A program made the position numbers and the translations under genes. Shown here piece after piece: positions 1-64,000 of a stretch of 64,000 nt of DNA. Positions within the stretch are counted from its first letter, which is position 1. Each line of letters begins with the position of its first letter. Origin of the DNA: Arcobacter sp. EP1 (GTDB taxonomy: Bacteria; Campylobacterota; Campylobacteria; Campylobacterales; Arcobacteraceae); assembly GCA_001655195.1 (NCBI GenBank), contig LPNY01000122.1, forward strand, positions 23,194 through 87,193. The letters run 5' to 3'. The notes under the pieces are model-generated. The model was not told the origin of the DNA, made no database searches, and saw nothing but the letters and a program-made list of their open reading frames with translations.

Positions 1-558
1 AACCCTTATCACTTTATAGTTGCCAATCAAAAACAAAATTATGAAGCATTTACACGAGCAAAAAAGAACATCGTTGGTATTTTGTTAGCCAAGGAAAAAT
101 CAGTTAATTTTGATTCTGAAAATCTTAAGGGTAAAACATTTCTCTTTCCTGCACCCAATGCATTTGCGGCGACACTTTTACCAAAATTTGAGTTAAAACA
201 AAAATATGGTTTTAATATTGATGAAGAAGCAAAAGTGATGTATGTAAATTCACATGATTCTGTTTATAAAGGAATTGCAAGGGATATCGGATATTTAGGT
301 GGTGGTATTATTCGAACCTTTAATAATTTTAATGGAAAAAAAGATAAGGGTAAAATCAATATTGTTTATAAAACAAATCCATATCCAAGTCACCCCATTG
401 CAGCACACCCTAGAGTTTCAAAAGAGGTTGTAAAAAAATTACAAGATGCTTTTTTGACAATGCCTAATGATATTAAAAAAATACTGAGTATTAAAGCTTT
501 TAAGGTGACTAGCTCAGCAGAGTTTGATGTTATTAAACAAATAGGTGTAAAGAAGTAA
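1..558 (+). CDS. PhnD-like periplasmic substrate-binding protein, C-terminal part
   Basis: The reading frame is open from the first base, so the gene starts outside the window; the TTG at 82 is internal and not a credible start. About 185 residues are visible. The part FPAPNAFAATLLPKFEL, then VMYVNSHDSVYKGIARDIGYLGGGI and the closing segment ending in ITSSAEF-like residues resemble the second lobe of phosphate/phosphonate ABC-type binding proteins (PhnD/SsuA superfamily). No permease or ATPase gene follows. Instead a membrane histidine kinase starts 15 bp after the stop, so the protein probably works as a ligand-binding sensor partner rather than in transport (inference). A fused PhnD-like kinase at 61751-63499 supports this idea. 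The ligand cannot be told from the sequence. Confidence 0.75.
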   Translation, partial: NPYHFIVANQKQNYEAFTRAKKNIVGILLAKEKSVNFDSENLKGKTFLFPAPNAFAATLLPKFELKQKYGFNIDEEAKVMYVNSHDSVYKGIARDIGYLGGGIIRTFNNFNGKKDKGKINIVYKTNPYPSHPIAAHPRVSKEVVKKLQDAFLTMPNDIKKILSIKAFKVTSSAEFDVIKQIGVKK

Positions 559-573
559 TTAAACGAGGCGATT

Positions 574-2379
574 ATGTCATTTAAATACCGATTTATACTC
601 TCTTTTGTACTGTTAGAGATATTTTTTATTATTTTGATTGTAACGGTTAACTTCGTTGCGATTAAAGACTCATCTGAAAAATTAACTAAAGAAAAACTTG
701 ATTCAAATATCACTTTTTTGGAGGAGTTAGTTAAAGTTCCTTTGAGTGTATATGATTTAGCAAGTTTAGATAATATTGTTGAGAACTCTCAGAAACTTGA
801 TTATATTAACTCATTTGTTATTGTTGACGCAAATAATAAAATTATTTCTGATTCTTTTCAATATCAACATGACTCTTTAGAAAATATACTTTTAAAAAAG
901 TCAAATAGTGTAAAAGAAATCAATGATGAAACATATGAGGTTCGTTATGAAGAGGTATTTGAAGAGGAAATATTTTTAGGAGCAATTTACCTTATCTTTG
1001 ATTTAACAGAGAATAAAAACTTTATTTATAAAAATAGACAAAATACAATCTTGATTGTTTTCGTAGAAATACTTATTTCTACGTTAGCCTCTTTCTTTAT
1101 TGGTAGTCGATTAACCAGTATGTTAACTAAACTTTCAGAAGTTGCAAAAACAATTGGTGCAGATAAAAAAGTTGATATTCCTTATCAGGATAAAAGAGAT
1201 GAAATTGGTTTATTATCAAAATCAATGAATCAAATGCAAGAAGATTTAGGTATAAGAAATAAAAAGCTTAAAGATTTTGCAATAGAACTTCATCATCAAA
1301 AGAACCAGTTACTACAAGCAAATCAGTCAAAAGATGACTTTTTGGCAAACATGAGTCATGAGTTAAAAACGCCATTAAATTCAATCAATGTTATTAGTTC
1401 AGTTATGATGAAAAATAAAAAAGGAAAATTAGATACTGAACAGGTGAAGAATTTAGAGATTATTAACAGCTGTGGTAATGACTTATTGTATTTAATTAAT
1501 GATGTATTGGATATTTCAAAACTAGAAGCTGGAGAAATTGAACTAAATAAATCAACGATTGATTTTGAAAAAACTATTTTAAATATTAAAGAGATGTTTA
1601 GCCCGCAAGTAGAACAAAAAAATATAAAATTTAATTTTTCATATGATTCACAGGTGAAGTTGATTTATAGTGATGAACAACGTATTAAACAAATTATTAA
1701 AAATCTTTTAAGTAATGCATTAAAGTTTACATTAGATGGTGAAATTGGTTTATTTGTTTCAGATAATAATGAGTTTATAGAAGTTATTGTTCAAGACGAT
1801 GGTATTGGAATAGCAAAAGATAAGTTAGAACATATTTTTGACCGTTTTAAACAAGCAGATGAAAGTACTACAAGAAAGTTTGGAGGTACAGGACTTGGTT
1901 TATCTATTTGTAAAGAATTAACTACATTACTAGAAGGTGAACTATATGTTAATAGTAAAGAGGGAAAGGGTACATGTTTCCATTTATTACTTCCTAAAAA
2001 GTCATTATCTGATATATCAAAAGAAGAACAATCTATTTTGAATAAAGGTGATGAAATACTTCTTTTAAATAGTGATATTGTTGGATTAATGTCTTGTGTG
2101 ATTCAACTTAAATCTAAATTTACAATTCATCAAACTCACAATGTTAGTGATTTTAGTGAGGCTTTGGACAAATCCTATAAATTAATAATTGCAGATATTA
2201 AAAAAGAAGATTATGAATATATCATCTCTTTATTGTCTCATAAAAGTATACCTATTTTTTTTATTGTGGAGAATATAAACAATCTTCCTCAAAAACTAAA
2301 AGATATCGGTTCTATAATTATTGAGAAACCCGTAGATACAAATGAGTTTTTAGAAAAAATTAATAAATATAATAATTAA
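574..2379 (+). CDS. Membrane sensor histidine kinase with C-terminal pseudo-receiver
   Basis: 601 aa. An N-terminal membrane helix (about residues 7-29), a periplasmic region of about 125 residues and a second helix (about 158-180) are followed by a HAMP-like linker, a HisKA domain with MSHELKTPLN (phospho-acceptor His262) and a HATPase domain with NLLSNALKF, DDGIGIA and FGGTGLGLSI boxes. The last 115 residues look like a receiver fold: LIIADIKK and IIEKPVD are kept at the expected places, but the start reads EILLLNSD, without the usual acidic pair, so it is probably a pseudo-receiver. A GAGGCG ribosome site precedes ATG 574. The gene lies 15 bp after a PhnD-like binding protein, which may present the ligand to the periplasmic region (inference). 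The output partner is probably one of the regulators downstream. Confidence 0.88.
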   Translation: MSFKYRFILSFVLLEIFFIILIVTVNFVAIKDSSEKLTKEKLDSNITFLEELVKVPLSVYDLASLDNIVENSQKLDYINSFVIVDANNKIISDSFQYQHDSLENILLKKSNSVKEINDETYEVRYEEVFEEEIFLGAIYLIFDLTENKNFIYKNRQNTILIVFVEILISTLASFFIGSRLTSMLTKLSEVAKTIGADKKVDIPYQDKRDEIGLLSKSMNQMQEDLGIRNKKLKDFAIELHHQKNQLLQANQSKDDFLANMSHELKTPLNSINVISSVMMKNKKGKLDTEQVKNLEIINSCGNDLLYLINDVLDISKLEAGEIELNKSTIDFEKTILNIKEMFSPQVEQKNIKFNFSYDSQVKLIYSDEQRIKQIIKNLLSNALKFTLDGEIGLFVSDNNEFIEVIVQDDGIGIAKDKLEHIFDRFKQADESTTRKFGGTGLGLSICKELTTLLEGELYVNSKEGKGTCFHLLLPKKSLSDISKEEQSILNKGDEILLLNSDIVGLMSCVIQLKSKFTIHQTHNVSDFSEALDKSYKLIIADIKKEDYEYIISLLSHKSIPIFFIVENINNLPQKLKDIGSIIIEKPVDTNEFLEKINKYNN

Positions 2380-2417
2380 ATATTTAATTTTAGTACTTTT
2401 TTAATACTCTTTCTTTT

Positions 2418-2423
2418 TATAAT
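2418..2423 (+). promoter_or_regulatory. Candidate -10 box for the regulator operon at 2464
   Basis: TATAAT lies 40 bp before ATG 2464 in an 84-bp AT-rich gap. There is no clear -35 box, which is usual for sigma70 promoters in Campylobacterota. Placement is by eye only. Confidence 0.4.
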
Positions 2424-2463
2424 ATAGATTAAGAACATTTGTCGTGGTATAAAAAGGATTGTT

Positions 2464-3771
2464 ATGACTGCACTACCTGATTTTACAAAAACATTAAATA
2501 TTTTACTTGTTGAAGATGATGAACTTACACGTAAAAAGTTAATAAAATCCCTAGGAAAATATTTTAATGTGGTTTGTGAAGTATCAAATGGATTGGAAGG
2601 TTGGACTTCTTATAAGGATGCGCTTAATACTAAAAATGCATTTGATTTAATAATCAGTGATATAAATATGCCTAAACTTGATGGAATAGAATTATTAAAA
2701 AAAATAAGAGAAAATAATAAAAGTATACCCTTTATATTTATTACGGGACGTTGCGAAAGTGAAAAAATACTTGAGGCGATAGAATATAATGTAAATGGAT
2801 ATATTCTAAAACCACTTGATTTAGATTTGATTACTATCAAATTGAAAGAAGTTTCAACGGAAATTTATTATAAAAAAGTTTACGATAAACAAAAAAGAGA
2901 AAATGAAGACTATTTCTCTCTTTTAAATAAAGAAGCCATTGTTACAAAAACTAATACAGAAGGACAAATTATTTTTGTCAATGATACTTTTTGTCAGGTT
3001 TCTGGCTTTAAAAGAGAGGAACTAATTGGACAACCTCATAATATTGTTCGTCATCCAGATGTTCCAAAAGATGTTTTTAGAAATATATGGGCAACAATAC
3101 AAGAAGGTAAAATATGGGAGGGACGTTTTAAAAGTAGAGCAAAAGATGGAAGTAGTTTTTTTCTAAGTACGAAGATAATTCCCATATATGATGATTTTAG
3201 CGAAAATATTGTTGAGTATATGGCAATACGTTTTGTTATAACTGATGAAGAGACTAGAAAGAGAGAGTTTAATAAAAAGGTAATTGAAAGTCTATCTAAA
3301 TATAAAAAATATATTAGTGAACTAAAGCAGGAAAAAAATGCTCTTTTATTAAGCCTTCAAGCGGTAGAGAATGAGATGGTGTTTTTAGATGAAAAAAATA
3401 AACAAAATAGTAAAAAGGTTCAGCGTTTATTAACTCAAGTAGAGAGTTATGAACGAAATAGTTTAGAATTTGATAAAGTTACTCTAATGTCAAAACAAGA
3501 TAAACAAAAACAGTTTGATGCGATGTATAAATCTTATCAAAGAACAAATTCTATGAATGATAGTTTGTTATTAAAAATTGAGCAATTAAAAAAGATTAAT
3601 AGTGAAAAAGTAGAAGAACTAGCCAGGTATGAAAAGCTTGATATTGATAATAAAAAACGAATAGATGATCTAAAAGATTTGGTGACACACTTTCAAAAAG
3701 AGAAAGAAAAAATGGAAAAAAGCGAATTATATGATGAAGAACAAAGCGTTAACAAGCCAGTTTTTAGTTGA
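2464..3771 (+). CDS. Response regulator REC-PAS-coiled-coil protein
   Basis: 435 aa. Residues 1-130 form a receiver: LLVEDDE at the start, phospho-acceptor Asp66 in ISDINMP, and the KPLD box. Residues about 150-260 form a PAS domain of the Aer-like type (VNDTFCQVSGFKREELIGQPHN, then VRHPDVP and a WEGRFKSRAKDG segment). The rest is a long charged coiled coil. No DNA-binding, GGDEF, kinase or phosphatase domain follows, so the output is unknown; a protein-protein scaffold or chemotaxis-like role is possible. AAAAGGA precedes ATG 2464. Relatives with the same order are at 5496-6761 (minus), 57434-58756 and 63605-64000. The downstream receiver overlaps its end, suggesting one operon through 5510. 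Confidence 0.85.
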   Translation: MTALPDFTKTLNILLVEDDELTRKKLIKSLGKYFNVVCEVSNGLEGWTSYKDALNTKNAFDLIISDINMPKLDGIELLKKIRENNKSIPFIFITGRCESEKILEAIEYNVNGYILKPLDLDLITIKLKEVSTEIYYKKVYDKQKRENEDYFSLLNKEAIVTKTNTEGQIIFVNDTFCQVSGFKREELIGQPHNIVRHPDVPKDVFRNIWATIQEGKIWEGRFKSRAKDGSSFFLSTKIIPIYDDFSENIVEYMAIRFVITDEETRKREFNKKVIESLSKYKKYISELKQEKNALLLSLQAVENEMVFLDEKNKQNSKKVQRLLTQVESYERNSLEFDKVTLMSKQDKQKQFDAMYKSYQRTNSMNDSLLLKIEQLKKINSEKVEELARYEKLDIDNKKRIDDLKDLVTHFQKEKEKMEKSELYDEEQSVNKPVFS

Positions 3772-4387
3772 AATTAAACATAAAGGACAAATTATAAATA
3801 ATAGTTTTACAATGTTACTTATTGATGATATTCCTTCCAATATTCATTCCTTGAAAATGATTATTGAAGAGAACTTTGAGAAAGTGAATATAATCACTGC
3901 GTTAAGTGCTCAAGAAGCTATAAAAAAAATTATGCAATATGATGTTGATTTAATTTTAAGTGATGTTCAAATGCCAGATATAAGTGGTTTGGAATTATCT
4001 GCTTACTTACATGCAATTGAACAAACAAAAGATATTCCTATTATTCTTATTACGGGTATTCATAACACATTAGAAAATATAAAAAAAGGCTTTGAAACAG
4101 GAGCTATAGAGTACATATCGAAGCCAATTGATGATGAACTTTTATGTTCAAAACTACAAGTTTTTATTAGGATTTATGAAGCACGTAAGCAAGATAAAGA
4201 GATAATAGTCAATAAAGACAAACTTTTAGAAGATCAATTAAAAGTGATAACTATGATAAATAATTTAGAGTATTTACCCGAATCAAGTAATTCTTTAAAA
4301 AAGCTTGAAGAATACCATACTTTGGTTAATACAGATGATAGTCTTGTTGATTTAAGTAATCTTGATAATTTTAAGAAAGAGGTTTAA
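3731..4387 (+). CDS. Single-receiver response regulator, start uncertain
   Basis: Receiver domain with LLIDDIPSNIHSL, acceptor Asp in LSDVQMP, LITGI and SKPIDD, followed by about 85 residues without a recognisable domain. Its receiver is clearly paralogous to that of the next gene, but the histidine kinase part present there is missing, so it may be a truncated duplicate that now acts alone. The first ATG of the frame (3731) would add about 27 unlike-family residues inside the previous gene and has only a weak ribosome site. The good site AAAGGA (3782-3787) points to a start at ATT 3791 or ATA 3794, and the next ATG (3812) would trim the first beta strand. I give the longest frame; the true start is probably 3791-3812. 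Confidence 0.75.
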   Translation: MMKNKALTSQFLVEIKHKGQIINNSFTMLLIDDIPSNIHSLKMIIEENFEKVNIITALSAQEAIKKIMQYDVDLILSDVQMPDISGLELSAYLHAIEQTKDIPIILITGIHNTLENIKKGFETGAIEYISKPIDDELLCSKLQVFIRIYEARKQDKEIIVNKDKLLEDQLKVITMINNLEYLPESSNSLKKLEEYHTLVNTDDSLVDLSNLDNFKKEV

Positions 4388-4388
4388 T

Positions 4389-5510
4389 ATGGAAAAGTTT
4401 ACCATACTCTTAGTGGATGATATACAAGAGAATATTCATTCCCTAAAGATATTAATAGAAGATAGTTTTGATGTTAATATTTTAAGTGTACTAAGTGCTC
4501 AAGATGCAATGCAAATTTTGATGAAAGAGAAGGTTGATTTGATATTGAGTGATATTCAAATGCCAGAGATAGATGGATTTCAGTTTGCAGAGTATTTAAA
4601 AGATATTGAAGAGACTAAAGATATTCCTATTATTTTTATCACTGGTATTTATGATAATGCTGAGTATCAGAAAAAAGGGTTTGACTTAGGCGCTGTTGAG
4701 TATATTCAAAAACCCATAGATGATACTGTTCTTTGCGCAAAACTAAGAGTTTATATTGATTTATATGATGGTAAACGTAAAAATGAAAGAGCTCTCGATA
4801 AAAAAGATGAAATAATGATTCATCAATCTAAAATGGCAACTCTTGGAGAGATGATTGGCGTAATTTCACATCAGTTAAAACAACCTCTTAATATTATGTC
4901 TTTGTATTGTAATGATGTTAAAGATTCTTATAACCATAATGAGATTGACGATAAGTTTGTAGAAGAGTTTCATACCAATACTAAAGATCAAATAATTTTT
5001 ATGACACAAACTATTGATAGTTTTATGGACTTTTTTAATCCTAATAAGATAAAAAAACCATTTTATATTAAAGATACTATTAAAAAAACACTTCAATTGT
5101 TGGATAAGCAAATGGAGAATAATAATATTACTATTAGTTCAAATTTAGGAGAAGAACAGATTTTTGGTGTAGATACTGAGTTGCAACAAGTTCTGTTGAA
5201 TCTCATTACTAATTCAAAAGATGCTTTTATTGAACGTAATATTGAATCTCGAACAATAAGTATCACTACTATGAAAAAAGATAAGTATGCAGTACTACTT
5301 ATTGAAGATAATGCAGGTGGAATTCAAGAAGAAAACTTACAAAAGATATTTAATCCATATTTTACAACTAAAGAGCATGGTACTGGTACGGGATTATATA
5401 TGGTTAAGCTTGTTATTCAGTCAAGTTTTTCTGGAGATTTAAAAATACAAACATTACCAAATGGTTCAAAATTTATTATTGCAATACCTGCTTACTCATT
5501 TGTTGAGTAA
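4389..5510 (+). CDS. Receiver-histidine kinase (REC-HK) hybrid
   Basis: 373 aa from ATG 4389, preceded by AGAGG and only 1 bp after the previous stop; an in-frame upstream start at 4362 has no support. The N-terminal receiver (acceptor Asp55 in LSDIQMP, KPIDD box) is joined by a short coiled linker to a kinase core with MATLGEMIGVISHQLKQPL (His161), then NLITNSKDAF, EDNAGGI and GTGTGLYMVK of the ATPase domain. There are no membrane segments, so it is cytoplasmic and would be driven by phosphorylation of its own receiver, as in relay intermediates. The receiver is close to that of 3731-4387. Its 3' end overlaps by 15 bp the convergent gene at 5496. Confidence 0.88.
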   Translation: MEKFTILLVDDIQENIHSLKILIEDSFDVNILSVLSAQDAMQILMKEKVDLILSDIQMPEIDGFQFAEYLKDIEETKDIPIIFITGIYDNAEYQKKGFDLGAVEYIQKPIDDTVLCAKLRVYIDLYDGKRKNERALDKKDEIMIHQSKMATLGEMIGVISHQLKQPLNIMSLYCNDVKDSYNHNEIDDKFVEEFHTNTKDQIIFMTQTIDSFMDFFNPNKIKKPFYIKDTIKKTLQLLDKQMENNNITISSNLGEEQIFGVDTELQQVLLNLITNSKDAFIERNIESRTISITTMKKDKYAVLLIEDNAGGIQEENLQKIFNPYFTTKEHGTGTGLYMVKLVIQSSFSGDLKIQTLPNGSKFIIAIPAYSFVE

Positions 5511-6761
5511 GCTTGGATTTTCTAAAAGTATCTGAGACTCACGAAATTTCAAAAGATCATCTAAATCAAGGATACGTTTATCTTTTGTTTCAATAATTTC
5601 GTAAAGTTTTTTTATCTCTTTTGCTCCTGCTATGACTTGGGTATCAAGTTGAGAGGCTCTTCTTTTGACAGCCTCTTTTTCTTGTCTTAGCTGTTGATTT
5701 TCAATAGAAGTTGCTTTTATTTTTTTCTGAGCATCCTGCAAAGAAAGGGTACGATTATCTTGTGCATTATCTAACTCATTTTTATAAAAATAAAGCTGTT
5801 GTAAGTTGTGAGTATTTTTTTTGTTAAGTTCATCGTTCTTTTGTTCAAGTTCAAGAATATAGTTTTTTAACTGTTCGACTAAGTGTGATTTTTCTTGAAC
5901 AATTTTTTTTGACTCTTGAACTTTAAGATTATTTTCTTTGATATTGAGCATGACTCTTTTATGAAATTCACGCTGTTTAATACTTTCTTGGGTTGTTATA
6001 AAACCAATTGTGATAAATTCATCATCATTGTAGTTATCATCTTGTTTAAAAATAGTGATATTTAAATAAAATGATTCGTGTTTTTTATTAATATATTTAG
6101 TATTACCTTTCCATGATTCACCATTCAAAATATGTTTCCATGTCTGCTTGATGTATTGTTTAGCAATACTAGGGTGCAGAATATCTTGAAGGCTAAGGTT
6201 TTTAGCTTCTTCTTGTGAAAATCCAGTAAGTTCTAAGAAACTATTATTTACAAAAGTTAATTGACCATCTGTGTTCATTTTATAGATTACTGCAACATGG
6301 TTAATTGCACTGAGATAGTTTTTTAGTTCATTTTGTTTATTATTGAGTGCTTCTTGATAGAAACGTTTTTGACATACCTCTTGAATGCGTTGAATAATAT
6401 CTTCAAAATCAATTGGTTTTAGAGCATAGTAGTTTGCATTAAGTTCTATGGCTTTTGTTAAATATTCCGTTTCAGAACGTGCTGTCGTAAAAATAAAGGG
6501 AATCTCTTTATTGGTTGTTCTGATTTTTTCTAAAAGTTCAATTCCGTTCATCTTTGGCATATTAATATCACTTAATACTAAATCAATAACTTGTTTCTTC
6601 TCTTGAGCTTGAGAATAAAGATTATAACCTTCTTCTCCATTAGTTGCTTGAATTACATTTTTAAAGAGGCGTTGTAAAGCCTTGCTTAATTGCATACGCG
6701 CAATATCATCGTCTTCTACATATAAAATTGTAAGTTGTTTCAAAAAATCTTGATTAAACAT
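5496..6761 (-). CDS. Response regulator REC-PAS-coiled-coil protein (minus strand)
   Basis: 421 aa. Receiver with LYVEDDDIARMQL, acceptor Asp65 in LSDINMP and LKPIDF; PAS domain (about 145-260; MNTDGQLTFVNNSFLELTGF); then about 150 residues of coiled coil rich in Gln, Glu and Lys. It has the same architecture as 2464-3771, but the PAS is more diverged and lacks the RHPD-like motif. ATG 6761 is chosen over the GTG 12 bp upstream because the ribosome site GAGGT sits inside that extension. No output domain is seen. It converges on the REC-HK gene and their ends overlap by 15 bp. Confidence 0.85.
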   Translation of the reverse strand: MFNQDFLKQLTILYVEDDDIARMQLSKALQRLFKNVIQATNGEEGYNLYSQAQEKKQVIDLVLSDINMPKMNGIELLEKIRTTNKEIPFIFTTARSETEYLTKAIELNANYYALKPIDFEDIIQRIQEVCQKRFYQEALNNKQNELKNYLSAINHVAVIYKMNTDGQLTFVNNSFLELTGFSQEEAKNLSLQDILHPSIAKQYIKQTWKHILNGESWKGNTKYINKKHESFYLNITIFKQDDNYNDDEFITIGFITTQESIKQREFHKRVMLNIKENNLKVQESKKIVQEKSHLVEQLKNYILELEQKNDELNKKNTHNLQQLYFYKNELDNAQDNRTLSLQDAQKKIKATSIENQQLRQEKEAVKRRASQLDTQVIAGAKEIKKLYEIIETKDKRILDLDDLLKFRESQILLENPSLLNK

Positions 6762-6868
6762 GTTGCACCTCACTTTTGAGATTTATGTTTTATTATATGT
6801 AAATAAAATTAAAACTTATTTGATTGTAGTAGTATATAGTGTCAGAATAGTATCAATTAATTACTATT

Positions 6869-6982
6869 TTATTTGAAAGGTGTTTTTTTATCTTCTGTCA
6901 ATTTATCATGTATATAAGCGTAACTAACAAGTAACGCTACTGCACATACAATTGCGGAAGGCACAGTCACAATAAAATCCAT
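6869..6982 (-). CDS. Small membrane protein, 37 aa
   Basis: A short frame starting MDFIVTVPSAIVCAVALL, with one hydrophobic helix (about residues 4-24) and a charged tail HDKLTEDKK. It has a strong ribosome site, AAAAAGGAG, 5 bp before the ATG, which is why I believe it is real. I do not recognise the family. Small single-helix proteins of this shape often accompany transporters or terminal oxidases, but no such partner is next to it, so no function is assigned. Confidence 0.6.
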   Translation of the reverse strand: MDFIVTVPSAIVCAVALLVSYAYIHDKLTEDKKTPFK

Positions 6983-7337
6983 AATCACTCCTTTTTATAA
7001 AAAATAGTATCATACAAAATGTATAATAGATTATAGGCAATTTTGTATAAGTAGTTTTTTAACCCTATAGGTTATAGCTTTTTTCTTAAGCTAGGATAGG
7101 GAGTTTTTATTAGAAAATTAGCGTAGCTACTACGGTTAGGTTGTTTGGGTTTTTAAGTTTAGTTTATTATTTGAAAAACTTTTTTAAATCCCTTAAAAAG
7201 GCAACTTTGGAAGCTTTTTTTCTTTTTATAAATAAAAATAATTTCTTGTTAAAAAATTAAATAGTTCTATAAAATGCTTAGATTAGGTCATGAGTAAATA
7301 TGTTAAGAAACATAGGTTAGTAAAAAATAATAGCCTT
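6983..7337. other. 355-bp gap, AT-rich, no gene seen
   Basis: No credible reading frame. The right-hand end probably holds the downstream region of the LOG gene, and the left-hand end the promoter of the small membrane protein. The only structure I see is the imperfect hairpin at 7063-7101. Confidence 0.5.
7063..7101 (+). terminator. Imperfect hairpin with T-rich tail
   Basis: CCCTAT (7063-7068) pairs with ATAGGG (7096-7101), and AGCTT pairs with AAGCT inside, with an unpaired bulge between. AGTTTTTA follows. It resembles a weak intrinsic terminator or a small structured RNA, but no plus-strand gene precedes it. Confidence 0.3.
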
Positions 7338-7898
7338 TTAATCCCATTTTGGTTTTGGTGGTACATATTGTATAATTTTATTAAAGAGAGAGTCGATATT
7401 ATCGCATTGAAGTAGCATATTATTATGTTCTTTCTTGACAAATCCTTCTTTTGTTAGTTGATTTAAAAGCTTAAAGAGGTGATCAAAAAAATGATTGACA
7501 TTTAAAACAGCACACGGTTTTTTATGATAACCTAACTGTCCATACATGAGCACTTCAAAAAGTTCATCCATGGTTCCAAATCCACCTGGCATAATGATAA
7601 AGGCATCACTTAAATCTTCCATCATTTTTTTACGTTCTAAAATATCATCAACTATATGTAAATATGTTAGTGAGTTATGTGCGTGCTCTTTTTTTGAAAG
7701 GTTTTTTGTAATCACACCGGTTACTTCTCCACCCTCATTTAGAACAGCATCAGCAATGGTACCCATTAGACCAACACAGCTTCCCCCATAAACAAGATGA
7801 AATCCACGTTTAGCAATCTCTTTTCCTAATGTTTGTGCCAAAGTTTTATATAAAGGGTTATTTCCAAAACTAGAACCACAAAAAACAGCTATCTTCAT
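7338..7898 (-). CDS. LOG family protein (TIGR00730 type)
   Basis: 186 aa, the usual length. It begins KIAVFCGSSFGNNPLY, has YGGSCVGLMG and the family signature PGGFGTMDELFE, which binds the nucleotide phosphate. Members hydrolyse cytokinin- or AMP-type nucleoside 5'-monophosphates to the base and ribose 5-phosphate; in bacteria the physiological substrate is often unknown. Cytoplasmic. The start ATG overlaps the stop of the upstream M23 peptidase gene by 4 bp (ATGA), with GAAGGA as ribosome site, so the two are co-transcribed. Confidence 0.9.
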   Translation of the reverse strand: MKIAVFCGSSFGNNPLYKTLAQTLGKEIAKRGFHLVYGGSCVGLMGTIADAVLNEGGEVTGVITKNLSKKEHAHNSLTYLHIVDDILERKKMMEDLSDAFIIMPGGFGTMDELFEVLMYGQLGYHKKPCAVLNVNHFFDHLFKLLNQLTKEGFVKKEHNNMLLQCDNIDSLFNKIIQYVPPKPKWD

Positions 7899-8791
7899 AA
7901 AGTTCCTTCTTTTTTATTACTTTTGTTGAGTTGATTGAGTATTTCTAGAAGTTGCATAGGATCAACTTGTACCCCATGAACTCTTGCACTAAAATGCAAA
8001 TGTGGACCCGTTACTCTTCCTGTGGCACCACTTAAACCTAAGAGTTCATTCTTTTTTACTTGTTGTCCCACTTTTACCTTGATTTTACTTAGGTGAAAGT
8101 AACAAGTATAGACACCTTTACCATGGTCAAGTATAACTGAGTTACCCGCATAGTAACGATCACTTGCAAGTCTTACAACACCAGCATTAACAGCATGAAT
8201 CTTTGTGCCTGTTGGGGCTTTAAAATCTGTACCACTGTGATAACTTTTTAAGAGGTTATTATAAACACGTTTAGTACCAAATGCACTGGTGATTTTTGAT
8301 GTCATTGGATAAACAAAATCACTGTTCCAATACTGTTTTGGCGTATAACGTTTATAGATATCCATAGCCTCTTTGTACTCTTTTTTTGTACGTTGTTTGT
8401 TTTTATTATTAGGTTTTACTTTTGATTGGGCAACCTGGATGGTTTCACTTTTATAATTTCCCTCTTTAACATTGAATTTAACTGATTTAAAATACTTTTT
8501 ATTCTCTTGTAAATAGGAGATAATAATTTGATGTTGTTTGAGCTGTGCATAATAAGAGATAGGAACAAGCGCATAATATTCATCAACTTTAAATGGATTT
8601 ACCTCAAAATTGAGATTCATCTTTCTTTCACCCATGAGAGTGAGTTTTGGCTTTTTGATGTTGGATGCTTTTAAACTGAGTAGTACCGTCTGGGCATTGG
8701 CAATATTTTTTGAAGCTAGTGTTAGTTGTACATCTTTTGCAAAGGTAATGGAAAAACAAAATAGTAAGGTTATAAGGAATCTTAAAATCAT
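7895..8791 (-). CDS. M23 family murein endopeptidase (LytM type)
   Basis: 298 aa with a signal peptide (FLITLLFCFSITFAKD), an N-terminal beta-rich region, a Lys-rich linker around residues 125-145 and a C-terminal M23 domain. The zinc ligands are visible: His185 with Asp189 in YHSGTDF, and His264 and His266 in GPHLHFS. This fits a periplasmic peptidoglycan endopeptidase that cuts cross-links, as in the shape-determining peptidases of Campylobacter and Helicobacter (family knowledge). The ribosome site before ATG 8791 is weak. It is divergent from aspA and leads the two-gene unit with the LOG gene. Confidence 0.9.
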   Translation of the reverse strand: MILRFLITLLFCFSITFAKDVQLTLASKNIANAQTVLLSLKASNIKKPKLTLMGERKMNLNFEVNPFKVDEYYALVPISYYAQLKQHQIIISYLQENKKYFKSVKFNVKEGNYKSETIQVAQSKVKPNNKNKQRTKKEYKEAMDIYKRYTPKQYWNSDFVYPMTSKITSAFGTKRVYNNLLKSYHSGTDFKAPTGTKIHAVNAGVVRLASDRYYAGNSVILDHGKGVYTCYFHLSKIKVKVGQQVKKNELLGLSGATGRVTGPHLHFSARVHGVQVDPMQLLEILNQLNKSNKKEGTL

Positions 8792-8857
8792 GCGTTATTG
8801 TAACTAAAAGTTTTTCAATATAAGCTATAATGTTCATTATTTTTATAAAGGCAGATG

Positions 8858-10276
8858 ATGACAAAAGCATACAGACTTGAACACGATTTATTGGGCGAAA
8901 AAAAGATTTTAAAAGATCATTACTATGGAATACAAACCTTACGTGCAAAAGAGAACTTTCACATATCAGGAATCACACTATCAAACTATCCTAAACTTAT
9001 TATTGCGCTAGCACAAGTGAAAAAAGCATCTGCTTTAGCCAACACAAAACTAGGGCTTTTAGATGAAAAAATATGCCAAGCTATCTGTGCAGCATGTGAT
9101 GAAATCTTTGCAAAAAAATATCATGATGAGTTTATAGTCGACCCCGTTCAAGGTGGTGCTGGAACATCAACCAATATGAATGCCAACGAGGTCATTGCAA
9201 ATGTCGCTTTAGAAATTATGGGAGAAGAAAAAGGTAAGTATTCTATTATTCATCCAAACAATCATGTAAATATGTCTCAATCTACAAATGATGTTTATCC
9301 AACTGCTGTTCGATTAGCTTTGTATGAGTATCTTTGTAAGTTACAAAATAAAATGCACATATTAAAAGAGTCTTTTGAATTAAAAGCTGTAGAATTTAAA
9401 GATGTTATTAAAATGGGAAGAACCCAGTTACAAGATGCAGTGCCTATGACTCTAGGACAAGAGTTTCGTGCATTTTCGATTATGATTTATGAAGATATTG
9501 AAGTTTTAGACGTGGCAAAAACTTTAGTTGCTCAAATGAATCTAGGTGGTACAGCGATTGGAACAGGAATTAATTCAGACTCTAAATATGCAGCACTTGT
9601 AAAAGAGGAGTTGCATAATGTTACTGATCGTCCTTTTGTAACAGCATGTGACTTAGTAGAAGCAACCCAAGATACTTCTACCTTTGTTCATGTATCGGGT
9701 GTACTAAAGTCAATTGCCACAAAAGTCTCTAAAATTTGTAATGACTTACGATTGCTAAGTTCAGGTCCAAGAACAGGGTTTAATGAAATAAATCTTCCTG
9801 CTGTGCAACCTGGAAGTTCAATCATGCCAGGAAAAGTCAATCCTGTAATCCCCGAGGTCGTTAACCAAGTTGCTTTTCAAGTAATTGGGAATGATGTTAC
9901 TATTTCAATGGCAAGTGAAGGTGGTCAGTTACAATTAAATGTTTTTGAGCCTATTATTGCTTTTAATCTTTTTCAATCAATTTCGATGATGTGTAATGCT
10001 TTTGAAACTTTAGCTGAAAAGTGTGTTGATGGAATCACTGCCAATGAAGAAAGATGTCATGATTTAGTTTTAAACTCCATTGGTCTTGTTACGGCACTTA
10101 ATCCATTTATTGGGTATCAAAACTCAACAATGGTAGCTAAAGAAGCACTAACCACGAATCGCAGTGTTTATGATATTGTATTGGAGCGAAACCTTTTATC
10201 AAAAGAACAACTAGATGAATACTTAAAACCTGAAAATATGATTCACCCTAATTGGAATCATGAGTGTAAAGTATAA
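8858..10276 (+). CDS. aspA: Aspartate ammonia-lyase (aspartase)
   Basis: About 472 aa. It belongs to the aspartase/class II fumarase superfamily: TNMNANEVIANVA, HVNMSQSTNDVYPTA, the Gly-rich TAIGTGIN and the catalytic loop GSSIMPGKVNPVIPEVVNQV. The start EHDLLGEKKILKDHYYG and the C-terminal half match AspA better than FumC; the true FumC is at 29014. It releases fumarate and ammonia from L-aspartate in the cytoplasm, feeding fumarate respiration or the citric-acid cycle, a main carbon entry in amino-acid-using Campylobacterota. ATG 8858 is chosen over ATG 8855 because AAAGG ends 6 bp before it; with 8855 the gap would be 3 bp. Confidence 0.92.
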   Translation: MTKAYRLEHDLLGEKKILKDHYYGIQTLRAKENFHISGITLSNYPKLIIALAQVKKASALANTKLGLLDEKICQAICAACDEIFAKKYHDEFIVDPVQGGAGTSTNMNANEVIANVALEIMGEEKGKYSIIHPNNHVNMSQSTNDVYPTAVRLALYEYLCKLQNKMHILKESFELKAVEFKDVIKMGRTQLQDAVPMTLGQEFRAFSIMIYEDIEVLDVAKTLVAQMNLGGTAIGTGINSDSKYAALVKEELHNVTDRPFVTACDLVEATQDTSTFVHVSGVLKSIATKVSKICNDLRLLSSGPRTGFNEINLPAVQPGSSIMPGKVNPVIPEVVNQVAFQVIGNDVTISMASEGGQLQLNVFEPIIAFNLFQSISMMCNAFETLAEKCVDGITANEERCHDLVLNSIGLVTALNPFIGYQNSTMVAKEALTTNRSVYDIVLERNLLSKEQLDEYLKPENMIHPNWNHECKV

Positions 10277-10285
10277 ACTTTAAGC

Positions 10286-10480
10286 TTAAAAAGCATTGCC
10301 ATCAATGGCATGATAAGTGAAGTGATAAACTCTATTAGAGTCCACTTCATAAGAGATTTCAATAGGTCGACAACACACTTCACAGTCATCTACTATTGAC
10401 ATCTCTCCTTCAAAACCAGTATCTAATAAGACTGAAACTCTTTGTAAACAATAAGGGCAGGTGAAAAATTTCTCTTCCAT
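10286..10480 (-). CDS. CPXCG motif-containing cysteine-rich protein
   Basis: 64 aa, the typical size of the family. Two Cys pairs, FTCPYCLQ near the N-terminus and CEVCCRPIEI in the middle, would bind one zinc ion. The first pair reads CPYC-L rather than CPxCG. The function is unknown in all members I know. AAAAGGAG precedes the ATG. It converges on aspA with a 9-bp gap and is divergent from yebC. Confidence 0.85.
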   Translation of the reverse strand: MEEKFFTCPYCLQRVSVLLDTGFEGEMSIVDDCEVCCRPIEISYEVDSNRVYHFTYHAIDGNAF

Positions 10481-10518
10481 GGAAAACTCCTTTTATTTGA
10501 ATAATATATCAAAAGTGA

Positions 10519-10524
10519 TATAAT
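10519..10524 (+). promoter_or_regulatory. Candidate -10 box of yebC
   Basis: TATAAT, 42 bp before ATG 10567, in the intergenic region shared with the divergent CPXCG gene. Confidence 0.45.
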
Positions 10525-10566
10525 CGCGATAAATTTTAAAATATAATAATAGTTATTGGAGTAATT

Positions 10567-11277
10567 ATGGGTAGAGCCTTTGAATATAGAAAAGCGTCAA
10601 AAATGAAACGATGGGGAGCAATGTCTAGACTTTTCCCTAAATTAGCAAAAGCTATTGAAATGGCTGCAAAAGCTGGTGTTCCAGATCCAGAAATGAATTC
10701 AGCACTTAGAACTGCAATTTTAAATGCAAAAGCTGAAAACATGCCAAAATCAAATATTGAAGCAGCTATAAAAAGAGCTAGTGGAAAAGATTCTGCTAAT
10801 TATGTTGATGTAAACTTTGAAGGAAAAGGTCCTCATGGTGTATTAGTTTTTGTTGAAACAGCAACTGATAATAATACGCGAACAGTAGCAAATGTAAAAA
10901 TGCATTTCAATAAAACTGGTGGTTCTTTGGCTCCAACTGGTTCTTTAGAGTTCTTCTTTGATAGAAAAGCAATCTTTGAATTTAATAAAACCGAAGAGAT
11001 GGATATTGAAGAATTAGAGTTGGAACTTATTGATGCTGGTCTTGAAGAGATTGAAGAAGAAGAAGGAATTGTTCTTGTAACTGCTGATTATAAAGATTTT
11101 GGAACGTTAAATAAAGCATTTGAAGATATGGGTGTTGAATTAACTAAAGCAAAATTAGAAAGAATTTCAAATAATCCATCTGAATTTTCTGAAGAACAAC
11201 AAGAAGAGATTGGTAAACTTCTTGAAAAGCTTGAAGACGATGATGATGTGCAGGCAGTTTATACTAATATGGCATAA
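10567..11277 (+). CDS. yebC: YebC/PmpR family regulator (TACO1 homologue)
   Basis: 236 aa, full length. It starts [19 protein letters not shown], followed by [28 protein letters not shown] and the [14 protein letters not shown] segment, all family hallmarks. Members have been described as DNA-binding regulators and, more recently, as ribosome-associated factors that help translate proline-rich stretches. The tail is very acidic. It stands as a single gene between its own promoter and the hairpin at 11281-11307. Confidence 0.95.
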
Positions 11278-11280
11278 ATA

Positions 11281-11307
11281 AAAAGTAGAGAATCTCTCTC
11301 TACTTTT
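11281..11307 (+). terminator. Terminator after yebC
   Basis: Perfect 11-bp inverted repeat (AAAAGTAGAGA / TCTCTACTTTT) with a 5-base loop, 3 bp after the yebC stop. The T-rich right arm fits a rho-independent terminator. Confidence 0.75.
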
Positions 11308-11340
11308 ACTACTTTCTAGCTAAAAAATTCTTTTTTAATG

Positions 11341-11368
11341 TTGACATTTTTATGACATTAGTTATAAA
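11341..11368 (+). promoter_or_regulatory. Sigma70-type promoter of the hybrid sensor kinase
   Basis: TTGACA (11341-11346) and TATAAA (11363-11368) are 16 bp apart and lie about 45 bp before ATG 11411. This is one of the few classical two-box promoters in the window. Confidence 0.55.
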
Positions 11369-11410
11369 ATTATGGCATAATATTTATATCATTGTGACGA
11401 ATGGGAAAAT

Positions 11411-14400
11411 ATGTTACTATCAAGAATTTTTATTATCTGTTTTACTTCAAGTTTTCTTTTTGCTATTGAACCAATCAAGATTGTTTATAATACTGGAACT
11501 CCTCCTTTAAAATTCACTGATGAAAATAAACAAGCAAATGGTATGCTTATTGATATATGGAAACTCTGGGCACACAAGAGTAACATTAATATAGAGTTTG
11601 TTGAAGCTCCTTGGTCACAGACGTTAGAGATGATAAAAGATGGACGTGCTGATATTCATGCTGGAATCTACTATACAAAACAACGAGATCTTTTTTTGGA
11701 CTATCCCAAAAAACCTCTTTATACAAATAAAAATTATTTTTTTTATGATAAAGCATTAGAGCCAATAAGTGGAGTTGAAAGTATAAAACCCTATGTTATT
11801 GGAGTAGGTAATGGGTACCCAAATACTTTTATAAAAGAAACTTTTCCAGAACTCAAAACTTACACCTATAAAAGTGCAACACAAGCGAGTGAAAAGTTTG
11901 TACAAGGGGAAGTGAAAGTTTTACTTTCTGCTGTGCCCACACTTATATACTACTTAAAAAAAAATAGAATTGATGAAAGAAATTATCGTTTTAACGAAAA
12001 TACTTATGCCTATTCAAAAGATTATTTTGGTGCAGTAAAAGAGGGGAATAAAGCTTTATTAAAACGCATCAATGATGGCTTTGAACTTATAACAAATGAA
12101 GAATTGAAAGGTATTGAAAAAAAATGGACAAGTGAGTTAGACAATAACTATTTGCGTTACAAACCAAACCATTCAGTACTAACTAATCTACAGCAAAAGT
12201 ATTTATTGAATAAGGGTGAGATTACTATGTGTGTTGATCCTGAATGGTTACCTTTTGAGGCAATAGATAATGATGTACATATTGGTATGGTAGCAGATAT
12301 CTTTAAAATGTTTGAAAAACGTTTAGGGGTACCAATACGTCTGATTAAAACCTCCTCATGGGAAGAGACTCTTTCCCATGCTAAATCTCGGGAATGTGAT
12401 ATTTTAAGTGCTGCTGCTCAAACACCCTCCCGTGAAAAGTATTTGGATTTTACAACCCCTTATTTGAAATTTCCTGAAGTTATAGTAACAAGAGATCAAG
12501 AGGTTTTTATTAATGATTTTGAAGATGTTGTACGAAAAAAAATAGGAATTGTAAAAAACTCGGCAATATCAGAGTTGTTAGCAATAAAATATCCAAATAT
12601 TAACTTAGTAGAGACAAAGAATATTGTAGAGGGTCTCTATAAAGTTGCAAGTGGAGAACTCTATGGATTTGTTAATACAACGGCTGCTACCAGTTATATT
12701 ATCGCAAAAAATGGAATGACTAATCTAAAAATAGCTTCAAAAACGGGAATTGAGTATTTTCTTCGAGTTGCCACAAGAAATGATGAACCTCAATTAGGAA
12801 TAATCTTTAATCAACTTATAGGAAATATTAATAAAGAAGAAGTATCAAAAATAAAAGATAAATGGCTGACAGTAAAAATGGAAGAGGTTGTTGATTATAC
12901 TATTGTTTATCAAATTCTTTTTTGGTTTGCTGTAATTGTTGCCATTATTATGTTTTGGAATAGAAAGTTAAAAAAAGAAGTAGAAGAGCGTAAATTAGCC
13001 CAAGAAGAGGCTAAAAAATTTATGCAGATTATTGAACAAAGTAAAGTATCTATTATTTTAACTGATATAAATGGCGTTATGCAATATGTTAATCCTTGTT
13101 GTCTTGAAGAGACAGGTTATAGCCAAGAAGAGTGTTTAGGTAAAAAACCAAATATTTTTAAATCTGGGAATCAAGATTTACTCTTTTATCAAGAGCTTTG
13201 GGAAACAATTCTTTGTGGAAAAACATGGAATGGTGAATTTTCAAATAGAAAGAAAAGTGGTGAAATATTTTGGGAGAGTGCAACAATAGCACCTATTTTT
13301 GATGATAATAAAAAGATAAAGTTTTTTGTATCAATCAAAGAAAATATCACTGAAAAAATTAAGGTTCAAAAAGAGTTAGTAATTGCACAAAACGAAGCAC
13401 AAAAAGCTAATCAAGCAAAATCTGATTTCTTGGCAAAGATGAGTCATGAGATTCGAACACCTATGAATGCTATTTTAGGAATGCTTTATCTTTTAGAAAA
13501 AACGAATTTAGAGCACACTCAAGAAAATTATATAACAAAAGCAAAAGGAGCAGCAAACTCCTTATTGGGCGTTATTAATGATATTTTAGACTTTTCAAAA
13601 ATAGAGGCAAACAAGCTAGAAATAAAAGATGCAAAATTTGATTTACACATGTTAGTTAATGAGATTCTAAGTATCATGAGTGTTAAAGCAGAAGAGAAGA
13701 ATTTAGAGTTATTAACCTATTATGATAGAGATTTCCCGATGTATGTAACCAGTGATAGTTTAAGACTCTCTCAAATTCTAAATAATTTACTTTCAAATGC
13801 CATTAAATTTACGCAAGAAGGCGAAGTTTTGGTCTCTATGAAATTGAAATCAAAAACAAAAAATGATGCAATTTTACAGTTTAGTATACAAGATAGTGGT
13901 ATTGGAATATCACAAGAGAATCAAAAAAGACTCTTCCAAGAGTTCTCCCAAGTTGACGATTCAGCAACTCGTAGTTTTCATGGAACAGGGCTAGGTCTAG
14001 CAATTTCAAAATCTCTTTGTGAACTTCTAGGCGGTGATATTTGGATTGAGTCTTCACAAGAAGGTATTGGAACTACTATTTGTTTTACAATGCAAGTAAA
14101 ACTTCCTAAAAAACATCATAGTATTAACTTTAATTTACCAACATCAATGAGTAATTTAAAAGTTCTTGTGGTTGATGATAATGAAATGGCAGCAAAAGTT
14201 TTACAGGAGATACTGCTCTCTTTTGAGTATGATGTTGATGTTGTGAACAGCGGAACTGAAGCAATTCAGATGGTTCAAAAAACTGCTTATGACTTGGTAT
14301 TACTTGATTATAAAATGCCATATTTAAATGGGATTGAAACCTATAAGTCCTATAAGAAGAACCTTGAAAATAAAACACCTAAAACACTTTTAATAACAGC

Positions 14401-15577
14401 ATATTCTCAAGAATTAGTTGATAGAGATATTGAACAATTTGGTATTGTAGGAATACTCACAAAACCAATTTCACCTTCATCGTTATATGATTCTATTGTT
14501 GAAAGTCTTCATGGAACACTTAGTGTCTCTAAAAAAACTAATAAAATGAATAGTAATAATGCCGTTTTAAATGGAACAAAAGTCTTATTGGTTGAAGATA
14601 ATGAAATCAACCAAGAGTTTGCGGTTACAATGTTAGAAAATTATGACATGAAAGTTTTCGTAGCAAATAATGGACTAGAGGCGATTGAGATGATTTCTAA
14701 TGAAATGTTTGATTTTGTATTAATGGATATTCAAATGCCAAAACTTGATGGTTTAGAAGCTACTAGACGTATTCGAAATATGGAAGGTGAGTATTATAAG
14801 AAGATACCTATTATTGCTTTAAGTGCAAATGCCCTTGTGGGAGATAAACAAAAAAGTCTTGATGCTGGTATGAACGAGCATATTACGAAACCCATTAATC
14901 CTCATCAACTTTTTGAAACTTTACGAAGTTACCTTAGTAGTGAAAAATTGGCTGTTGCTGAATCTTCTACTCAATCACTTAATAACACACTAGAAAATAT
15001 TGATGTCACCATTTTAAATACTAAAGAAGCAATGTACCGAATGAATAATAACAGTGCAGGGTATATTAAAATTTTGCAGCAGTTTGTTAATCGTTACTGT
15101 AATGTTTTTGATATTCTAGATAAGGCTTTACACAGTGAGGATATTGAAACCTTAAAAAATAAAATCCATGAACTCAAAGGTGTTACTGGTAATATTTCGG
15201 CAAATCTTTTATATGAAGATTTCTGCCTCATAAATGAACAGTTGCTTCAAAACAATATACCAGCGGCTGAATTATTTGAGCAAAGTAAATTAAATTTACA
15301 GCTTGTATGTAGTGAAATTTCTAAACTTGAGATTATTTCAAATACTGAGAAAAAGGCATTTGATAAAAAAGAAGTTCTGGTTTTATTAGATGACTTAAAA
15401 AATAATTTGACTTTGGATATCGTTAAATGTAGTGATAATCTTGAACTACTGCGTTGTTATTTCGAAGATAGTTATAAAGAATTTTATTACTCACTAGAAG
15501 AAGCTTTAAGCGAGTTTGATACGGATAAAGCAAATGCATTAATAGAGAGTTTTATAAAGGAATTAAATGAAGAGTAA
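11411..15577 (+). CDS. BvgS/EvgS-type hybrid sensor kinase (VFT-VFT-TM-PAS-HK-REC-REC-HPt)
   Basis: 1388 aa. Signal peptide at 1-18, then two tandem SBP_bac_3 (Venus-flytrap) domains (about 20-235 and 265-490; the second begins ITMCVDPEWLPFEAI), one membrane helix (about 496-515), a PAS domain (about 536-655), HisKA with MSHEIRTPMN (His679), HATPase (GTGLGLAIS), two receivers (Asp966 in LLDYKMP, Asp1106 in LMDIQMP) and a C-terminal HPt domain (His1253 in IHELKG). All relay residues are present, so a four-step phosphorelay His-Asp-His-Asp is possible, with one receiver perhaps regulatory. BvgS and EvgS have the same periplasmic layout; ligands of such domains are amino acids or other small molecules, not predictable here. 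It overlaps the next gene by 11 bp. Confidence 0.93.
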   Translation: MLLSRIFIICFTSSFLFAIEPIKIVYNTGTPPLKFTDENKQANGMLIDIWKLWAHKSNINIEFVEAPWSQTLEMIKDGRADIHAGIYYTKQRDLFLDYPKKPLYTNKNYFFYDKALEPISGVESIKPYVIGVGNGYPNTFIKETFPELKTYTYKSATQASEKFVQGEVKVLLSAVPTLIYYLKKNRIDERNYRFNENTYAYSKDYFGAVKEGNKALLKRINDGFELITNEELKGIEKKWTSELDNNYLRYKPNHSVLTNLQQKYLLNKGEITMCVDPEWLPFEAIDNDVHIGMVADIFKMFEKRLGVPIRLIKTSSWEETLSHAKSRECDILSAAAQTPSREKYLDFTTPYLKFPEVIVTRDQEVFINDFEDVVRKKIGIVKNSAISELLAIKYPNINLVETKNIVEGLYKVASGELYGFVNTTAATSYIIAKNGMTNLKIASKTGIEYFLRVATRNDEPQLGIIFNQLIGNINKEEVSKIKDKWLTVKMEEVVDYTIVYQILFWFAVIVAIIMFWNRKLKKEVEERKLAQEEAKKFMQIIEQSKVSIILTDINGVMQYVNPCCLEETGYSQEECLGKKPNIFKSGNQDLLFYQELWETILCGKTWNGEFSNRKKSGEIFWESATIAPIFDDNKKIKFFVSIKENITEKIKVQKELVIAQNEAQKANQAKSDFLAKMSHEIRTPMNAILGMLYLLEKTNLEHTQENYITKAKGAANSLLGVINDILDFSKIEANKLEIKDAKFDLHMLVNEILSIMSVKAEEKNLELLTYYDRDFPMYVTSDSLRLSQILNNLLSNAIKFTQEGEVLVSMKLKSKTKNDAILQFSIQDSGIGISQENQKRLFQEFSQVDDSATRSFHGTGLGLAISKSLCELLGGDIWIESSQEGIGTTICFTMQVKLPKKHHSINFNLPTSMSNLKVLVVDDNEMAAKVLQEILLSFEYDVDVVNSGTEAIQMVQKTAYDLVLLDYKMPYLNGIETYKSYKKNLENKTPKTLLITAYSQELVDRDIEQFGIVGILTKPISPSSLYDSIVESLHGTLSVSKKTNKMNSNNAVLNGTKVLLVEDNEINQEFAVTMLENYDMKVFVANNGLEAIEMISNEMFDFVLMDIQMPKLDGLEATRRIRNMEGEYYKKIPIIALSANALVGDKQKSLDAGMNEHITKPINPHQLFETLRSYLSSEKLAVAESSTQSLNNTLENIDVTILNTKEAMYRMNNNSAGYIKILQQFVNRYCNVFDILDKALHSEDIETLKNKIHELKGVTGNISANLLYEDFCLINEQLLQNNIPAAELFEQSKLNLQLVCSEISKLEIISNTEKKAFDKKEVLVLLDDLKNNLTLDIVKCSDNLELLRCYFEDSYKEFYYSLEEALSEFDTDKANALIESFIKELNEE

Positions 15578-17105
15578 ACCACGTATTTTAATAGTTGATG
15601 ATGTTTCTTCTAATATTCATCTGTTAATGAATATTCTAAAAAATGACTATACAATTATTGCTGCAACAAATGGACAAAAGGCTTTAGAATTAGCTAAAAG
15701 TGCTCCACACCCAGATATCATTTTATTAGATATTGTTATGCCTAATATGGATGGATATGAAGTGTGTAAACAATTAAAAGATTCCATTATAACACAAGAA
15801 ATACCTGTGGTTTTTGTAACCTCTTTAAATTCAGTTGAAGAACAAGAAAAGGGCTTAATAGTAGGTGCAGTTGATTTTATCAGTAAACCATTTTCAAAAG
15901 AGATAGTCTTACATAAAATCGCAACCTATTTAAGCTTCAATCAAAACCCTGCTTATAAAAAAAATGAATTATTGTCCATACAAAAGGAAGAAGTTATGAG
16001 TGAATTAAAATCAAAAATCTTGGTTGTTGATGATTCTCCTGAAAATATTCAAGTTATTATTGAGAGTCTAAAAGAAGAGTATATTGTAAGTGTTGCAACA
16101 AGTGCTATGAAAGCGTTACGAATGCTTGATGAAGGATTAAAACCTGATTTAATTCTACTTGATGTTGTTATGCCTGAAATGGATGGATATGAACTTTGTG
16201 CTATTCTTAAAGAACGAAAAGAGTTTAAAAATATACCCGTTATTTTTGTCACGGTTTTGGAAAATGAAAAAGACATTGTTCGAGGTTTAAAACTTGGAGC
16301 AGTGGACTATGTTGTAAAACCTATTGAACCGATGGTACTTCATGCTAGAATTGATACGCATTTAAAATTAAAGAATTATCATGATACATTAATTCAAGAT
16401 ATTAAAATAAAAGATGAGCTTATTTATAGTCAGTCAAAACTAGCTGTGATAGGTGAAATGTTTGAAAATATTACCCACCAATGGAGACAGCCTTTATCTG
16501 CTATTAGTGTTTCGACTAGTGGACTCTCTTTAGAAGTGGAATATGGAAAACTTAATGAAGAGAACCTTCTTAAAAGTTTGACAACAATTGATTCATCTGT
16601 TAAATATCTTTCCCAAACTATTGAAGATTTTAAAAACTTTATTGCAAGTGATACTAAAGAGCAGAAATTTGATATAAAAGAGCTGGTTGATAAAACATTA
16701 CAACTTATGGAATCAAAATTTAAAAATAGTCTTATTTCTATTGAAAATGATGTTAAGTCTATGCAAATCTCTAGTTATAAAAATGAGTTAATTCAAATTT
16801 TAATGAATCTTATATCAAATGCACAAGATGCACTGCTTCTTAAAGAGGGGAATCGTGTACTTAAAATATTTTCTACTTTAGATAAAAATATATTAACGTT
16901 GTGTATCGAAGATAATGCAAATGGTATTAAAAGTGAATCCATCGAAAAGATTTTTGAAAAGTACTTTACAACAAAAGGGGACAAAGGTTCAGGTCTGGGT
17001 CTTTTTATGAGTCGTAAAATTGCAAGGGAACGTTTAGGTGGGGATATTAAAGCTCATAATATAACAGACGGTGCCTGTTTTCAAATTATTATTTCATTAG
17101 CATAA
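15567..17105 (+). CDS. REC-REC-histidine kinase, relay partner of the upstream sensor
   Basis: 512 aa, soluble. Two receivers (Asp55 in LLDIVMPNMDG and Asp199 in LLDVVMPEMDG, each followed by a KP box) precede a kinase core with AVIGEMFENITHQWRQPL (His304), NLISNAQDAL, EDNANGI and GSGLGLFMSR. The start ATG 15567, with AAGGA before it, lies inside the end of the giant sensor gene, so translation is coupled and the proteins probably form one pathway: the HPt His1253 of the sensor could phosphorylate these receivers (inference). No DNA-binding regulator follows, so the final output is unknown. Confidence 0.9.
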   Translation: MKSKPRILIVDDVSSNIHLLMNILKNDYTIIAATNGQKALELAKSAPHPDIILLDIVMPNMDGYEVCKQLKDSIITQEIPVVFVTSLNSVEEQEKGLIVGAVDFISKPFSKEIVLHKIATYLSFNQNPAYKKNELLSIQKEEVMSELKSKILVVDDSPENIQVIIESLKEEYIVSVATSAMKALRMLDEGLKPDLILLDVVMPEMDGYELCAILKERKEFKNIPVIFVTVLENEKDIVRGLKLGAVDYVVKPIEPMVLHARIDTHLKLKNYHDTLIQDIKIKDELIYSQSKLAVIGEMFENITHQWRQPLSAISVSTSGLSLEVEYGKLNEENLLKSLTTIDSSVKYLSQTIEDFKNFIASDTKEQKFDIKELVDKTLQLMESKFKNSLISIENDVKSMQISSYKNELIQILMNLISNAQDALLLKEGNRVLKIFSTLDKNILTLCIEDNANGIKSESIEKIFEKYFTTKGDKGSGLGLFMSRKIARERLGGDIKAHNITDGACFQIIISLA

Positions 17106-17143
17106 AGAGTAGTTTATTCTCAGTATAAGCATATAGATAAAGC

Positions 17144-17167
17144 AGCGAGGAAATTCGCTACTTTTTA
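17144..17167 (+). terminator. Terminator after the REC-REC-kinase gene
   Basis: AGCGA (17144-17148) and TCGCT (17155-17159) form a short stem followed by ACTTTTT. It overlaps the stop of the convergent M48 gene. Stem is short, so confidence is moderate. Confidence 0.45.
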
Positions 17168-17916
17168 GTTTCTAGTTCTATCTTTTGTATGGTTTTTGTA
17201 ATATTTGCAATTCTAGTACTTGAACTAGGGTGTGTTGAAAAGAATTCTGCTGTCTCTTTTTTTCCAGCACTCATATTTTTCCAAAAGTTAAGGGCTTCAC
17301 TCATGTTGTAACCTGCTTTGTGCATAAGATGAATCCCTATTTCATCCGCTTCACTCTCTTGCATTCGTCCATAAGGCATTAAAATACCATATTGTGCTCC
17401 TGCTCCGTAAGCTACATTAAAAGCATTTGTATATTGTGGTGCTTGTGAACCTAAAATGATATTTCCAAGTAATTGTACCCCTTGGGCAACCATACCACTA
17501 CTCATTCGTTCCGCTCCATGACGAGCAAGTGCGTGGGCAATTTCATGGGACATTACTGTTGCTAATTGGTCGTCATTTTTAGCTACTTCTAAAATACCCG
17601 TGTAAACAACAACCTTTCCTCCTGGTAAACAAAAAGCATTTTTCGCTTTATTATCAACAAGGTTAAATTCCCACTTAAAGTCATTGTTAACTACTTTTGC
17701 TATTTGGTATCCTATCTCTTTTACTCGTATTGAGTCTTTTGTACCCGTTACAACTTTAGATTTTTTAAGGGTATCTTTATAAGACTTTTCACCCAGAGCC
17801 AGCTCTTGTGATTGAGAAATCAAAATCATTTGTGAACGGTTAGTTACGGGTGCTTTACTTGTACATCCTATAAAAACAATAGCAATTATAAAAACTAAAA
17901 TACTTTTTTTAAACAT
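17158..17916 (-). CDS. M48 family metalloprotease, lipoprotein
   Basis: 252 aa. A lipoprotein signal peptide ends in IGC (Cys18). The zinc site HEIAH (His124, Glu125, His128) and the downstream EADEIG Glu are present, as is LPGGKVVVYTGIL, typical of the periplasmic BepA/LoiP-like M48C group. These proteases act in outer-membrane quality control (family knowledge). No TPR domain is present, so it is the short LoiP/YcaL-like form. The ATG shares one base with the stop of the DUF3108 gene upstream, so both are translated from one mRNA. Confidence 0.9.
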   Translation of the reverse strand: MFKKSILVFIIAIVFIGCTSKAPVTNRSQMILISQSQELALGEKSYKDTLKKSKVVTGTKDSIRVKEIGYQIAKVVNNDFKWEFNLVDNKAKNAFCLPGGKVVVYTGILEVAKNDDQLATVMSHEIAHALARHGAERMSSGMVAQGVQLLGNIILGSQAPQYTNAFNVAYGAGAQYGILMPYGRMQESEADEIGIHLMHKAGYNMSEALNFWKNMSAGKKETAEFFSTHPSSSTRIANITKTIQKIELETKK

Positions 17917-18701
17917 TAACTTTCCTTGATTTCAAAATTGATCATTTCACCTACGATGTCCCCAAAAATCAGCACATCTTTTAAAACAGCTTTATTACAA
18001 AAACCCTCTTTATTTAGAGAGATATAGAGTTCCCCATTTTTACTTGAGAAGATTTTTTGATTAATTGAAGCAATAAACTTTGTATTATCTGTTTGTAGTG
18101 CACTACTGAGTCTATTAAACTCTTCTCCTTTAGGAACAAAAATCTTAAGATCACCATTTTTTGCACCAATGGCTTTTAAATCATAGTGACACCCTTGTTC
18201 AAAGTTTGGCACAATTTGTTGAATGTTAAAAAAGAGAGAGAGTAGGTCATTGCTAGCAAAAAACGTTGTTTCCTCTTTTGAACTTTCATGTTTCCATGTT
18301 TTTTCTGGTTTTAAATTACTATCATAGGTGGTTTGTAATCTATCGGTGGTTTTTTCTAGTATTATTTTGTTGTTACTATAATCAAAACTATAGGATTTAA
18401 GACGCTTTTTATAACTGTTTTGGGAATATTTTGTAAACTTATAGGGAATGAGTTTTTTATTAGCAACAATACCACTGCTTTCATAGAACTCTTCTTTTCC
18501 AGAACTTAATACTTTTGCAACACCTGTTGCAAATGCATGTACTTTTATTTTGTAGGTATTATTATCAAAAAATTCCAGAGTAGTTTTTGCCATGCCAAGT
18601 TCTCCAAAAATCCCATAACTTATTTTATAGGTAGCTTCTATTGTTTTGGCATTAAGAAGGGTAAATGATAAACAAAGTAAGAGTAAAATTGTTCTTTTCA
18701 T
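17916..18701 (-). CDS. DUF3108 domain-containing secreted protein
   Basis: 261 aa with signal peptide (TILLLLCLSFTLLNAKT). The body is beta-rich: EATYKISYGIFGELGMAKTT, GVAKVLSSGKEEFYESSG and a C-terminal VPKGEEFNRLSS region match DUF3108, a periplasmic family of unknown function. Ribosome site weak. It is the first of a two-gene unit with the M48 protease, which suggests an envelope role (inference). Confidence 0.8.
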   Translation of the reverse strand: MKRTILLLLCLSFTLLNAKTIEATYKISYGIFGELGMAKTTLEFFDNNTYKIKVHAFATGVAKVLSSGKEEFYESSGIVANKKLIPYKFTKYSQNSYKKRLKSYSFDYSNNKIILEKTTDRLQTTYDSNLKPEKTWKHESSKEETTFFASNDLLSLFFNIQQIVPNFEQGCHYDLKAIGAKNGDLKIFVPKGEEFNRLSSALQTDNTKFIASINQKIFSSKNGELYISLNKEGFCNKAVLKDVLIFGDIVGEMINFEIKES

Positions 18702-18741
18702 GGGGTAGATTATACCATAAAATCACGCTATTACTTATAAG

Positions 18742-19188
18742 TTAATGTAATTTAATAACAAAGGTTCCTTCAAATTCTACACATGTTTTTTCATTTTCGA
18801 TTATCTGAGAATGAATTTTAATGGAACCACTTCCTTTTTTTTCTATCTTTTTTTGTAGTTCTTCAATCTGAGTTTTCGTTGGGAAAAAAGTGTGACATGA
18901 CAGAGCCTTCGTAACAGGATGTAAAAACTTGGTCTCATTTTTGATAATAACAATAGAGCTATTTTCAAGATTTAACTCTTGAGAGAGTAAAAAGCAAACT
19001 GACCATGCTGAGATAATTGTTTGAGTACTTAAACTTCCGCCAAATGCGGTTCCTTTATCATTGATATTAACATCTAAAGGAGCTGTTGTAATAAGCTCTT
19101 TATCATTGATATGGTCAATACAAAGTTGCATGAGTTGCGTGAGTGGAATTTGGGTATGAAGTTTAGTTTGTAACTCCTGAGGGGTCAT
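18742..19188 (-). CDS. YiiD C-terminal type thioesterase (hotdog fold)
   Basis: 148 aa. IPLTQLMQLCIDHINDKE, ITTAPLDVNINDKGTAFGGSL and the ETKFLHPVTKAL segment match the YiiD_C family of putative acyl-CoA thioesterases, here without the acetyltransferase half found in E. coli YiiD. GAGGA precedes the ATG. It follows the acyltransferase/hydrolase and fad genes on the same strand, so a role in acyl-CoA release is plausible (inference). Confidence 0.8.
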   Translation of the reverse strand: MTPQELQTKLHTQIPLTQLMQLCIDHINDKELITTAPLDVNINDKGTAFGGSLSTQTIISAWSVCFLLSQELNLENSSIVIIKNETKFLHPVTKALSCHTFFPTKTQIEELQKKIEKKGSGSIKIHSQIIENEKTCVEFEGTFVIKLH

Positions 19189-19232
19189 TTTTAATCCTCT
19201 TAAATATTTTTTAAAAGTGTAGTTAAAAATGC

Positions 19233-21341
19233 CTAAGTTTTGAGTAAAAACTTATGTATCTCTTTGTAGAGTTGTTGGGTGTTCTCTCCTTTGACTATAA
19301 CATGATTATCTAAATCAAGCATAATGATATTTTTTCGTTTAGATTTGATACTATCATAGATTTCATAGGCTGAACTAGGATTTACTACTGGGTCATTTTT
19401 AGCCTGAATTATTAAAATTGGACTTAGAATCTTTGGAAGATTCTTTTGTGTTTTTTTCATGAGTGCATTGAGTTGTTCTATGGATTGTACGTAGTGTCTG
19501 TCATAGTTTATATCAGGATTCTCTGCATTGTTATCCACATATTCTTTTACAAGTTCGTGGGCATTAAAAGCACTGACTACATCATTCCACATAGAAACAG
19601 CAGGCAGTACTGTTTTCATTCGAATATCATTTAAGTGTAAAGCTGCATTGATACACACAATTCCAGCAAACTCTATGTAACATTTTTTGGTACTAAGAAG
19701 TGCCAGTAATCCACCTGTTGAGAAACCAATAATATAGACTTTTTTATATTTTAATGTAGCAATAGTAACTGCACGGGAAAGTGATAGATACCAGTCTTGC
19801 CATGTGGTCTCTTTTAAATCTTTGGGGTTAGTACCGTGTCCTTTTAAGCGTGGTGCGTAAACATTAAAGCCTTGTTCATGAATGAACTTGGACATTTGAA
19901 GTACCTCTTTAGGAGCTGAAGAAAATCCATGTAGGGTAATCACACAAACATCAGACTCTTTTTTTTCAAAACTAAATGGCATACCTATGTTTCTAGGTTT
20001 TACTTTTTGGGTTGTAAATTTAAGATAATCATTTTCATACTCGTATATCTCTTCAATTTTAAGCAACTCTAAAAGTTTAGTATTGATTACTTCAGGGGAT
20101 TTAGAGACGAGCTCTTTTACAATATCATTAACTTTATCAATGATAAGAATCTCATTAAGAATAACGCGTAAAATATTTTTTAATCGTATTGTATGATGCG
20201 TATAAGAGTTCAGTAACGTTTTTTTATGAATAATATATTCATCGTTAGTTTCTTCTACAATATGATCTTTGATAGCTAATGCTAAAACATCTTCAAATGG
20301 CTCAAACTTTTCATAGGAGACCAGCTGAATAATACGTTTCTCTAAATCTTCATCGTAGAGTAGACAGTTCGTTTTAATTGCATTTGCAACAAGATAAACA
20401 ATACGTTTAAAATGCTCTTTAGAGACTCTTTTTTTAGGGTATAAAAAGAGCGTCAAGACAAAAATATGATCGAAGTTTACTGTTAACGATTCATAAATTT
20501 TTGTCATAAAATGGTGGGTGAGTTGATATCTATTGGCATTGATGATTTTGGTGTGATTTTCCTCTTTATCATAGAGATCTTGAATTACTCTTCTTGTGCT
20601 AATGGGTCTAAGGATTTGAATGGTGATTTTAGAGTTTAAAACAATATTACCTTCAATCTCTAACTCCTCTTTAAAGTGTTTCCCAATATCTTGCAAAAAC
20701 TTTTCTGCCATATCGATAAGAAAATTCTTCCCTGTTCGTAAGTTTGAATAGGAGATGTTTATAGGAACAATCATGGTCTCTTTTTCTTGGATTTCCCTGC
20801 ACTCTTTAATGAAATACTTACGTTGAAACTTTTTGAGGTTTTTGATTTTTTCATTAAAGTAGTCTTCTCTCAAAAGTTGTGAAGTCAAAGCAAAAAAAGC
20901 ACTTCCTGTGTGAACTCTTTGGCATGCACCATCAATTTTTACACAGTAGTGGTTATCTTCTCTTGATATATCCTTTGCTTTTACCATACGGCCTTCAGGA
21001 AAAATCATCCAATCTTTACATCCTGTTACTAAATCTCCGACAATAATGCTGTTTCGACAAGGATTTGATTTTTTCATGGCTCCAATTTGAGATAAAAAAT
21101 CACCAAAATATGTTTTAAAAAGGCTATCATCAGCTATAACGCCCACTTTTTTCCCTGTAATATCATACAGAGCATATGGAACTAACATAGCTTCTGTACG
21201 AGTAAAGTGATTGGCGACAAAAATACGAGGATTATCTTTTGGAATATTTTCTATCCCTTTTATCTCTATATTTGCATCAAGAATTTTCTCCAAAAGATTT
21301 AATACAAATCCGCTGGAGTTGATTAATAAATCTTTTTTCAT
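19233..21341 (-). CDS. PlsC-like acyltransferase fused to alpha/beta hydrolase
   Basis: 702 aa. The N-terminal part (about 1-200) is a phospholipid/glycerol acyltransferase: ANHFTRTE (His45 with Glu50, HX4E instead of the usual HX4D) and FPEGR (114-118). Residues about 200-460 contain no domain I know. The C-terminal part (about 470-702) is a serine hydrolase or lipase: HGFSSAP oxyanion region, GFSTGG with nucleophile Ser541, Asp in AKNDPVVNP and His in DNHVIV. No membrane helix is obvious. The position directly after fadE, fadJ and fadI suggests it takes up or remodels acyl chains, releasing fatty acid from lipid or re-esterifying acyl-CoA (inference). AAAGGA precedes the ATG. Confidence 0.85.
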   Translation of the reverse strand: MKKDLLINSSGFVLNLLEKILDANIEIKGIENIPKDNPRIFVANHFTRTEAMLVPYALYDITGKKVGVIADDSLFKTYFGDFLSQIGAMKKSNPCRNSIIVGDLVTGCKDWMIFPEGRMVKAKDISREDNHYCVKIDGACQRVHTGSAFFALTSQLLREDYFNEKIKNLKKFQRKYFIKECREIQEKETMIVPINISYSNLRTGKNFLIDMAEKFLQDIGKHFKEELEIEGNIVLNSKITIQILRPISTRRVIQDLYDKEENHTKIINANRYQLTHHFMTKIYESLTVNFDHIFVLTLFLYPKKRVSKEHFKRIVYLVANAIKTNCLLYDEDLEKRIIQLVSYEKFEPFEDVLALAIKDHIVEETNDEYIIHKKTLLNSYTHHTIRLKNILRVILNEILIIDKVNDIVKELVSKSPEVINTKLLELLKIEEIYEYENDYLKFTTQKVKPRNIGMPFSFEKKESDVCVITLHGFSSAPKEVLQMSKFIHEQGFNVYAPRLKGHGTNPKDLKETTWQDWYLSLSRAVTIATLKYKKVYIIGFSTGGLLALLSTKKCYIEFAGIVCINAALHLNDIRMKTVLPAVSMWNDVVSAFNAHELVKEYVDNNAENPDINYDRHYVQSIEQLNALMKKTQKNLPKILSPILIIQAKNDPVVNPSSAYEIYDSIKSKRKNIIMLDLDNHVIVKGENTQQLYKEIHKFLLKT

Positions 21342-21367
21342 AATATATCCTTTCCTCGTTTACTGTT

Positions 21368-23728
21368 TTATCGTAAAGACTTATAAGTCTTTATCTTAAA
21401 TGAATCAACACTAATAACTTCTTGTTTGAGTTTATAAGCTTTTTTCATATGATTGGATTCATTTTTTGTAATGACACCTTTTTCTAAAGCACTCTCTAAC
21501 ATCTCTAGTAGAGGCGCTTTAGTAATTGTTCCAGCCTTCACAGCCTCTTTAATTTTATCAAAACTTTGTGTACATCGGTTTGCATGAATAACTGCTTGAT
21601 GCATAACATGTAATCTGTCTTTATTATTTTTAGAGACAAAAAGGTTATGGGTCAAATCATTGAGGTAACTGCTGTTTCTTAGATTTGTTAAAATCTTTGC
21701 ATTGAGGCTATCTTTTGGTTTGACCCCTATGGCATTTAGTTTAACAAATGGAAGCAGAAGTTTAAGCAGTGGAAGATTTAACATAATATCTTCACGTGCT
21801 ATTTGAATCTGATTAAAGGCGTAGTTACAAAAATAATCCACTAATGGTTTATCTTCTTCTTTTGGATTGTTTTCATATTCTCTTAGTGTTGCAGTAATTA
21901 AATAACAGTATGACAGAATGTCTCCAAATCGAGCACTGATATTTTCTCTTTTTTTAAGTGCTGGTCCTAAAAGTGCCAATGCAATATTACTTAGCAAAGT
22001 AAAAGAAGCACTTGACCAAACGAGTTTTTGTTTATATCGTTTAAATTCTCCCGTTGTTTTGATAAAGTACCCACGAGTAAAGTAGTAAGTAATACTTTTA
22101 CATAAAGCATTAATAACCAATCCAACATGGGAGAAGAAAGAGTCATCAAAAGCTTCCACATCTTTTTTCCCAATGGCTTCAATCTGTTTAAGAATATATG
22201 GGTGGGATTTAATTAATCCTTGTCCAAACTGCATAAGATTACGGGTTAAGATATTAGCCCCTTCAACTGTAATAGAAATAGGTACTGCAAAATAAGCATG
22301 AGCTAAGAGATTTTTCTCACCTCGTATAATTGCAGCTCCTCCTAATACATCCATAGCATCATTGATTACTTCTCGAAACTTTTCTGTTGCATGGTATTTC
22401 ATAACGGAGTTAATCACCCCTGGTCGTACACCATTATCAATAGCATCTAGGGTATAGTTACGAGATGCATTTAGCATATAGGTATAAGAAGCAATTTTCG
22501 CAATTTTTTCTTCGACCCCTTCAAAGCGACTAATACTAAGACCAAATTGTTCACGTAAATTTGAGTAGTTTGATACAACATTAAGTGCTAACTTACTACC
22601 ACCTAAAGATACACTAGGTAGTGATATGCCTCGTCCAATAGATAAAGACTCAACAAGCATTTGCCAACCATGACCAATACCATCTATTCCACCAATAACA
22701 TCTTCTATGTTAATAATGACATCTTTACCTTTTAAAGGAGAGTTAACAAAAGGAATACCTAGTGGATCATGTCGTCGTGAGTTATCCACCCCTTTGAGTT
22801 TTGCATCAATAAGTCCAAAGGTTATGCCTAAGTCCTCTTTATCCCCTAATAATTTATCAGGGTCTTTTAATTGAAAAGCTAAACCAATAAGTGTTGCAAC
22901 ATTGGCTAAGGTAATATAACGTTTTTCAAAGTTGAGTTTGATTTTTAGATTACCTTCTTCATCTTTAATAACAACCCCTTGTGAAACTAACGAAGTTGCA
23001 TCACTCCCTGCATTTGGTTCTGTTAAACCAAAACAAGGAACATGAACTCCATTGGCTAAATCTTTGAGGTATCTATCTTTTTGGGTTTGTGTACCATGTT
23101 TGATTATAAGTTCTGCAGGTCCAAGTGAGTTGGGTACCATAATAGTTATGGCTAACACTTGTGAACGTGAAACTAGTTTTTCTATAATATGAGAGTGTGC
23201 TGTAGCACTAAACCCTAATCCTCCATACTCTTTAGGAATAATCATTCCAAAGAACTTTTTGTCTTTAATAAACTGCCACACATCAGGGCGTAAATCTCTA
23301 TCTTGAAAAATCTCCCAATCAGTCGTCATTTCACATAATTCATTAACTTCATGATTGATAAAGTGTTGTTCTTCTTTTGTAAGCTTCGTAATCTTTTCAT
23401 TTTTTATGGCATCAAAATCAACTTCAGCTTTAAAGAAATTTGACTCTACCCAATTTGTACCAGCTTTTAGTGCAGCTTCTTCTGTTGAAGAAATCTTAGG
23501 CATAAGTCCATTTTTTATAATCATATTCACTAAGTTAGAAGATAGTAGACTAATACGTATGGAATCAACCAGTAAAACCACTGCTAAAACAGCAAATATA
23601 ACCCAAAAGAAAACTCCTGTATGAAAGAAGACTAATGAGTAAATACCTATAAAGGCAAACCATAAGGCTTTAGGATATTTGTAATATCCAAATATTAAAA
23701 GTATGATAATAAAAATTAACGTTTCCAT
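21368..23728 (-). CDS. fadE: Acyl-CoA dehydrogenase (FadE type)
   Basis: 786 aa, close to the about 814 aa of E. coli FadE. Hydrophobic helices fill residues 1-65, as in FadE. The dehydrogenase core follows: FFGMIIPKEYGGLGFS, CFGLTEPNAGSD, IGFGWQML-like GIGHGWQMLVESL, GRGISLPS and the FAD-region VEGANILTRNLMQFGQG, then the C-terminal DUF1974 half. It catalyses the first, electron-yielding step of beta-oxidation at the membrane and passes electrons to an ETF or quinone route not encoded here. It overlaps the end of fadJ by 13 bp, so translation is coupled. Confidence 0.93.
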   Translation of the reverse strand: METLIFIIILLIFGYYKYPKALWFAFIGIYSLVFFHTGVFFWVIFAVLAVVLLVDSIRISLLSSNLVNMIIKNGLMPKISSTEEAALKAGTNWVESNFFKAEVDFDAIKNEKITKLTKEEQHFINHEVNELCEMTTDWEIFQDRDLRPDVWQFIKDKKFFGMIIPKEYGGLGFSATAHSHIIEKLVSRSQVLAITIMVPNSLGPAELIIKHGTQTQKDRYLKDLANGVHVPCFGLTEPNAGSDATSLVSQGVVIKDEEGNLKIKLNFEKRYITLANVATLIGLAFQLKDPDKLLGDKEDLGITFGLIDAKLKGVDNSRRHDPLGIPFVNSPLKGKDVIINIEDVIGGIDGIGHGWQMLVESLSIGRGISLPSVSLGGSKLALNVVSNYSNLREQFGLSISRFEGVEEKIAKIASYTYMLNASRNYTLDAIDNGVRPGVINSVMKYHATEKFREVINDAMDVLGGAAIIRGEKNLLAHAYFAVPISITVEGANILTRNLMQFGQGLIKSHPYILKQIEAIGKKDVEAFDDSFFSHVGLVINALCKSITYYFTRGYFIKTTGEFKRYKQKLVWSSASFTLLSNIALALLGPALKKRENISARFGDILSYCYLITATLREYENNPKEEDKPLVDYFCNYAFNQIQIAREDIMLNLPLLKLLLPFVKLNAIGVKPKDSLNAKILTNLRNSSYLNDLTHNLFVSKNNKDRLHVMHQAVIHANRCTQSFDKIKEAVKAGTITKAPLLEMLESALEKGVITKNESNHMKKAYKLKQEVISVDSFKIKTYKSLR

Positions 23729-25830
23729 AACTCTCCCCCTGTATAAAATGTTTTGTTATTCTCTTGAAGTTTAAGTAGTAGATCACTTGGCTTGAATCGT
23801 TCACCATAGAGCTCTTCTAATCGTCGTAAATCTGCAACGATTTCTGCAATACCAACTTCATCAGCATATTTGAGTAAACCTCCCTTGTAAGGAGGGAAAC
23901 CAGTTCCTGCAATCATCGCTAAATCAACTATTTCAGCTTCAGTAACAATATTCTCTTCTAAGATACGACTTGCTTCATTTATCATGATATAAATACATCG
24001 TGTGACAATTTCCTCTTTAGTAAAGATAGTGTTCGATTTTTGAAGTTTATAAATCTCTTTATTAACGCTTTTATCTTTTGTTGCATAATCATAAAAGCCT
24101 TTTTTACTTTTAACTCCAAGAAGTTTCATATTATAGATTTTGGTTAAAATATCTGCTATTGGCATACGAGTACCATAAGATTTTTTGAGTATGGTTGCTA
24201 CATGAAATCCAATATCAATACCAACTGTATCAGCTAAGGTAAAAGGACCCATTGGCATTCCAAAATCTTTTAGGGTTTTATCAATATCAGGTATAGTTGA
24301 ACCTTCTTCTAAAATAAAACCTGCTTCATTGATATAAGGTAATAAAACACGGTTAACTACAAAACCAGCACAATCACCAACAAGTATAGGTGTTTTACCG
24401 CAAGCAATTAGCATCTCAAAGAGACGATTGATTGTTTTTTTAGATGTGTGACTTGAAGGAATGACTTCAACTAACGGCATTTTATTAACAGGATTAAAAA
24501 AATGCACTCCGACAAAGTTCTTTTTATTTTTTACTTCGCTACCTAAGGTCTCAATGGAAATTGATGAGGTGTTTGTGGCAATAATGGCATCTTTTGGAAG
24601 TTTATTTTCCAAGGATTGGTATGCTTCTTTTTTTGCTTCTTCATTTTCAATGATTGCTTCAAGTGCAAGTTGCGTTTTGCCTAATCCATTAAAGTCGTCG
24701 GTGTAACTAATTTTGTTCATTTTAAAACTGACTTGACTTTTTGACATTTTTCGAGTTTTGATAAAAAAGTCGTAGAGTTTTGCAATATCTTTAAGCATTG
24801 CATTGATTTGTTCAATCTTTCGTACCTTGACTCGCACTTCATTTAGGTATTTTGAAAAGAGCCAAATAATTCCTTTACCCATCACACCATTACCCATAAC
24901 CGTTACATTTTTTATAGGGTTATCTGTTTTAGTGTAATTTTTTTTCATCTTTTCAAAGAGGAAAAAAAGTTCAATTAAGTTTTTAGACTCTTTTGTAATA
25001 GCAAGTTTTGCAAAGGCACGGGCTTCAATTTCAATACCTTGGTTAAATGGCATTGTATAAGTCTGTTTGATAATGTCTAAAGCAATATACGGTGCTGTAA
25101 AATCAGGATTAACTTTTTGCTCCAACTTCTCGAGGGTTTTTTTATAGACAATCTCTCGTGTTACTGAGAATTTCTCCATAATCCTATGAAGAAGAGGCAA
25201 TTTTGTTTTTTTAACTTTATTTGTTTGTACGGTTTGAATAAATGCTTTTAACTTAGACTCTTTTTGTCCATGGTCAAAAATTTCATTGACTAAACCCATA
25301 CGTTGTGCTTTTTTAGCATCAATGGTTTTTCCACTTAGAATCATATCTAGTGAATTCATTAATCCAACACGTTTTGGCATACGTTGTGTTCCTCCAAGAC
25401 CTGGAAAAAACCCGAGTTTTACTTCAGGAAAGGCAAACTTTGTTGCACTATTCGTTGATGCAACAATATAATCACAACATAATACAAACTCTAAACCTCC
25501 ACCCATACACGCGCCATTGACATAAGAAATGGTTGGCACTGGTAGATTTTCAATTTTCGTTAATATATCATCTCCACGAAGAAGTTTTTTAAAAGAGTCA
25601 GCTTCATTGCTAAAGGTTTTGATTTCATTAATATCAGCACCAGCAATAAAAATCTTTGGTTTTGCACTCTCTATTACAAGCAGTTTAATTGACGTATCAT
25701 TTTTAATAGTATCAAGTATTGCATCTAACTCTTCTAGGACCCCAAATGAAAGTTTATTGACTTTCTCATCTTTGAGATCGAGAATTAAAGTAGCAATGCC
25801 ATTGGTTGTTGTTAAATTCATATTTTCCAT
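23716..25830 (-). CDS. fadJ: Bifunctional enoyl-CoA hydratase / 3-hydroxyacyl-CoA dehydrogenase
   Basis: 704 aa, nearer FadJ (714) than FadB (729). N-terminal crotonase domain with IAGADINEIKTF, GGGLEFVLCCDY and FPEVKLGFFPGLGGTQR, the region of the two catalytic Glu residues. Central NAD-binding domain with GNGVMGKG (where GxGxMGxG is usual) and catalytic VHFFNPVNKMPLVEVI; C-terminal HAD domains with GFVVNRVLLPY and GTGFPPYKGGLL. It carries out hydration and oxidation steps 2 and 3 of beta-oxidation. GGAGGTG lies before the ATG. It sits 1 bp after the thiolase gene, its expected partner in a complex. Confidence 0.93.
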   Translation of the reverse strand: MENMNLTTTNGIATLILDLKDEKVNKLSFGVLEELDAILDTIKNDTSIKLLVIESAKPKIFIAGADINEIKTFSNEADSFKKLLRGDDILTKIENLPVPTISYVNGACMGGGLEFVLCCDYIVASTNSATKFAFPEVKLGFFPGLGGTQRMPKRVGLMNSLDMILSGKTIDAKKAQRMGLVNEIFDHGQKESKLKAFIQTVQTNKVKKTKLPLLHRIMEKFSVTREIVYKKTLEKLEQKVNPDFTAPYIALDIIKQTYTMPFNQGIEIEARAFAKLAITKESKNLIELFFLFEKMKKNYTKTDNPIKNVTVMGNGVMGKGIIWLFSKYLNEVRVKVRKIEQINAMLKDIAKLYDFFIKTRKMSKSQVSFKMNKISYTDDFNGLGKTQLALEAIIENEEAKKEAYQSLENKLPKDAIIATNTSSISIETLGSEVKNKKNFVGVHFFNPVNKMPLVEVIPSSHTSKKTINRLFEMLIACGKTPILVGDCAGFVVNRVLLPYINEAGFILEEGSTIPDIDKTLKDFGMPMGPFTLADTVGIDIGFHVATILKKSYGTRMPIADILTKIYNMKLLGVKSKKGFYDYATKDKSVNKEIYKLQKSNTIFTKEEIVTRCIYIMINEASRILEENIVTEAEIVDLAMIAGTGFPPYKGGLLKYADEVGIAEIVADLRRLEELYGERFKPSDLLLKLQENNKTFYTGGELWKR

Positions 25831-25831
25831 C

Positions 25832-27100
25832 TTACACCTCCACTAAAAATGATGCGCCTTGGCCGCCACCTACACACAGTGTTGCCAAACCTTTTTTTAG
25901 ACCACGTCGTTTTAACTCTTTTAGTAAGTGTAAAACAATACGTGTTCCACTCATACCAACAGGATGTCCTAAGGCAATGGCTCCACCATTGACATTGAGA
26001 ATTTCAGGATTGATTTCTCCTAGGGGGTCTGAATTAAACTCTTTTTTTGCAAAAGTTTTTGATCTAAAGGCTTGCATGTTAGCTAGAACCTGTGTTGCAA
26101 AGGCTTCATTAAGTTCAATTAAATCCATATCTTTTAGTTTTTCACCTGTTTTATCAAGGAGCTTTTTAGTTGCATGAACAGGACCTAATCCCATACGTGC
26201 CGCATCTAGACCTGCATAAGCGTAGTTAGTAATAAAACCAAGAGGTTCAACACCTAGCGCTTTTGCTTTACTTTCACTACAGATAATAAGCATAGCTGCC
26301 CCATCAGAAACCTGCGAGGCATTTCCTGCTGTTACTGTGCCATTTCTATCAAAAATAGGACGTAGTTTTCCTAAGGCTTCGCATGTTTGATTAAAACGAA
26401 CCCCATCATCATCTACGATACTGGCATTGTGTGTCATAATTGGATGTATCTCACTTTTAAAAATTCCTTCTTCAATTGCTTTTTGAGCTTTGAGGTGAGA
26501 TTGTACGGCATATTCATCTTGAGCATCTCTGCTAATATTAAACTCGTTTGCTAAGTTCTCTCCTGTAACTCCCATGATTTTTCCAGAAATTGGATCAGTT
26601 AGACCAGCAATGAGTCCAATAGTAGGTTTTAAAAAGTGTAATCGAAATTTTGTGAATACTTTGAGTTTATCCATAGGTTTTCGCGCGCTATTTAGTTCCA
26701 TAAGAAAGTCTTTGAATTTTTGGCTAAAAAGAACAGGGATATTACTCATGGATTCCATTCCACCAACTAAATAAAGTTCCCCTTGTTTGGCATAGATTTT
26801 TTCAATACCACTGGAAATACTTTGCATTCCTGATGCACAGTTTCTATGTACTGTATAAGCAGGGGTATATTGTGAAAACCCTGCAAGACTTGCTGTAACG
26901 CGTGCCACATTTGCACTTCCTACTGGTTGTGAGACATTTCCAATAATAACTTCATCAAAATCATCATAATCTAGTTTACTGCGAAGTACTAACTCTTTTG
27001 CGATAATTGCTCCAAGAGTATCAACTTCAACGTTATTTAACTTGCCATTGGCTTTGGCAATAGGACTTCTAAGTCCATCAATAATTGCTATTCGTTCCAT
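25832..27100 (-). CDS. fadI: Acetyl-CoA C-acyltransferase (3-ketoacyl-CoA thiolase)
   Basis: 422 aa, closer in length to FadI than to FadA. The nucleophile Cys88 lies in HRNCASGMQS, the active-site His in NGGAIALGHPVGMSG and the second Cys in LCVGGGQG, so the enzyme should be active. It cleaves 3-ketoacyl-CoA with CoA in the last step of beta-oxidation. GGGGGAAAATAATT precedes the ATG. The gene order fadD-fadI-fadJ-fadE with tiny gaps shows one operon. Confidence 0.93.
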   Translation of the reverse strand: MERIAIIDGLRSPIAKANGKLNNVEVDTLGAIIAKELVLRSKLDYDDFDEVIIGNVSQPVGSANVARVTASLAGFSQYTPAYTVHRNCASGMQSISSGIEKIYAKQGELYLVGGMESMSNIPVLFSQKFKDFLMELNSARKPMDKLKVFTKFRLHFLKPTIGLIAGLTDPISGKIMGVTGENLANEFNISRDAQDEYAVQSHLKAQKAIEEGIFKSEIHPIMTHNASIVDDDGVRFNQTCEALGKLRPIFDRNGTVTAGNASQVSDGAAMLIICSESKAKALGVEPLGFITNYAYAGLDAARMGLGPVHATKKLLDKTGEKLKDMDLIELNEAFATQVLANMQAFRSKTFAKKEFNSDPLGEINPEILNVNGGAIALGHPVGMSGTRIVLHLLKELKRRGLKKGLATLCVGGGQGASFLVEV

Positions 27101-27123
27101 AATTATTTTCCCCCTTCCTTAAT

Positions 27124-28851
27124 TTAATACATTTCTTCTATTATCTCTTTATATTTCTTTTCAATAAATGCCCGACATATTTTCATTGATGGGGTTAATT
27201 CTCCTCCTTCAATAGAAATATCTGTGGTAATAATCGTATAATCAATAATTTTTTCCCATTGATTTACTTTTGTGTTTACCTCTTTAATTGTCTCTTCAAT
27301 ACTTTGTAGAACTTTTTCACGATGAAAATACTCTTTTATTGTTAACTGTTTATATTTAGTATCTGCTAAATAGCGCTCTTTATCAATAAAGAGTAGGGCA
27401 GTTACGTATTGGCGGTTATTGGCAATAATCGTTGCAAATTCGATATAACGATTTTTTGCTAAACCTTGCTCCATAGGTATGGTTGATACATACTCTCCTG
27501 TGGAGGTTTTATAGATATCTTTGATACGACTTTTTATAAAAATATAACCTTCTTCATCAATGGAAGCAATATCTCCTGTATGTAACCAACCTTCATCGTC
27601 AACTGTTTGTGTAGTTAGTTCAGGTTGATTTAAATAGCCTTGCATGATTGAATCTCCACGTGCAAGTAATTCATTATCTTGTGTAAGTTTGACTTCAACA
27701 CTTGGCATTGCTTTACCACTTGAACCAACTTTTGATGCACCAGGGTAATTGGTTGAAATAACAGGTGAAGACTCTGTTAGTCCATACCCTTGGTAGAGGT
27801 TCAGACCAATATTGTCAAAGAATTGGTAGATTTCAGTTGCAAGTGGTGCTCCACCTGTAACCAAACGAATAATACGACCACCAAAGATAGCACGTATTTT
27901 ACTGTAGACAATTTTGTCAAAGAGTTTATACGTAAAACACTCTTTGTCCATATTAGTTTGCATTGCGTACTCAAAAGCACTTCCTGCAATCATTTTTCCA
28001 ATAAACCCTTTTTGTGCAATTCCCATTTTGATTTTGTTAAATATTTTTTCTAATAGTCTTGGTACAACAGTCATCATTGTTGGACGAACAACTTTTAACA
28101 AATTTGACACGTTTGGAATCTCATCAACAAAATAGACAGATACCCCACGGCTTAAATAAAAACTCATTACGGTTCGTTCAAATATATGTGCTAGTGGAAG
28201 AAGTGAAAGTATAGTTTCATCCTCTTTTAAATCAATGAGTCGTGTAATATCATAAAGTTGATTGATAATATTTTTATGACTTAGTTGTACTCCTTTTGGA
28301 GTTCCTGTATTTCCACTGGTATAGATAATCGAAAAAATATCATCTTCATTTGGAATTGACTCTTTTCGTAAATCCAATACATTACAAGTTGCTTGGGTTG
28401 CAATAAAAATTTCATCTACATTATAAAAGTTTTCACCCTTTATACAGAAGTTATGAGTAATAAAAGTTATTTCTTTTGAATGAATATCTTTAATTCTAGC
28501 TTCATTGTCAATAAAAATATGTTTGATATTGGCATCTTCAATTTGAAAATTAAGATTCACTGTAGAGATGTTTGCAAATATAGGAACAGATACTGCTCCA
28601 ATTTTATGAATCGCAAAATCAAAAATAAGCCAAAAAGGAGAAGAGTCTGCAAAAATTGCAACCGTATCACCTTTATTAACCCCAATTTTTTGTAATGCAA
28701 GGGCTAAACAGATGACTTTCTCATTGAAGTCTTGTGTTGATATTGATTTATATTGACCATTAGACAGGTAGTTTAAAAATGTAGGATTATTATATGTTGA
28801 ACTAATGTAGTCAAACAATCCATTATAAGTAGTAAAGTTATATTCTCTCAT
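27124..28851 (-). CDS. fadD: Long-chain acyl-CoA synthetase (AMP-dependent)
   Basis: 575 aa from ATG 28851, with AAAAGGA 6 bp before it; a TTG two codons upstream is rejected. AMP-forming enzyme signatures: YTSGNTGTPKGVQLSHKN, GYGLTESSPVIS, and GWLHTGDIASIDEEGYIFIKSRIKDIYKTSTGEYV. The size and the last motif fit the long-chain FACS group. It activates fatty acids to acyl-CoA and is the first gene of the fad operon, divergent from fumC with 162 bp between them, where its promoter must lie. No FadR-like site was recognised there. Confidence 0.92.
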   Translation of the reverse strand: MREYNFTTYNGLFDYISSTYNNPTFLNYLSNGQYKSISTQDFNEKVICLALALQKIGVNKGDTVAIFADSSPFWLIFDFAIHKIGAVSVPIFANISTVNLNFQIEDANIKHIFIDNEARIKDIHSKEITFITHNFCIKGENFYNVDEIFIATQATCNVLDLRKESIPNEDDIFSIIYTSGNTGTPKGVQLSHKNIINQLYDITRLIDLKEDETILSLLPLAHIFERTVMSFYLSRGVSVYFVDEIPNVSNLLKVVRPTMMTVVPRLLEKIFNKIKMGIAQKGFIGKMIAGSAFEYAMQTNMDKECFTYKLFDKIVYSKIRAIFGGRIIRLVTGGAPLATEIYQFFDNIGLNLYQGYGLTESSPVISTNYPGASKVGSSGKAMPSVEVKLTQDNELLARGDSIMQGYLNQPELTTQTVDDEGWLHTGDIASIDEEGYIFIKSRIKDIYKTSTGEYVSTIPMEQGLAKNRYIEFATIIANNRQYVTALLFIDKERYLADTKYKQLTIKEYFHREKVLQSIEETIKEVNTKVNQWEKIIDYTIITTDISIEGGELTPSMKICRAFIEKKYKEIIEEMY

Positions 28852-28987
28852 AATCAATCCTTTTTAATTGAATCCAGACCATAACTATTTATACAATTCT
28901 AACATTATAACGCAAATAAAAGAAAAATAATTTTTTTACATGCAAAATTTAAGAAAAAAATTATTTTAACAGATTTAAGAATTTAGC

Positions 28988-28993
28988 TATAAT
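28988..28993 (+). promoter_or_regulatory. Candidate -10 box of fumC
   Basis: TATAAT 20 bp before ATG 29014, in the 162-bp divergent region between fadD and fumC. The spacing gives a short leader with GAGGA as ribosome site. Confidence 0.45.
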
Positions 28994-29013
28994 GAAGTAT
29001 AGAGGATTGTAAC

Positions 29014-30402
29014 ATGAAAAACTTTAGAGTTGAAACAGATAGTTTAGGTAAAGTTAATGTTCCTAAGCAAGCCTTATGGAAAGCGCAAACTCAAAGGAGT
29101 ATTGAAAATTTTCCAATTGGTATAGAAACAATGCCTTTTGAAATTATTAAAGCCTTTGCTTATTTAAAAAAATCATGTGCAAAAGCAAATCACTCATTAA
29201 AACTTTTGGATGATAAAAAATATCATGCAATAGGTTTAGCATGTGATGAGATTATAGAGGAAAAACTTAATGAACAGTTTCCTTTAGTTGTTTGGCAAAC
29301 TGGAAGTGGAACACAATCTAATATGAATGTGAATGAAGTAATCTCATCTCGTTCTAATCAAATTTTATCTAATGATACTGTACATCCTAATGATGATGTT
29401 AATAAATCCCAAAGTTCAAACGATACTTTTCCTAGTGCAATGCGTATTGCTTTTGTGTTAGAACTTCAAAATAGACTATTACCAGCAATTCAAACATTAC
29501 AAGCTACTTTTTTAGATAAAAGTAAGCAGTTTGAAAGAATAATAAAAATTGGTCGTACGCATCTACAAGATGCAACACCTTTAACCTTGGGACAAGAATT
29601 TAGTGCTTATGTTGAGATGCTAAAAAAAGCCTTAAATCAAGTTGATGATACCATGAAATATCTTACGGAATTAGCTATTGGTGGAACAGCTGTTGGAACA
29701 GGAATGAATGCTCACCCTTCATTTTGTTTTATGGTATGTGATGATTTGAATAAAATTACACAAACTAAATATTCCTTTGTATCCCATCCTAATAAATTTC
29801 ATGCATTGACCTCTCATGATGGTGAAGTAATGTTAAGTGGTGTCTTAAATGCACTGGCTTCTAATTTAATGAAAATTGCTAATGATATACGTTGGTTATC
29901 TTCAGGACCTCGTTGTGGCATAGGTGAGTTAGAACTTCCTGCTAATGAACCAGGTTCTTCAATAATGCCAGGGAAAGTAAATCCAACGCAAGCTGAAGCA
30001 ATGACAATGGTTGCAATTCAAGTTATGGGAAATCATACAACGGTGTCCATTGGTGCTAGTCAAGGTAATTTTGAATTGAATGTTTTTAAACCAGTTATTG
30101 CCTACAATATTCTTCAATCAATACGACTCTTATCTGACACTATGTTAGCCTTTAACAATAATTGTATTGTTGGGATAATGGCTAATGAAAAACAAATTAG
30201 TGAGTATCTTAATAATTCACTTATGTTAGTAACTGCCCTAAATCCTTATATTGGTTATGAAAAAGCTTCAATTATTGCTAAAAATGCGCACAAAAATTGT
30301 ACAACACTAAAAGAAGAAGCTATTAAGCTCGGCTTTTTAACTGAAAAGGAGTTTGATAACTACATGAAACCAGAAGAGATGATAAAGCCTAAAAAAGCGT
30401 AA
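29014..30402 (+). CDS. fumC: Class II fumarate hydratase
   Basis: 462 aa, family length. FumC marks: VWQTGSGTQSNMNVNEVIS, HPNDDVNKSQSSNDTFPSAM, GRTHLQDATPLTLGQEF and GSSIMPGKVNPTQAEAMTMV with the catalytic Ser loop. The ETDSLGKVNVP start also points to FumC rather than AspA. It interconverts fumarate and malate without an iron-sulphur cluster. It is followed by acnB on the same strand after 156 bp with its own promoter signals, so the two citric-acid-cycle genes are neighbours but probably separate units. Confidence 0.94.
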   Translation: MKNFRVETDSLGKVNVPKQALWKAQTQRSIENFPIGIETMPFEIIKAFAYLKKSCAKANHSLKLLDDKKYHAIGLACDEIIEEKLNEQFPLVVWQTGSGTQSNMNVNEVISSRSNQILSNDTVHPNDDVNKSQSSNDTFPSAMRIAFVLELQNRLLPAIQTLQATFLDKSKQFERIIKIGRTHLQDATPLTLGQEFSAYVEMLKKALNQVDDTMKYLTELAIGGTAVGTGMNAHPSFCFMVCDDLNKITQTKYSFVSHPNKFHALTSHDGEVMLSGVLNALASNLMKIANDIRWLSSGPRCGIGELELPANEPGSSIMPGKVNPTQAEAMTMVAIQVMGNHTTVSIGASQGNFELNVFKPVIAYNILQSIRLLSDTMLAFNNNCIVGIMANEKQISEYLNNSLMLVTALNPYIGYEKASIIAKNAHKNCTTLKEEAIKLGFLTEKEFDNYMKPEEMIKPKKA

Positions 30403-30443
30403 ATCCTAATACTAAAGAAATTTATTTACTCAAATTTGTCATT

Positions 30444-30530
30444 TTATGTAACTTTACTTTACATAATTAAAAACTTGTACATCTCCTTACAATAATTGTA
30501 CATAAGCTAAAGGATACATTATGGTATACT
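30444..30530 (+). promoter_or_regulatory. acnB promoter region with inverted and direct repeats
   Basis: TTATGTAA (30444-30451) and TTACATAA (30459-30466) form an inverted repeat. TTGTACAT occurs twice (30475-30482 and 30496-30503), 21 bp apart, about two helical turns on the same face. TATACT (30525-30530) is a likely -10 box, 28 bp before ATG 30559. The repeats look like sites for a regulator; which one is unknown. Confidence 0.45.
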
Positions 30531-30558
30531 ATGCCTACAAATTTAATAGGAGATGTAT

Positions 30559-33132
30559 ATGAGTTTATTAGCTACTTATAAAGCGCATACTGAAGAGAGA
30601 TTAAACGAAGGTGGATTACCACCATTAGCATTAACTGCTGAACAAACTGCAGAATTGGTTGAATTATTAAAAGCAAGTTCTGTTGAAGAAGCAGATTACT
30701 GTTTAGATTTATTCAAAAACAAAATCAACCCAGGTGTTGATGATGCTGCATATGTAAAAGCTGCATTTTTAAATGATGTAGTTCAAGGGAACGTTACATG
30801 TTCAGTAATTTCAAAAGCTGATGCAATTGAAATCTTAGGAACAATGATGGGTGGTTACAATGTAACTCCACTAGTTGACGCATTAAAAATTGATGAAGTA
30901 TCTGCAGCAGCAGCTGATCAATTAAAAAACACTATCTTAGTTTATGATGCATTTAACGATGTAAAAGATTTATGCGATGCAGGTAATGCAAAAGCAAAAG
31001 AAGTTATTGAGTCTTGGGCTAACGCTGAGTGGTTTACAAACAAACCAGCATTAGAAGAAGAAATCAAATTAACTGTTTACAAAATTCCTGGTGAAACAAA
31101 TACAGATGATTTATCTCCTGCAACTGTTGCATTTACTAGATCAGATATTCCATTACACGCAACTGCGATGTTACAATCAAGAATGGAAGATCCATTAAAC
31201 AAAATGATTGAACTTAAAGAAAAGGGTAATCCATTAGCATACGTTGGTGATGTTGTTGGTACTGGTTCTTCAAGAAAGTCAGGTATTAACTCAGTTCAAT
31301 GGCACATGGGTAGAGATATTCCCGGTGTTCCAAATAAAAGAACTGGTGGTGTTGTAATTGGTGATATTATTGCTCCAATTTTCTTCAATACTGCAGAAGA
31401 TTCAGGATGTTTACCAATCCAAGCTCCAGTTGCTGCTTTAGAAACTGGTGATGAGATTGTTGTTAAACCATACGCTGGACAAATTACAAAAGGTGGAGAA
31501 GTTGTTTCTGAATTCAACCTTGCACCAAATACATTAACTGACGAAATGAGAGCAGGTGGAAGAATTCCATTAATTATTGGTAAAGGTCTTACTGCAAAAG
31601 CAAGAGAAACTTTAGGATTAGGTGCATCTGATGCATTCGTAGCTCCTGAACAACCAGCTGATAACGGTAAAGGGTTTACTCAAGCACAAAAAATGGTTGG
31701 ACGAGCTTGTGGTATCGAAGGTGTTAAACCTGGTATGTACGTTGAGCCAATCGCTACAACGGTTGGATCACAAGATACAACTGGACCAATGACTAGAGAT
31801 GAGATTAAAGAACTTGCAGCATTATCTTTTGGTGCTGATATGGTTATGCAATCATTCTGTCATACTGCTGCTTACCCAAAACCAGCAGATATTAAATTAA
31901 GACATACTTTACCTGATTTCATCAACTCTAGAGGTGGTGTTACATTAAGACCAGGTGATGGTGTTATTCACTCATGGTTAAACAGATTATGTTTACCTGA
32001 TACTGTAGGTACTGGTGGAGATTCACATACAAGATTCCCAATTGGTATCTCATTCCCAGCAGGTTCTGGTCTTATTGCATTTGCAGGTGTTACTGGTGCT
32101 ATGCCATTAACTATGCCAGAATCAGTTCTTGTTAAATTCAAAGGTGAAATGCAACCAGGAATTACTTTAAGAGATTTAGTTAACGCTATTCCTTACCAAG
32201 CAATTCAAGATGGTTTATTAACAGTTGAAAAAGCTGGTAAGAAAAACGTATTCGCTGGAACAATTATTGAGATTGCTGGTTTACCAGATCTTAAAGTTGA
32301 GCAAGCATTCGAATTATCAGATTCAGCAGCTGAAAGATCAGCAGCAGCTTGTTCTGTTCAATTAGATAAAGAACCAATCATTGAGTACTTATCTTCAAAC
32401 ATCGCTTTAATTGAAAAGATGATTGAAGAAGGTTACGAAGATGCTAGAACACTTCAAAGACGTGCTGATAAAATGAAAGAGTGGTTAGCTAATCCTGAAT
32501 TAATTACTCCAGATGCAGACGCTGAGTACAAAGCAGTAATCGAAATTGACTTAAATACAATTACTGAGCCAATCTTAGCTTGTCCAAACGATCCAGATGA
32601 TGTTGATACATTAACGAACATTTTAGCTGACGATAAAAGAATTAAGAACATTGACGAAGTATTCGTAGGTTCTTGTATGACTAATATTGGTCTATTTAGA
32701 GCACTTGGTGAAGTTCTTAAAGGTGAGGGTGAAGTTCCTACTAAACTATGGGTTGCACCTCCAACAAAAATGGATGAAGCTCAATTAACTGAAGAAGGTT
32801 ACTATGCAACATTCGCAGCAGCTGGTGCAAGACTTGAGTTACCAGGTTGTTCATTATGTATGGGTAACCAAGCGCAAGTTTCTGAAAATGCAGCAGTATT
32901 CTCTACTTCAACTAGAAACTTTGACAACAGACTTGGAAAAGGTTCTCAAGTTTACTTAGGATCTGCAGAAGTTGCTGCTGTTGCTGCACTTCTTGGACGT
33001 CTTCCAAGCAAAGAAGAGTACATGGAAATCGTACCTAAGAAAATTACAGAGCAAAACAAAGAGGGTGTTTATAAATACTTAAACTTCCACCAAGTAACTG
33101 CTGAACATTTAACTAACTTAGTTCACTCATAA
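30559..33132 (+). CDS. acnB: Aconitate hydratase B / 2-methylisocitrate dehydratase
   Basis: About 857 aa, near the 865 of E. coli AcnB. AcnB domain order: HEAT-like N-terminus, swivelling domain ([24 protein letters not shown]) and the catalytic part with [38 protein letters not shown] and [14 protein letters not shown], which supply the three [4Fe-4S] Cys ligands. It isomerises citrate and isocitrate. ATG 30559 is preferred because AGGAG ends just before an earlier ATG (30553), leaving no spacing for it. Codon choice is unlike neighbours, with many AAC, GGT and TTA codons, as expected for a highly expressed gene. Confidence 0.96.
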
Positions 33133-33148
33133 GAACTTAACTTGTAAC

Positions 33149-33174
33149 ACTTAAGCCCAATTTTGGGCTTAAGT
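33149..33174 (+). terminator. Palindromic hairpin after acnB
   Basis: Perfect 12-bp inverted repeat (ACTTAAGCCCAA and its complement) with a 2-base centre, 16 bp after the acnB stop. There is no strong T-tract after it, so it may protect the mRNA end or act as a weak terminator. Confidence 0.55.
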
Positions 33175-33186
33175 ACCTACTTTAAA

Positions 33187-33200
33187 CGAATTTTCATTCA
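33187..33200. promoter_or_regulatory. Candidate TetR operator before the TetR-hupUV operon
   Basis: CGAATTTTCATTCA, two mismatches from the palindrome TGAATGnnCATTCA shared with the hydrogenase promoters. It lies 59 bp before the TTG start of the TetR gene, where self-repression would act. Confidence 0.45.
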
Positions 33201-33258
33201 CTCTTAATCTATTTTATATTATCATTATCAAAATTATACTTTTTATTAAGGAAACAGT

Positions 33259-33852
33259 TTGTCTGCAAAAGAAGCTAAAAAAAACAGTATTATAGAAAGT
33301 GCCTTAAAACTTTTTTCTCAAAATGGATTTTATAACACCACCATTCCTGATATCGCAAAATCTATGAAGATGAGTGTGGGAAATATGTATAACTATTTTT
33401 CCTCAAAAGAAGAACTTGCAAAATATGCCATAAAATATTCAACTAACATTATTGCTAAAGAGTTACGTGAAGTAAATAATATGGAAATCTCTTCAAAAGA
33501 GAAACTCTTTGTTTTTACTCACAAATACTTTGAAAACGTAAAAAAATCACCGGAAATTGTAGAGTATTTCTTACGGGTTTACTTATCAAACAGAGAAGTG
33601 TTTGCACAAGGGTGTGAAGGTTTCCTTTGTGTGGGAGATTTTGTCACCGAAGTAATGATTTTACTTGACGAAGGTGCTCAAAATAAAGAGTTTAGAGAAC
33701 AAGACTTTTTCCCAGCATTTGGAATGTTCATGGGGGCTTTAGGTGGATTTGCATTTTTAAGTGGCGAAAATGTCCTTGAAAAAGATCTACTAGAGTACTC
33801 AGATGCTATTGCAGATAATATTTATCGAGCATTAAAGCATGAGGAAGCATAA
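33259..33852 (+). CDS. TetR/AcrR family transcriptional regulator of the hydrogen block
   Basis: 197 aa. N-terminal helix-turn-helix: ESALKLFSQNGFYNTTIPDIAKSMKMSVGNMYNYFSSKEEL-like sequence (about residues 10-55), then an all-helical C-terminal part. The start is TTG 33259, with AAGGA 6 bp before it. The last 14 bp overlap the hupU-like gene, so translation is coupled, an unusual bond between a repressor and a hydrogenase. The palindromes TGAATGnnCATTCA before this gene and both hyd operons are its likely sites (inference). No ligand is predictable; members of this family commonly sense small hydrophobic molecules, but here the partner sensor may be the HupUV-like protein. Confidence 0.9.
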   Translation: MSAKEAKKNSIIESALKLFSQNGFYNTTIPDIAKSMKMSVGNMYNYFSSKEELAKYAIKYSTNIIAKELREVNNMEISSKEKLFVFTHKYFENVKKSPEIVEYFLRVYLSNREVFAQGCEGFLCVGDFVTEVMILLDEGAQNKEFREQDFFPAFGMFMGALGGFAFLSGENVLEKDLLEYSDAIADNIYRALKHEEA

Positions 33853-34735
33853 ACCAACAGTTGTCTGGTTTCAAGCGGTTACCTGTAATGGTAACACGCA
33901 CTCTTTATTATGTTCAAACTCAAATCGTTTGGAACTGTTTTTAAATAGTTTTGAACTTCTTTACCACCCCTCTTTAACCGTTGATATAAATTTAGAAGAT
34001 ATTCTTAATCTGGATTCTATTGATTACTTATTAATTGAGGGTGCCTTAACTGATAATACAAACTTCTTTCAAATATCCAATGAAAGTGTTAAAAAAAACC
34101 TCAATAACCTAGCCTCAAAATCAAAATTTATAGTTGCTGTTGGTTCGTGTGCTTCCTATGGTGGAATTCATGCCCAATTTGAGCTTAATGACGATTTATG
34201 TGGAGTGAGTGATGCAATTACACCTAATATGAAACTTCATCACCCAATCATTAACTTAACAGGATGTCCTGTTCATCCTGAATGGATTTTACAAACACTT
34301 TTTACACTAAAAAAAGATGGAAAGATTATGTTAGACGATGAACATCGTCCTATAGAAATCTACTGTCATTTAGCCCACCATGGTTGTACAAGAAATGATT
34401 ATTTTGAATGGAAAGTAGAAGCAGATTCTTTTGGATTAAAAGAGGGTTGCCTGTTTTATGATTTAGGGTGTCGTGGTCCTATGACACACTCCAATTGTAA
34501 CAGAGTTCTTTGGAATGATGTGAATACTAAAACACGTGCAGGTATGCCTTGTATTGGTTGTACAGAGTTTGATTTCCCAAGAGAAAATATGTTAGAGACA
34601 AAAAAACATATTGGTATTCCATTTGAAGCACCTGTAGGAGTGCAAAAACGAGCCTATTTGTCCTTAGCAGGTGTTGCTAAAACCTTTAAAATAGAACGAT
34701 TAAATAAAAAGTTGATAGAGTATGAAGACAGTTGA
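33839..34735 (+). CDS. hupU: [NiFe]-hydrogenase small subunit, HupU-like, cytoplasmic (H2 sensor)
   Basis: 298 aa, with no Tat signal and no membrane anchor, so the protein stays in the cytoplasm. Cluster ligands are visible: CNGN (Cys16; Asn19 where a Cys is common), VGSCASYGG, TGCPVHPEW, HHGC, LGCRGPMTHSNC and MPCIGCTEFDFP. The length and lack of leader match group 2 hydrogenases, which include H2-sensing HupU/HoxB. It overlaps the TetR gene upstream by 14 bp and the large subunit downstream by 14 bp. A catalytic cytoplasmic enzyme (group 2 uptake type) is the alternative; the large subunit favours the sensor reading. Confidence 0.85.
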   Translation: MRKHKPTVVWFQAVTCNGNTHSLLCSNSNRLELFLNSFELLYHPSLTVDINLEDILNLDSIDYLLIEGALTDNTNFFQISNESVKKNLNNLASKSKFIVAVGSCASYGGIHAQFELNDDLCGVSDAITPNMKLHHPIINLTGCPVHPEWILQTLFTLKKDGKIMLDDEHRPIEIYCHLAHHGCTRNDYFEWKVEADSFGLKEGCLFYDLGCRGPMTHSNCNRVLWNDVNTKTRAGMPCIGCTEFDFPRENMLETKKHIGIPFEAPVGVQKRAYLSLAGVAKTFKIERLNKKLIEYEDS

Positions 34736-36077
34736 TATTATAGAAAGAATTGAAGGTGAAGCCCGTTTACGTTTGTCATGGAAAGATAAAAAAGTATCTC
34801 ACTCACAAATTGAGTTTTTAAACTTTCGTGGATTTGAATATATTTTACAAAATAAACCTATATTAGATGCTCTAATATACAACCCCAGAATTTGTGGTAT
34901 TTGTGGACAAGCACACCTTTTAACAACAGTTAATGCTATTGAAAATTTATATGCAAATGCAAATGTCGATTTAGAAATCTCTCCTAAAGCAAAAATATTA
35001 AGAGAATTAGGTTTAAGTATAGAAATTTTAGACTCTCATTTTAAATGGTTTTACATGTTTATTATGCCTGACTTAGTCAGCTTAAGTGATAAAATTTATC
35101 ATGGTTATGATCCTTTAAAAGGCGAAAAGTGGTTACGAGCAAATAAGGTTGCAAGTGAAACTATTAAAGCACTAGCAATTTATGCAGGACAGTGGCCCCA
35201 TACATCTTATATGGTTCCAGGTGGAGTTATGAGTGATCCTACCTTGTTAGATTTGGCAACCATCGAAAACTATATTGACCAAGCAATTATTTATACTGAA
35301 AATAATATTTTAGGTGTGAGCATTGATGATTATTTAGCTTTTGATAAGGTGAAAGATTTAGAACAATTAACTGGTGATTTAAGAGACTTTAGTGATATCT
35401 CTTTTGAAACCTCAATGCACACAAAGGGTCAAAGTTTTGATAGACATATGGTATTAGGCGATAGTTTAGGTTTTAAGACAGGAAAAATCACTAATAAAAA
35501 TGTCTATAAAGTTAACAAAGAAAAGATCTCAGAAAGTGACGAGTTCTGTTTTGATCCCCAAACAAAAGAACAATCATCCAGTAAATATGGTTGGGCAAAA
35601 ACCGTTAAATATAATTCTGAAGTTTATGAAGTAGGCCCATTATCAAGAGCTCTTGTCTCCAATCGAGGTTTTGTAAAATCATTACACAAAGAGTACAAAG
35701 ATTCAGTTTTAACGCGTGTATTTGGGCGTATGGATGAATTAGTTTTCTTATTAGAACATACAAAACAGCTATTAAAAAAAATTGATGTGAGTGAACCCTC
35801 TTTTATTGAACCAAAAATTTCACTAAAAGAGTTTGATGGCATAAAAGCCAATGCAACAGTTGAAGCCTGTCGAGGTTCACTTTTTCATGAACTCATAGTA
35901 AAAAGTGGAAAAATTGTAACATATGATGTAATAACTCCAACCGTTTGGAATTTAGGACCAGGAACTGCTGAGAATCCTGGTGTTGCACAAAAGGCACTTT
36001 TAGGTTTAAATTCCCTTAAAGAGGCAACCGTCGTTCTTCGGTCGTTTGATGTCTGTTCTGTCTGTACAACACATTAG
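34722..36077 (+). CDS. hupV: [NiFe]-hydrogenase large subunit, HupV-like H2-sensing type
   Basis: 451 aa. The first Ni-ligand motif is RICGICGQAH (Cys58, Cys61); the second is the last stretch of the protein, Cys445-S-V-Cys448-T-T-His451 followed directly by the stop. There is thus no C-terminal extension for a maturation protease, as known for regulatory hydrogenases (HupV/HoxC). Ile60 replaces the gas-channel Val of standard enzymes (position 74 in Desulfovibrio numbering), and Phe113 in WFYMF aligns with the channel Leu122. Ile and Phe at these two sites are the reported hallmark of O2-insensitive H2 sensors. It ends the TetR-hupU-hupV operon. No HoxJ-like kinase is adjacent. Confidence 0.85.
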   Translation: MKTVDIIERIEGEARLRLSWKDKKVSHSQIEFLNFRGFEYILQNKPILDALIYNPRICGICGQAHLLTTVNAIENLYANANVDLEISPKAKILRELGLSIEILDSHFKWFYMFIMPDLVSLSDKIYHGYDPLKGEKWLRANKVASETIKALAIYAGQWPHTSYMVPGGVMSDPTLLDLATIENYIDQAIIYTENNILGVSIDDYLAFDKVKDLEQLTGDLRDFSDISFETSMHTKGQSFDRHMVLGDSLGFKTGKITNKNVYKVNKEKISESDEFCFDPQTKEQSSSKYGWAKTVKYNSEVYEVGPLSRALVSNRGFVKSLHKEYKDSVLTRVFGRMDELVFLLEHTKQLLKKIDVSEPSFIEPKISLKEFDGIKANATVEACRGSLFHELIVKSGKIVTYDVITPTVWNLGPGTAENPGVAQKALLGLNSLKEATVVLRSFDVCSVCTTH

Positions 36078-36141
36078 TAAAAAATAGTTTACCATCCCAT
36101 TTTATCGACTTCGTAGCATTAACGTAGCATTGAAAATTTAC

Positions 36142-36155
36142 TGAATATTCATTCG
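36142..36155. promoter_or_regulatory. Candidate TetR operator, distal site before hydA-1
   Basis: TGAATATTCATTCG, matching the TGAATGnnCATTCA palindrome except at two positions. It is 59 bp upstream of the second site. Confidence 0.45.
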
Positions 36156-36200
36156 TACTTTAAGTCAATTTTAAGTATACAAACGTTACCTTTTTAAGAC

Positions 36201-36214
36201 TAAATGAACATTCA
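36201..36214. promoter_or_regulatory. Candidate TetR operator, proximal site before hydA-1
   Basis: TAAATGAACATTCA, one mismatch from TGAATGnnCATTCA. It lies 22 bp before ATG 36237, close to the expected transcription start, a position suited to repression. Confidence 0.5.
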
Positions 36215-36236
36215 TTAATACAAAAAGGAGATGCTT

Positions 36237-37481
36237 ATGGCTCAGGATTCTCAAGAAATGGTTAAAAAAGTTTTTAGCCAAAAGTCTGCAAGGGTTGATA
36301 CAAACAGGGGTGATGAATACTACGGCTCGCTGTTTGAACAGACAAAACAACGATTGGCAAGTTTACGTAAGTCACCAAAACTAAGTGACACGGATTATAT
36401 GGACGTCTTAGAAAGTGAAGGGGTAAATAGACGAGATTTCATGAAGTGGGCAAGTGCAACAACTGCTACACTTATGTTACCTCCTATGTTCACACCTTTA
36501 GTGGCAGAAGCAGCTGAACTTATGAACAGAGTTCCAGTTATTTGGATTGAGTTACAAGACTGTGCGGGGAACACAGAAGCCTTGTTACGAAGTTCAACAC
36601 CAACTGTTGATGACTTATTATTTGACGTGTTAAGCTTAGAGTTTAACGAAACTATTATGGCGGCTTCAGGACACCAAGCTGAAGAACAACTAGAAGATGC
36701 TGTTCATCATTTTAAAGGTAAATATTTACTATTTGTTGAAGGTTCAATTCCAACAGCAATGAACGGTGGATACGGTACGATTGGAGCTTCTGGTGAAACA
36801 TTTATCGAGCATCTAGATAGACTTGCTAAAGATGCAGCTGCGATTGTTGCTGTTGGTACCTGTGCTACTTACGGTGGTATTTCAGCTGCCTCTCCAAATC
36901 CAACAGGTGCTGTAGGAGTTATGGATTTAGTAAAAGGTAAGCCTATTATTAATATTCCAGCATGTCCCGCAAATCCAGCAAATATGGTTGGGGTTGTATT
37001 ACACTACGTATTAACAGGACAAGTTCCTGAATTAGATTCTCTTCTTCGACCTAAGTTTGCTTATGGTTACCGAATTCATGATAACTGTGAAAGAAGAGCA
37101 CACTTTGATGCAGGTGAGTTTGTAGAAGAGTGGGGTGATGAAGGTGCTAAAAATAACTTCTGTTTATATAAAGTTGGTTGTAAGGGACCTATGACATTTA
37201 ATAACTGTTCTATTATTAGATATAACGAAGGGGCAAACTGGCCTGTTGGTGTTGGTCGAGGATGTATTGGTTGTTCTGAACCAGATTTCTGGGATAAATA
37301 TGCATATGAAAGACCAATGGCTGATGCAAATATCAAAGCACCTACTGGTGGCGTTGAAAAAACAGTTGATGAGTTTGGACTAGGATTATTAACAGTAACA
37401 ACTGTTGGTATTGGTGTGCACGCGGTTGCAAGTGCAGTAGCAGGAAAAAGAACAGTACATAGTACAGATGAGGAAGCGTAA
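36237..37481 (+). CDS. hydA: Uptake [NiFe]-hydrogenase 1 small subunit, with Asn for a proximal-cluster Cys
   Basis: 414 aa from ATG 36237 (GGAG at 36227-36230; an ATG at 36231 is too close to it). A long leader precedes the Tat motif NRRDFMKW (Arg65-Arg66), so the protein is exported. C-terminal helix VTTVGIGVHAVASAVAG anchors it. Cluster ligands: Cys109 in DCAGN, VGTCATYGG, IPACPAN, RIHDNCERR, FCLYKVGCKGP and RGCIGCSEPDFWD. The second proximal-cluster ligand, Cys in the usual CxxC, is Asn112 here; HydA-2 keeps Cys. The extra Cys residues of O2-tolerant enzymes are absent. It is the first gene of hydABC-1, behind two candidate TetR sites, and passes H2 electrons to HydC. Confidence 0.93.
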   Translation: MAQDSQEMVKKVFSQKSARVDTNRGDEYYGSLFEQTKQRLASLRKSPKLSDTDYMDVLESEGVNRRDFMKWASATTATLMLPPMFTPLVAEAAELMNRVPVIWIELQDCAGNTEALLRSSTPTVDDLLFDVLSLEFNETIMAASGHQAEEQLEDAVHHFKGKYLLFVEGSIPTAMNGGYGTIGASGETFIEHLDRLAKDAAAIVAVGTCATYGGISAASPNPTGAVGVMDLVKGKPIINIPACPANPANMVGVVLHYVLTGQVPELDSLLRPKFAYGYRIHDNCERRAHFDAGEFVEEWGDEGAKNNFCLYKVGCKGPMTFNNCSIIRYNEGANWPVGVGRGCIGCSEPDFWDKYAYERPMADANIKAPTGGVEKTVDEFGLGLLTVTTVGIGVHAVASAVAGKRTVHSTDEEA

Positions 37482-39217
37482 TGAGTAAACATGTAGTAAT
37501 TGATCCAATAACAAGAATTGAGGGACACCTTAGAATTGAGGCGGTAATTGATGACAATAATGTGATTACTGATGCATTCAGTTCTTCAACAATGTTTAGA
37601 GGTATTGAGGAAATTCTTAAAGGACGAGATCCACGAGACTGTGGACTATTAGCAATGAGAATTTGTGGTGTTTGTACAGGTACACATTACCAAAGAAGTA
37701 TTGAAGCAGTTGAGCATGCATTTAATGTAACAATTCCTAAGAATGCAAGAATTGTTAGAAACTTAATGCAAGGTTCTTTATATATTCATGACCATATTGT
37801 TCACTTCTATCACTTACATGCACTTGACTTTGTAGATATCACTGTAGCACTTAAAGCTGATCCAAAAGCAGCAGTTGCTGAAGCACAAAAGTGGGCTAAA
37901 GCAGCAGGTACAAGACCATGGAATGCAAGTGAAGATGGCTATGCAGAAGTTCAAGAAAGAGTTACTCGATATGTAAAACAAGGACGACTTGGAATCTTTG
38001 GAAATGCATACTGGGGAAGTAAAGCGTATAAATTAACTCCAGAGCAAAACTTAATTGCACTGTCTCACTATTTAGATGCATTAGATTTACAAAGAGATAT
38101 TGCAAAAGCACAAGCTATTTTTGGTGGAAAGAATCCACATCCACAATCAATTGTTGTTGGTGGGGTAACATGTGTTCAAGATATCAAAAACCCAATTAGA
38201 GTTGCAGAGTTTAAAGATATTATTCAAAAAGCAACGAAGTTTACTAAGCAAGCATATGTTTCTGATGTATTAATGGCAGGAACAATGTATGCTGATGAAG
38301 CCTTAGCTGGTGTTGGTGGTGGTATTGGTAACTTTATGTCATTTGGTGACTTTAAGTTAGATGATACACCATTCTATGAAGCAGCAGAATTATTCCCTCC
38401 AGGTGTAGTAATGAATAAAGATTTATCTAAAGTATATGAATTAGATCAATCAAAAATCACTGAAGATGTAACACACGCTTGGTATGAAGGAACAACAAAC
38501 CTTCACCCATATGATGGTGTAACAAATCCTAACTATACTGGTTTTGGTAAAAAAGAAGATGGAATTGCTTACTTAGATACTGAGAAGAAATATTCGTGGA
38601 TTAAGTCACCATTATATGATGATGAAAGAATGGAAGTTGGTCCACTTGCTCGTATGATTGTTGGAGTTGCAAAAGGTGATAAGAAGATTACTAAATATGT
38701 AACTGATTTCTTAAAGAAAGGTAACTTACCAGTTAAAGTTCTTTTCTCAACAGTTGGACGAACAGCGGCACGTTGTGTAGAGACTGAATTAATGTGTGAT
38801 GAAGTTCTTAAATGGTGTGATGAATTAGCTGCAAACGTTGCTGCTGGTGATTTATCAACATGGACAGAGTTTGACTTTGATAAAGTTGCTAAAGATGCAA
38901 AAGGTTACGGTATGGCTGAGGCTCCGCGTGGAGGTTTAGGTCACTGGGTTAAAATTAAAGATGGTAAAGTTGCAAACTACCAAGCAGTAGTTCCTTCTAC
39001 TTGGAATGCAGCTCCGCGAGATTACAAAGGAAGACTTGGTGCTTACGAAGCATCATTAGTTGGAACAAAAGTAGTTAATCCTGATGAGCCATTAGAAATT
39101 ATTCGAACGGTTCACAGTTTCGACCCATGTATTGCTTGTGCGGTACATATTGTTGATACTAATGGTAAAGAGTTGGCAGTATACAAAATTGATCCTGTAG
39201 GAGGAAGCCGTGCCTAA
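37481..39217 (+). CDS. hydB: Uptake [NiFe]-hydrogenase 1 large subunit
   Basis: 578 aa. Active-site ligands RICGVCTGTH (Cys62, Cys65) and DPCIACAVH (Cys550, Cys553), followed by a 22-residue tail after His556 that the maturation protease HydD would remove. The gas-channel positions are the standard Val (in CGVC) and Leu (in HFYHL, 48 residues later, the exact Desulfovibrio spacing). It is exported with HydA by the Tat route and oxidises H2 in the periplasm. Its ATG shares one base with the stop of hydA. The paralogue at 43751 has the same length and motifs. Confidence 0.95.
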   Translation: MSKHVVIDPITRIEGHLRIEAVIDDNNVITDAFSSSTMFRGIEEILKGRDPRDCGLLAMRICGVCTGTHYQRSIEAVEHAFNVTIPKNARIVRNLMQGSLYIHDHIVHFYHLHALDFVDITVALKADPKAAVAEAQKWAKAAGTRPWNASEDGYAEVQERVTRYVKQGRLGIFGNAYWGSKAYKLTPEQNLIALSHYLDALDLQRDIAKAQAIFGGKNPHPQSIVVGGVTCVQDIKNPIRVAEFKDIIQKATKFTKQAYVSDVLMAGTMYADEALAGVGGGIGNFMSFGDFKLDDTPFYEAAELFPPGVVMNKDLSKVYELDQSKITEDVTHAWYEGTTNLHPYDGVTNPNYTGFGKKEDGIAYLDTEKKYSWIKSPLYDDERMEVGPLARMIVGVAKGDKKITKYVTDFLKKGNLPVKVLFSTVGRTAARCVETELMCDEVLKWCDELAANVAAGDLSTWTEFDFDKVAKDAKGYGMAEAPRGGLGHWVKIKDGKVANYQAVVPSTWNAAPRDYKGRLGAYEASLVGTKVVNPDEPLEIIRTVHSFDPCIACAVHIVDTNGKELAVYKIDPVGGSRA

Positions 39218-39950
39218 AATGAAGCGGGTTGAACGTATGACTGGGATCATGCGGACCATTCACTGGATGAATGCGTTCTGTATGATTATCGCAGTTGCAA
39301 CCGGGCTATACATAGGTCATCCATATTATCAATCATTCATTGCAGATCCTGCAGTGGATAAATATGTGATGGCTTGGAATCGTTGGGGACACTTTATTGT
39401 TGCGATTATTTTTGATGTAACCGCAATTTTAATTGGTTACCTATACCTATTCTCAAACTTTGAGAAACCGTATAAAAAGATTTTACCTACAAAGAAAAAT
39501 TTTGTAGAGTTTTGTGAAGTGTTCTTTAACTTAATTACATTTAATAGAAGAAAGAAATTTGATTCAAGCCATAGTGATAGTTATAACATTATGTTCTTTA
39601 CGCTTTTTCATATTCTATTAGTGTTTATGTTATTAACAGGATTACAGTTATATGTTCATGGGTTAGCATCAGGTGAGAGTTCTATTGGTCAATGGTGGCC
39701 ATGGATTTTACATGTGTCAACTGATTGGACATTGGATGTATTTGGTGGAAATATGGGAGTTAGAATAGCTCACCATACAGCAATGTATATACTCCTTATG
39801 TGGGTTATGTCTCATATTTATTATCAAGTATGGCGAACAATCTTCTGGCGAGAAGGCGATATTAATATCGTGTTTGGTGGAACTAAATTCTACAATGGAA
39901 ACATTGTGAATGAAAAAGGTGAAGTCGAAAACGCAAAAAAGAAAAGCTAA
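39210..39950 (+). CDS. hydC: Hydrogenase 1 b-type cytochrome subunit
   Basis: 246 aa. Start is GTG 39210 with AGGAGG 5 bp before it, overlapping hydB by 8 bp. Four hydrophobic helices and the pattern TGIMRTIHWMNAFCMI, GHFIVAIIFDV, HILLVFMLLTGLQLYVHG and HHTAMYILLMWVMSHIYY give the haem-ligating His residues of Ni/Fe-hydrogenase cytochrome b (HydC/HyaC). It carries electrons from the HydA clusters to menaquinone in the membrane. It is the last gene before the terminator at 39984-40016, so hydABC forms one transcript. Confidence 0.93.
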   Translation: MPKMKRVERMTGIMRTIHWMNAFCMIIAVATGLYIGHPYYQSFIADPAVDKYVMAWNRWGHFIVAIIFDVTAILIGYLYLFSNFEKPYKKILPTKKNFVEFCEVFFNLITFNRRKKFDSSHSDSYNIMFFTLFHILLVFMLLTGLQLYVHGLASGESSIGQWWPWILHVSTDWTLDVFGGNMGVRIAHHTAMYILLMWVMSHIYYQVWRTIFWREGDINIVFGGTKFYNGNIVNEKGEVENAKKKS

Positions 39951-39983
39951 ACTTTAGTTTAGGTTTGTAAAATTATGTGTGTA

Positions 39984-40016
39984 AAGGCTGTAGCTTTTAG
40001 CTACGGCCTTTTTTTT
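39984..40016 (+). terminator. Rho-independent terminator after hydABC-1
   Basis: A 12-bp stem (AAGGCTGTAGCT with AGCTACGGCCTT, one G-T pair) with a 3-base loop and a run of T residues. It separates hydABC-1 from the maturation genes hydDE-1, which would then be made from read-through or their own promoter. Confidence 0.85.
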
Positions 40017-40018
40017 AG

Positions 40019-40055
40019 AGTTTAAATAACTCAATGTGGTTGAGTTATTTAAACT
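40019..40055. repeat. Perfect 16-bp inverted repeat before hydD-1
   Basis: Arms 40019-40034 and 40040-40055 (starting AGTTTAAATAACTC) with a 5-base spacer, directly after the terminator and 17 bp before the hydD start. It could be a second terminator, an mRNA-stabilising stem or an operator. It does not match the TGAATGnnCATTCA palindrome. Confidence 0.7.
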
Positions 40056-40072
40056 GTAAATGAGAGGTTTAT

Positions 40073-40648
40073 ATGAAAAATATTGTTATTGGCGTTGGAA
40101 ACGTGCTATTTAAAGATGAAGGTGTTGGTATTTATGCTGCACACTATTTAAAAGAGAATTATGATTTTGAAGGTGATATTGAGATTATGGATGGGGGAAC
40201 TTTAGGGTTTAAACTCATGGCATATTTCCAAGAGTATGATAATGTAATTATCTTAGATACGGTTTCTGTTGAAGATAATCCAGGAAGTATATTTAGACTG
40301 CCATCAGATGTTTTATTAGGGATGGGACAGTACCGTAAAACTGCTCACGAAGTTGAAATTGTTGAGATGTTAGAGATTTGTTCTGTATTAGAAAAACATG
40401 CGGAAGTGATTATTTTAGGAATTATTCCTGAAGATATCGAAAGTGTTAAAATTGGTTTAACGCCAAAAATTGAAGAACATTTTGTGGATTTAATCAATCA
40501 AGCGTTAAAAGATATTGAAGCCCTTGATGTAAAAATAACTGCCAAAGAGAACCCTAAATCAATTTCAGATGTTGCCAAAGGTTTAATGGGATCATACAAT
40601 GATGAATATGATGAAAGAATTCCTAATGATGAGGATACTACACGATGA
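40073..40648 (+). CDS. hydD: Hydrogenase 1 maturation protease
   Basis: 191 aa. GVGNVLFKDEGVGI at the N-terminus, GTLGFKL and the TAHEVEIVEML motif hold the nickel-sensing acidic and His ligands of the HyaD/HybD/HydD endopeptidases. It removes the tail behind the last Ni ligand of HydB after Ni insertion. GAGAGG precedes the ATG. Its last 4 bp overlap hydE (ATGA). The extra 25 acidic C-terminal residues are not in the short HydD-2. Confidence 0.93.
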   Translation: MKNIVIGVGNVLFKDEGVGIYAAHYLKENYDFEGDIEIMDGGTLGFKLMAYFQEYDNVIILDTVSVEDNPGSIFRLPSDVLLGMGQYRKTAHEVEIVEMLEICSVLEKHAEVIILGIIPEDIESVKIGLTPKIEEHFVDLINQALKDIEALDVKITAKENPKSISDVAKGLMGSYNDEYDERIPNDEDTTR

Positions 40649-42162
40649 AATTAACCTACAAAATTGATTTTAATTCAACGAATAGTTACTATAAAGATAT
40701 TATTAATGATTTAATAAAAGAGTTTGAAGTTAACGCAACATGTGTACAGTATAGAAGTTTTTTAGCAATTAATATTGATGAAGAGGAAGAAAAACTAGAG
40801 GCATTTTTTAAGTTTTTAGAATCAAAGCTTCCTTTATCAATCTTTTTAGGAAAAAGTAGTGTTGTTGATAATATCGAAGACTCTTTCGAGCCTTTAGCTA
40901 ATAATGATGAACAACAAAATATTGCTATTTCTGCTGATGAAATTATGGATATTTACCAAAATTCGGCGAATTTTAATACAGAAGCAAAAGCTATAAAATC
41001 AGGTGAAATTGTTACTGTTAAAACTTCAAATGGTCTAAAAAAAGTAGCAATACCAAGTCTTAAAAATCGTATTACATTAGGTGAAGATGTAAATCTAATG
41101 GTTATTAATTTAAATGCCATTAATAATTTATTAGCAGTCAACCAACGAGATATTCAGCTGTTAAGTTCTATTGAACGTCCTTTAGTGAAATTGAAATTTA
41201 ATATTCTAAGAAACAGTGAAAAAGAGTATTCAAATACAAACTTTGTAAATACTAAATTACCTGATGATACAGTAAGTTATGAATTAGCAACAGCACTAAG
41301 AAAAGAGGGTATTGATTTTGTTATTTACACAGAAGAATCATCTGAAAATGATTTGGAAGTAACCTACAATGATGAACAAGCTTTAATTGTTAGAGGAGAT
41401 AAAGCACTTTTCCCTAAATATGATTATACCCTTAATGAAAGATTTGACTCTTCAAAAGAGTATTTTGAAAAAAACGGGGGAGTTTATAAAGCAACCTTGA
41501 GTCAGCTAAATAAGCGGCTTGAAAAATCAATTGGTGTTTATATGTCAACGCAAAGTTATGAAAGTTCAATTGGGGTAAATGTCCCAGGAAAGGGAATAAA
41601 AGAGATTATTAAAATCCCTAATGTTATGACTGACTTTGATATTTGTATGGAAGATATTGAAGGTATTGATGAAAACACTGAGCGATTAATCAAAAACTAT
41701 AAAGAGAAGTTTCCTGAGATTTTTGAGAGTAAACCACTCCTTGAAGGAACTCATGGCTTTGAAACGATTTTGAATTTAACTGCTCATATGATTGGTCTTA
41801 GAGATGCCAATGAATTAGAGTCAAAAGCACATGAATTTAGCGCAAAAAGTGGTTTAGATGTTGCCTATAAAGTAGCTAAAATTGATGATGTTAATTACTT
41901 AGATTATCGTAAAGTAGTACAGTCAATCATGAGTTATAAAATAGCTGGTGTTGAAAATAATATGCTTGCTTTTTCAGTTTTTGAAAGCTTAAGTGAGTTT
42001 ATTGTTGATCAAGTAATGAAGATTAATAGTGAGCTAAAATGTAGAGATGTTATTCTTTGTGGTGATATGTTTGCTAACTCAATTTTACTCTCTAAAACTC
42101 AAAAAGAGTTAAAAACACTTAAAGTACTTTTACCAAAAGAGTATCCTTTAGATATTATCTAG
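40645..42162 (+). CDS. hydE: HydE-1, HypF-like hydrogenase accessory protein lacking the zinc finger
   Basis: 505 aa. It is the paralogue of HydE-2 (46710) and follows hydD in the order known from Wolinella hydABCDE. The C-terminal VILCGDMFANSIL resembles ILTGGVFQNKTLL of HypF (48361), with the Gly-Gly replaced by Gly-Asp. The zinc finger that HydE-2 shares with HypF is missing here; this part reads IAISADEIMDIYQN instead. HypF attaches the CN precursor; HydE is reported to take part in making active enzyme, but its reaction is unknown. Translation is coupled to hydD. Confidence 0.72.
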   Translation: MKLTYKIDFNSTNSYYKDIINDLIKEFEVNATCVQYRSFLAINIDEEEEKLEAFFKFLESKLPLSIFLGKSSVVDNIEDSFEPLANNDEQQNIAISADEIMDIYQNSANFNTEAKAIKSGEIVTVKTSNGLKKVAIPSLKNRITLGEDVNLMVINLNAINNLLAVNQRDIQLLSSIERPLVKLKFNILRNSEKEYSNTNFVNTKLPDDTVSYELATALRKEGIDFVIYTEESSENDLEVTYNDEQALIVRGDKALFPKYDYTLNERFDSSKEYFEKNGGVYKATLSQLNKRLEKSIGVYMSTQSYESSIGVNVPGKGIKEIIKIPNVMTDFDICMEDIEGIDENTERLIKNYKEKFPEIFESKPLLEGTHGFETILNLTAHMIGLRDANELESKAHEFSAKSGLDVAYKVAKIDDVNYLDYRKVVQSIMSYKIAGVENNMLAFSVFESLSEFIVDQVMKINSELKCRDVILCGDMFANSILLSKTQKELKTLKVLLPKEYPLDII

Positions 42163-42203
42163 TTTTAAGAGGTTAAAACAACCTCTTAAAATCTCCTTTT
42201 TTT
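42163..42203 (+). terminator. Rho-independent terminator after hydE-1
   Basis: Perfect 12-bp stem (TTTTAAGAGGTT and its complement) with 5-base loop starting at the stop codon, followed by TCTCC and seven T residues. It closes the hydDE-1 unit. Confidence 0.88.
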
Positions 42204-42484
42204 ACAAATTTCATAATTTTTTTTAACCATGATTTTTTAGTATTAATTTAATTTTATGTCCTGCTAATGTCTGAAAAGTAATAAATATATTTTTATTAAT
42301 GAATGGCTATTCACCGACACTTAAGAGACTTTTTTACTCAATTAATAATAATTTTTTTTAAATAAAATTTAGAAAATAATTCTTTACCTTTCCTTTAATA
42401 GTCCTATAAAAAGGGAACTAATCCGGTATATTAATTTTTATTTTAGTGGTAGTTAAGTTTAGCTTTTGTAATATTTCAATTATT
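42204..42484 (+). other. Long leader region before hydA-2, no gene
   Basis: The 421-bp gap between hydE-1 and hydA-2 has no credible reading frame. It holds the terminator at its start, the palindrome at 42300-42313 and AT-rich DNA. The two other palindromes and the large hairpin follow at 42485-42570. Confidence 0.6.
42300..42313. promoter_or_regulatory. Candidate TetR operator, distal site before hydA-2
   Basis: TGAATGGCTATTCA, one mismatch from TGAATGnnCATTCA. Confidence 0.5.
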
Positions 42485-42498
42485 TGAATGACCATTCA
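42485..42498. promoter_or_regulatory. Candidate TetR operator, perfect palindrome before hydA-2
   Basis: TGAATGACCATTCA, a perfect 6-2-6 inverted repeat and the best match of the set. It lies immediately left of the 21-bp hairpin. Confidence 0.6.
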
Positions 42499-42503
42499 GT
42501 CAG

Positions 42504-42549
42504 AGACATAAAAAATACCAATTCTTTTGAATTGGTATTTTTTATGTCT
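42504..42549 (+). terminator. Perfect 21-bp hairpin between two operator-like sites
   Basis: Arms 42504-42524 and 42529-42549 are exact complements around TTTT, ending in a T-rich right arm (GGTATTTTTTATG). It looks like a strong terminator or attenuator 35 bp before the hydA-2 start. The two sides hold palindromes at 42485 and 42557. Its role is uncertain. Confidence 0.6.
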
Positions 42550-42556
42550 TGACGAG

Positions 42557-42570
42557 TGAATAGGTATTCA
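42557..42570. promoter_or_regulatory. Candidate TetR operator, proximal site before hydA-2
   Basis: TGAATAGGTATTCA, a perfect 6-2-6 palindrome differing from the consensus by one symmetric pair. It ends 14 bp before the TTG start and just before the AAAGGA ribosome site. Confidence 0.55.
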
Positions 42571-42584
42571 TAAAAAGGAAAGAT

Positions 42585-43748
42585 TTGAAAGATACTAACT
42601 TACTAAAAAAGCTCTCTTCTCGTTTAGACGAATTATCAAAACTTCCAAAACTTGATGACAAGAAATCAATTGCGAAAATTGTTGATCAAAAAGGTTTTTC
42701 ACGAAGAGATTTTATGAAATGGGCGGGTGCAATGACAGCAATGCTGATGCTACCTGCAAGTTTTACTCCTGTTGTAGCTCGTGCTGCTGAACTTAGTGAC
42801 CGGTTACCAATTATTTGGTTGCACATGGCAGAGTGTACAGGTTGTTCTGAATCATTACTTCGAACAGACGCACCTACTATTGACTCTTTGATTTTTGATT
42901 ATATCTCATTAGAATACCATGAAACACTCATGGCAGCAGCTGGTTGGCAAGCAGAAGAAAATCTTGAGCATGCCATTGAAAAGTACAAAAATAGATATAT
43001 TCTTATGGTAGAAGGAGCTATTCCTTCAGGTGAAGAGAATTTTTATTTAACTATCGGTGCTCATGGTCAAACAGGAGAAGCTAGTGCTAAAAAAGCCAGT
43101 GAAAATGCAGCTGCTATTTTTGCTATTGGAACCTGTTCTGCTTTTGGTGGTGTTCAAGCTGCTAATCCAAATCCAACTAACTCACAACCACTTAGTAAAG
43201 TAACAAACAAAACAGTTATCAATGTTCCGGGTTGTCCTCCAAGTGAGAAAAACATCGTTGGTACATTACTTCACTTTATACTTTATGGAACACTTCCAGC
43301 ACTAGATGCTTATAATCGACCAAAATGGGCATATGGATTACGAATTCATGATTTATGTGAACGAAGAGGACACTTTGATGCGGGTGAATTTGTAGAAAAC
43401 TTTGGTGACGAAGGTGCTAAAAAAGGCTACTGTTTATACAAAGTAGGGTGTAAAGGACCATACACGTTTAATAACTGTTCAAAAAATAAATTCAATCAAC
43501 ATATGTCATGGCCAATTCAAGCAGGACATGGATGTATTGGATGTAGTGAACCTGATTTTTGGGATACTATGGGACCATTTGAAGAGCCCGTTGCAGATAA
43601 GCTTTATAATACAGTATTTGGTGGAGCCGGTGCAGATGCAACAGCTGACAAAATTGGTGTAGGAATTTTAACAGCAACTGCTGTTGGTATTGCAGCACAT
43701 GCAGTTATCTCTAAAGTAAAAAACCCACAAGAAGATGAGGAACATTAA
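42585..43748 (+). CDS. hydA: Uptake [NiFe]-hydrogenase 2 small subunit
   Basis: 387 aa. Start is TTG 42585 with AAAGGA 5 bp before it. Tat motif SRRDFMKW (Arg40-Arg41), then all normal cluster ligands: ECTGCSES (Cys84, Cys87), IGTCSAFGG, VPGCPPS, RIHDLCERR, YCLYKVGCKGP and HGCIGCSEPDFWD. A C-terminal helix (ILTATAVGIAAHAVI) anchors it in the membrane. It is a paralogue of HydA-1 but keeps the canonical proximal CxxC. It leads hydABCDE-hypF and lies behind three palindromes and a large hairpin. Confidence 0.94.
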   Translation: MKDTNLLKKLSSRLDELSKLPKLDDKKSIAKIVDQKGFSRRDFMKWAGAMTAMLMLPASFTPVVARAAELSDRLPIIWLHMAECTGCSESLLRTDAPTIDSLIFDYISLEYHETLMAAAGWQAEENLEHAIEKYKNRYILMVEGAIPSGEENFYLTIGAHGQTGEASAKKASENAAAIFAIGTCSAFGGVQAANPNPTNSQPLSKVTNKTVINVPGCPPSEKNIVGTLLHFILYGTLPALDAYNRPKWAYGLRIHDLCERRGHFDAGEFVENFGDEGAKKGYCLYKVGCKGPYTFNNCSKNKFNQHMSWPIQAGHGCIGCSEPDFWDTMGPFEEPVADKLYNTVFGGAGADATADKIGVGILTATAVGIAAHAVISKVKNPQEDEEH

Positions 43749-43750
43749 AA

Positions 43751-45481
43751 ATGGCAAATAAAAGAGTTATAGTTGACCCAATCACACGTATTGAGGGACA
43801 CTTAAGAATTGAAGTTGAAGTAGATGAAAATAATGTTATTCAAAAAGCTTACTCATCATCAACTTTATGGAGAGGGTTAGAGACAATTGTAAAAAATAGA
43901 GATCCTAGAGATGCAGGGTTTTTAATGCAAAGAATTTGTGGTGTTTGTACATACTCTCACTATCGAGCTGGTATTGAAGCAGTTGAAGATGCATTAGATA
44001 TTGTTCCTCCAATCAATGCAAAATTAACACGAAGTTTAATGAATCAAGCATTATTTATGCACGACCATGTTGTTCACTTTTATCATTTACATGGACTTGA
44101 TTGGGTGGATGTTGTTTCTGCACTTAAAGCAGACCCTGCAAAGGCAAGTAAAGAGGCATTTAAATACACTAAGTACCCAATAGCTACTGGTGAAAATGAT
44201 TTGCGATTAGTTCAAGATAAAGTTCAATCATTTGTTGACAAAGGTGCACTTGGACCATTTGCTAACGCTTATTGGGGACATGGAACATTTAAGTTAACTC
44301 CTGAGCAAAACCTAATTGCATTATCTCACTACTTAAAAGCCCTAGAAGTACAACGAACAGCTGCTCAACTTATGGCAATGTTTGGAGGTAAACAACCCCA
44401 TCCTCAAAGTTTAACTGTTGGTGGAGTTACTTGTGTTATGGATTTACTTGATCCTTCACGAATGGGTGAGTATTTAACCAAGTACAAAGAAGTTGCTAAC
44501 TTTATTGAACATGCATATTATGCTGATATTGTTATGGCAGGAGCTGCTTATGCAAAAGAACCATCTGTAACAAGCCAAGCAGGAACTATGAACTTTATGT
44601 CATACAAAGAGATGCAATTAAACCGAAATGATTTCCTCTTTGATACGGGTATTATCATGAATGGTGACCTTTCAAAAGTTCATCCAATCAATGAAGACTT
44701 AATTACTGAAGAGGCTACTCACTCTTGGTATGCAGATAATGAACCATTACATCCATATGATGGAAAAACAAATCCAAACTATACTGGATTTAAAGATAGA
44801 ATGACAATTGATGGTCATGGAAAAGAGGCACACTCTAAATCACTTGATGAAAAAGGTAAATACTCTTGGATTAAATCTCCACGTTATGATGGAAAAGCGA
44901 TGGAAGTTGGTCCTTTATCAGCAGTATTAGTTTCATATGCATCAGGCAATAAAAAGATTGTTAAAGTTGTTGATGAATTCTTAGCACAAACAGGATTACC
45001 TGTTGATGCACTATTTACAACACTTGGACGAACAGCAGCACGAGCACTGCAAACTAAAGCAATTGTTGATAATGGATTAGAGACATTTAATACACTAATT
45101 GAAAACTTAAAAGTTGATCAAGAAACATGTGCAACGTATAAAATTGATAAAAACAAAGAATACAAAGGACGATTTATTGGTGATGTTCCAAGAGGAATGT
45201 TATCTCATTGGATCCGCATTAAAAATGGTGTTGTTGAAAACTATCAAGCCGTTGTTCCATCAACTTGGAATGCTGGACCTATTGATTCAACAGGACTTCA
45301 AGGACCATATGAGTCAAACTTAGTGGGTATGAAAGTTCAAGATATTTCACAACCATTAGAAATTATTCGAGTTATTCACTCTTTTGATCCTTGTATTGCG
45401 TGTGCTGTACATGTTATGGATACAAAAGGAAATGATTTAGGTGAATATAGAGTTGATCCTGTATATGGAACAAGTTGTTAA
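43751..45481 (+). CDS. hydB: Uptake [NiFe]-hydrogenase 2 large subunit
   Basis: 576 aa. RICGVCTYSH (Cys63, Cys66) and DPCIACAVH (Cys548, Cys551) provide the Ni ligands; 22 residues follow His554 as the cleavable tail, ending in Cys. Gas-channel positions are standard Val and Leu. It is transported with HydA-2 and oxidises H2 in the periplasm. It begins 2 bp after the hydA stop. Confidence 0.95.
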   Translation: MANKRVIVDPITRIEGHLRIEVEVDENNVIQKAYSSSTLWRGLETIVKNRDPRDAGFLMQRICGVCTYSHYRAGIEAVEDALDIVPPINAKLTRSLMNQALFMHDHVVHFYHLHGLDWVDVVSALKADPAKASKEAFKYTKYPIATGENDLRLVQDKVQSFVDKGALGPFANAYWGHGTFKLTPEQNLIALSHYLKALEVQRTAAQLMAMFGGKQPHPQSLTVGGVTCVMDLLDPSRMGEYLTKYKEVANFIEHAYYADIVMAGAAYAKEPSVTSQAGTMNFMSYKEMQLNRNDFLFDTGIIMNGDLSKVHPINEDLITEEATHSWYADNEPLHPYDGKTNPNYTGFKDRMTIDGHGKEAHSKSLDEKGKYSWIKSPRYDGKAMEVGPLSAVLVSYASGNKKIVKVVDEFLAQTGLPVDALFTTLGRTAARALQTKAIVDNGLETFNTLIENLKVDQETCATYKIDKNKEYKGRFIGDVPRGMLSHWIRIKNGVVENYQAVVPSTWNAGPIDSTGLQGPYESNLVGMKVQDISQPLEIIRVIHSFDPCIACAVHVMDTKGNDLGEYRVDPVYGTSC

Positions 45482-45494
45482 TAAAGGATAATCA

Positions 45495-46169
45495 ATGATT
45501 GAAAAAAAGTATGAGTTCTCTGGTATATTACGATTTAATCACTGGGTGAGAGTTGTAACAATGCTAGTGCTTGTGGTTACAGGATTTTATATAGCTAATC
45601 CTTTTATTATCCCTTACACAAGTGATGAGCCAGTAAACTTTATGAATGCCTATTGGAGAATGTGGCATATTGTTTTTGGATTTGTTTTAATTGGTTCAAC
45701 GATTATTAAGAGTTATCTTTTTATTTTTGATAGGCAAAGTCGAAACGAGCGTATCTCATTTTTTGATTTTTTAAGTCCAAGAATCTGGATACAACAAATC
45801 AAATATTATATGTTAGTTGGAAGACACCCTGATAATAAAGGTATCTATAATCCTTTACAGTTTATTGCTTATTTTATTATCTTTGTGACGCTGTTTTTAA
45901 TTTCATTAACAGGGTTAATTCTTCATGTACATGTATATCATGAAGGAATGGGTGGAATCTTATTTGATTCTATGCGTTATGTTGAAGTGTTAATGGGTGG
46001 TTTAGCTACTGTTAGAGAAATTCATCATATTACTATGTGGATATTTTTACTGTTTATTCCTGTTCATATTTATATGGCTGTATTTAACTCAGTATATGGA
46101 AAAAGTGGTGCTATGGATGCTATTTTCTCTGGATATACTTGGCATAAAAAGCATAAAGATAAAAAGTGA
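45495..46169 (+). CDS. hydC: Hydrogenase 2 b-type cytochrome subunit
   Basis: 224 aa, four membrane helices. ILRFNHWVRVVTML, WHIVFGFVLIG, TGLILHVHVYH and REIHHITMWIFLLFIPVHIYMAV give the haem His pattern of the HydC family, and the form is close to Wolinella HydC. It moves electrons from HydA-2 to menaquinone. AAAGGA precedes the ATG. Its end overlaps hydD-2 by 4 bp (GTGA). Confidence 0.94.
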   Translation: MIEKKYEFSGILRFNHWVRVVTMLVLVVTGFYIANPFIIPYTSDEPVNFMNAYWRMWHIVFGFVLIGSTIIKSYLFIFDRQSRNERISFFDFLSPRIWIQQIKYYMLVGRHPDNKGIYNPLQFIAYFIIFVTLFLISLTGLILHVHVYHEGMGGILFDSMRYVEVLMGGLATVREIHHITMWIFLLFIPVHIYMAVFNSVYGKSGAMDAIFSGYTWHKKHKDKK

Positions 46170-46726
46170 ATATTTTAATATTAGGGATTGGTAATATCCT
46201 TTTTCAAGATGAAGGAATAGGGGCACATTTTATTCACTACTTAGATGAAAAATATGTGTTTTGTTCTAACGATACCACTGTTAGTATTATTGATGGTGGA
46301 ACACTAGCACAACGTCTTATTCCTGATATTGTAAAATATGACCAAGTTATAGTCGTTGATTGTGTTGATGCAATCAACTCTAAAGCTGGAGATGTTTACT
46401 TTTTTGATTTTGAGAAAACACCAAGTAATATTAACTGGCAAGGAAGTGCCCATGAAGTTGAGATGCTTCAAACACTTAATATGATTCAAATGCATGCGGA
46501 TCTACCATTAACCCATGTATTAGGAGTTATTCCTAAACGTGTTGCTGATGATACAACTTTTGAACTAAGTGCTGAAATTGTAACTGCTGTTTTAACTATG
46601 GAAGATACAATGATAAAACATCTTAAAACTTTAGGTGTAACTAGTCATGTAGTTAATGAAATAACAATCAAAGAGATTGCAGAAATATCTTACAAAAGAG
46701 AGATTAAAAATGGTCCTCAATTATAG
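46166..46726 (+). CDS. hydD: Hydrogenase 2 maturation protease
   Basis: 186 aa from GTG 46166, which overlaps the hydC stop. LGIGNILFQDEGIGAHF, GGTLAQR and SAHEVEMLQTL hold the metal-binding residues of HydD/HyaD peptidases. It should process HydB-2; each operon has its own protease, in line with the known one-protease-per-hydrogenase rule. The HupV-like protein needs none. Confidence 0.93.
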   Translation: MNILILGIGNILFQDEGIGAHFIHYLDEKYVFCSNDTTVSIIDGGTLAQRLIPDIVKYDQVIVVDCVDAINSKAGDVYFFDFEKTPSNINWQGSAHEVEMLQTLNMIQMHADLPLTHVLGVIPKRVADDTTFELSAEIVTAVLTMEDTMIKHLKTLGVTSHVVNEITIKEIAEISYKREIKNGPQL

Positions 46727-48353
46727 TTTTGAATACCTTTCAAATAACAATACCCTGATTAATTTTTTAATCAGAATCGCCGATGAGTCAAATATACCAT
46801 TTGAAATCGTACGTCAAAACTCTATTATTGATTTTTATTGTGAAGCTGATGTTGATACCCTAACAAGTTTTGCCAATAATATCTCTACTGATCTGCCTAT
46901 GTCTATTTTTCTTAAAAAAACAGAGGTTAAAGAAGTTGATCAGATGCCAAAGAAAACCCTTTTTGAAGATAGACAAAAGGAGTTTGAACTCTCATTTTGT
47001 CCAAAATGTCTTCGTGAGGTTGAAGATGAATCTTCACTGAACTATTACAATCCATTTACTACTTGTGATTTATGTGTTCCTTCAACAAAGCAGAATCAAC
47101 TAATCTATTCTCAAGATAATCAAGAAATTCACTATGAAAATTACAAAGAGCTATTTGTAAGAGTAGCTCAAAAAATAAGTGAGGGATTACGTCTTAAAGT
47201 GCAAACCCATAGTGGTACCTTTGTTTTTAAAAAGTATGAACCAACAGATTATGAGCCAAAATTACTGTGTTGTGATTTATTATCTTTATCAAAAACATTT
47301 GTTGCCTCAAAAGAGGAGTTAATCGCTTTAGCTTGTATTGAAAAACCTCAAATTAAGTTAGCATTTAATGCTATTTTTAAACAAAAACATAACCTGGATA
47401 TCGAGGGTGCTAACATAAATGTGGCAAATGACTTAATTCTTTATCTTTTGAGCCGTGAATTAACAGAACTTAATATTGAGTTTTTGCAGTATGTCAATGA
47501 GGATGCTGATATTTCGTTAAATTTTAACGAAGAGCCTCGTGAAAAAATCTTTGTTCCTAAAATTAACATTCTTGATAATAACCAAGTTGTTTTTTTACAA
47601 AACAGCAATTATGAACAGAGTCTAAATAGTATGTATCATAAGTTTGATGACAAAAACAAAGGACAATTTATGGTTTTATTACATGAAAATAATCTGCTTG
47701 ATAAAACAATTATAAACTTTTATAGCAGTAGCATAGATGATGATAATGTTGCCTTATACTCTAACAATATTGGAAGTTTCCTTGATATTTTAAACTATAC
47801 TTTGCCAAAGAGTATTGAAGATATTTTTAAAAGAATTGAAGAAGATGAAATCGGTAAAAAGCTTTTAGGAAATTATAAAAAAACTTTTCCAAAAGAGTAC
47901 GAATATGCTTTATCTTATGATATTTCGTATTTAAATAAAAAATCCATAAAAAGTTTTTGGAAAATAGTTCAAGTTATTTTAGGATTTGAACAAAGTGTTC
48001 TTGATTTAGCAACCTCGTGTTTACTTGAAAAAGGACCACGAATAGACTATAAACGTTTTGAACAAGATAAGATTTATAACCAAGAATTTGATTTTCTAAA
48101 ATTGATTCGAAGTGGAATAAGCTTTAAATTAGCAGGTGTTGAATCCAATACAATTTCCCTTGGATATGTGGAGAGTTATGCTCATTTTATTGCTTTGATC
48201 GTTGACGATGTAAACAGTGAAATACCCCTAGATGGAATCAGTTTATGTGGGGATCTTTTTGCAAATAATCTAATTTCAAATTTTATTTATAAAAGTATTA
48301 CTAAAAACTATAAAATATACTATAATAAGGACTTTGTAATTCAAGTATCTTAG
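46710..48353 (+). CDS. hydE: HydE-2, HypF-like hydrogenase accessory protein with zinc finger
   Basis: 547 aa from ATG 46710; the track of upstream frame starting at 46677 has no ribosome site, whereas GAGAG lies before 46710. It overlaps hydD by 17 bp. CPKC, 18 residues, CDLC reproduces exactly the C-x2-C-x18-C-x2-C finger of HypF, including the NPFTTC end. The C-terminal GVESNTISLGYVESY and LCGDLFANNL match HydE-1 and recall the HypF GGVFQN region with Gly-Asp in its place. It may hold or pass an intermediate during active-site assembly (inference). Confidence 0.75.
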   Translation: MVLNYSFEYLSNNNTLINFLIRIADESNIPFEIVRQNSIIDFYCEADVDTLTSFANNISTDLPMSIFLKKTEVKEVDQMPKKTLFEDRQKEFELSFCPKCLREVEDESSLNYYNPFTTCDLCVPSTKQNQLIYSQDNQEIHYENYKELFVRVAQKISEGLRLKVQTHSGTFVFKKYEPTDYEPKLLCCDLLSLSKTFVASKEELIALACIEKPQIKLAFNAIFKQKHNLDIEGANINVANDLILYLLSRELTELNIEFLQYVNEDADISLNFNEEPREKIFVPKINILDNNQVVFLQNSNYEQSLNSMYHKFDDKNKGQFMVLLHENNLLDKTIINFYSSSIDDDNVALYSNNIGSFLDILNYTLPKSIEDIFKRIEEDEIGKKLLGNYKKTFPKEYEYALSYDISYLNKKSIKSFWKIVQVILGFEQSVLDLATSCLLEKGPRIDYKRFEQDKIYNQEFDFLKLIRSGISFKLAGVESNTISLGYVESYAHFIALIVDDVNSEIPLDGISLCGDLFANNLISNFIYKSITKNYKIYYNKDFVIQVS

Positions 48354-48360
48354 GAAGGGT

Positions 48361-50601
48361 ATGACTAGTACATCCATAAAAGTTCAAGGGATAGTCCAAG
48401 GGGTTGGATTTCGCCCATATGTATATAACTTAGCACTACAATATAACTTAAAAGGTTATGTTAATAATGATGACCGTGGTGTTAACATACTCCTTCAAGG
48501 TTTTGAAGAGGACATAAATGCCTTTTTAAAAGAGCTTGAAACAAACCCTCCTATATTAGCAAAAATAGATAGTTTGGATGTTACTCAGACTCAAACTGAA
48601 ACTTTTTATAAAACCTTTGAAATCATTCAAAGTGAACAAAGTAATTCAAAGTCAACAATCATTTCTCCTGATATTGCAGTATGTGATGATTGTATTGATG
48701 ATATTCACAATTCAGATAATTTCCGTTTTAAATATGCCTTGACTAACTGTACTAACTGTGGACCGCGTTACTCTATTATTAAAACAGTTCCTTATGATCG
48801 TGTTAATACCTCAATGAATAAGTTTATTATGTGTGAAGCTTGTGGAAATGAATATATTGATCCAAGTAATCGACGTTATCATGCTCAACCAGTATCATGC
48901 GAAACCTGTGGTCCAAAAATTATTTTGCTTGATAATGAGGATAATGAAGTGTGTCATGATCTGTGTGCTATTGAACAAATTGCTACGTATATAAAAGCAG
49001 GTAATATTGTTGCTATCAAAGGAATGGGTGGTTTTCATATTATTTGTGATGCTACCAATGAACACAGTGTTGATGAGTTACGTATTCGAAAAAATAGACC
49101 CGATAAACCATTTGCTATTATGTTTAAAGATATCAATAATTTAAAAGAGTATGCAAAACTAACCCATGCTGAAGAAGAGATTATTTTATCAAAAGAGAAA
49201 CCAATTACTTTGGTTAAACGAATAAAAACACCAAAGTTAGCACGAAATGTTGCTCCCAATATTGATAGAATTGGTGTTTTTTTACCCTATACGCCGTTAC
49301 ATATTATTTTGTTTGAGTATTTAGATAATCCTATTGTTGCAACCAGTGCAAATTTAAGTAATGAACCTATTATTCGATCTAAAGATGAATTAATGGATAA
49401 GTTAGGAAATGTAGTTGATTATGTTTTGGATTTTAACCGAGATATTATTAATGCCTGCGATGATAGTGTGGTACAAAGTATTAATGATGAAATATTTGTT
49501 ATGAGAAATGCACGAGGTTTTGCACCCACCTCTATCAAACTTCCTAAAAAAGTCAATAAAAAGATTTTAGCAATTGGAGCAAACCAGAAAAATACAATCG
49601 CTTTGGCTTTTGAAGATAATCTTATTTTATCTCCCCATGTTGGTGATTTAAACTCTATTTCATCCATGGATTATTTTAAACGAACTATTGAGACCTTTAA
49701 ACGCTTTTATGATTTTGAGCCAGAAGTCATCATTTGTGATAAACATCCCAATTATGAAACAACCAAGTGGGCAACCTATGAGTGCAGTCAAAAACATTTA
49801 GAGCTAGTTCAAGTACAACACCACTATGCACATGTTTTAGCCACAATGGCAGAACATAATTTGGATGAAAAAGTATTAGCATTTGCCTTTGATGGAACAG
49901 GATTTGGAGATGATGGGAAAATTTGGGGTGGTGAGGTTTTTATTGCTGATAAAAATGAGTACGAACGTATTTACTCCTTAGACTATTTTAAACTTTTAGG
50001 AAGCGAAAAAGCAGTTCGTGAACCTAAACGTGTTGCCTTGTCACTTCTCTTTGATACCTACTCTTTTGAAGAGGTGCTAAGTTTAGATTGTCCAACGGTG
50101 CATCACTTTAACGATAGTGAATTAAAAGTGATGCATACAGTATGGGAAAGGGAACTCAATGCTCCTTATAGTTCCTCTATTGGTAGACTTTTTGACGCTG
50201 TTGCTTCATTAGCTGGAATTGCCCATGAACAATCTTATGAAGGTGAAACAGGACTAAAACTAGAACAACTTTATGACTGGCATAGAGCTCAAGCTTATGA
50301 GTATGAAATAGTTGATGGAAGAATTGATATTAAAAAAGCCATTCGTGCAATGGTAGAAGATAATGAATCTTCAGTTATTGCGACAAAATTTATTAATATG
50401 TTAAGTAATATTATTGTTGATATTAGTTTACAACATGAATCTTTACCAATAATTTTAACGGGTGGTGTTTTTCAAAATAAAACACTGTTAGAGCTAACAA
50501 GTAAACGTTTAGAAGTATTGGAAAAACGATATTACTACTCTTCTAAAGTACCTATTAATGACGCAGGAATAGCCGTCGGTCAAATCTATTCACAACTATA
50601 A
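48361..50601 (+). CDS. hypF: Carbamoyltransferase HypF
   Basis: 746 aa, full length. Acylphosphatase domain (1-90; GVVQGVGFRP-like VQGVGFRPYVYN with Arg, and GYVNND with Asn), two zinc fingers (C-DD-C-x18-C-TN-C, then CEAC...CETC), YrdC-like domain (about 200-380) and a Kae1-like domain with HHYAHVLA and GGVFQN. It makes the thiocarboxamide on HypE that becomes the CN ligands of the Ni-Fe site, needed for all three hydrogenases here. It starts 7 bp after hydE-2 and ends the operon. The other hyp genes (hypABCDE) are not in the window. Confidence 0.95.
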   Translation: MTSTSIKVQGIVQGVGFRPYVYNLALQYNLKGYVNNDDRGVNILLQGFEEDINAFLKELETNPPILAKIDSLDVTQTQTETFYKTFEIIQSEQSNSKSTIISPDIAVCDDCIDDIHNSDNFRFKYALTNCTNCGPRYSIIKTVPYDRVNTSMNKFIMCEACGNEYIDPSNRRYHAQPVSCETCGPKIILLDNEDNEVCHDLCAIEQIATYIKAGNIVAIKGMGGFHIICDATNEHSVDELRIRKNRPDKPFAIMFKDINNLKEYAKLTHAEEEIILSKEKPITLVKRIKTPKLARNVAPNIDRIGVFLPYTPLHIILFEYLDNPIVATSANLSNEPIIRSKDELMDKLGNVVDYVLDFNRDIINACDDSVVQSINDEIFVMRNARGFAPTSIKLPKKVNKKILAIGANQKNTIALAFEDNLILSPHVGDLNSISSMDYFKRTIETFKRFYDFEPEVIICDKHPNYETTKWATYECSQKHLELVQVQHHYAHVLATMAEHNLDEKVLAFAFDGTGFGDDGKIWGGEVFIADKNEYERIYSLDYFKLLGSEKAVREPKRVALSLLFDTYSFEEVLSLDCPTVHHFNDSELKVMHTVWERELNAPYSSSIGRLFDAVASLAGIAHEQSYEGETGLKLEQLYDWHRAQAYEYEIVDGRIDIKKAIRAMVEDNESSVIATKFINMLSNIIVDISLQHESLPIILTGGVFQNKTLLELTSKRLEVLEKRYYYSSKVPINDAGIAVGQIYSQL

Positions 50602-50661
50602 AACTTCTTTTTTCTAATATTCGTCATATAAGTGTCACAAATAATTTAATCATAATTATTA

Positions 50662-50667
50662 TATAAT
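50662..50667 (+). promoter_or_regulatory. Candidate -10 box of the chemoreceptor gene
   Basis: TATAAT in a very AT-rich 119-bp gap, 53 bp before ATG 50721. Several similar boxes lie nearby, so the choice is uncertain. Confidence 0.3.
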
Positions 50668-50720
50668 ATATTCAATTATTTAGTATTAATTATTCTTATA
50701 ATTAATATAAGGGGAAATGA

Positions 50721-53051
50721 ATGAATAAGCAGTCAATAGGTACAAAAATAGCCATTGTGGTTGTTGTAATCTCTTTAATTGTATTGGGAATTAGTTATGG
50801 TGTTTTACAATACTATAAAAGTCAAGCAATCGATGGTGTATATAGTCAAGTAGTGCACAAGTTACAAACAGAAGTTAAGAGTAAAATACAGGGTAAAAAA
50901 GATGTCGGTATCTCAAATGCGGTGAGCATTGCCAATGATGGACGTATTAAGAATGCACTGCGAACTAAAAATAGAGATGAGGCAATTTTAACACTTAAAT
51001 TTATAAGTGAAAAGATGAAAAAAAGTACGCCCTTTAAAAATATTAAAGTGCATGTTCATACTAAAGATAATCGTTCATTTGTTCGAGCATGGAAACTCTC
51101 TAAACATGGAGATGATTTAAGCTCTTTTAGACACTCTGTTGTAAAGGTTAACTCAACTAAAGAGGCTGTTAATACTTTTGAGTTAGGAAAAGCTGGACTT
51201 TCTTTACGAGCAGTTGTTCCTGTAAGTGATGATGATGGGACTCACTTAGGGTCATTAGAGTTTATGCAAGGATTAAACTCAGTTGCAAAAGCATTTAACA
51301 AAGAAGACGAGGGTTATCTTTTACTTATGGATATTTCAGTATCAAAAGTAAAACAGTTTAATAAATCAAAGACATTAAATAATTATGTGATTTCTCAAAA
51401 ATTTGTTAAACAGGATTTCTTGGAGGATGCAAAAACAATTAGTTTTAAAGAACTCTTTGATAAAAAATTCTTAATCACGGATAAGTATTTATATACCTAC
51501 GTTGATGTTAAAGATTTTAATAACAAACGTTTAGGATTCTCACTGGTTGGCGAGCCAATTAAAAAAGTTAATTTTGCAATTGATGTATCGAGCAATCTTA
51601 TTAATATGGCAATGATTCTAATCGTTGTTATGGTATTTATTTTAATCATTACTCTCCTTACTTTAGTGAAACGTTTAGTGGCAAATCCTTTAAACAATTT
51701 AAATGAGGCAATAACAAACTTAATCACTTCCAATGATGCAAGCTCTCGTGTGGATATTCAATCTGAAGATGAAGTGGGTGCTGTTGCCAAAAACTTTAAT
51801 AACTATTTACAAAGTATTGAAGATGGTATATTAAAAGAGAAAGAGGTGATTTTAGAAGCTGAGGGTGTTATGACTCGGGTTAGTCATGGTTGGTACAGTC
51901 AACTGCTCACAAAAAGTAGTGATAACGCTAGTTTAGAGATGTTAAAAACAAATATTAATAACATGATTTCAGATACTAAAGAGAACTTTAATAAGTTAAA
52001 TCTTGTATTAGAAGAGTATGCTCAATATGATTACCGAAAAGAGTTAATCATGGATAACATTGAAAAAGGTGGTGTTTTTGAACTGCTTATTAATGATATT
52101 AATAAATTACGAGATGCAATCACTTCTATGTTAGTAGAAAACAAAGCCAATGGGTTAACTTTACAAGAGAGTTCATCCATTCTACTAAGAAATGTTGATA
52201 CTTTAAATACTGCATCAAATCAAACTGCAGCATCACTTGAGGAGACAGCCGCTGCTTTAGAAGAAGTAACAAGTACTATTAGTACTAATACTCAAAATGT
52301 TGGTAAAATGAATACTTATGCCAATACCTTAACCCAATCAGCAACTACAGGGCATACCCTAGCAACACAAACAATGGAAGCTATGGACGATATTAATACG
52401 CAAGTCTCAACGATTAATGAAGCTATTACTATTATTGATCAAATTGCGTTCCAAACCAATATTTTATCCCTTAACGCAGCAGTTGAAGCAGCAACTGCAG
52501 GTGAAGCAGGAAAAGGGTTTGCCGTTGTTGCACAAGAGGTGAGAAACCTAGCAAGTCGAAGTGCTGAAGCTGCAAAAGAGATTAAAGATTTAGTTGAAAA
52601 TGCAACAAATAAAGCCACTGAAGGTAAAGAAATTACATCTAATATGATTGAAGGGTTTAATGAATTAACAGAAAATATTCAAAAAACAACAGAAATTATT
52701 AAAGATGTTGACCAAGCTTCAAAAGAACAACAAGCAGGAATTGAACAAATCAATGATGCAATTACAAGGCTCGATTCTCAAACACAACAAAATGCAAGTG
52801 TTGCAACTCAAACAAAAGAGATTGCTGATTTAACTACACATATTTCTCAAACCATTGTTGAAAATGCTGATAAAAAAGAGTTCGTTGGAAAAGCAGAAGT
52901 AAAAGCAAAAAAAGTACAAGTAGCACAAAAAACACAAAATGTAACTACTTCATCTGAAGTTGTTAAGCCTGTAAAACGTACTCCTGCACAACCAGCCAAT
53001 AGAGTTGTTTCAAATCCAAAAAATGATAGTGATGAATGGGAAAGTTTTTAG
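50721..53051 (+). CDS. Methyl-accepting chemotaxis protein with Cache-type sensor
   Basis: 776 aa. Membrane helix 1 (about 9-29), a periplasmic sensor of about 260 residues with double-Cache character ([35 protein letters not shown]), helix 2 (about 292-317), HAMP, then the MCP signalling helices with the conserved hairpin tip ([37 protein letters not shown]-like). The protein ends EWESF, close to the NWETF pentapeptide that docks CheR and CheB in E. coli, after a flexible linker. The ligand is unknown. It follows the hydrogenase operon, but nothing shows that it senses H2. Confidence 0.93.
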
Positions 53052-53053
53052 AA

Positions 53054-53091
53054 AAATTCAATTAGGAAGTTAATACTTCCTAGTTGAATTT
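53054..53091. terminator. Bidirectional terminator between chemoreceptor and lipoprotein genes
   Basis: A 17-bp stem (AAATTCAATTAGGAAGT and its complement with one G-T pair) and 4-base loop, A-rich on one side and T-rich on the other, so it can serve both convergent genes. Confidence 0.7.
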
Positions 53092-53109
53092 ACAAGTGTT
53101 AGTATTGTT

Positions 53110-53520
53110 CTATTTTAATACAATACTTCCTTGTGCAGAACAGTAAGTTGATGAGTGCCCTTTTACTCCAAACCAACCTTTTAGCTCCAGTTTACCATCT
53201 AAGATTTGTCCTTTATATGATTGCATCTTTTTCCCTTTAGCATGGGCTCTTAAAAATGCTTCTCCTTCAAATGAACCAGATTGAGACAAGGCAACCTTAA
53301 GTGTTTGATTATAAGGAAGACTCATGTGAACCATGCCATCTTGTATATATCCTGAAAGATACAGTGGGGAAGATGACCTACATCCAATTTGTGAGATTTT
53401 ACCATCAAAACTAGCGACAAATGTTTTGTTGTTTTTGTTTCCAAAAACTCTTTTTGGATCATGCGATGAGGCACAACCTATAAACAAAAATGCAATCAAT
53501 AAACTAATTAGATACTTCAT
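53110..53520 (-). CDS. Small lipoprotein of unknown function
   Basis: 136 aa with a lipoprotein signal peptide ending IGCAS (Cys16). The mature part is beta-rich, with two further Cys (IGCRSSS and TYCSAQG) that may form a disulphide. I do not recognise a family. AAAGGAG precedes the ATG. It is a single gene between terminators. Confidence 0.7.
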   Translation of the reverse strand: MKYLISLLIAFLFIGCASSHDPKRVFGNKNNKTFVASFDGKISQIGCRSSSPLYLSGYIQDGMVHMSLPYNQTLKVALSQSGSFEGEAFLRAHAKGKKMQSYKGQILDGKLELKGWFGVKGHSSTYCSAQGSIVLK

Positions 53521-53630
53521 AGTGGCTCCTTTATATTTGAATTATTTTAATAGAAGTTTAATAAAAGTAATCTTGTTATAAAAAAGTAGTTTGAAGAGTT
53601 TGAGTAGAAGTTTTAGATTATTTGTATTTA

Positions 53631-53658
53631 AATAAGAAGTTCAAAAGAACTTCTTATT
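53631..53658 (-). terminator. Terminator overlapping the end of the DUF3817 gene
   Basis: Perfect 12-bp inverted repeat (AATAAGAAGTTC and its complement) with loop AAAA. The stop codon of the gene at 53654 is part of the stem. Confidence 0.65.
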
Positions 53659-53941
53659 GTGCTTTTACTTTTCGTTCAATTACAAATGAACCAAAAGGGA
53701 TTAGTGAGTAGATAAACAGACGTGAACTGAAGTTCTTGTTCCACTCATATTTTCTCATAGCATCCCATAAAAATAAGACAAATAGAATAAATAGTACTCC
53801 ATGTGCCATTCCAAATACTTTTACTGGGTATGGGTTTTCTCCAATATATTTAATAGGCATTGCAATAAAAACTAGAATTAAATAAGATAGCCCTTCAATA
53901 TATGAGATAACGCGAAATCGTTTCAATGAATCTCTTAACAT
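53654..53941 (-). CDS. DUF3817 domain-containing membrane protein
   Basis: 95 aa, the typical size. RVISYIEGLSYLILVFIAMPIKY, PYPVKVFGMAHGVLFILFVLFLWDA and a last helix with SLIPFGSFVIE are the hallmarks of DUF3817, a three-helix inner-membrane protein of unknown function. GAGGA precedes the ATG. Confidence 0.9.
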   Translation of the reverse strand: MLRDSLKRFRVISYIEGLSYLILVFIAMPIKYIGENPYPVKVFGMAHGVLFILFVLFLWDAMRKYEWNKNFSSRLFIYSLIPFGSFVIERKVKAQ

Positions 53942-54087
53942 TTTACATCCTCAAAAGTTTTATAATAGCTGACATAATATCACGTAAATATTAATGGCAT
54001 ATTAATATTTTTTGCTAATATATTTTTATTGTAAACTTTGAATAGATAAGATACAATGAAAAATTAGATGATATTAAAGGAGTTATT

Positions 54088-54621
54088 ATGAATGATAGAT
54101 TACATGAAATCATTGCTCAATGTGCAGTCATTCACGAAACAAATATAAAAGAAGGAATAATTGATAATTTAGATGCAATTGAAGAGAAATTAGAAAGTAC
54201 GGATGATGATACCAAAGAGCATTATCTTAAACTTTTAATGCAATACTATTTTCAACAAAATAATTTAGAGGGTCTTCAAGGTTTACTGTTACAAGGCTTT
54301 AAATTTGATATGCGATTTGAGGATATTAAAGAGGCATTTATTCATATTAAAGAAGATGAAGAAAACGTTATCGAGTTTTTTGAAGATAATGTTGTGATGT
54401 TAAAAGATGTAATCGAAGAAGAACAGTTCCAAGATATGTATAACTATTTTCATTCACATGAAAACTATCAACACTATTTAGAAGACGCATTAGAGCTCAT
54501 AAAACGAAATCGTTACGTGTGTGCTCAAGCATACAAAAGTAAAACAGACTACGCAAAATTCTTTTTAAATGATGATTTATTAGATTCTCTTTTAAATGAT
54601 TTACCCTATTTATTCAAATAG
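54088..54621 (+). CDS. Hypothetical acidic helical protein
   Basis: 177 aa, rich in Glu, Asp, Leu and Tyr, all predicted helix by eye, without signal peptide or membrane segment. AAAGGAG precedes ATG 54088, and codon use matches neighbours, so it is a real gene. Repeating leucines and aromatic residues suggest an alpha-helical repeat or adaptor fold. I know no function. It ends 2 bp from the end of the convergent kinase gene at 54624. Confidence 0.7.
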   Translation: MNDRLHEIIAQCAVIHETNIKEGIIDNLDAIEEKLESTDDDTKEHYLKLLMQYYFQQNNLEGLQGLLLQGFKFDMRFEDIKEAFIHIKEDEENVIEFFEDNVVMLKDVIEEEQFQDMYNYFHSHENYQHYLEDALELIKRNRYVCAQAYKSKTDYAKFFLNDDLLDSLLNDLPYLFK

Positions 54622-54623
54622 GG

Positions 54624-57263
54624 TTAAATTGTATAATCTTGGATATCATCAGCACTTAGGGGAATTACCAAGGTAAACTCAGCCCCTTTAAAAGTTTGTT
54701 TTTCAAAATTAAATTCAATATTCTCTACACTGATGGTTCCTTGCATATGTTTAGTGATAATTTCACGACTCATATGTAACCCTATACCTGTTCCTTGAGA
54801 TTTGTGCTTAGTTGTAAAGTATGGCTCAAAAACTCTATTGATAATTTCTTCTGGAATTCCACCTGCGTTATCTTTTGTTTTAATAATAAGAAAGTCATCT
54901 TTTTTATAAAGATTGATAAATATATAACGAGAACTAATCTTCCGTTCAATAAATTCATCTTTTGAGTTGTTTAAAATATTCATGAGTACTTGAATAATTT
55001 CATTTTCGTAGCTTTGTATCTCTAGGTCGTCTAGATTTTTAACAAGTGTTATCGCTGAGTGCTTAAATTTTGAGCTTAAAATATTGAGTGTTTTTTCAAT
55101 ACTTGTTTTCATGTTGAAGGTTGTACGTTCTTTATCCATGTTAAAGAAGTTTCTAAAATCATCAATGGTATTTGAAAGATAGCTTGTTGCATCCATAATA
55201 TTATCAAGTGCCTTATCAACATCTTCCTCACTACGAATATTGAGTTTCTTCTTCATTTTTAAACCACTAGAAGAGGTGGAAATTATGGATAGTGGCTGTC
55301 TCCATTGATGTGCAATATTCTCTAACATCTCACCCATTGCTGCCATTTTTGATTTTTGAGCTAAGATATTATCTTTTTCACGTATTATACGCTCGTTGTT
55401 TGCTGTTTGCTCTACTGCCTCATTGACTTTTGTTTCCAATGAACTATTTAACTCTTTTTGTTCGTAAATGAGTTTTGAAATATTTGATGTCATATCGTTA
55501 AAAGATTTCTCAAGTTGTCCAACTTCATCTTCTGAAGTGACTTTAATACGGTAATCAAACTCGTTATTGGCAAACTTAGTAGTACCAATCAAGAGGTTTT
55601 CAATTTTACTAGTGATTAAATTAGAGACTAAAATAGCAATGACCACTACAAGAAGAATCATTATAAATGTAATTATTGATAACTCATTAATTATTTTATC
55701 AATATAAGCCGTAATACTAAGGTTATTAGTTCTTAGATTTTCTTCCATTGCTGCCGTTTGATTTTGTAGGATTTTATCCACATTACGTTTTGTTTGCATG
55801 GCGGCACTATGGAACTCATCCACATTTGCTCCAATAGTGACAAATCCAAAGCCACGTTTTGTTAAACCATATTGTCCTGTATAGTAGGGAATTGTTGCCG
55901 CAGTTGTCAGTTTCCAGACCTTTGACCAATAAATAATAAATGAACCATAACCACCATCTTGAGTAATCTCCATCCATCCTTTACATTGAGGTGCAAAATT
56001 AAGATATCGGCAATCTAAAGCGATTTCTCCACGCTCTTTTAGTTGCGTCAAATTAGGTCTTTTCTTAAGACTTTGTTCCTCAAAAGTAGGATAACTCGCT
56101 AAAAAATCTGATAAGTTTTTAGCGTGTGATTTTTCATATTTTTCTTGAATATCAGCACTCACCCAAGGAGCTACTTTTTCACCTGTTTTTTTATCAAAAC
56201 CTACAATAAAATAATCTCTTGGGTGGGAAATATTTTTACCTAAATAGTCCCACATGAAAGCGTAGTTCCCATCACTTGCATTGGTGATGTCTTGTTTTAT
56301 CTGTGATGTGGTTGGATCAACTGTATCAGTAAATTCCATAATATGGCGATGGTCAAGTGCTAGTGAAATATATCCTACTTTTGAATCATTTTTGAATACC
56401 GGAGTAATAAAACGAATAATTCCATCAAATTTTGTTCCTACGGGATTCTCTTTTCCTGCATAGGCATGATTTTTAGGCTCAAACTCAATTCCCATTTTTT
56501 TTGCTTTTTGTTGAGTAAAGGTTCCAATAACTTTTGATGGAACATAAGCTCCAATCACTTGAGAAACATAAATATCACCTTTTTTCAAAGATTGTATTTT
56601 GGAGAAATACTCTTCAGCTTGAATGTAGGTGTTTTTTTTGATTGTAATGTTCTGTTTTTCTATTTTTATTTGAGAGATTTTGTAGGTCTCATCTCCTTTC
56701 AAATTTAAATAGGCAATTTCTTTGTAGATTGGGATGTTCATCATTTCTATTTGTTGAGGATTAGTATAGTGAAATTCTCTATTGTTATCTTTAATACTTG
56801 AGTGTTGTTTCTCAACTATTTTTTCAGGTTGTTGTTTTATACTTTTCCAACTGTTTGTAGTCTCGTTATAAGCGTATTTTTCGTGAAGGGTGATTTCTGA
56901 TGTTTTTGAATTGTAGAAATCTTCGATAATTTTCTGATTAAGTGGTAATTTTGATAAAAAGAGTAAATCCTTATCTCTTTCATAAAGAAAAGCGGCAACG
57001 TTTTGTGCAATTTGATAGGAAAATTTCTCTAAAGAGATTTGAGATTTTTTATCTAACATTTGAATACTATCATCAATAGCTTTATTGGCAGTTGTTTCTA
57101 TTATTTTTTTATTGCTTTCAAAACGTGATACGGTATTTTTTGTAAAATACTCTTCGAGAAGTAAAGCCCCCGTTACAGCGATATAAACAATGATAAGAAG
57201 AGGAATAACTTTGATTAAAATAAATAATAATATAAGTTTAGCTTTTATAGATAGTTTTTTCAT
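54624..57263 (-). CDS. Cache-domain sensor histidine kinase
   Basis: 879 aa from ATG 57263; the TTG one codon upstream is not needed. Membrane helix at about 10-32, a very long periplasmic part of about 490 residues with double-Cache features (VGYISLALDHRHIMEF; GNYAFMWDYLGKNISHPRDYFIVGFD), helix 2 (about 525-550), HAMP, coiled coil, then the kinase core with AAMGEMLENIAHQWRQPL (His652), NILNNSKDEF, DNAGGI and GTGIGLHMSRE. It reads an external small molecule, probably an organic acid or amino acid as in other Cache sensors. No regulator is joined to it; the divergent REC-PAS-coiled-coil gene at 57434 is the nearest candidate partner. Confidence 0.9.
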   Translation of the reverse strand: MKKLSIKAKLILLFILIKVIPLLIIVYIAVTGALLLEEYFTKNTVSRFESNKKIIETTANKAIDDSIQMLDKKSQISLEKFSYQIAQNVAAFLYERDKDLLFLSKLPLNQKIIEDFYNSKTSEITLHEKYAYNETTNSWKSIKQQPEKIVEKQHSSIKDNNREFHYTNPQQIEMMNIPIYKEIAYLNLKGDETYKISQIKIEKQNITIKKNTYIQAEEYFSKIQSLKKGDIYVSQVIGAYVPSKVIGTFTQQKAKKMGIEFEPKNHAYAGKENPVGTKFDGIIRFITPVFKNDSKVGYISLALDHRHIMEFTDTVDPTTSQIKQDITNASDGNYAFMWDYLGKNISHPRDYFIVGFDKKTGEKVAPWVSADIQEKYEKSHAKNLSDFLASYPTFEEQSLKKRPNLTQLKERGEIALDCRYLNFAPQCKGWMEITQDGGYGSFIIYWSKVWKLTTAATIPYYTGQYGLTKRGFGFVTIGANVDEFHSAAMQTKRNVDKILQNQTAAMEENLRTNNLSITAYIDKIINELSIITFIMILLVVVIAILVSNLITSKIENLLIGTTKFANNEFDYRIKVTSEDEVGQLEKSFNDMTSNISKLIYEQKELNSSLETKVNEAVEQTANNERIIREKDNILAQKSKMAAMGEMLENIAHQWRQPLSIISTSSSGLKMKKKLNIRSEEDVDKALDNIMDATSYLSNTIDDFRNFFNMDKERTTFNMKTSIEKTLNILSSKFKHSAITLVKNLDDLEIQSYENEIIQVLMNILNNSKDEFIERKISSRYIFINLYKKDDFLIIKTKDNAGGIPEEIINRVFEPYFTTKHKSQGTGIGLHMSREIITKHMQGTISVENIEFNFEKQTFKGAEFTLVIPLSADDIQDYTI

Positions 57264-57367
57264 CAATACTCTTTATAAATAATAATTATATAGTATATCA
57301 AAAAAAGAGGAATTATATTAGCTATAATTTGGAAAATAATGATTCTTTAAGAGAACTATTAATCTTT

Positions 57368-57385
57368 CATAATATGACTATTATG
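57368..57385. promoter_or_regulatory. Inverted repeat in the divergent kinase/regulator promoter
   Basis: CATAATA (57368-57374) and TATTATG (57379-57385) around TGAC, 12 bp before TATACT (57397-57402), a likely -10 box of the gene at 57434. Possible operator. Confidence 0.3.
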
Positions 57386-57433
57386 TTATTTTTTGATATA
57401 CTTAACATAAGAATTGTTTAAGGAGCTACTCTA

Positions 57434-58756
57434 ATGAAAAACTTAGAAGAGTTAAAAAATATAGCAAGTAATTTTCGTGTCCTTTATGTTGAAGATGATA
57501 CTGCAATAGCAAGCACTTTGATTAATTATTTATCAAAGTTTTTTAAAGAAGTAATTTATGCAAAAAATGGAGAAGATGGCTTAGCCTTATACAAACAAGA
57601 TAGTTATGATATTGTAATTACTGATATTAATATGCCTAAAATGACAGGTCTAGAGATGTCTGAAAAAATTAAAGAGATTAATTCTCAACAAAATATTATT
57701 GTGATCTCTGCTTACTCAGAAGTTGAAAACTTCCTTACCTCTATTAAACTTGGAATTGATGGCTATATTATAAAACCTGTTGATTATACTGATATGAACC
57801 GAATACTTTTTAAAACAGTTATTAAAATAAAAGCTTTTAACGATAATCTAGAAAATGAAGCCAAACTGGAAACATTAGTTAAAAAAATCGCTAAAAAAAA
57901 TGGTGAACTTAAACAATATACCGATGTAATTGATAATGTTGCTATTGTTTCAAAAACTGATTTAAAAGGAAATATCACCTATATTAATGATTTCTTTTGT
58001 GAAGTTTCAGGATTTACTCGAGAAGAACTTCTTGGAAAACCACATAATTTAATTCGTCATCAAGATATGTCAAAAAGTGTTTATCAAGAACTCTGGAAGA
58101 CAATACAATCTGGTAAGATTTGGGAAGGAACTATCAAAAACAAGGCTAAAGATGGCAGTCCTTATTACGTACATGCTGTAATTACCCCAGTGTTTCAATC
58201 TGATGGAAAAACTATAAGTGAGTATGTTGGAATTCGTTTTTTAACAACGAATGAAGAGGTTGAAAAACGGGAATTTAAGAAAAAAGTTATGACTAATCAT
58301 TTAGAATTTAAAAAAACCTATGTAAATTCTGTTGAGCTTATTGCAGAACTTCAAAACGAGATAGAAACGTTAAAAAATGTAGATAATTCTCATCAACACG
58401 AAAGTGATGGATATAAAGCTAGATATAAAAAAGCATTAAATCAAGTTGACTTCTATGAAAAAGAGATAAAGCGTACAGAAGAACGTTACGTAAAAATGAT
58501 GAATGTAACAAAGCAGAATATGGAAAAAGTTACACATTCTCATAAAATAGCTTTACAACGAATTGACAAACTTGAACGACAAGTTCATAAATATAAAGAG
58601 GAAGAATCAAGTCAATCTAAAGAGATAATAAGACTCAATGACCAGCTTAATGCACAATATAAAATTATTCATGAACTAAGAGATACTATCAAAAATATTG
58701 ACAATGAAAAAAAGAAAAACCCCTCACGAAAAGGGTTATTTGATAATTTTATGTAA
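57434..58756 (+). CDS. Response regulator REC-PAS-coiled-coil protein
   Basis: 440 aa. Receiver with LYVEDDTAIASTL, acceptor Asp64 in ITDINMP and IKPVDY; PAS (about 165-275) with INDFFCEVSGFTREELLGKPHN, IRHQDMSK and WEGTIKNKAKDGS; then about 160 residues of coiled coil. Closest in this window to 2464-3771 and to the partial gene at 63605. No enzyme or DNA-binding domain. AAGGAG precedes the ATG. Its end overlaps the convergent kinase gene at 58736 by 21 bp; an AACCC/GGGTT hairpin inside the overlap may end both transcripts. Confidence 0.87.
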   Translation: MKNLEELKNIASNFRVLYVEDDTAIASTLINYLSKFFKEVIYAKNGEDGLALYKQDSYDIVITDINMPKMTGLEMSEKIKEINSQQNIIVISAYSEVENFLTSIKLGIDGYIIKPVDYTDMNRILFKTVIKIKAFNDNLENEAKLETLVKKIAKKNGELKQYTDVIDNVAIVSKTDLKGNITYINDFFCEVSGFTREELLGKPHNLIRHQDMSKSVYQELWKTIQSGKIWEGTIKNKAKDGSPYYVHAVITPVFQSDGKTISEYVGIRFLTTNEEVEKREFKKKVMTNHLEFKKTYVNSVELIAELQNEIETLKNVDNSHQHESDGYKARYKKALNQVDFYEKEIKRTEERYVKMMNVTKQNMEKVTHSHKIALQRIDKLERQVHKYKEEESSQSKEIIRLNDQLNAQYKIIHELRDTIKNIDNEKKKNPSRKGLFDNFM

Positions 58757-61357
58757 AACTATTTTAAAGGTTGCCCCTTTTGCGTTATTTTCAACTGTTA
58801 AACTACCTTTTAAATGTTTTTCAATAATTATTTTTGACATATATAAACCTAACCCTGTACCGTTAAACTCCTCTTTTGTTGTAAAATAGGCTTCAAAAAG
58901 TTTCTCTAAATTCTCTTTTGGAATTCCTCCTGCATTATCACTAATAGTGATATAAATTTTATCTTCTTGTTCTTTGATAAGTACATCTATTTGTTTTTGC
59001 TCGATTTTTTTACCATCGAATGCCTCTTTTGCATTCTTGATTATATTTAATAAAACTTGTATGAGTTCTTGTTTATATGTCGAGATAGTTAGTTCTTCAT
59101 CATAATTGAGTTTAATATCAACACTGTTATTTTTTAATGAAGCTAAAATAATAGAGAAGATTTCATTAAATATGGTCTTAAATGTTGTCGTTTCTTGGTT
59201 TTTGTCTTTTTTGAAAAAGTTTCTAAAGTCATCGATTGTTTTTGATAAAAACTGTGTTTGTTGAGCAATATTTTGTGCTGTTTCACGAGTCTCTTCTTTA
59301 TCTAACATATCCAAGTCAATATCTGCAATAATATTATTAGCTGACATTGATATGGCAGTAATAGGCTGTCGCCATTGGTGAGCAATCATACTAATCATTT
59401 CACCCATTGCTGCATTTTTTGATTGCATTAGCATGAGTTCTTCTTTTTCATCTAAAGCCTTTTTTAAATAGACCTCTTCAGTTATTTCTCGCATAATTCC
59501 CATGTAATTGACAATATTCTCATCTTTATCCAAAATTGGAAGTATAGTTGCAGTTTCCCAATATTCAGAAGCATCTTTTTTACGATTTCTAAATATACCA
59601 CCCCATGTTTTTTTATTGCTGATTGTTTTCCATAAATTATTGTAAAATTCTTGATTATCTGCCGTTCCATATTTTAAGATTCGTGGATTTTTTCCAATGA
59701 TTTCATCCTTTGAGTATCCAGTGATATTACAAAAGTTGGGATTCACATAAATAATATTTGCATTTATATCTGTAATTACAATAGAAATTGGAGCACTTTC
59801 AATAACAGTTTGTAGTCGTTTAAGTTCCTCTTCTAAATTTGTTTTATCAGTGATATCTTTAATGGTTGCTACAATAAGTTCGTCGTTATTAACATCATTT
59901 TCTAAGTATGCAATGTTTTCTTCAATGGTAAGATATTTTTGAGTAATACTGTTTTTAATTTTATAGATTAGTTGAGAGTTTATTTTATGGGTTAAAAGAT
60001 GTAGATGTGATGTATTAACTCTTTCTAAATCATCATCAAAAATTAGATTTTGAAGTTCTTTGTAGGAGTTAATGTCTTTTTTATTTTCTATACCTAGTAG
60101 TTCACATAAACTATCTGATAAATAAAATTCATCACTACTTAAATTATACTTCCAATATCCCATATTTGCCACTTTCAAAGCAACCTCTAGATTATATTGG
60201 TTTTCATAGAGTTTAATCTCTAAGTTTTTAGTTTCTGTAATATTAGTATGAAAGCCAACCATACGTATAGCTTTTCCAGTTTTATCAAAATAGGTTTTTC
60301 CTCTATCTAAAATCCAAACCCAACTTCCATTCTTGTGTTGCATTCGATGAATGTTTTTATAGTGGCTTGTTGTACCTTTTTGGTTTTCTGTTATATCTTT
60401 GAGAGCTTGCTCTTTGTCATCAGGATGGACGCGCTTATCCCACTCTTCTAGGTCGCTAGGTATTTCATGCTCTTCGTATCCTAACATGGATTTCCAGTTT
60501 TTTGAAAAATAGACTTGGTCTGTAAGTAAATCCCAATCCCAAATACCATCTTGAGTTCCTTGAACTGCATATTCGTAACGTGAGAAAACAATTTCATTTT
60601 CTTTTTTTAAGTGTAAAATTCGATTATAGTGTTGTTCAATAGTTTCTTGGTGCTTGGAAATACGCCTAGTAAACCAGAGGGATATAATTGCTAATGAAGA
60701 AGCAATGGTAATAATAATGAAGATAAGTATAATATTTTCTTTTTTAATTTTATCCAAATAAGTAAAATAATCATTTGTAGGAAGAGATATTCGTATTCCA
60801 CCTCTTAAGTCTCCAATTTTATATTCTTTATGACATGTTATACATGTTTCTGTTACTTTAAGTGGTCCCATAAAATGGAACATAGAATTATTTTGTGATA
60901 ATTTTGTGTAGTAAGGTTTTTCTGGATTTTTTTCAAGATATGTTAATGCTTCATGTTCAAATTTGTCAGCTTTATTTTCAGGATTAATAGGATTAAGACT
61001 AGTTATTCTAAAGTAGTTTTTATTTGTTTCATTGCCAATTCTCATTATTTCTCTTGTCATCCAAGCAGGATTAACTTTTATAAGAACAGAACCATCTTTT
61101 GCTAATAGTGTATTGTTTTTTAAGTAGGGATTTGGTTGAAGACCTTCTACTTGCTTAACAAAAACGCCACCATGATTTGAATTCCATTGTCGAGTTGCTA
61201 GTATATTTTTAAAATTTGAAATAGCTTCTTTTGTAATCATAGTTTCATAAAGTACTTGATTATCTTTTATATGATTATTTAGTTTGTAAATAATAAAACT
61301 AATAAACATAAACCCAAAAAGTATCAGAATATAGATTAGCTGATGACGATTCTTCAT
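58736..61357 (-). CDS. Tll0287-like haem domain-PAS-histidine kinase
   Basis: 873 aa from ATG 61357 (AAGG before it); the frame opens 13 codons earlier inside the preceding gene. Helix at about 9-28, then a periplasmic domain of the DUF3365/Tll0287 type with CITCH (Cys172, Cys175, His176) for covalent haem c and DLRGGIRISLP after it; a second helix (about 212-233); three PAS domains (about 260-380, 390-510, 520-640); kinase core AAMGEMISMIAHQWRQPI (His660), NIIKNAKEAF, DNAGGI and GTGLGLYMSK. The haem suggests sensing of redox state or a gas such as O2 or NO (inference). It lies 8 bp after the CheY-like gene, in one operon with the PhnD-like kinase. Confidence 0.9.
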   Translation of the reverse strand: MKNRHQLIYILILFGFMFISFIIYKLNNHIKDNQVLYETMITKEAISNFKNILATRQWNSNHGGVFVKQVEGLQPNPYLKNNTLLAKDGSVLIKVNPAWMTREIMRIGNETNKNYFRITSLNPINPENKADKFEHEALTYLEKNPEKPYYTKLSQNNSMFHFMGPLKVTETCITCHKEYKIGDLRGGIRISLPTNDYFTYLDKIKKENIILIFIIITIASSLAIISLWFTRRISKHQETIEQHYNRILHLKKENEIVFSRYEYAVQGTQDGIWDWDLLTDQVYFSKNWKSMLGYEEHEIPSDLEEWDKRVHPDDKEQALKDITENQKGTTSHYKNIHRMQHKNGSWVWILDRGKTYFDKTGKAIRMVGFHTNITETKNLEIKLYENQYNLEVALKVANMGYWKYNLSSDEFYLSDSLCELLGIENKKDINSYKELQNLIFDDDLERVNTSHLHLLTHKINSQLIYKIKNSITQKYLTIEENIAYLENDVNNDELIVATIKDITDKTNLEEELKRLQTVIESAPISIVITDINANIIYVNPNFCNITGYSKDEIIGKNPRILKYGTADNQEFYNNLWKTISNKKTWGGIFRNRKKDASEYWETATILPILDKDENIVNYMGIMREITEEVYLKKALDEKEELMLMQSKNAAMGEMISMIAHQWRQPITAISMSANNIIADIDLDMLDKEETRETAQNIAQQTQFLSKTIDDFRNFFKKDKNQETTTFKTIFNEIFSIILASLKNNSVDIKLNYDEELTISTYKQELIQVLLNIIKNAKEAFDGKKIEQKQIDVLIKEQEDKIYITISDNAGGIPKENLEKLFEAYFTTKEEFNGTGLGLYMSKIIIEKHLKGSLTVENNAKGATFKIVLHKIIK

Positions 61358-61365
61358 GGTATACC

Positions 61366-61758
61366 TTAATTTTCGAGTTGAATACTTGCTAAACAATCTA
61401 ATAGTGTTTGATAGGTGATTGGTTTAGTAAGATAGATATGTTCCAAGTCATTGGGAATTACATGTTCTCCTCTTGATGCTGTGATGAAGACTATTTTTAT
61501 ATTATTATTGATTTGATGAATATTTTGAGCCATTGTCACCCCATCCATTTTTGGCATTTTAATATCTGTTAAAACAATAGAAATATCGGAATTATTTTTA
61601 AAAGATGCTAATCCTTCTTCTCCATTACTACAAATGTGCACATTTTTAAAGAGTTTTTTTAAAAACAGGCCTGTACTTTCGCGAATAGACTCTTCATCTT
61701 CTACAAATAGGGCAGTTAGGTTTTCAACTTTTTTTTTGATTTCTAATATATTACCCAT
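61366..61758 (-). CDS. CheY-like single-domain response regulator
   Basis: 130 aa, just a receiver: LFVEDEESIRES, acceptor Asp65 in LTDIKMPKMDG, Thr in FITAS and the Lys of LTKPITY. It overlaps the upstream kinase gene by 8 bp and is followed by the haem kinase, so it may carry phosphate between the two kinases or to a phosphotransfer target (inference). No HPt gene is nearby. Confidence 0.9.
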   Translation of the reverse strand: MGNILEIKKKVENLTALFVEDEESIRESTGLFLKKLFKNVHICSNGEEGLASFKNNSDISIVLTDIKMPKMDGVTMAQNIHQINNNIKIVFITASRGEHVIPNDLEHIYLTKPITYQTLLDCLASIQLEN

Positions 61759-63499
61759 GACTTTCCTTTGATTGGACGATTTCCCTTGGTAGGGTGATTT
61801 TCATACAGCAACCTATTTTAGTGTTGATGGCTTTGATATCACCTTGAAGGTGTTTGTTGATAATTGTTTTACTCATATAAAGACCTAGTCCTGTTCCATT
61901 TTTTTCTAATTTAGTAGAAAAATAGGGTTCAAAAACTTTATGAATCAAATCTTCTTCTATTCCACCCGCATTATCATGAATGCTGATATAACTATTTTTT
62001 TCATCTTGTTTAATATTGAGCAAAATCATACGATCTTCCACTTGACGCTCCATTAATGCCTCTTTCGCATTTGAAATAATGTTGATTAAAACTTGCATAA
62101 GTTCTCTTCTGTAGGTTTGAATTTCATATTTTTGATCCATTTTAATATGAAAAGTAATTGCATGATTATCTAAAGATTTTTCCACAATACGTAAAACATC
62201 TTTAATAATGTCAGAGATATAAATAGTATCAAGGTTTTTATCATTTTTGAAAAAATTTCTAAAGTCATCAATTGTTTGTGATAACTCTTGCGTTTGGTAT
62301 AAAATATTTGAAACATGTTGTTCTAATACTTTTTCATCTAAATTTTTTAACTCGATATCAACTTTAATATTATTGGCATCCATAGCAATAACTGCAATAG
62401 GTTGTCTCCATTGATGTGCAATGAGTGAAATCATCTCACCCATTGCCGCATGACGTGATTGGGTTAGCATCATTTTGTCTTGCTCTTTGATTTTTTTTGT
62501 TTGCAGAATTACTTGTTCTTGAAGATTAATTTTCATCTTTTCACTCATGCGATACTTTAGAAAAGAAAAAATGACAATAAATACGCCTAACAACCCAATA
62601 AAAAGTTTAATAATATCTTCTTGGTTATATTCAGGTATATCTTTGTAATAAGCAAGCCTAAATGTTTTGAAAATTTCATCAACATGACGGTAATCTTCTG
62701 GAACATTCCAGCTTTTATAAAGCCCATCACGAGCTGCAGGCATGGTTGGATCAATACTATTCATAACTTTAAAAACATCATTAACAAGGGTTTTATCAAC
62801 ATGAGGAGCATAAGCAAAAGCCAATTCAGGATAGAGACTTGAACTAATTTTAATAGGATAACCTAATTTTTGTTCATTGATAACATATAGGTCTGTTTTT
62901 TTAAATAAGCCTTGACTTAAAAAGTGTTCATACATCCCTGTACGAATAACTCCTACATCGTAGTTGCCTTTAAGAACCTCTTCAATGACTTTTTTTTGTG
63001 ACCCAATAAAACTAACAAGATTTTTATTAATAGGATCTATCCCTTGCTCATAAAGTTCTTTATATCCTATTAACCATCCTCCAAAACCTAGTGGTGCATT
63101 AGCTGCAATGGTTTTATTTTTAATATCTTTAAGTTTTTTAATATGATTTTTTTGGGTGATAAAAACGGAACCAAATTCACTCATATAGTATTGGTTATAC
63201 ATTGTTAGCATTCGTGAAATCCCAAACTCATATTCAAGTTCAGTATAGATTGCCGGTTGTGTAATTAGAAAGTCAACTTTTTTCTCTTTGATAAGTTTTT
63301 TAATAATATGGATTTTATTAGGAGCAATTGGGAGTATTTTAAAATCATAAAAAGGTATCTCTTTATTGAGAAGTTCAATGGTTGCATTCCATCGATTTAG
63401 TGTGGTTTGCTCATCAATATTAGAATTAATATATATTGTTATGGTTTGCGCATAAAGTGAAAATGATAATAGAAAGAGTAAAATAACAAATCGTATCAT
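61751..63499 (-). CDS. PhnD-like binding domain fused to histidine kinase
   Basis: 582 aa. Signal peptide (FVILLFLLSFSLYAQT), a periplasmic PhnD/phosphonate-type binding domain (about 20-270; YINSNIDEQTTLNRWN, VDFLITQPAIYTELE, KTIAANAPLGFGGW), membrane helix (about 294-314), then the kinase with AAMGEMISLIAHQWRQPI (His362), NIISNAKEAL, DNAGGI and GTGLGLYMSK. The ligand-binding part thus belongs to the sensor itself, whereas the pair at 1-2379 has it as a separate protein. First gene of a kinase-CheY-kinase operon. Confidence 0.9.
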   Translation of the reverse strand: MIRFVILLFLLSFSLYAQTITIYINSNIDEQTTLNRWNATIELLNKEIPFYDFKILPIAPNKIHIIKKLIKEKKVDFLITQPAIYTELEYEFGISRMLTMYNQYYMSEFGSVFITQKNHIKKLKDIKNKTIAANAPLGFGGWLIGYKELYEQGIDPINKNLVSFIGSQKKVIEEVLKGNYDVGVIRTGMYEHFLSQGLFKKTDLYVINEQKLGYPIKISSSLYPELAFAYAPHVDKTLVNDVFKVMNSIDPTMPAARDGLYKSWNVPEDYRHVDEIFKTFRLAYYKDIPEYNQEDIIKLFIGLLGVFIVIFSFLKYRMSEKMKINLQEQVILQTKKIKEQDKMMLTQSRHAAMGEMISLIAHQWRQPIAVIAMDANNIKVDIELKNLDEKVLEQHVSNILYQTQELSQTIDDFRNFFKNDKNLDTIYISDIIKDVLRIVEKSLDNHAITFHIKMDQKYEIQTYRRELMQVLINIISNAKEALMERQVEDRMILLNIKQDEKNSYISIHDNAGGIEEDLIHKVFEPYFSTKLEKNGTGLGLYMSKTIINKHLQGDIKAINTKIGCCMKITLPREIVQSKESHG

Positions 63500-63604
63500 C
63501 TTTATCCTTTATAAATAAAATAATCTTCTTATAGTTATTATTTTATTATTACAATAATTATATTAAAATAAAGACAAAGTTACAAGTTGAAAGGAACTAT
63601 TATT

Positions 63605-64000
63605 TTGGAATTAAAAGAATTAAAAGAATTTTGTTCTGATTTTACCGTTTTATATGTTGAAGATGACCCAAATATTGCCGATAACTTTCAACGCTACTTA
63701 TCGAAACTTTTTAAACAGGTTGATTATGAGGATAATGGTGAAGATGGATTAGAAAGCTATAAAATAAACCGTCACGATATTGTTATTACAGATATTACTA
63801 TGCCCAAAATGGATGGTTTAAAAATGTCAGAATATATAAAAAGTATCAATTCTGAACAAAATATCTTAATCACCTCTGCTTACTCAGAAACAGAAAAGTT
63901 TATCCATTCAATCAAAATTGGTATTGATGGGTATATTTTAAAACCAATCGATTATGAGGCACTCAATTTACTTCTTTATAAAGTGGTAAAAAAACTTAAA
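63605..64000 (+). CDS. Response regulator, N-terminal part (REC-PAS-coiled-coil type expected)
   Basis: The frame begins at TTG 63605, with AAGGA 9 bp before it, and runs out of the window; 132 residues are visible. Receiver: VLYVEDDPNIADNF, acceptor Asp63 in ITDITMPKMDG, then SAYSE and LKPIDY. The start ELKELKEFCSDFTVLYVEDD is so close to that of 57434 that the rest is probably PAS plus coiled coil. Divergent from the PhnD-like kinase, a likely partner. Confidence 0.82.
   Translation, partial: MELKELKEFCSDFTVLYVEDDPNIADNFQRYLSKLFKQVDYEDNGEDGLESYKINRHDIVITDITMPKMDGLKMSEYIKSINSEQNILITSAYSETEKFIHSIKIGIDGYILKPIDYEALNLLLYKVVKKLK

Follow-up and report, generated by a model that had tools for sequence, protein, structure and literature searches.

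A TetR-family regulator conserved beside a tail-less [NiFe] hydrogenase and its predicted operator at uptake hydrogenase promoters suggest a kinase-free H2-response module in Campylobacterota

Nickel in [NiFe] hydrogenases is held by two CxxC motifs, and the terminal histidine is the residue before the normal cleavage of the C-terminal tail; a missing maturation tail otherwise marks sensor hydrogenases. For the group 2d enzymes, HydDB gives the entry "Unresolved role. May generate reductant for carbon fixation or have a regulatory role" (PMC5037454), and published records class genes of A. butzleri and of Alviniconcha symbionts in this group. Besides two group 1b hydrogenases, the genome of A. 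butzleri hDNRA1 encodes one of group 2d (PMC12286921), a set resembling that of the EP1 locus studied here. The adjacency of a TetR-like gene and hupSL is already known from Sulfurospirillum multivorans, where the product of this upstream gene was suggested to be a repressor of hupSL (PMC5357620). Passages of a 2019 review on respiratory regulation in Campylobacterota name metal-dependent control and constitutive expression and no H2-responsive regulator (PMC6682613). Our searches of the openly accessible literature turned up neither a TetR operator at hydrogenase genes nor a TetR protein serving as the output of an H2 sensor.

We analyzed a window of 64,000 nucleotides from the 3.0-Mb, Arcobacteraceae-type genome of Arcobacter sp. 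EP1. Here, a TetR gene is followed by the genes for the small (S) and large (L) subunits of a [NiFe] hydrogenase, with acnB upstream and the hydABC uptake hydrogenase and then hyaAB downstream:

33259..33852, + strand: TetR-family regulator, 197 aa, TTG start with AAGGA before it; PF00440 E=3e-15; invariant Cys119-X4-Cys124
33839..34735, + strand: leaderless [NiFe]-hydrogenase small subunit S, group 2d-type, 298 aa; PF01058 and PF14720; without Tat motif; proximal motif C-N-G-N
34722..36077, + strand: [NiFe]-hydrogenase large subunit L, group 2d-type, without C-terminal extension, 451 aa; PF00374 E=2e-41
36231..39950, + strand: hydA1, hydB1 and hydC, periplasmic group 1b uptake hydrogenase and proposed target; the ORFs include a Tat motif, a C-terminal tail and a cytochrome b subunit; HydB1 PF00374 718 bits
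42585..46726, + strand: hyaA2, hyaB2, cytochrome b and maturation protease (ORFs), second group 1 uptake hydrogenase operon and proposed target; HyaB2 PF00374 709 bits

The domains TetR_N in TetR, Oxidored_q6 and NiFe_hyd_SSU_C in S, and NiFeSe_Hases in L all scored above the Pfam gathering cut-offs. Much of what a sequence-only reading had noted about the layout agreed with the ORF coordinates and translations: the overlaps of tetR with S and of S with L are 14 bp each (33259–33852, 33839–34735, 34722–36077), S is leaderless and has no Tat motif, L ends with ...RSFDVCSVCTTH* (...CSVCTTH) and has no C-terminal tail, and none of the ORFs of the window places a kinase adjacent to TetR-S-L. Its mention of His451 as the last nickel ligand was mistaken, as the nickel ligands of L are C58/C61 and C445/C448. 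Among L orthologs the sequence ends in His, Gln or Lys, with CTTQ and CTVK found in many, and the terminal histidine is thus not essential.

The active site of L is complete, with all four cysteine ligands (C58, C61, C445 and C448), E11 and R384 invariant in the ortholog alignment. In the gas channel, Ile60 is invariant, and the second position is Phe in Arcobacteraceae and some Aquificota and V, S, T, I or Y elsewhere. A tree of 33 large subunits placed the L sequences of Campylobacterota and Aquificota in one clade (100/100) that takes in the Aquifex, Aquificaceae and Hydrogenothermaceae homologs, and HoxC/HupV in a separate clade (100/100). The hydrogenase is therefore not HupUV, the name under which it had been described; given the large-subunit tree and the missing HoxJ/HupT and HoxA/HupR partners, we rejected membership in HupUV/HoxBC. 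Judged by its clade with the Aquificota homologs, the TetR-linked enzyme evidently belongs to HydDB group 2d. The fourth medial-cluster cysteine of HoxB is absent from S.

A HoxJ/HoxA-type pair elsewhere in the genome, which the sequence-only reading had listed as counter-evidence to its proposal if shown to control hyd genes, was searched for and not found. Across the whole genome, which encodes about 90 histidine-kinase-like domains, the best match to HoxJ covered only generic kinase domains, and none matched the N-terminal HoxJ part. No HoxA/HupR (sigma-54/NtrC-type) regulator was found genome-wide either: the HoxA query matched receiver domains only, and PF00158 matches reached at most 28 bits, in frames sized like general AAA+ proteases and chaperones. 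In the loci seen, S-L had no linked kinase.

The linkage of TetR with the hydrogenase, whose conservation across Campylobacterota had been suggested for survey, proved to be conserved. In each of the 84 loci for which the stretch before S was available, from ten families of the order, TetR immediately preceded S, which makes the arrangement far from a chance one. Among 397 Campylobacterota genomes, L was found in 106 and TetR in 114, and none was a true L-only genome: the single genome with L and without TetR (G379) has a contig end inside S. Most genomes in which TetR was found and L stayed below the threshold do carry TetR-S-L, and in one of those scored this way (G382) the contig ends inside S. 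In two genomes, G239 and G418, TetR with its cysteine pair stands beside hydA and S-L is not adjacent; a sensitive profile search of the whole genome, run for G239 of the two, found no L. TetR can thus be retained without the proposed sensor beside it. Some genomes carry inserts between S and L (a transglutaminase-like antisense gene, an Abi-like gene, transposon remnants), which are unrelated and contain no signaling parts.

Within Arcobacteraceae, TetR is more conserved (76–85% identity) than S (63–71%) and L (53–62%), and the closest named TetR is that of Poseidonibacter ostreae (85% identical). Scanning GTDB contigs, we recovered about 57 TetR orthologs at an identity of at least 51%, all of them in Campylobacterota-type and Aquificota records; the next matches had about 30% identity or covered the helix-turn-helix (HTH) alone. 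Persephonella and Hydrogenothermaceae have the TetR-S(-L) arrangement. In all five Aquificaceae, TetR is near a group 1 hydA and L is elsewhere in the genome, so that TetR and L are unlinked. In Runella, the TetR next to a tailed group 2 hydrogenase was discarded as unrelated (35% over the HTH only). Over 76 loci, TetR distances tracked those of S (r = 0.90) and L (0.89), with partial correlations of 0.86 and 0.84 given HydA, and the partial correlation of TetR and HydA distances given L was –0.05. Operon linkage may explain part of this co-divergence.

The protein itself is a TetR-family member by domain score (PF00440 56 bits, cut-off 24) and by its all-helical fold in the AlphaFold2 model, a confident TetR fold with a pLDDT of 88. 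The nearest solved fold is that of B. subtilis FadR with acyl-CoA (TM about 0.8, 22% identity), but identity with the TetR-type FadR of Bacillus was rejected on the NCBIfam model NF053878 (46 bits, cut-off 200). Cys119 and Cys124 are invariant in two ortholog alignments, of 26 and 40 sequences, and sit in the loop before the long (dimer) helix 126–141. Of four paralogs found in three genomes, three share a similar HTH and lack both cysteines, which ties the pair to the hydrogenase-linked orthologs. The pair also persists in the TetR of G239 and G418, which have no adjacent S-L.

To look for an operator, we applied palindrome-constrained expectation maximization (EM) to 82 hydA upstream regions and built a weight matrix. 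The recovered motif was TAAATGAATATTCATTTA-like and had a log-likelihood of 671, against 37–46 in five shuffles. In 77 of 82 TetR-positive promoters (at least 12 bits), the 18-bp palindrome TRAATGANTANTCATTYA closely precedes hydA, usually at a fixed distance; the median best score is 22.5 bits. EM without the palindrome constraint returned no operator motif, only the coding conservation after the start codon, and scans for the sigma-70 consensus gave nothing beyond chance. Since plain pattern counts are uninformative alone, the weight matrix and TetR-less controls were needed. As a control set we took the hydA promoters, 37 in all, of genomes initially scored as lacking L; of these, 32 turned out to lack TetR and five to have it. 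None of the 32 TetR-less promoters had the palindrome, their best score being 5.5 bits (95th percentile of shuffles, 6.4). All five TetR-positive promoters held out from matrix training had the site, at 15–22 bits, and the five high scorers in the control set were exactly the genomes with TetR (four with TetR and L, one with TetR and no L). The operator was lost separately within four families, including in Arcobacteraceae with HydA 85–87% identical to that of EP1, and the pattern is thus not the effect of one clade.

In the EP1 window, for which the matrix predicts about 0.6 chance sites of at least 12 bits per 64 kb, the operator-like sites are the following, none with an assigned strand:

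33183..33200: TAAACGAATTTTCATTCA, roughly 60 bp ahead of tetR, which may point to autoregulation; 12.3 bits
36138..36155: second palindrome upstream of hydA1, TTACTGAATATTCATTCG; 15.1 bits
36201..36218: main palindrome TAAATGAACATTCATTAA, best site in the window; 19.9 bits; adjoins the ribosome-binding site and ends 12 bp short of the hydA1 start codon
42296..42313: weaker palindrome upstream of hyaA2, core TGAATGGCTATTCA; 7.2 bits; 1 mismatch to TGAATGNNCATTCA
42485..42502: palindrome TGAATGACCATTCAGTCA upstream of hyaA2, second best in the window; 18.2 bits; at most 1 mismatch in the genome scan
42553..42570: weaker palindrome with core TGAATAGGTATTCA, shortly before the hyaA2 start; 5.5 bits; 2 mismatches to TGAATGNNCATTCA

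Within one mismatch, the operator pattern occurs at six places in the 3.0-Mb genome, three of which are the tetR, hydA1 and hyaA2 promoters. Beyond the window, the genome scan also found a weaker site with two mismatches some 137 bp ahead of hypB. In the tetR promoters of other genomes, a site of at least 8 bits was present in 3 of 60 and is thus not conserved; on this ground, autoregulation was ruled out as the main role of TetR.

Across these genomes, comparison of the sequences shows a conserved operon, the co-occurrence of TetR with L and a candidate operator whose presence follows that of TetR. The matrix and its controls lead us to predict, with high confidence, that TetR binds the palindrome and controls hydA and hyaA. 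It would act as a dimer on the promoters of group 1 uptake hydrogenase operons and, in EP1, probably also on the hypB promoter and its own. Repression rather than activation is likely, and the position of the hydA1 site beside the ribosome-binding site and close to the start codon would suit it. We somewhat favor a one-component H2-response module in which TetR keeps the uptake hydrogenases repressed and receives the H2 state from the group 2d enzyme. The co-transcribed cytoplasmic enzyme, with its complete active site and no cleavable tail, would be the H2 input: on meeting H2, it would alter TetR, free the operators and allow the uptake hydrogenases to be made. That this enzyme is what informs TetR of H2 seems, on balance, the better reading. 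The invariant Cys-X4-Cys of TetR would be the most likely receiving site, as a redox switch or a ligand of a metal or Fe-S center, and a direct redox relay through this pair is a tentative proposal. In the form we consider possible but doubtful, the group 2d enzyme would dock on the TetR dimer and reduce the cysteine pair (a disulfide or a bound metal or Fe-S center), releasing the uptake hydrogenase operators. The earlier idea of a TetR-based circuit thus stands in part: with no kinase or HoxA found and a TetR-dependent palindrome before hydA and hyaA2, TetR rather than HoxJ/HoxA appears to link the tail-less hydrogenase to the hyd genes, and the HupUV label falls.

Published expression data bear on this module. 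In A. butzleri hDNRA1 under H2, the two hynAB sets were up 3.7/2.3 and 6.2/4.2 fold and the group 2d genes were down (PMC12286921). Induction of both group 1b hydrogenases is consistent with an H2 input, and lowered 2d genes are expected if the 2d protein is not a working enzyme and tetR promoters mostly have no operator; the comparison spans different metabolic states, between which 1191 genes changed (PMC12286921), and is thus not specific. In S. multivorans, hydB levels were much the same whether or not H2 was present, and hupL was hardly transcribed (PMC5357620). There, tetR is probably hardly transcribed too and, if so, the constant hydB fits a repressor, but it can also be read against control by H2.

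The principal rival to the proposed module is a catalytic group 2d enzyme combined with a metabolite-responsive TetR: the enzyme would supply low-potential electrons for carbon fixation, and TetR would answer a small metabolite and co-ordinate all hydrogenases, the 2d genes merely sharing its operon. We regard it as unlikely but worth serious weight. The complete active site of L and the acyl-CoA-bound FadR as nearest TetR structure suit it, as does the persistence of TetR next to hydA in two genomes that have no S-L there; reductant supply is among the options named in HydDB (PMC5037454), and Kruse et al. deem it feasible (PMC5357620). However, A. butzleri has 2d genes without key rTCA genes and lowers them under H2 (PMC12286921). 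L was never found without TetR, one contig-end case aside, the divergence of TetR follows S and L and not HydA, and the enzyme lacks the tail whose absence otherwise marks sensors.

Two other explanations concern the wiring. If the hydrogenase used an unlinked PAS histidine kinase with a response regulator for signaling, in the manner of HupT/HupR, TetR would be a separate layer. The roughly 90 histidine-kinase-like domains leave room for such a kinase, but with none of them matching the N-terminal HoxJ part, no HoxA-type AAA+ regulator in the genome, no linked kinase at the S-L loci seen and the fourth medial-cluster cysteine of HoxB missing in S, we find this route improbable. That TetR represses its own operon alone, as proposed for S. 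multivorans, and is unrelated to the uptake hydrogenases is a very remote reading: TetR genes often regulate their neighbors and EP1 has an operator-like site before tetR, but the palindrome occurs at 77 of 82 hydA promoters against 3 of 60 tetR promoters (at least 8 bits) and is gone from hydA promoters where TetR is absent.

A site present with its regulator and lost without it is a natural experiment, and the regulon prediction is thereby unusually firm for sequence data alone. The TetR–hydrogenase linkage and the TetR-dependent predicted site suggest a kinase-free route to switching on H2 use in Campylobacterota, which are prominent H2 oxidizers at vents and relatives of gut pathogens. The conserved regulator, predicted site and partner together offer a testable answer on the role of group 2d and on hydrogenase control in the phylum. 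If the direct relay were true, it would amount to a phosphorelay-free H2 circuit of two proteins, present across Campylobacterota and Aquificota, and the module is a candidate compact H2 biosensor with a single DNA-binding protein as output.

Compared with known systems, the EP1 S-L pair is like HoxBC/HupUV (group 2b) in being cytoplasmic and leaderless, in the lack of a cleavable tail on L, in the Ile at the CGIC gas-channel position and in its place beside hydrogenase genes. It differs in its separate clade, its TetR partner, the lack of HoxJ/HupT and HoxA/HupR, the absence of the extra medial cysteine of HoxB and the proximal motif C-N-G-N. The putative sensors of group 2c, linked to diguanylate cyclases, share with the EP1 module putative H2 sensing with a non-kinase output, but their output protein is not a TetR; a sampled group 2 relative from Ideonella, encoded next to a GGDEF/EAL gene, comes with a tail and a protease. 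Bacillus FadR, the closest solved fold to EP1 TetR, recognizes operators of the type TGAATGAMTANTCATTCA, similar to the hydA palindrome, but EP1 TetR is far below the NCBIfam FadR cut-off, has a different genome context and carries a cysteine pair specific to the hydrogenase-linked family. The TetR-like gene upstream of hupSL in S. multivorans (PMC5357620) very probably represents the same family and gene order, and the Sulfurospirillum loci in our survey show that order. It was proposed only as a hupSL repressor, and the hydA operator, the phylum-wide linkage and the cysteine pair were not reported there (PMC5357620); the probable operator before hydA, present with TetR and absent without it, is new here. 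Through its Aquificota homologs, EP1 L shares a clade with the Aquificae-type group 2d enzymes (HupSL/HuaSL, Aquifex Hase III), and an enzyme whose group earlier records labeled "unresolved role" is here tied to TetR and its predicted regulon.

The proposed H2-sensor module, comprising the TetR gene and the small (S) and large (L) subunit genes, was replaced as a whole through gene transfer in some Poseidonibacter-like genomes of genus g19: these genomes carry a divergent TetR-S-L copy (loci L044-L046; 53% for TetR and 38% for L), whereas their sister species have the Arcobacter-type module. Sulfurovum mangrovi and Sulfurimonas paralvinellae have plasmid-borne copies of TetR-S-L (L236 and L237).

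At two loci (L118 in genome G239 and L269 in genome G418), TetR is retained beside hydA with an intact Cys pair, Cys-X4-Cys, and the sensor genes are missing; in G239, their place is occupied by a gene for an SQR-type flavoprotein. TetR paralogs of approximately 50% identity (212-252 bits) were detected at L270, L271, and L272, the last of which has a tandem pair following an operon for a group 1 hydrogenase, and three of the four paralogs at these loci lack the Cys pair.

The leader of hyaA2 contains a perfect and very strong hairpin, GACATAAAAAATACCAATTC-TTTT-GAATTGGTATTTTTTATGTC (window 42503-42550; -29 kcal/mol, z = -8.5), with the predicted operator on one side and the start codon on the other. 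It is a possible terminator or attenuator. Three HypF-related genes accompany the uptake-hydrogenase operons:

40645-42162, partial HypF-like protein, after the first hydrogenase operon
46677-48353, partial HypF-like protein, after the second hydrogenase operon
48361-50601, full-length HypF, beside the partial HypF-like proteins

One of the two partial proteins has a C-terminal Kae1-like part and the other a hint of a HypF finger.

Directly after hypF lies a methyl-accepting chemotaxis protein gene (50721-53051), whose start codon is overlapped by an operator-like site of 13.9 bits (50718-50735), which may be a chance match. Just beyond the window's right edge, another such site, TGAATGATTATTCGTTTT (L264; G000 C168:89045-89062), is located ~137 bp 5' of hypB and hypDE; these maturation genes may belong to the same regulon. 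The sole perfect operator match in the genome (L261; G000 C76:358165-358182) falls inside a ~600-bp gap that has a convergent gene for an AEC-type transporter on one side and an NlpC/P60-like gene on the other. No obvious target was seen around this gap, and the target is possibly a small RNA.

The module's small subunit (33839-34735), like most sensor-type S proteins, has C-N-G-N rather than CxxC at the proximal-cluster motif, and HydA1 (36231-37481) has C-A-G-N, such that Asn replaces the second Cys ligand in both; HyaA2, unlike HydA1, has retained CTGC.
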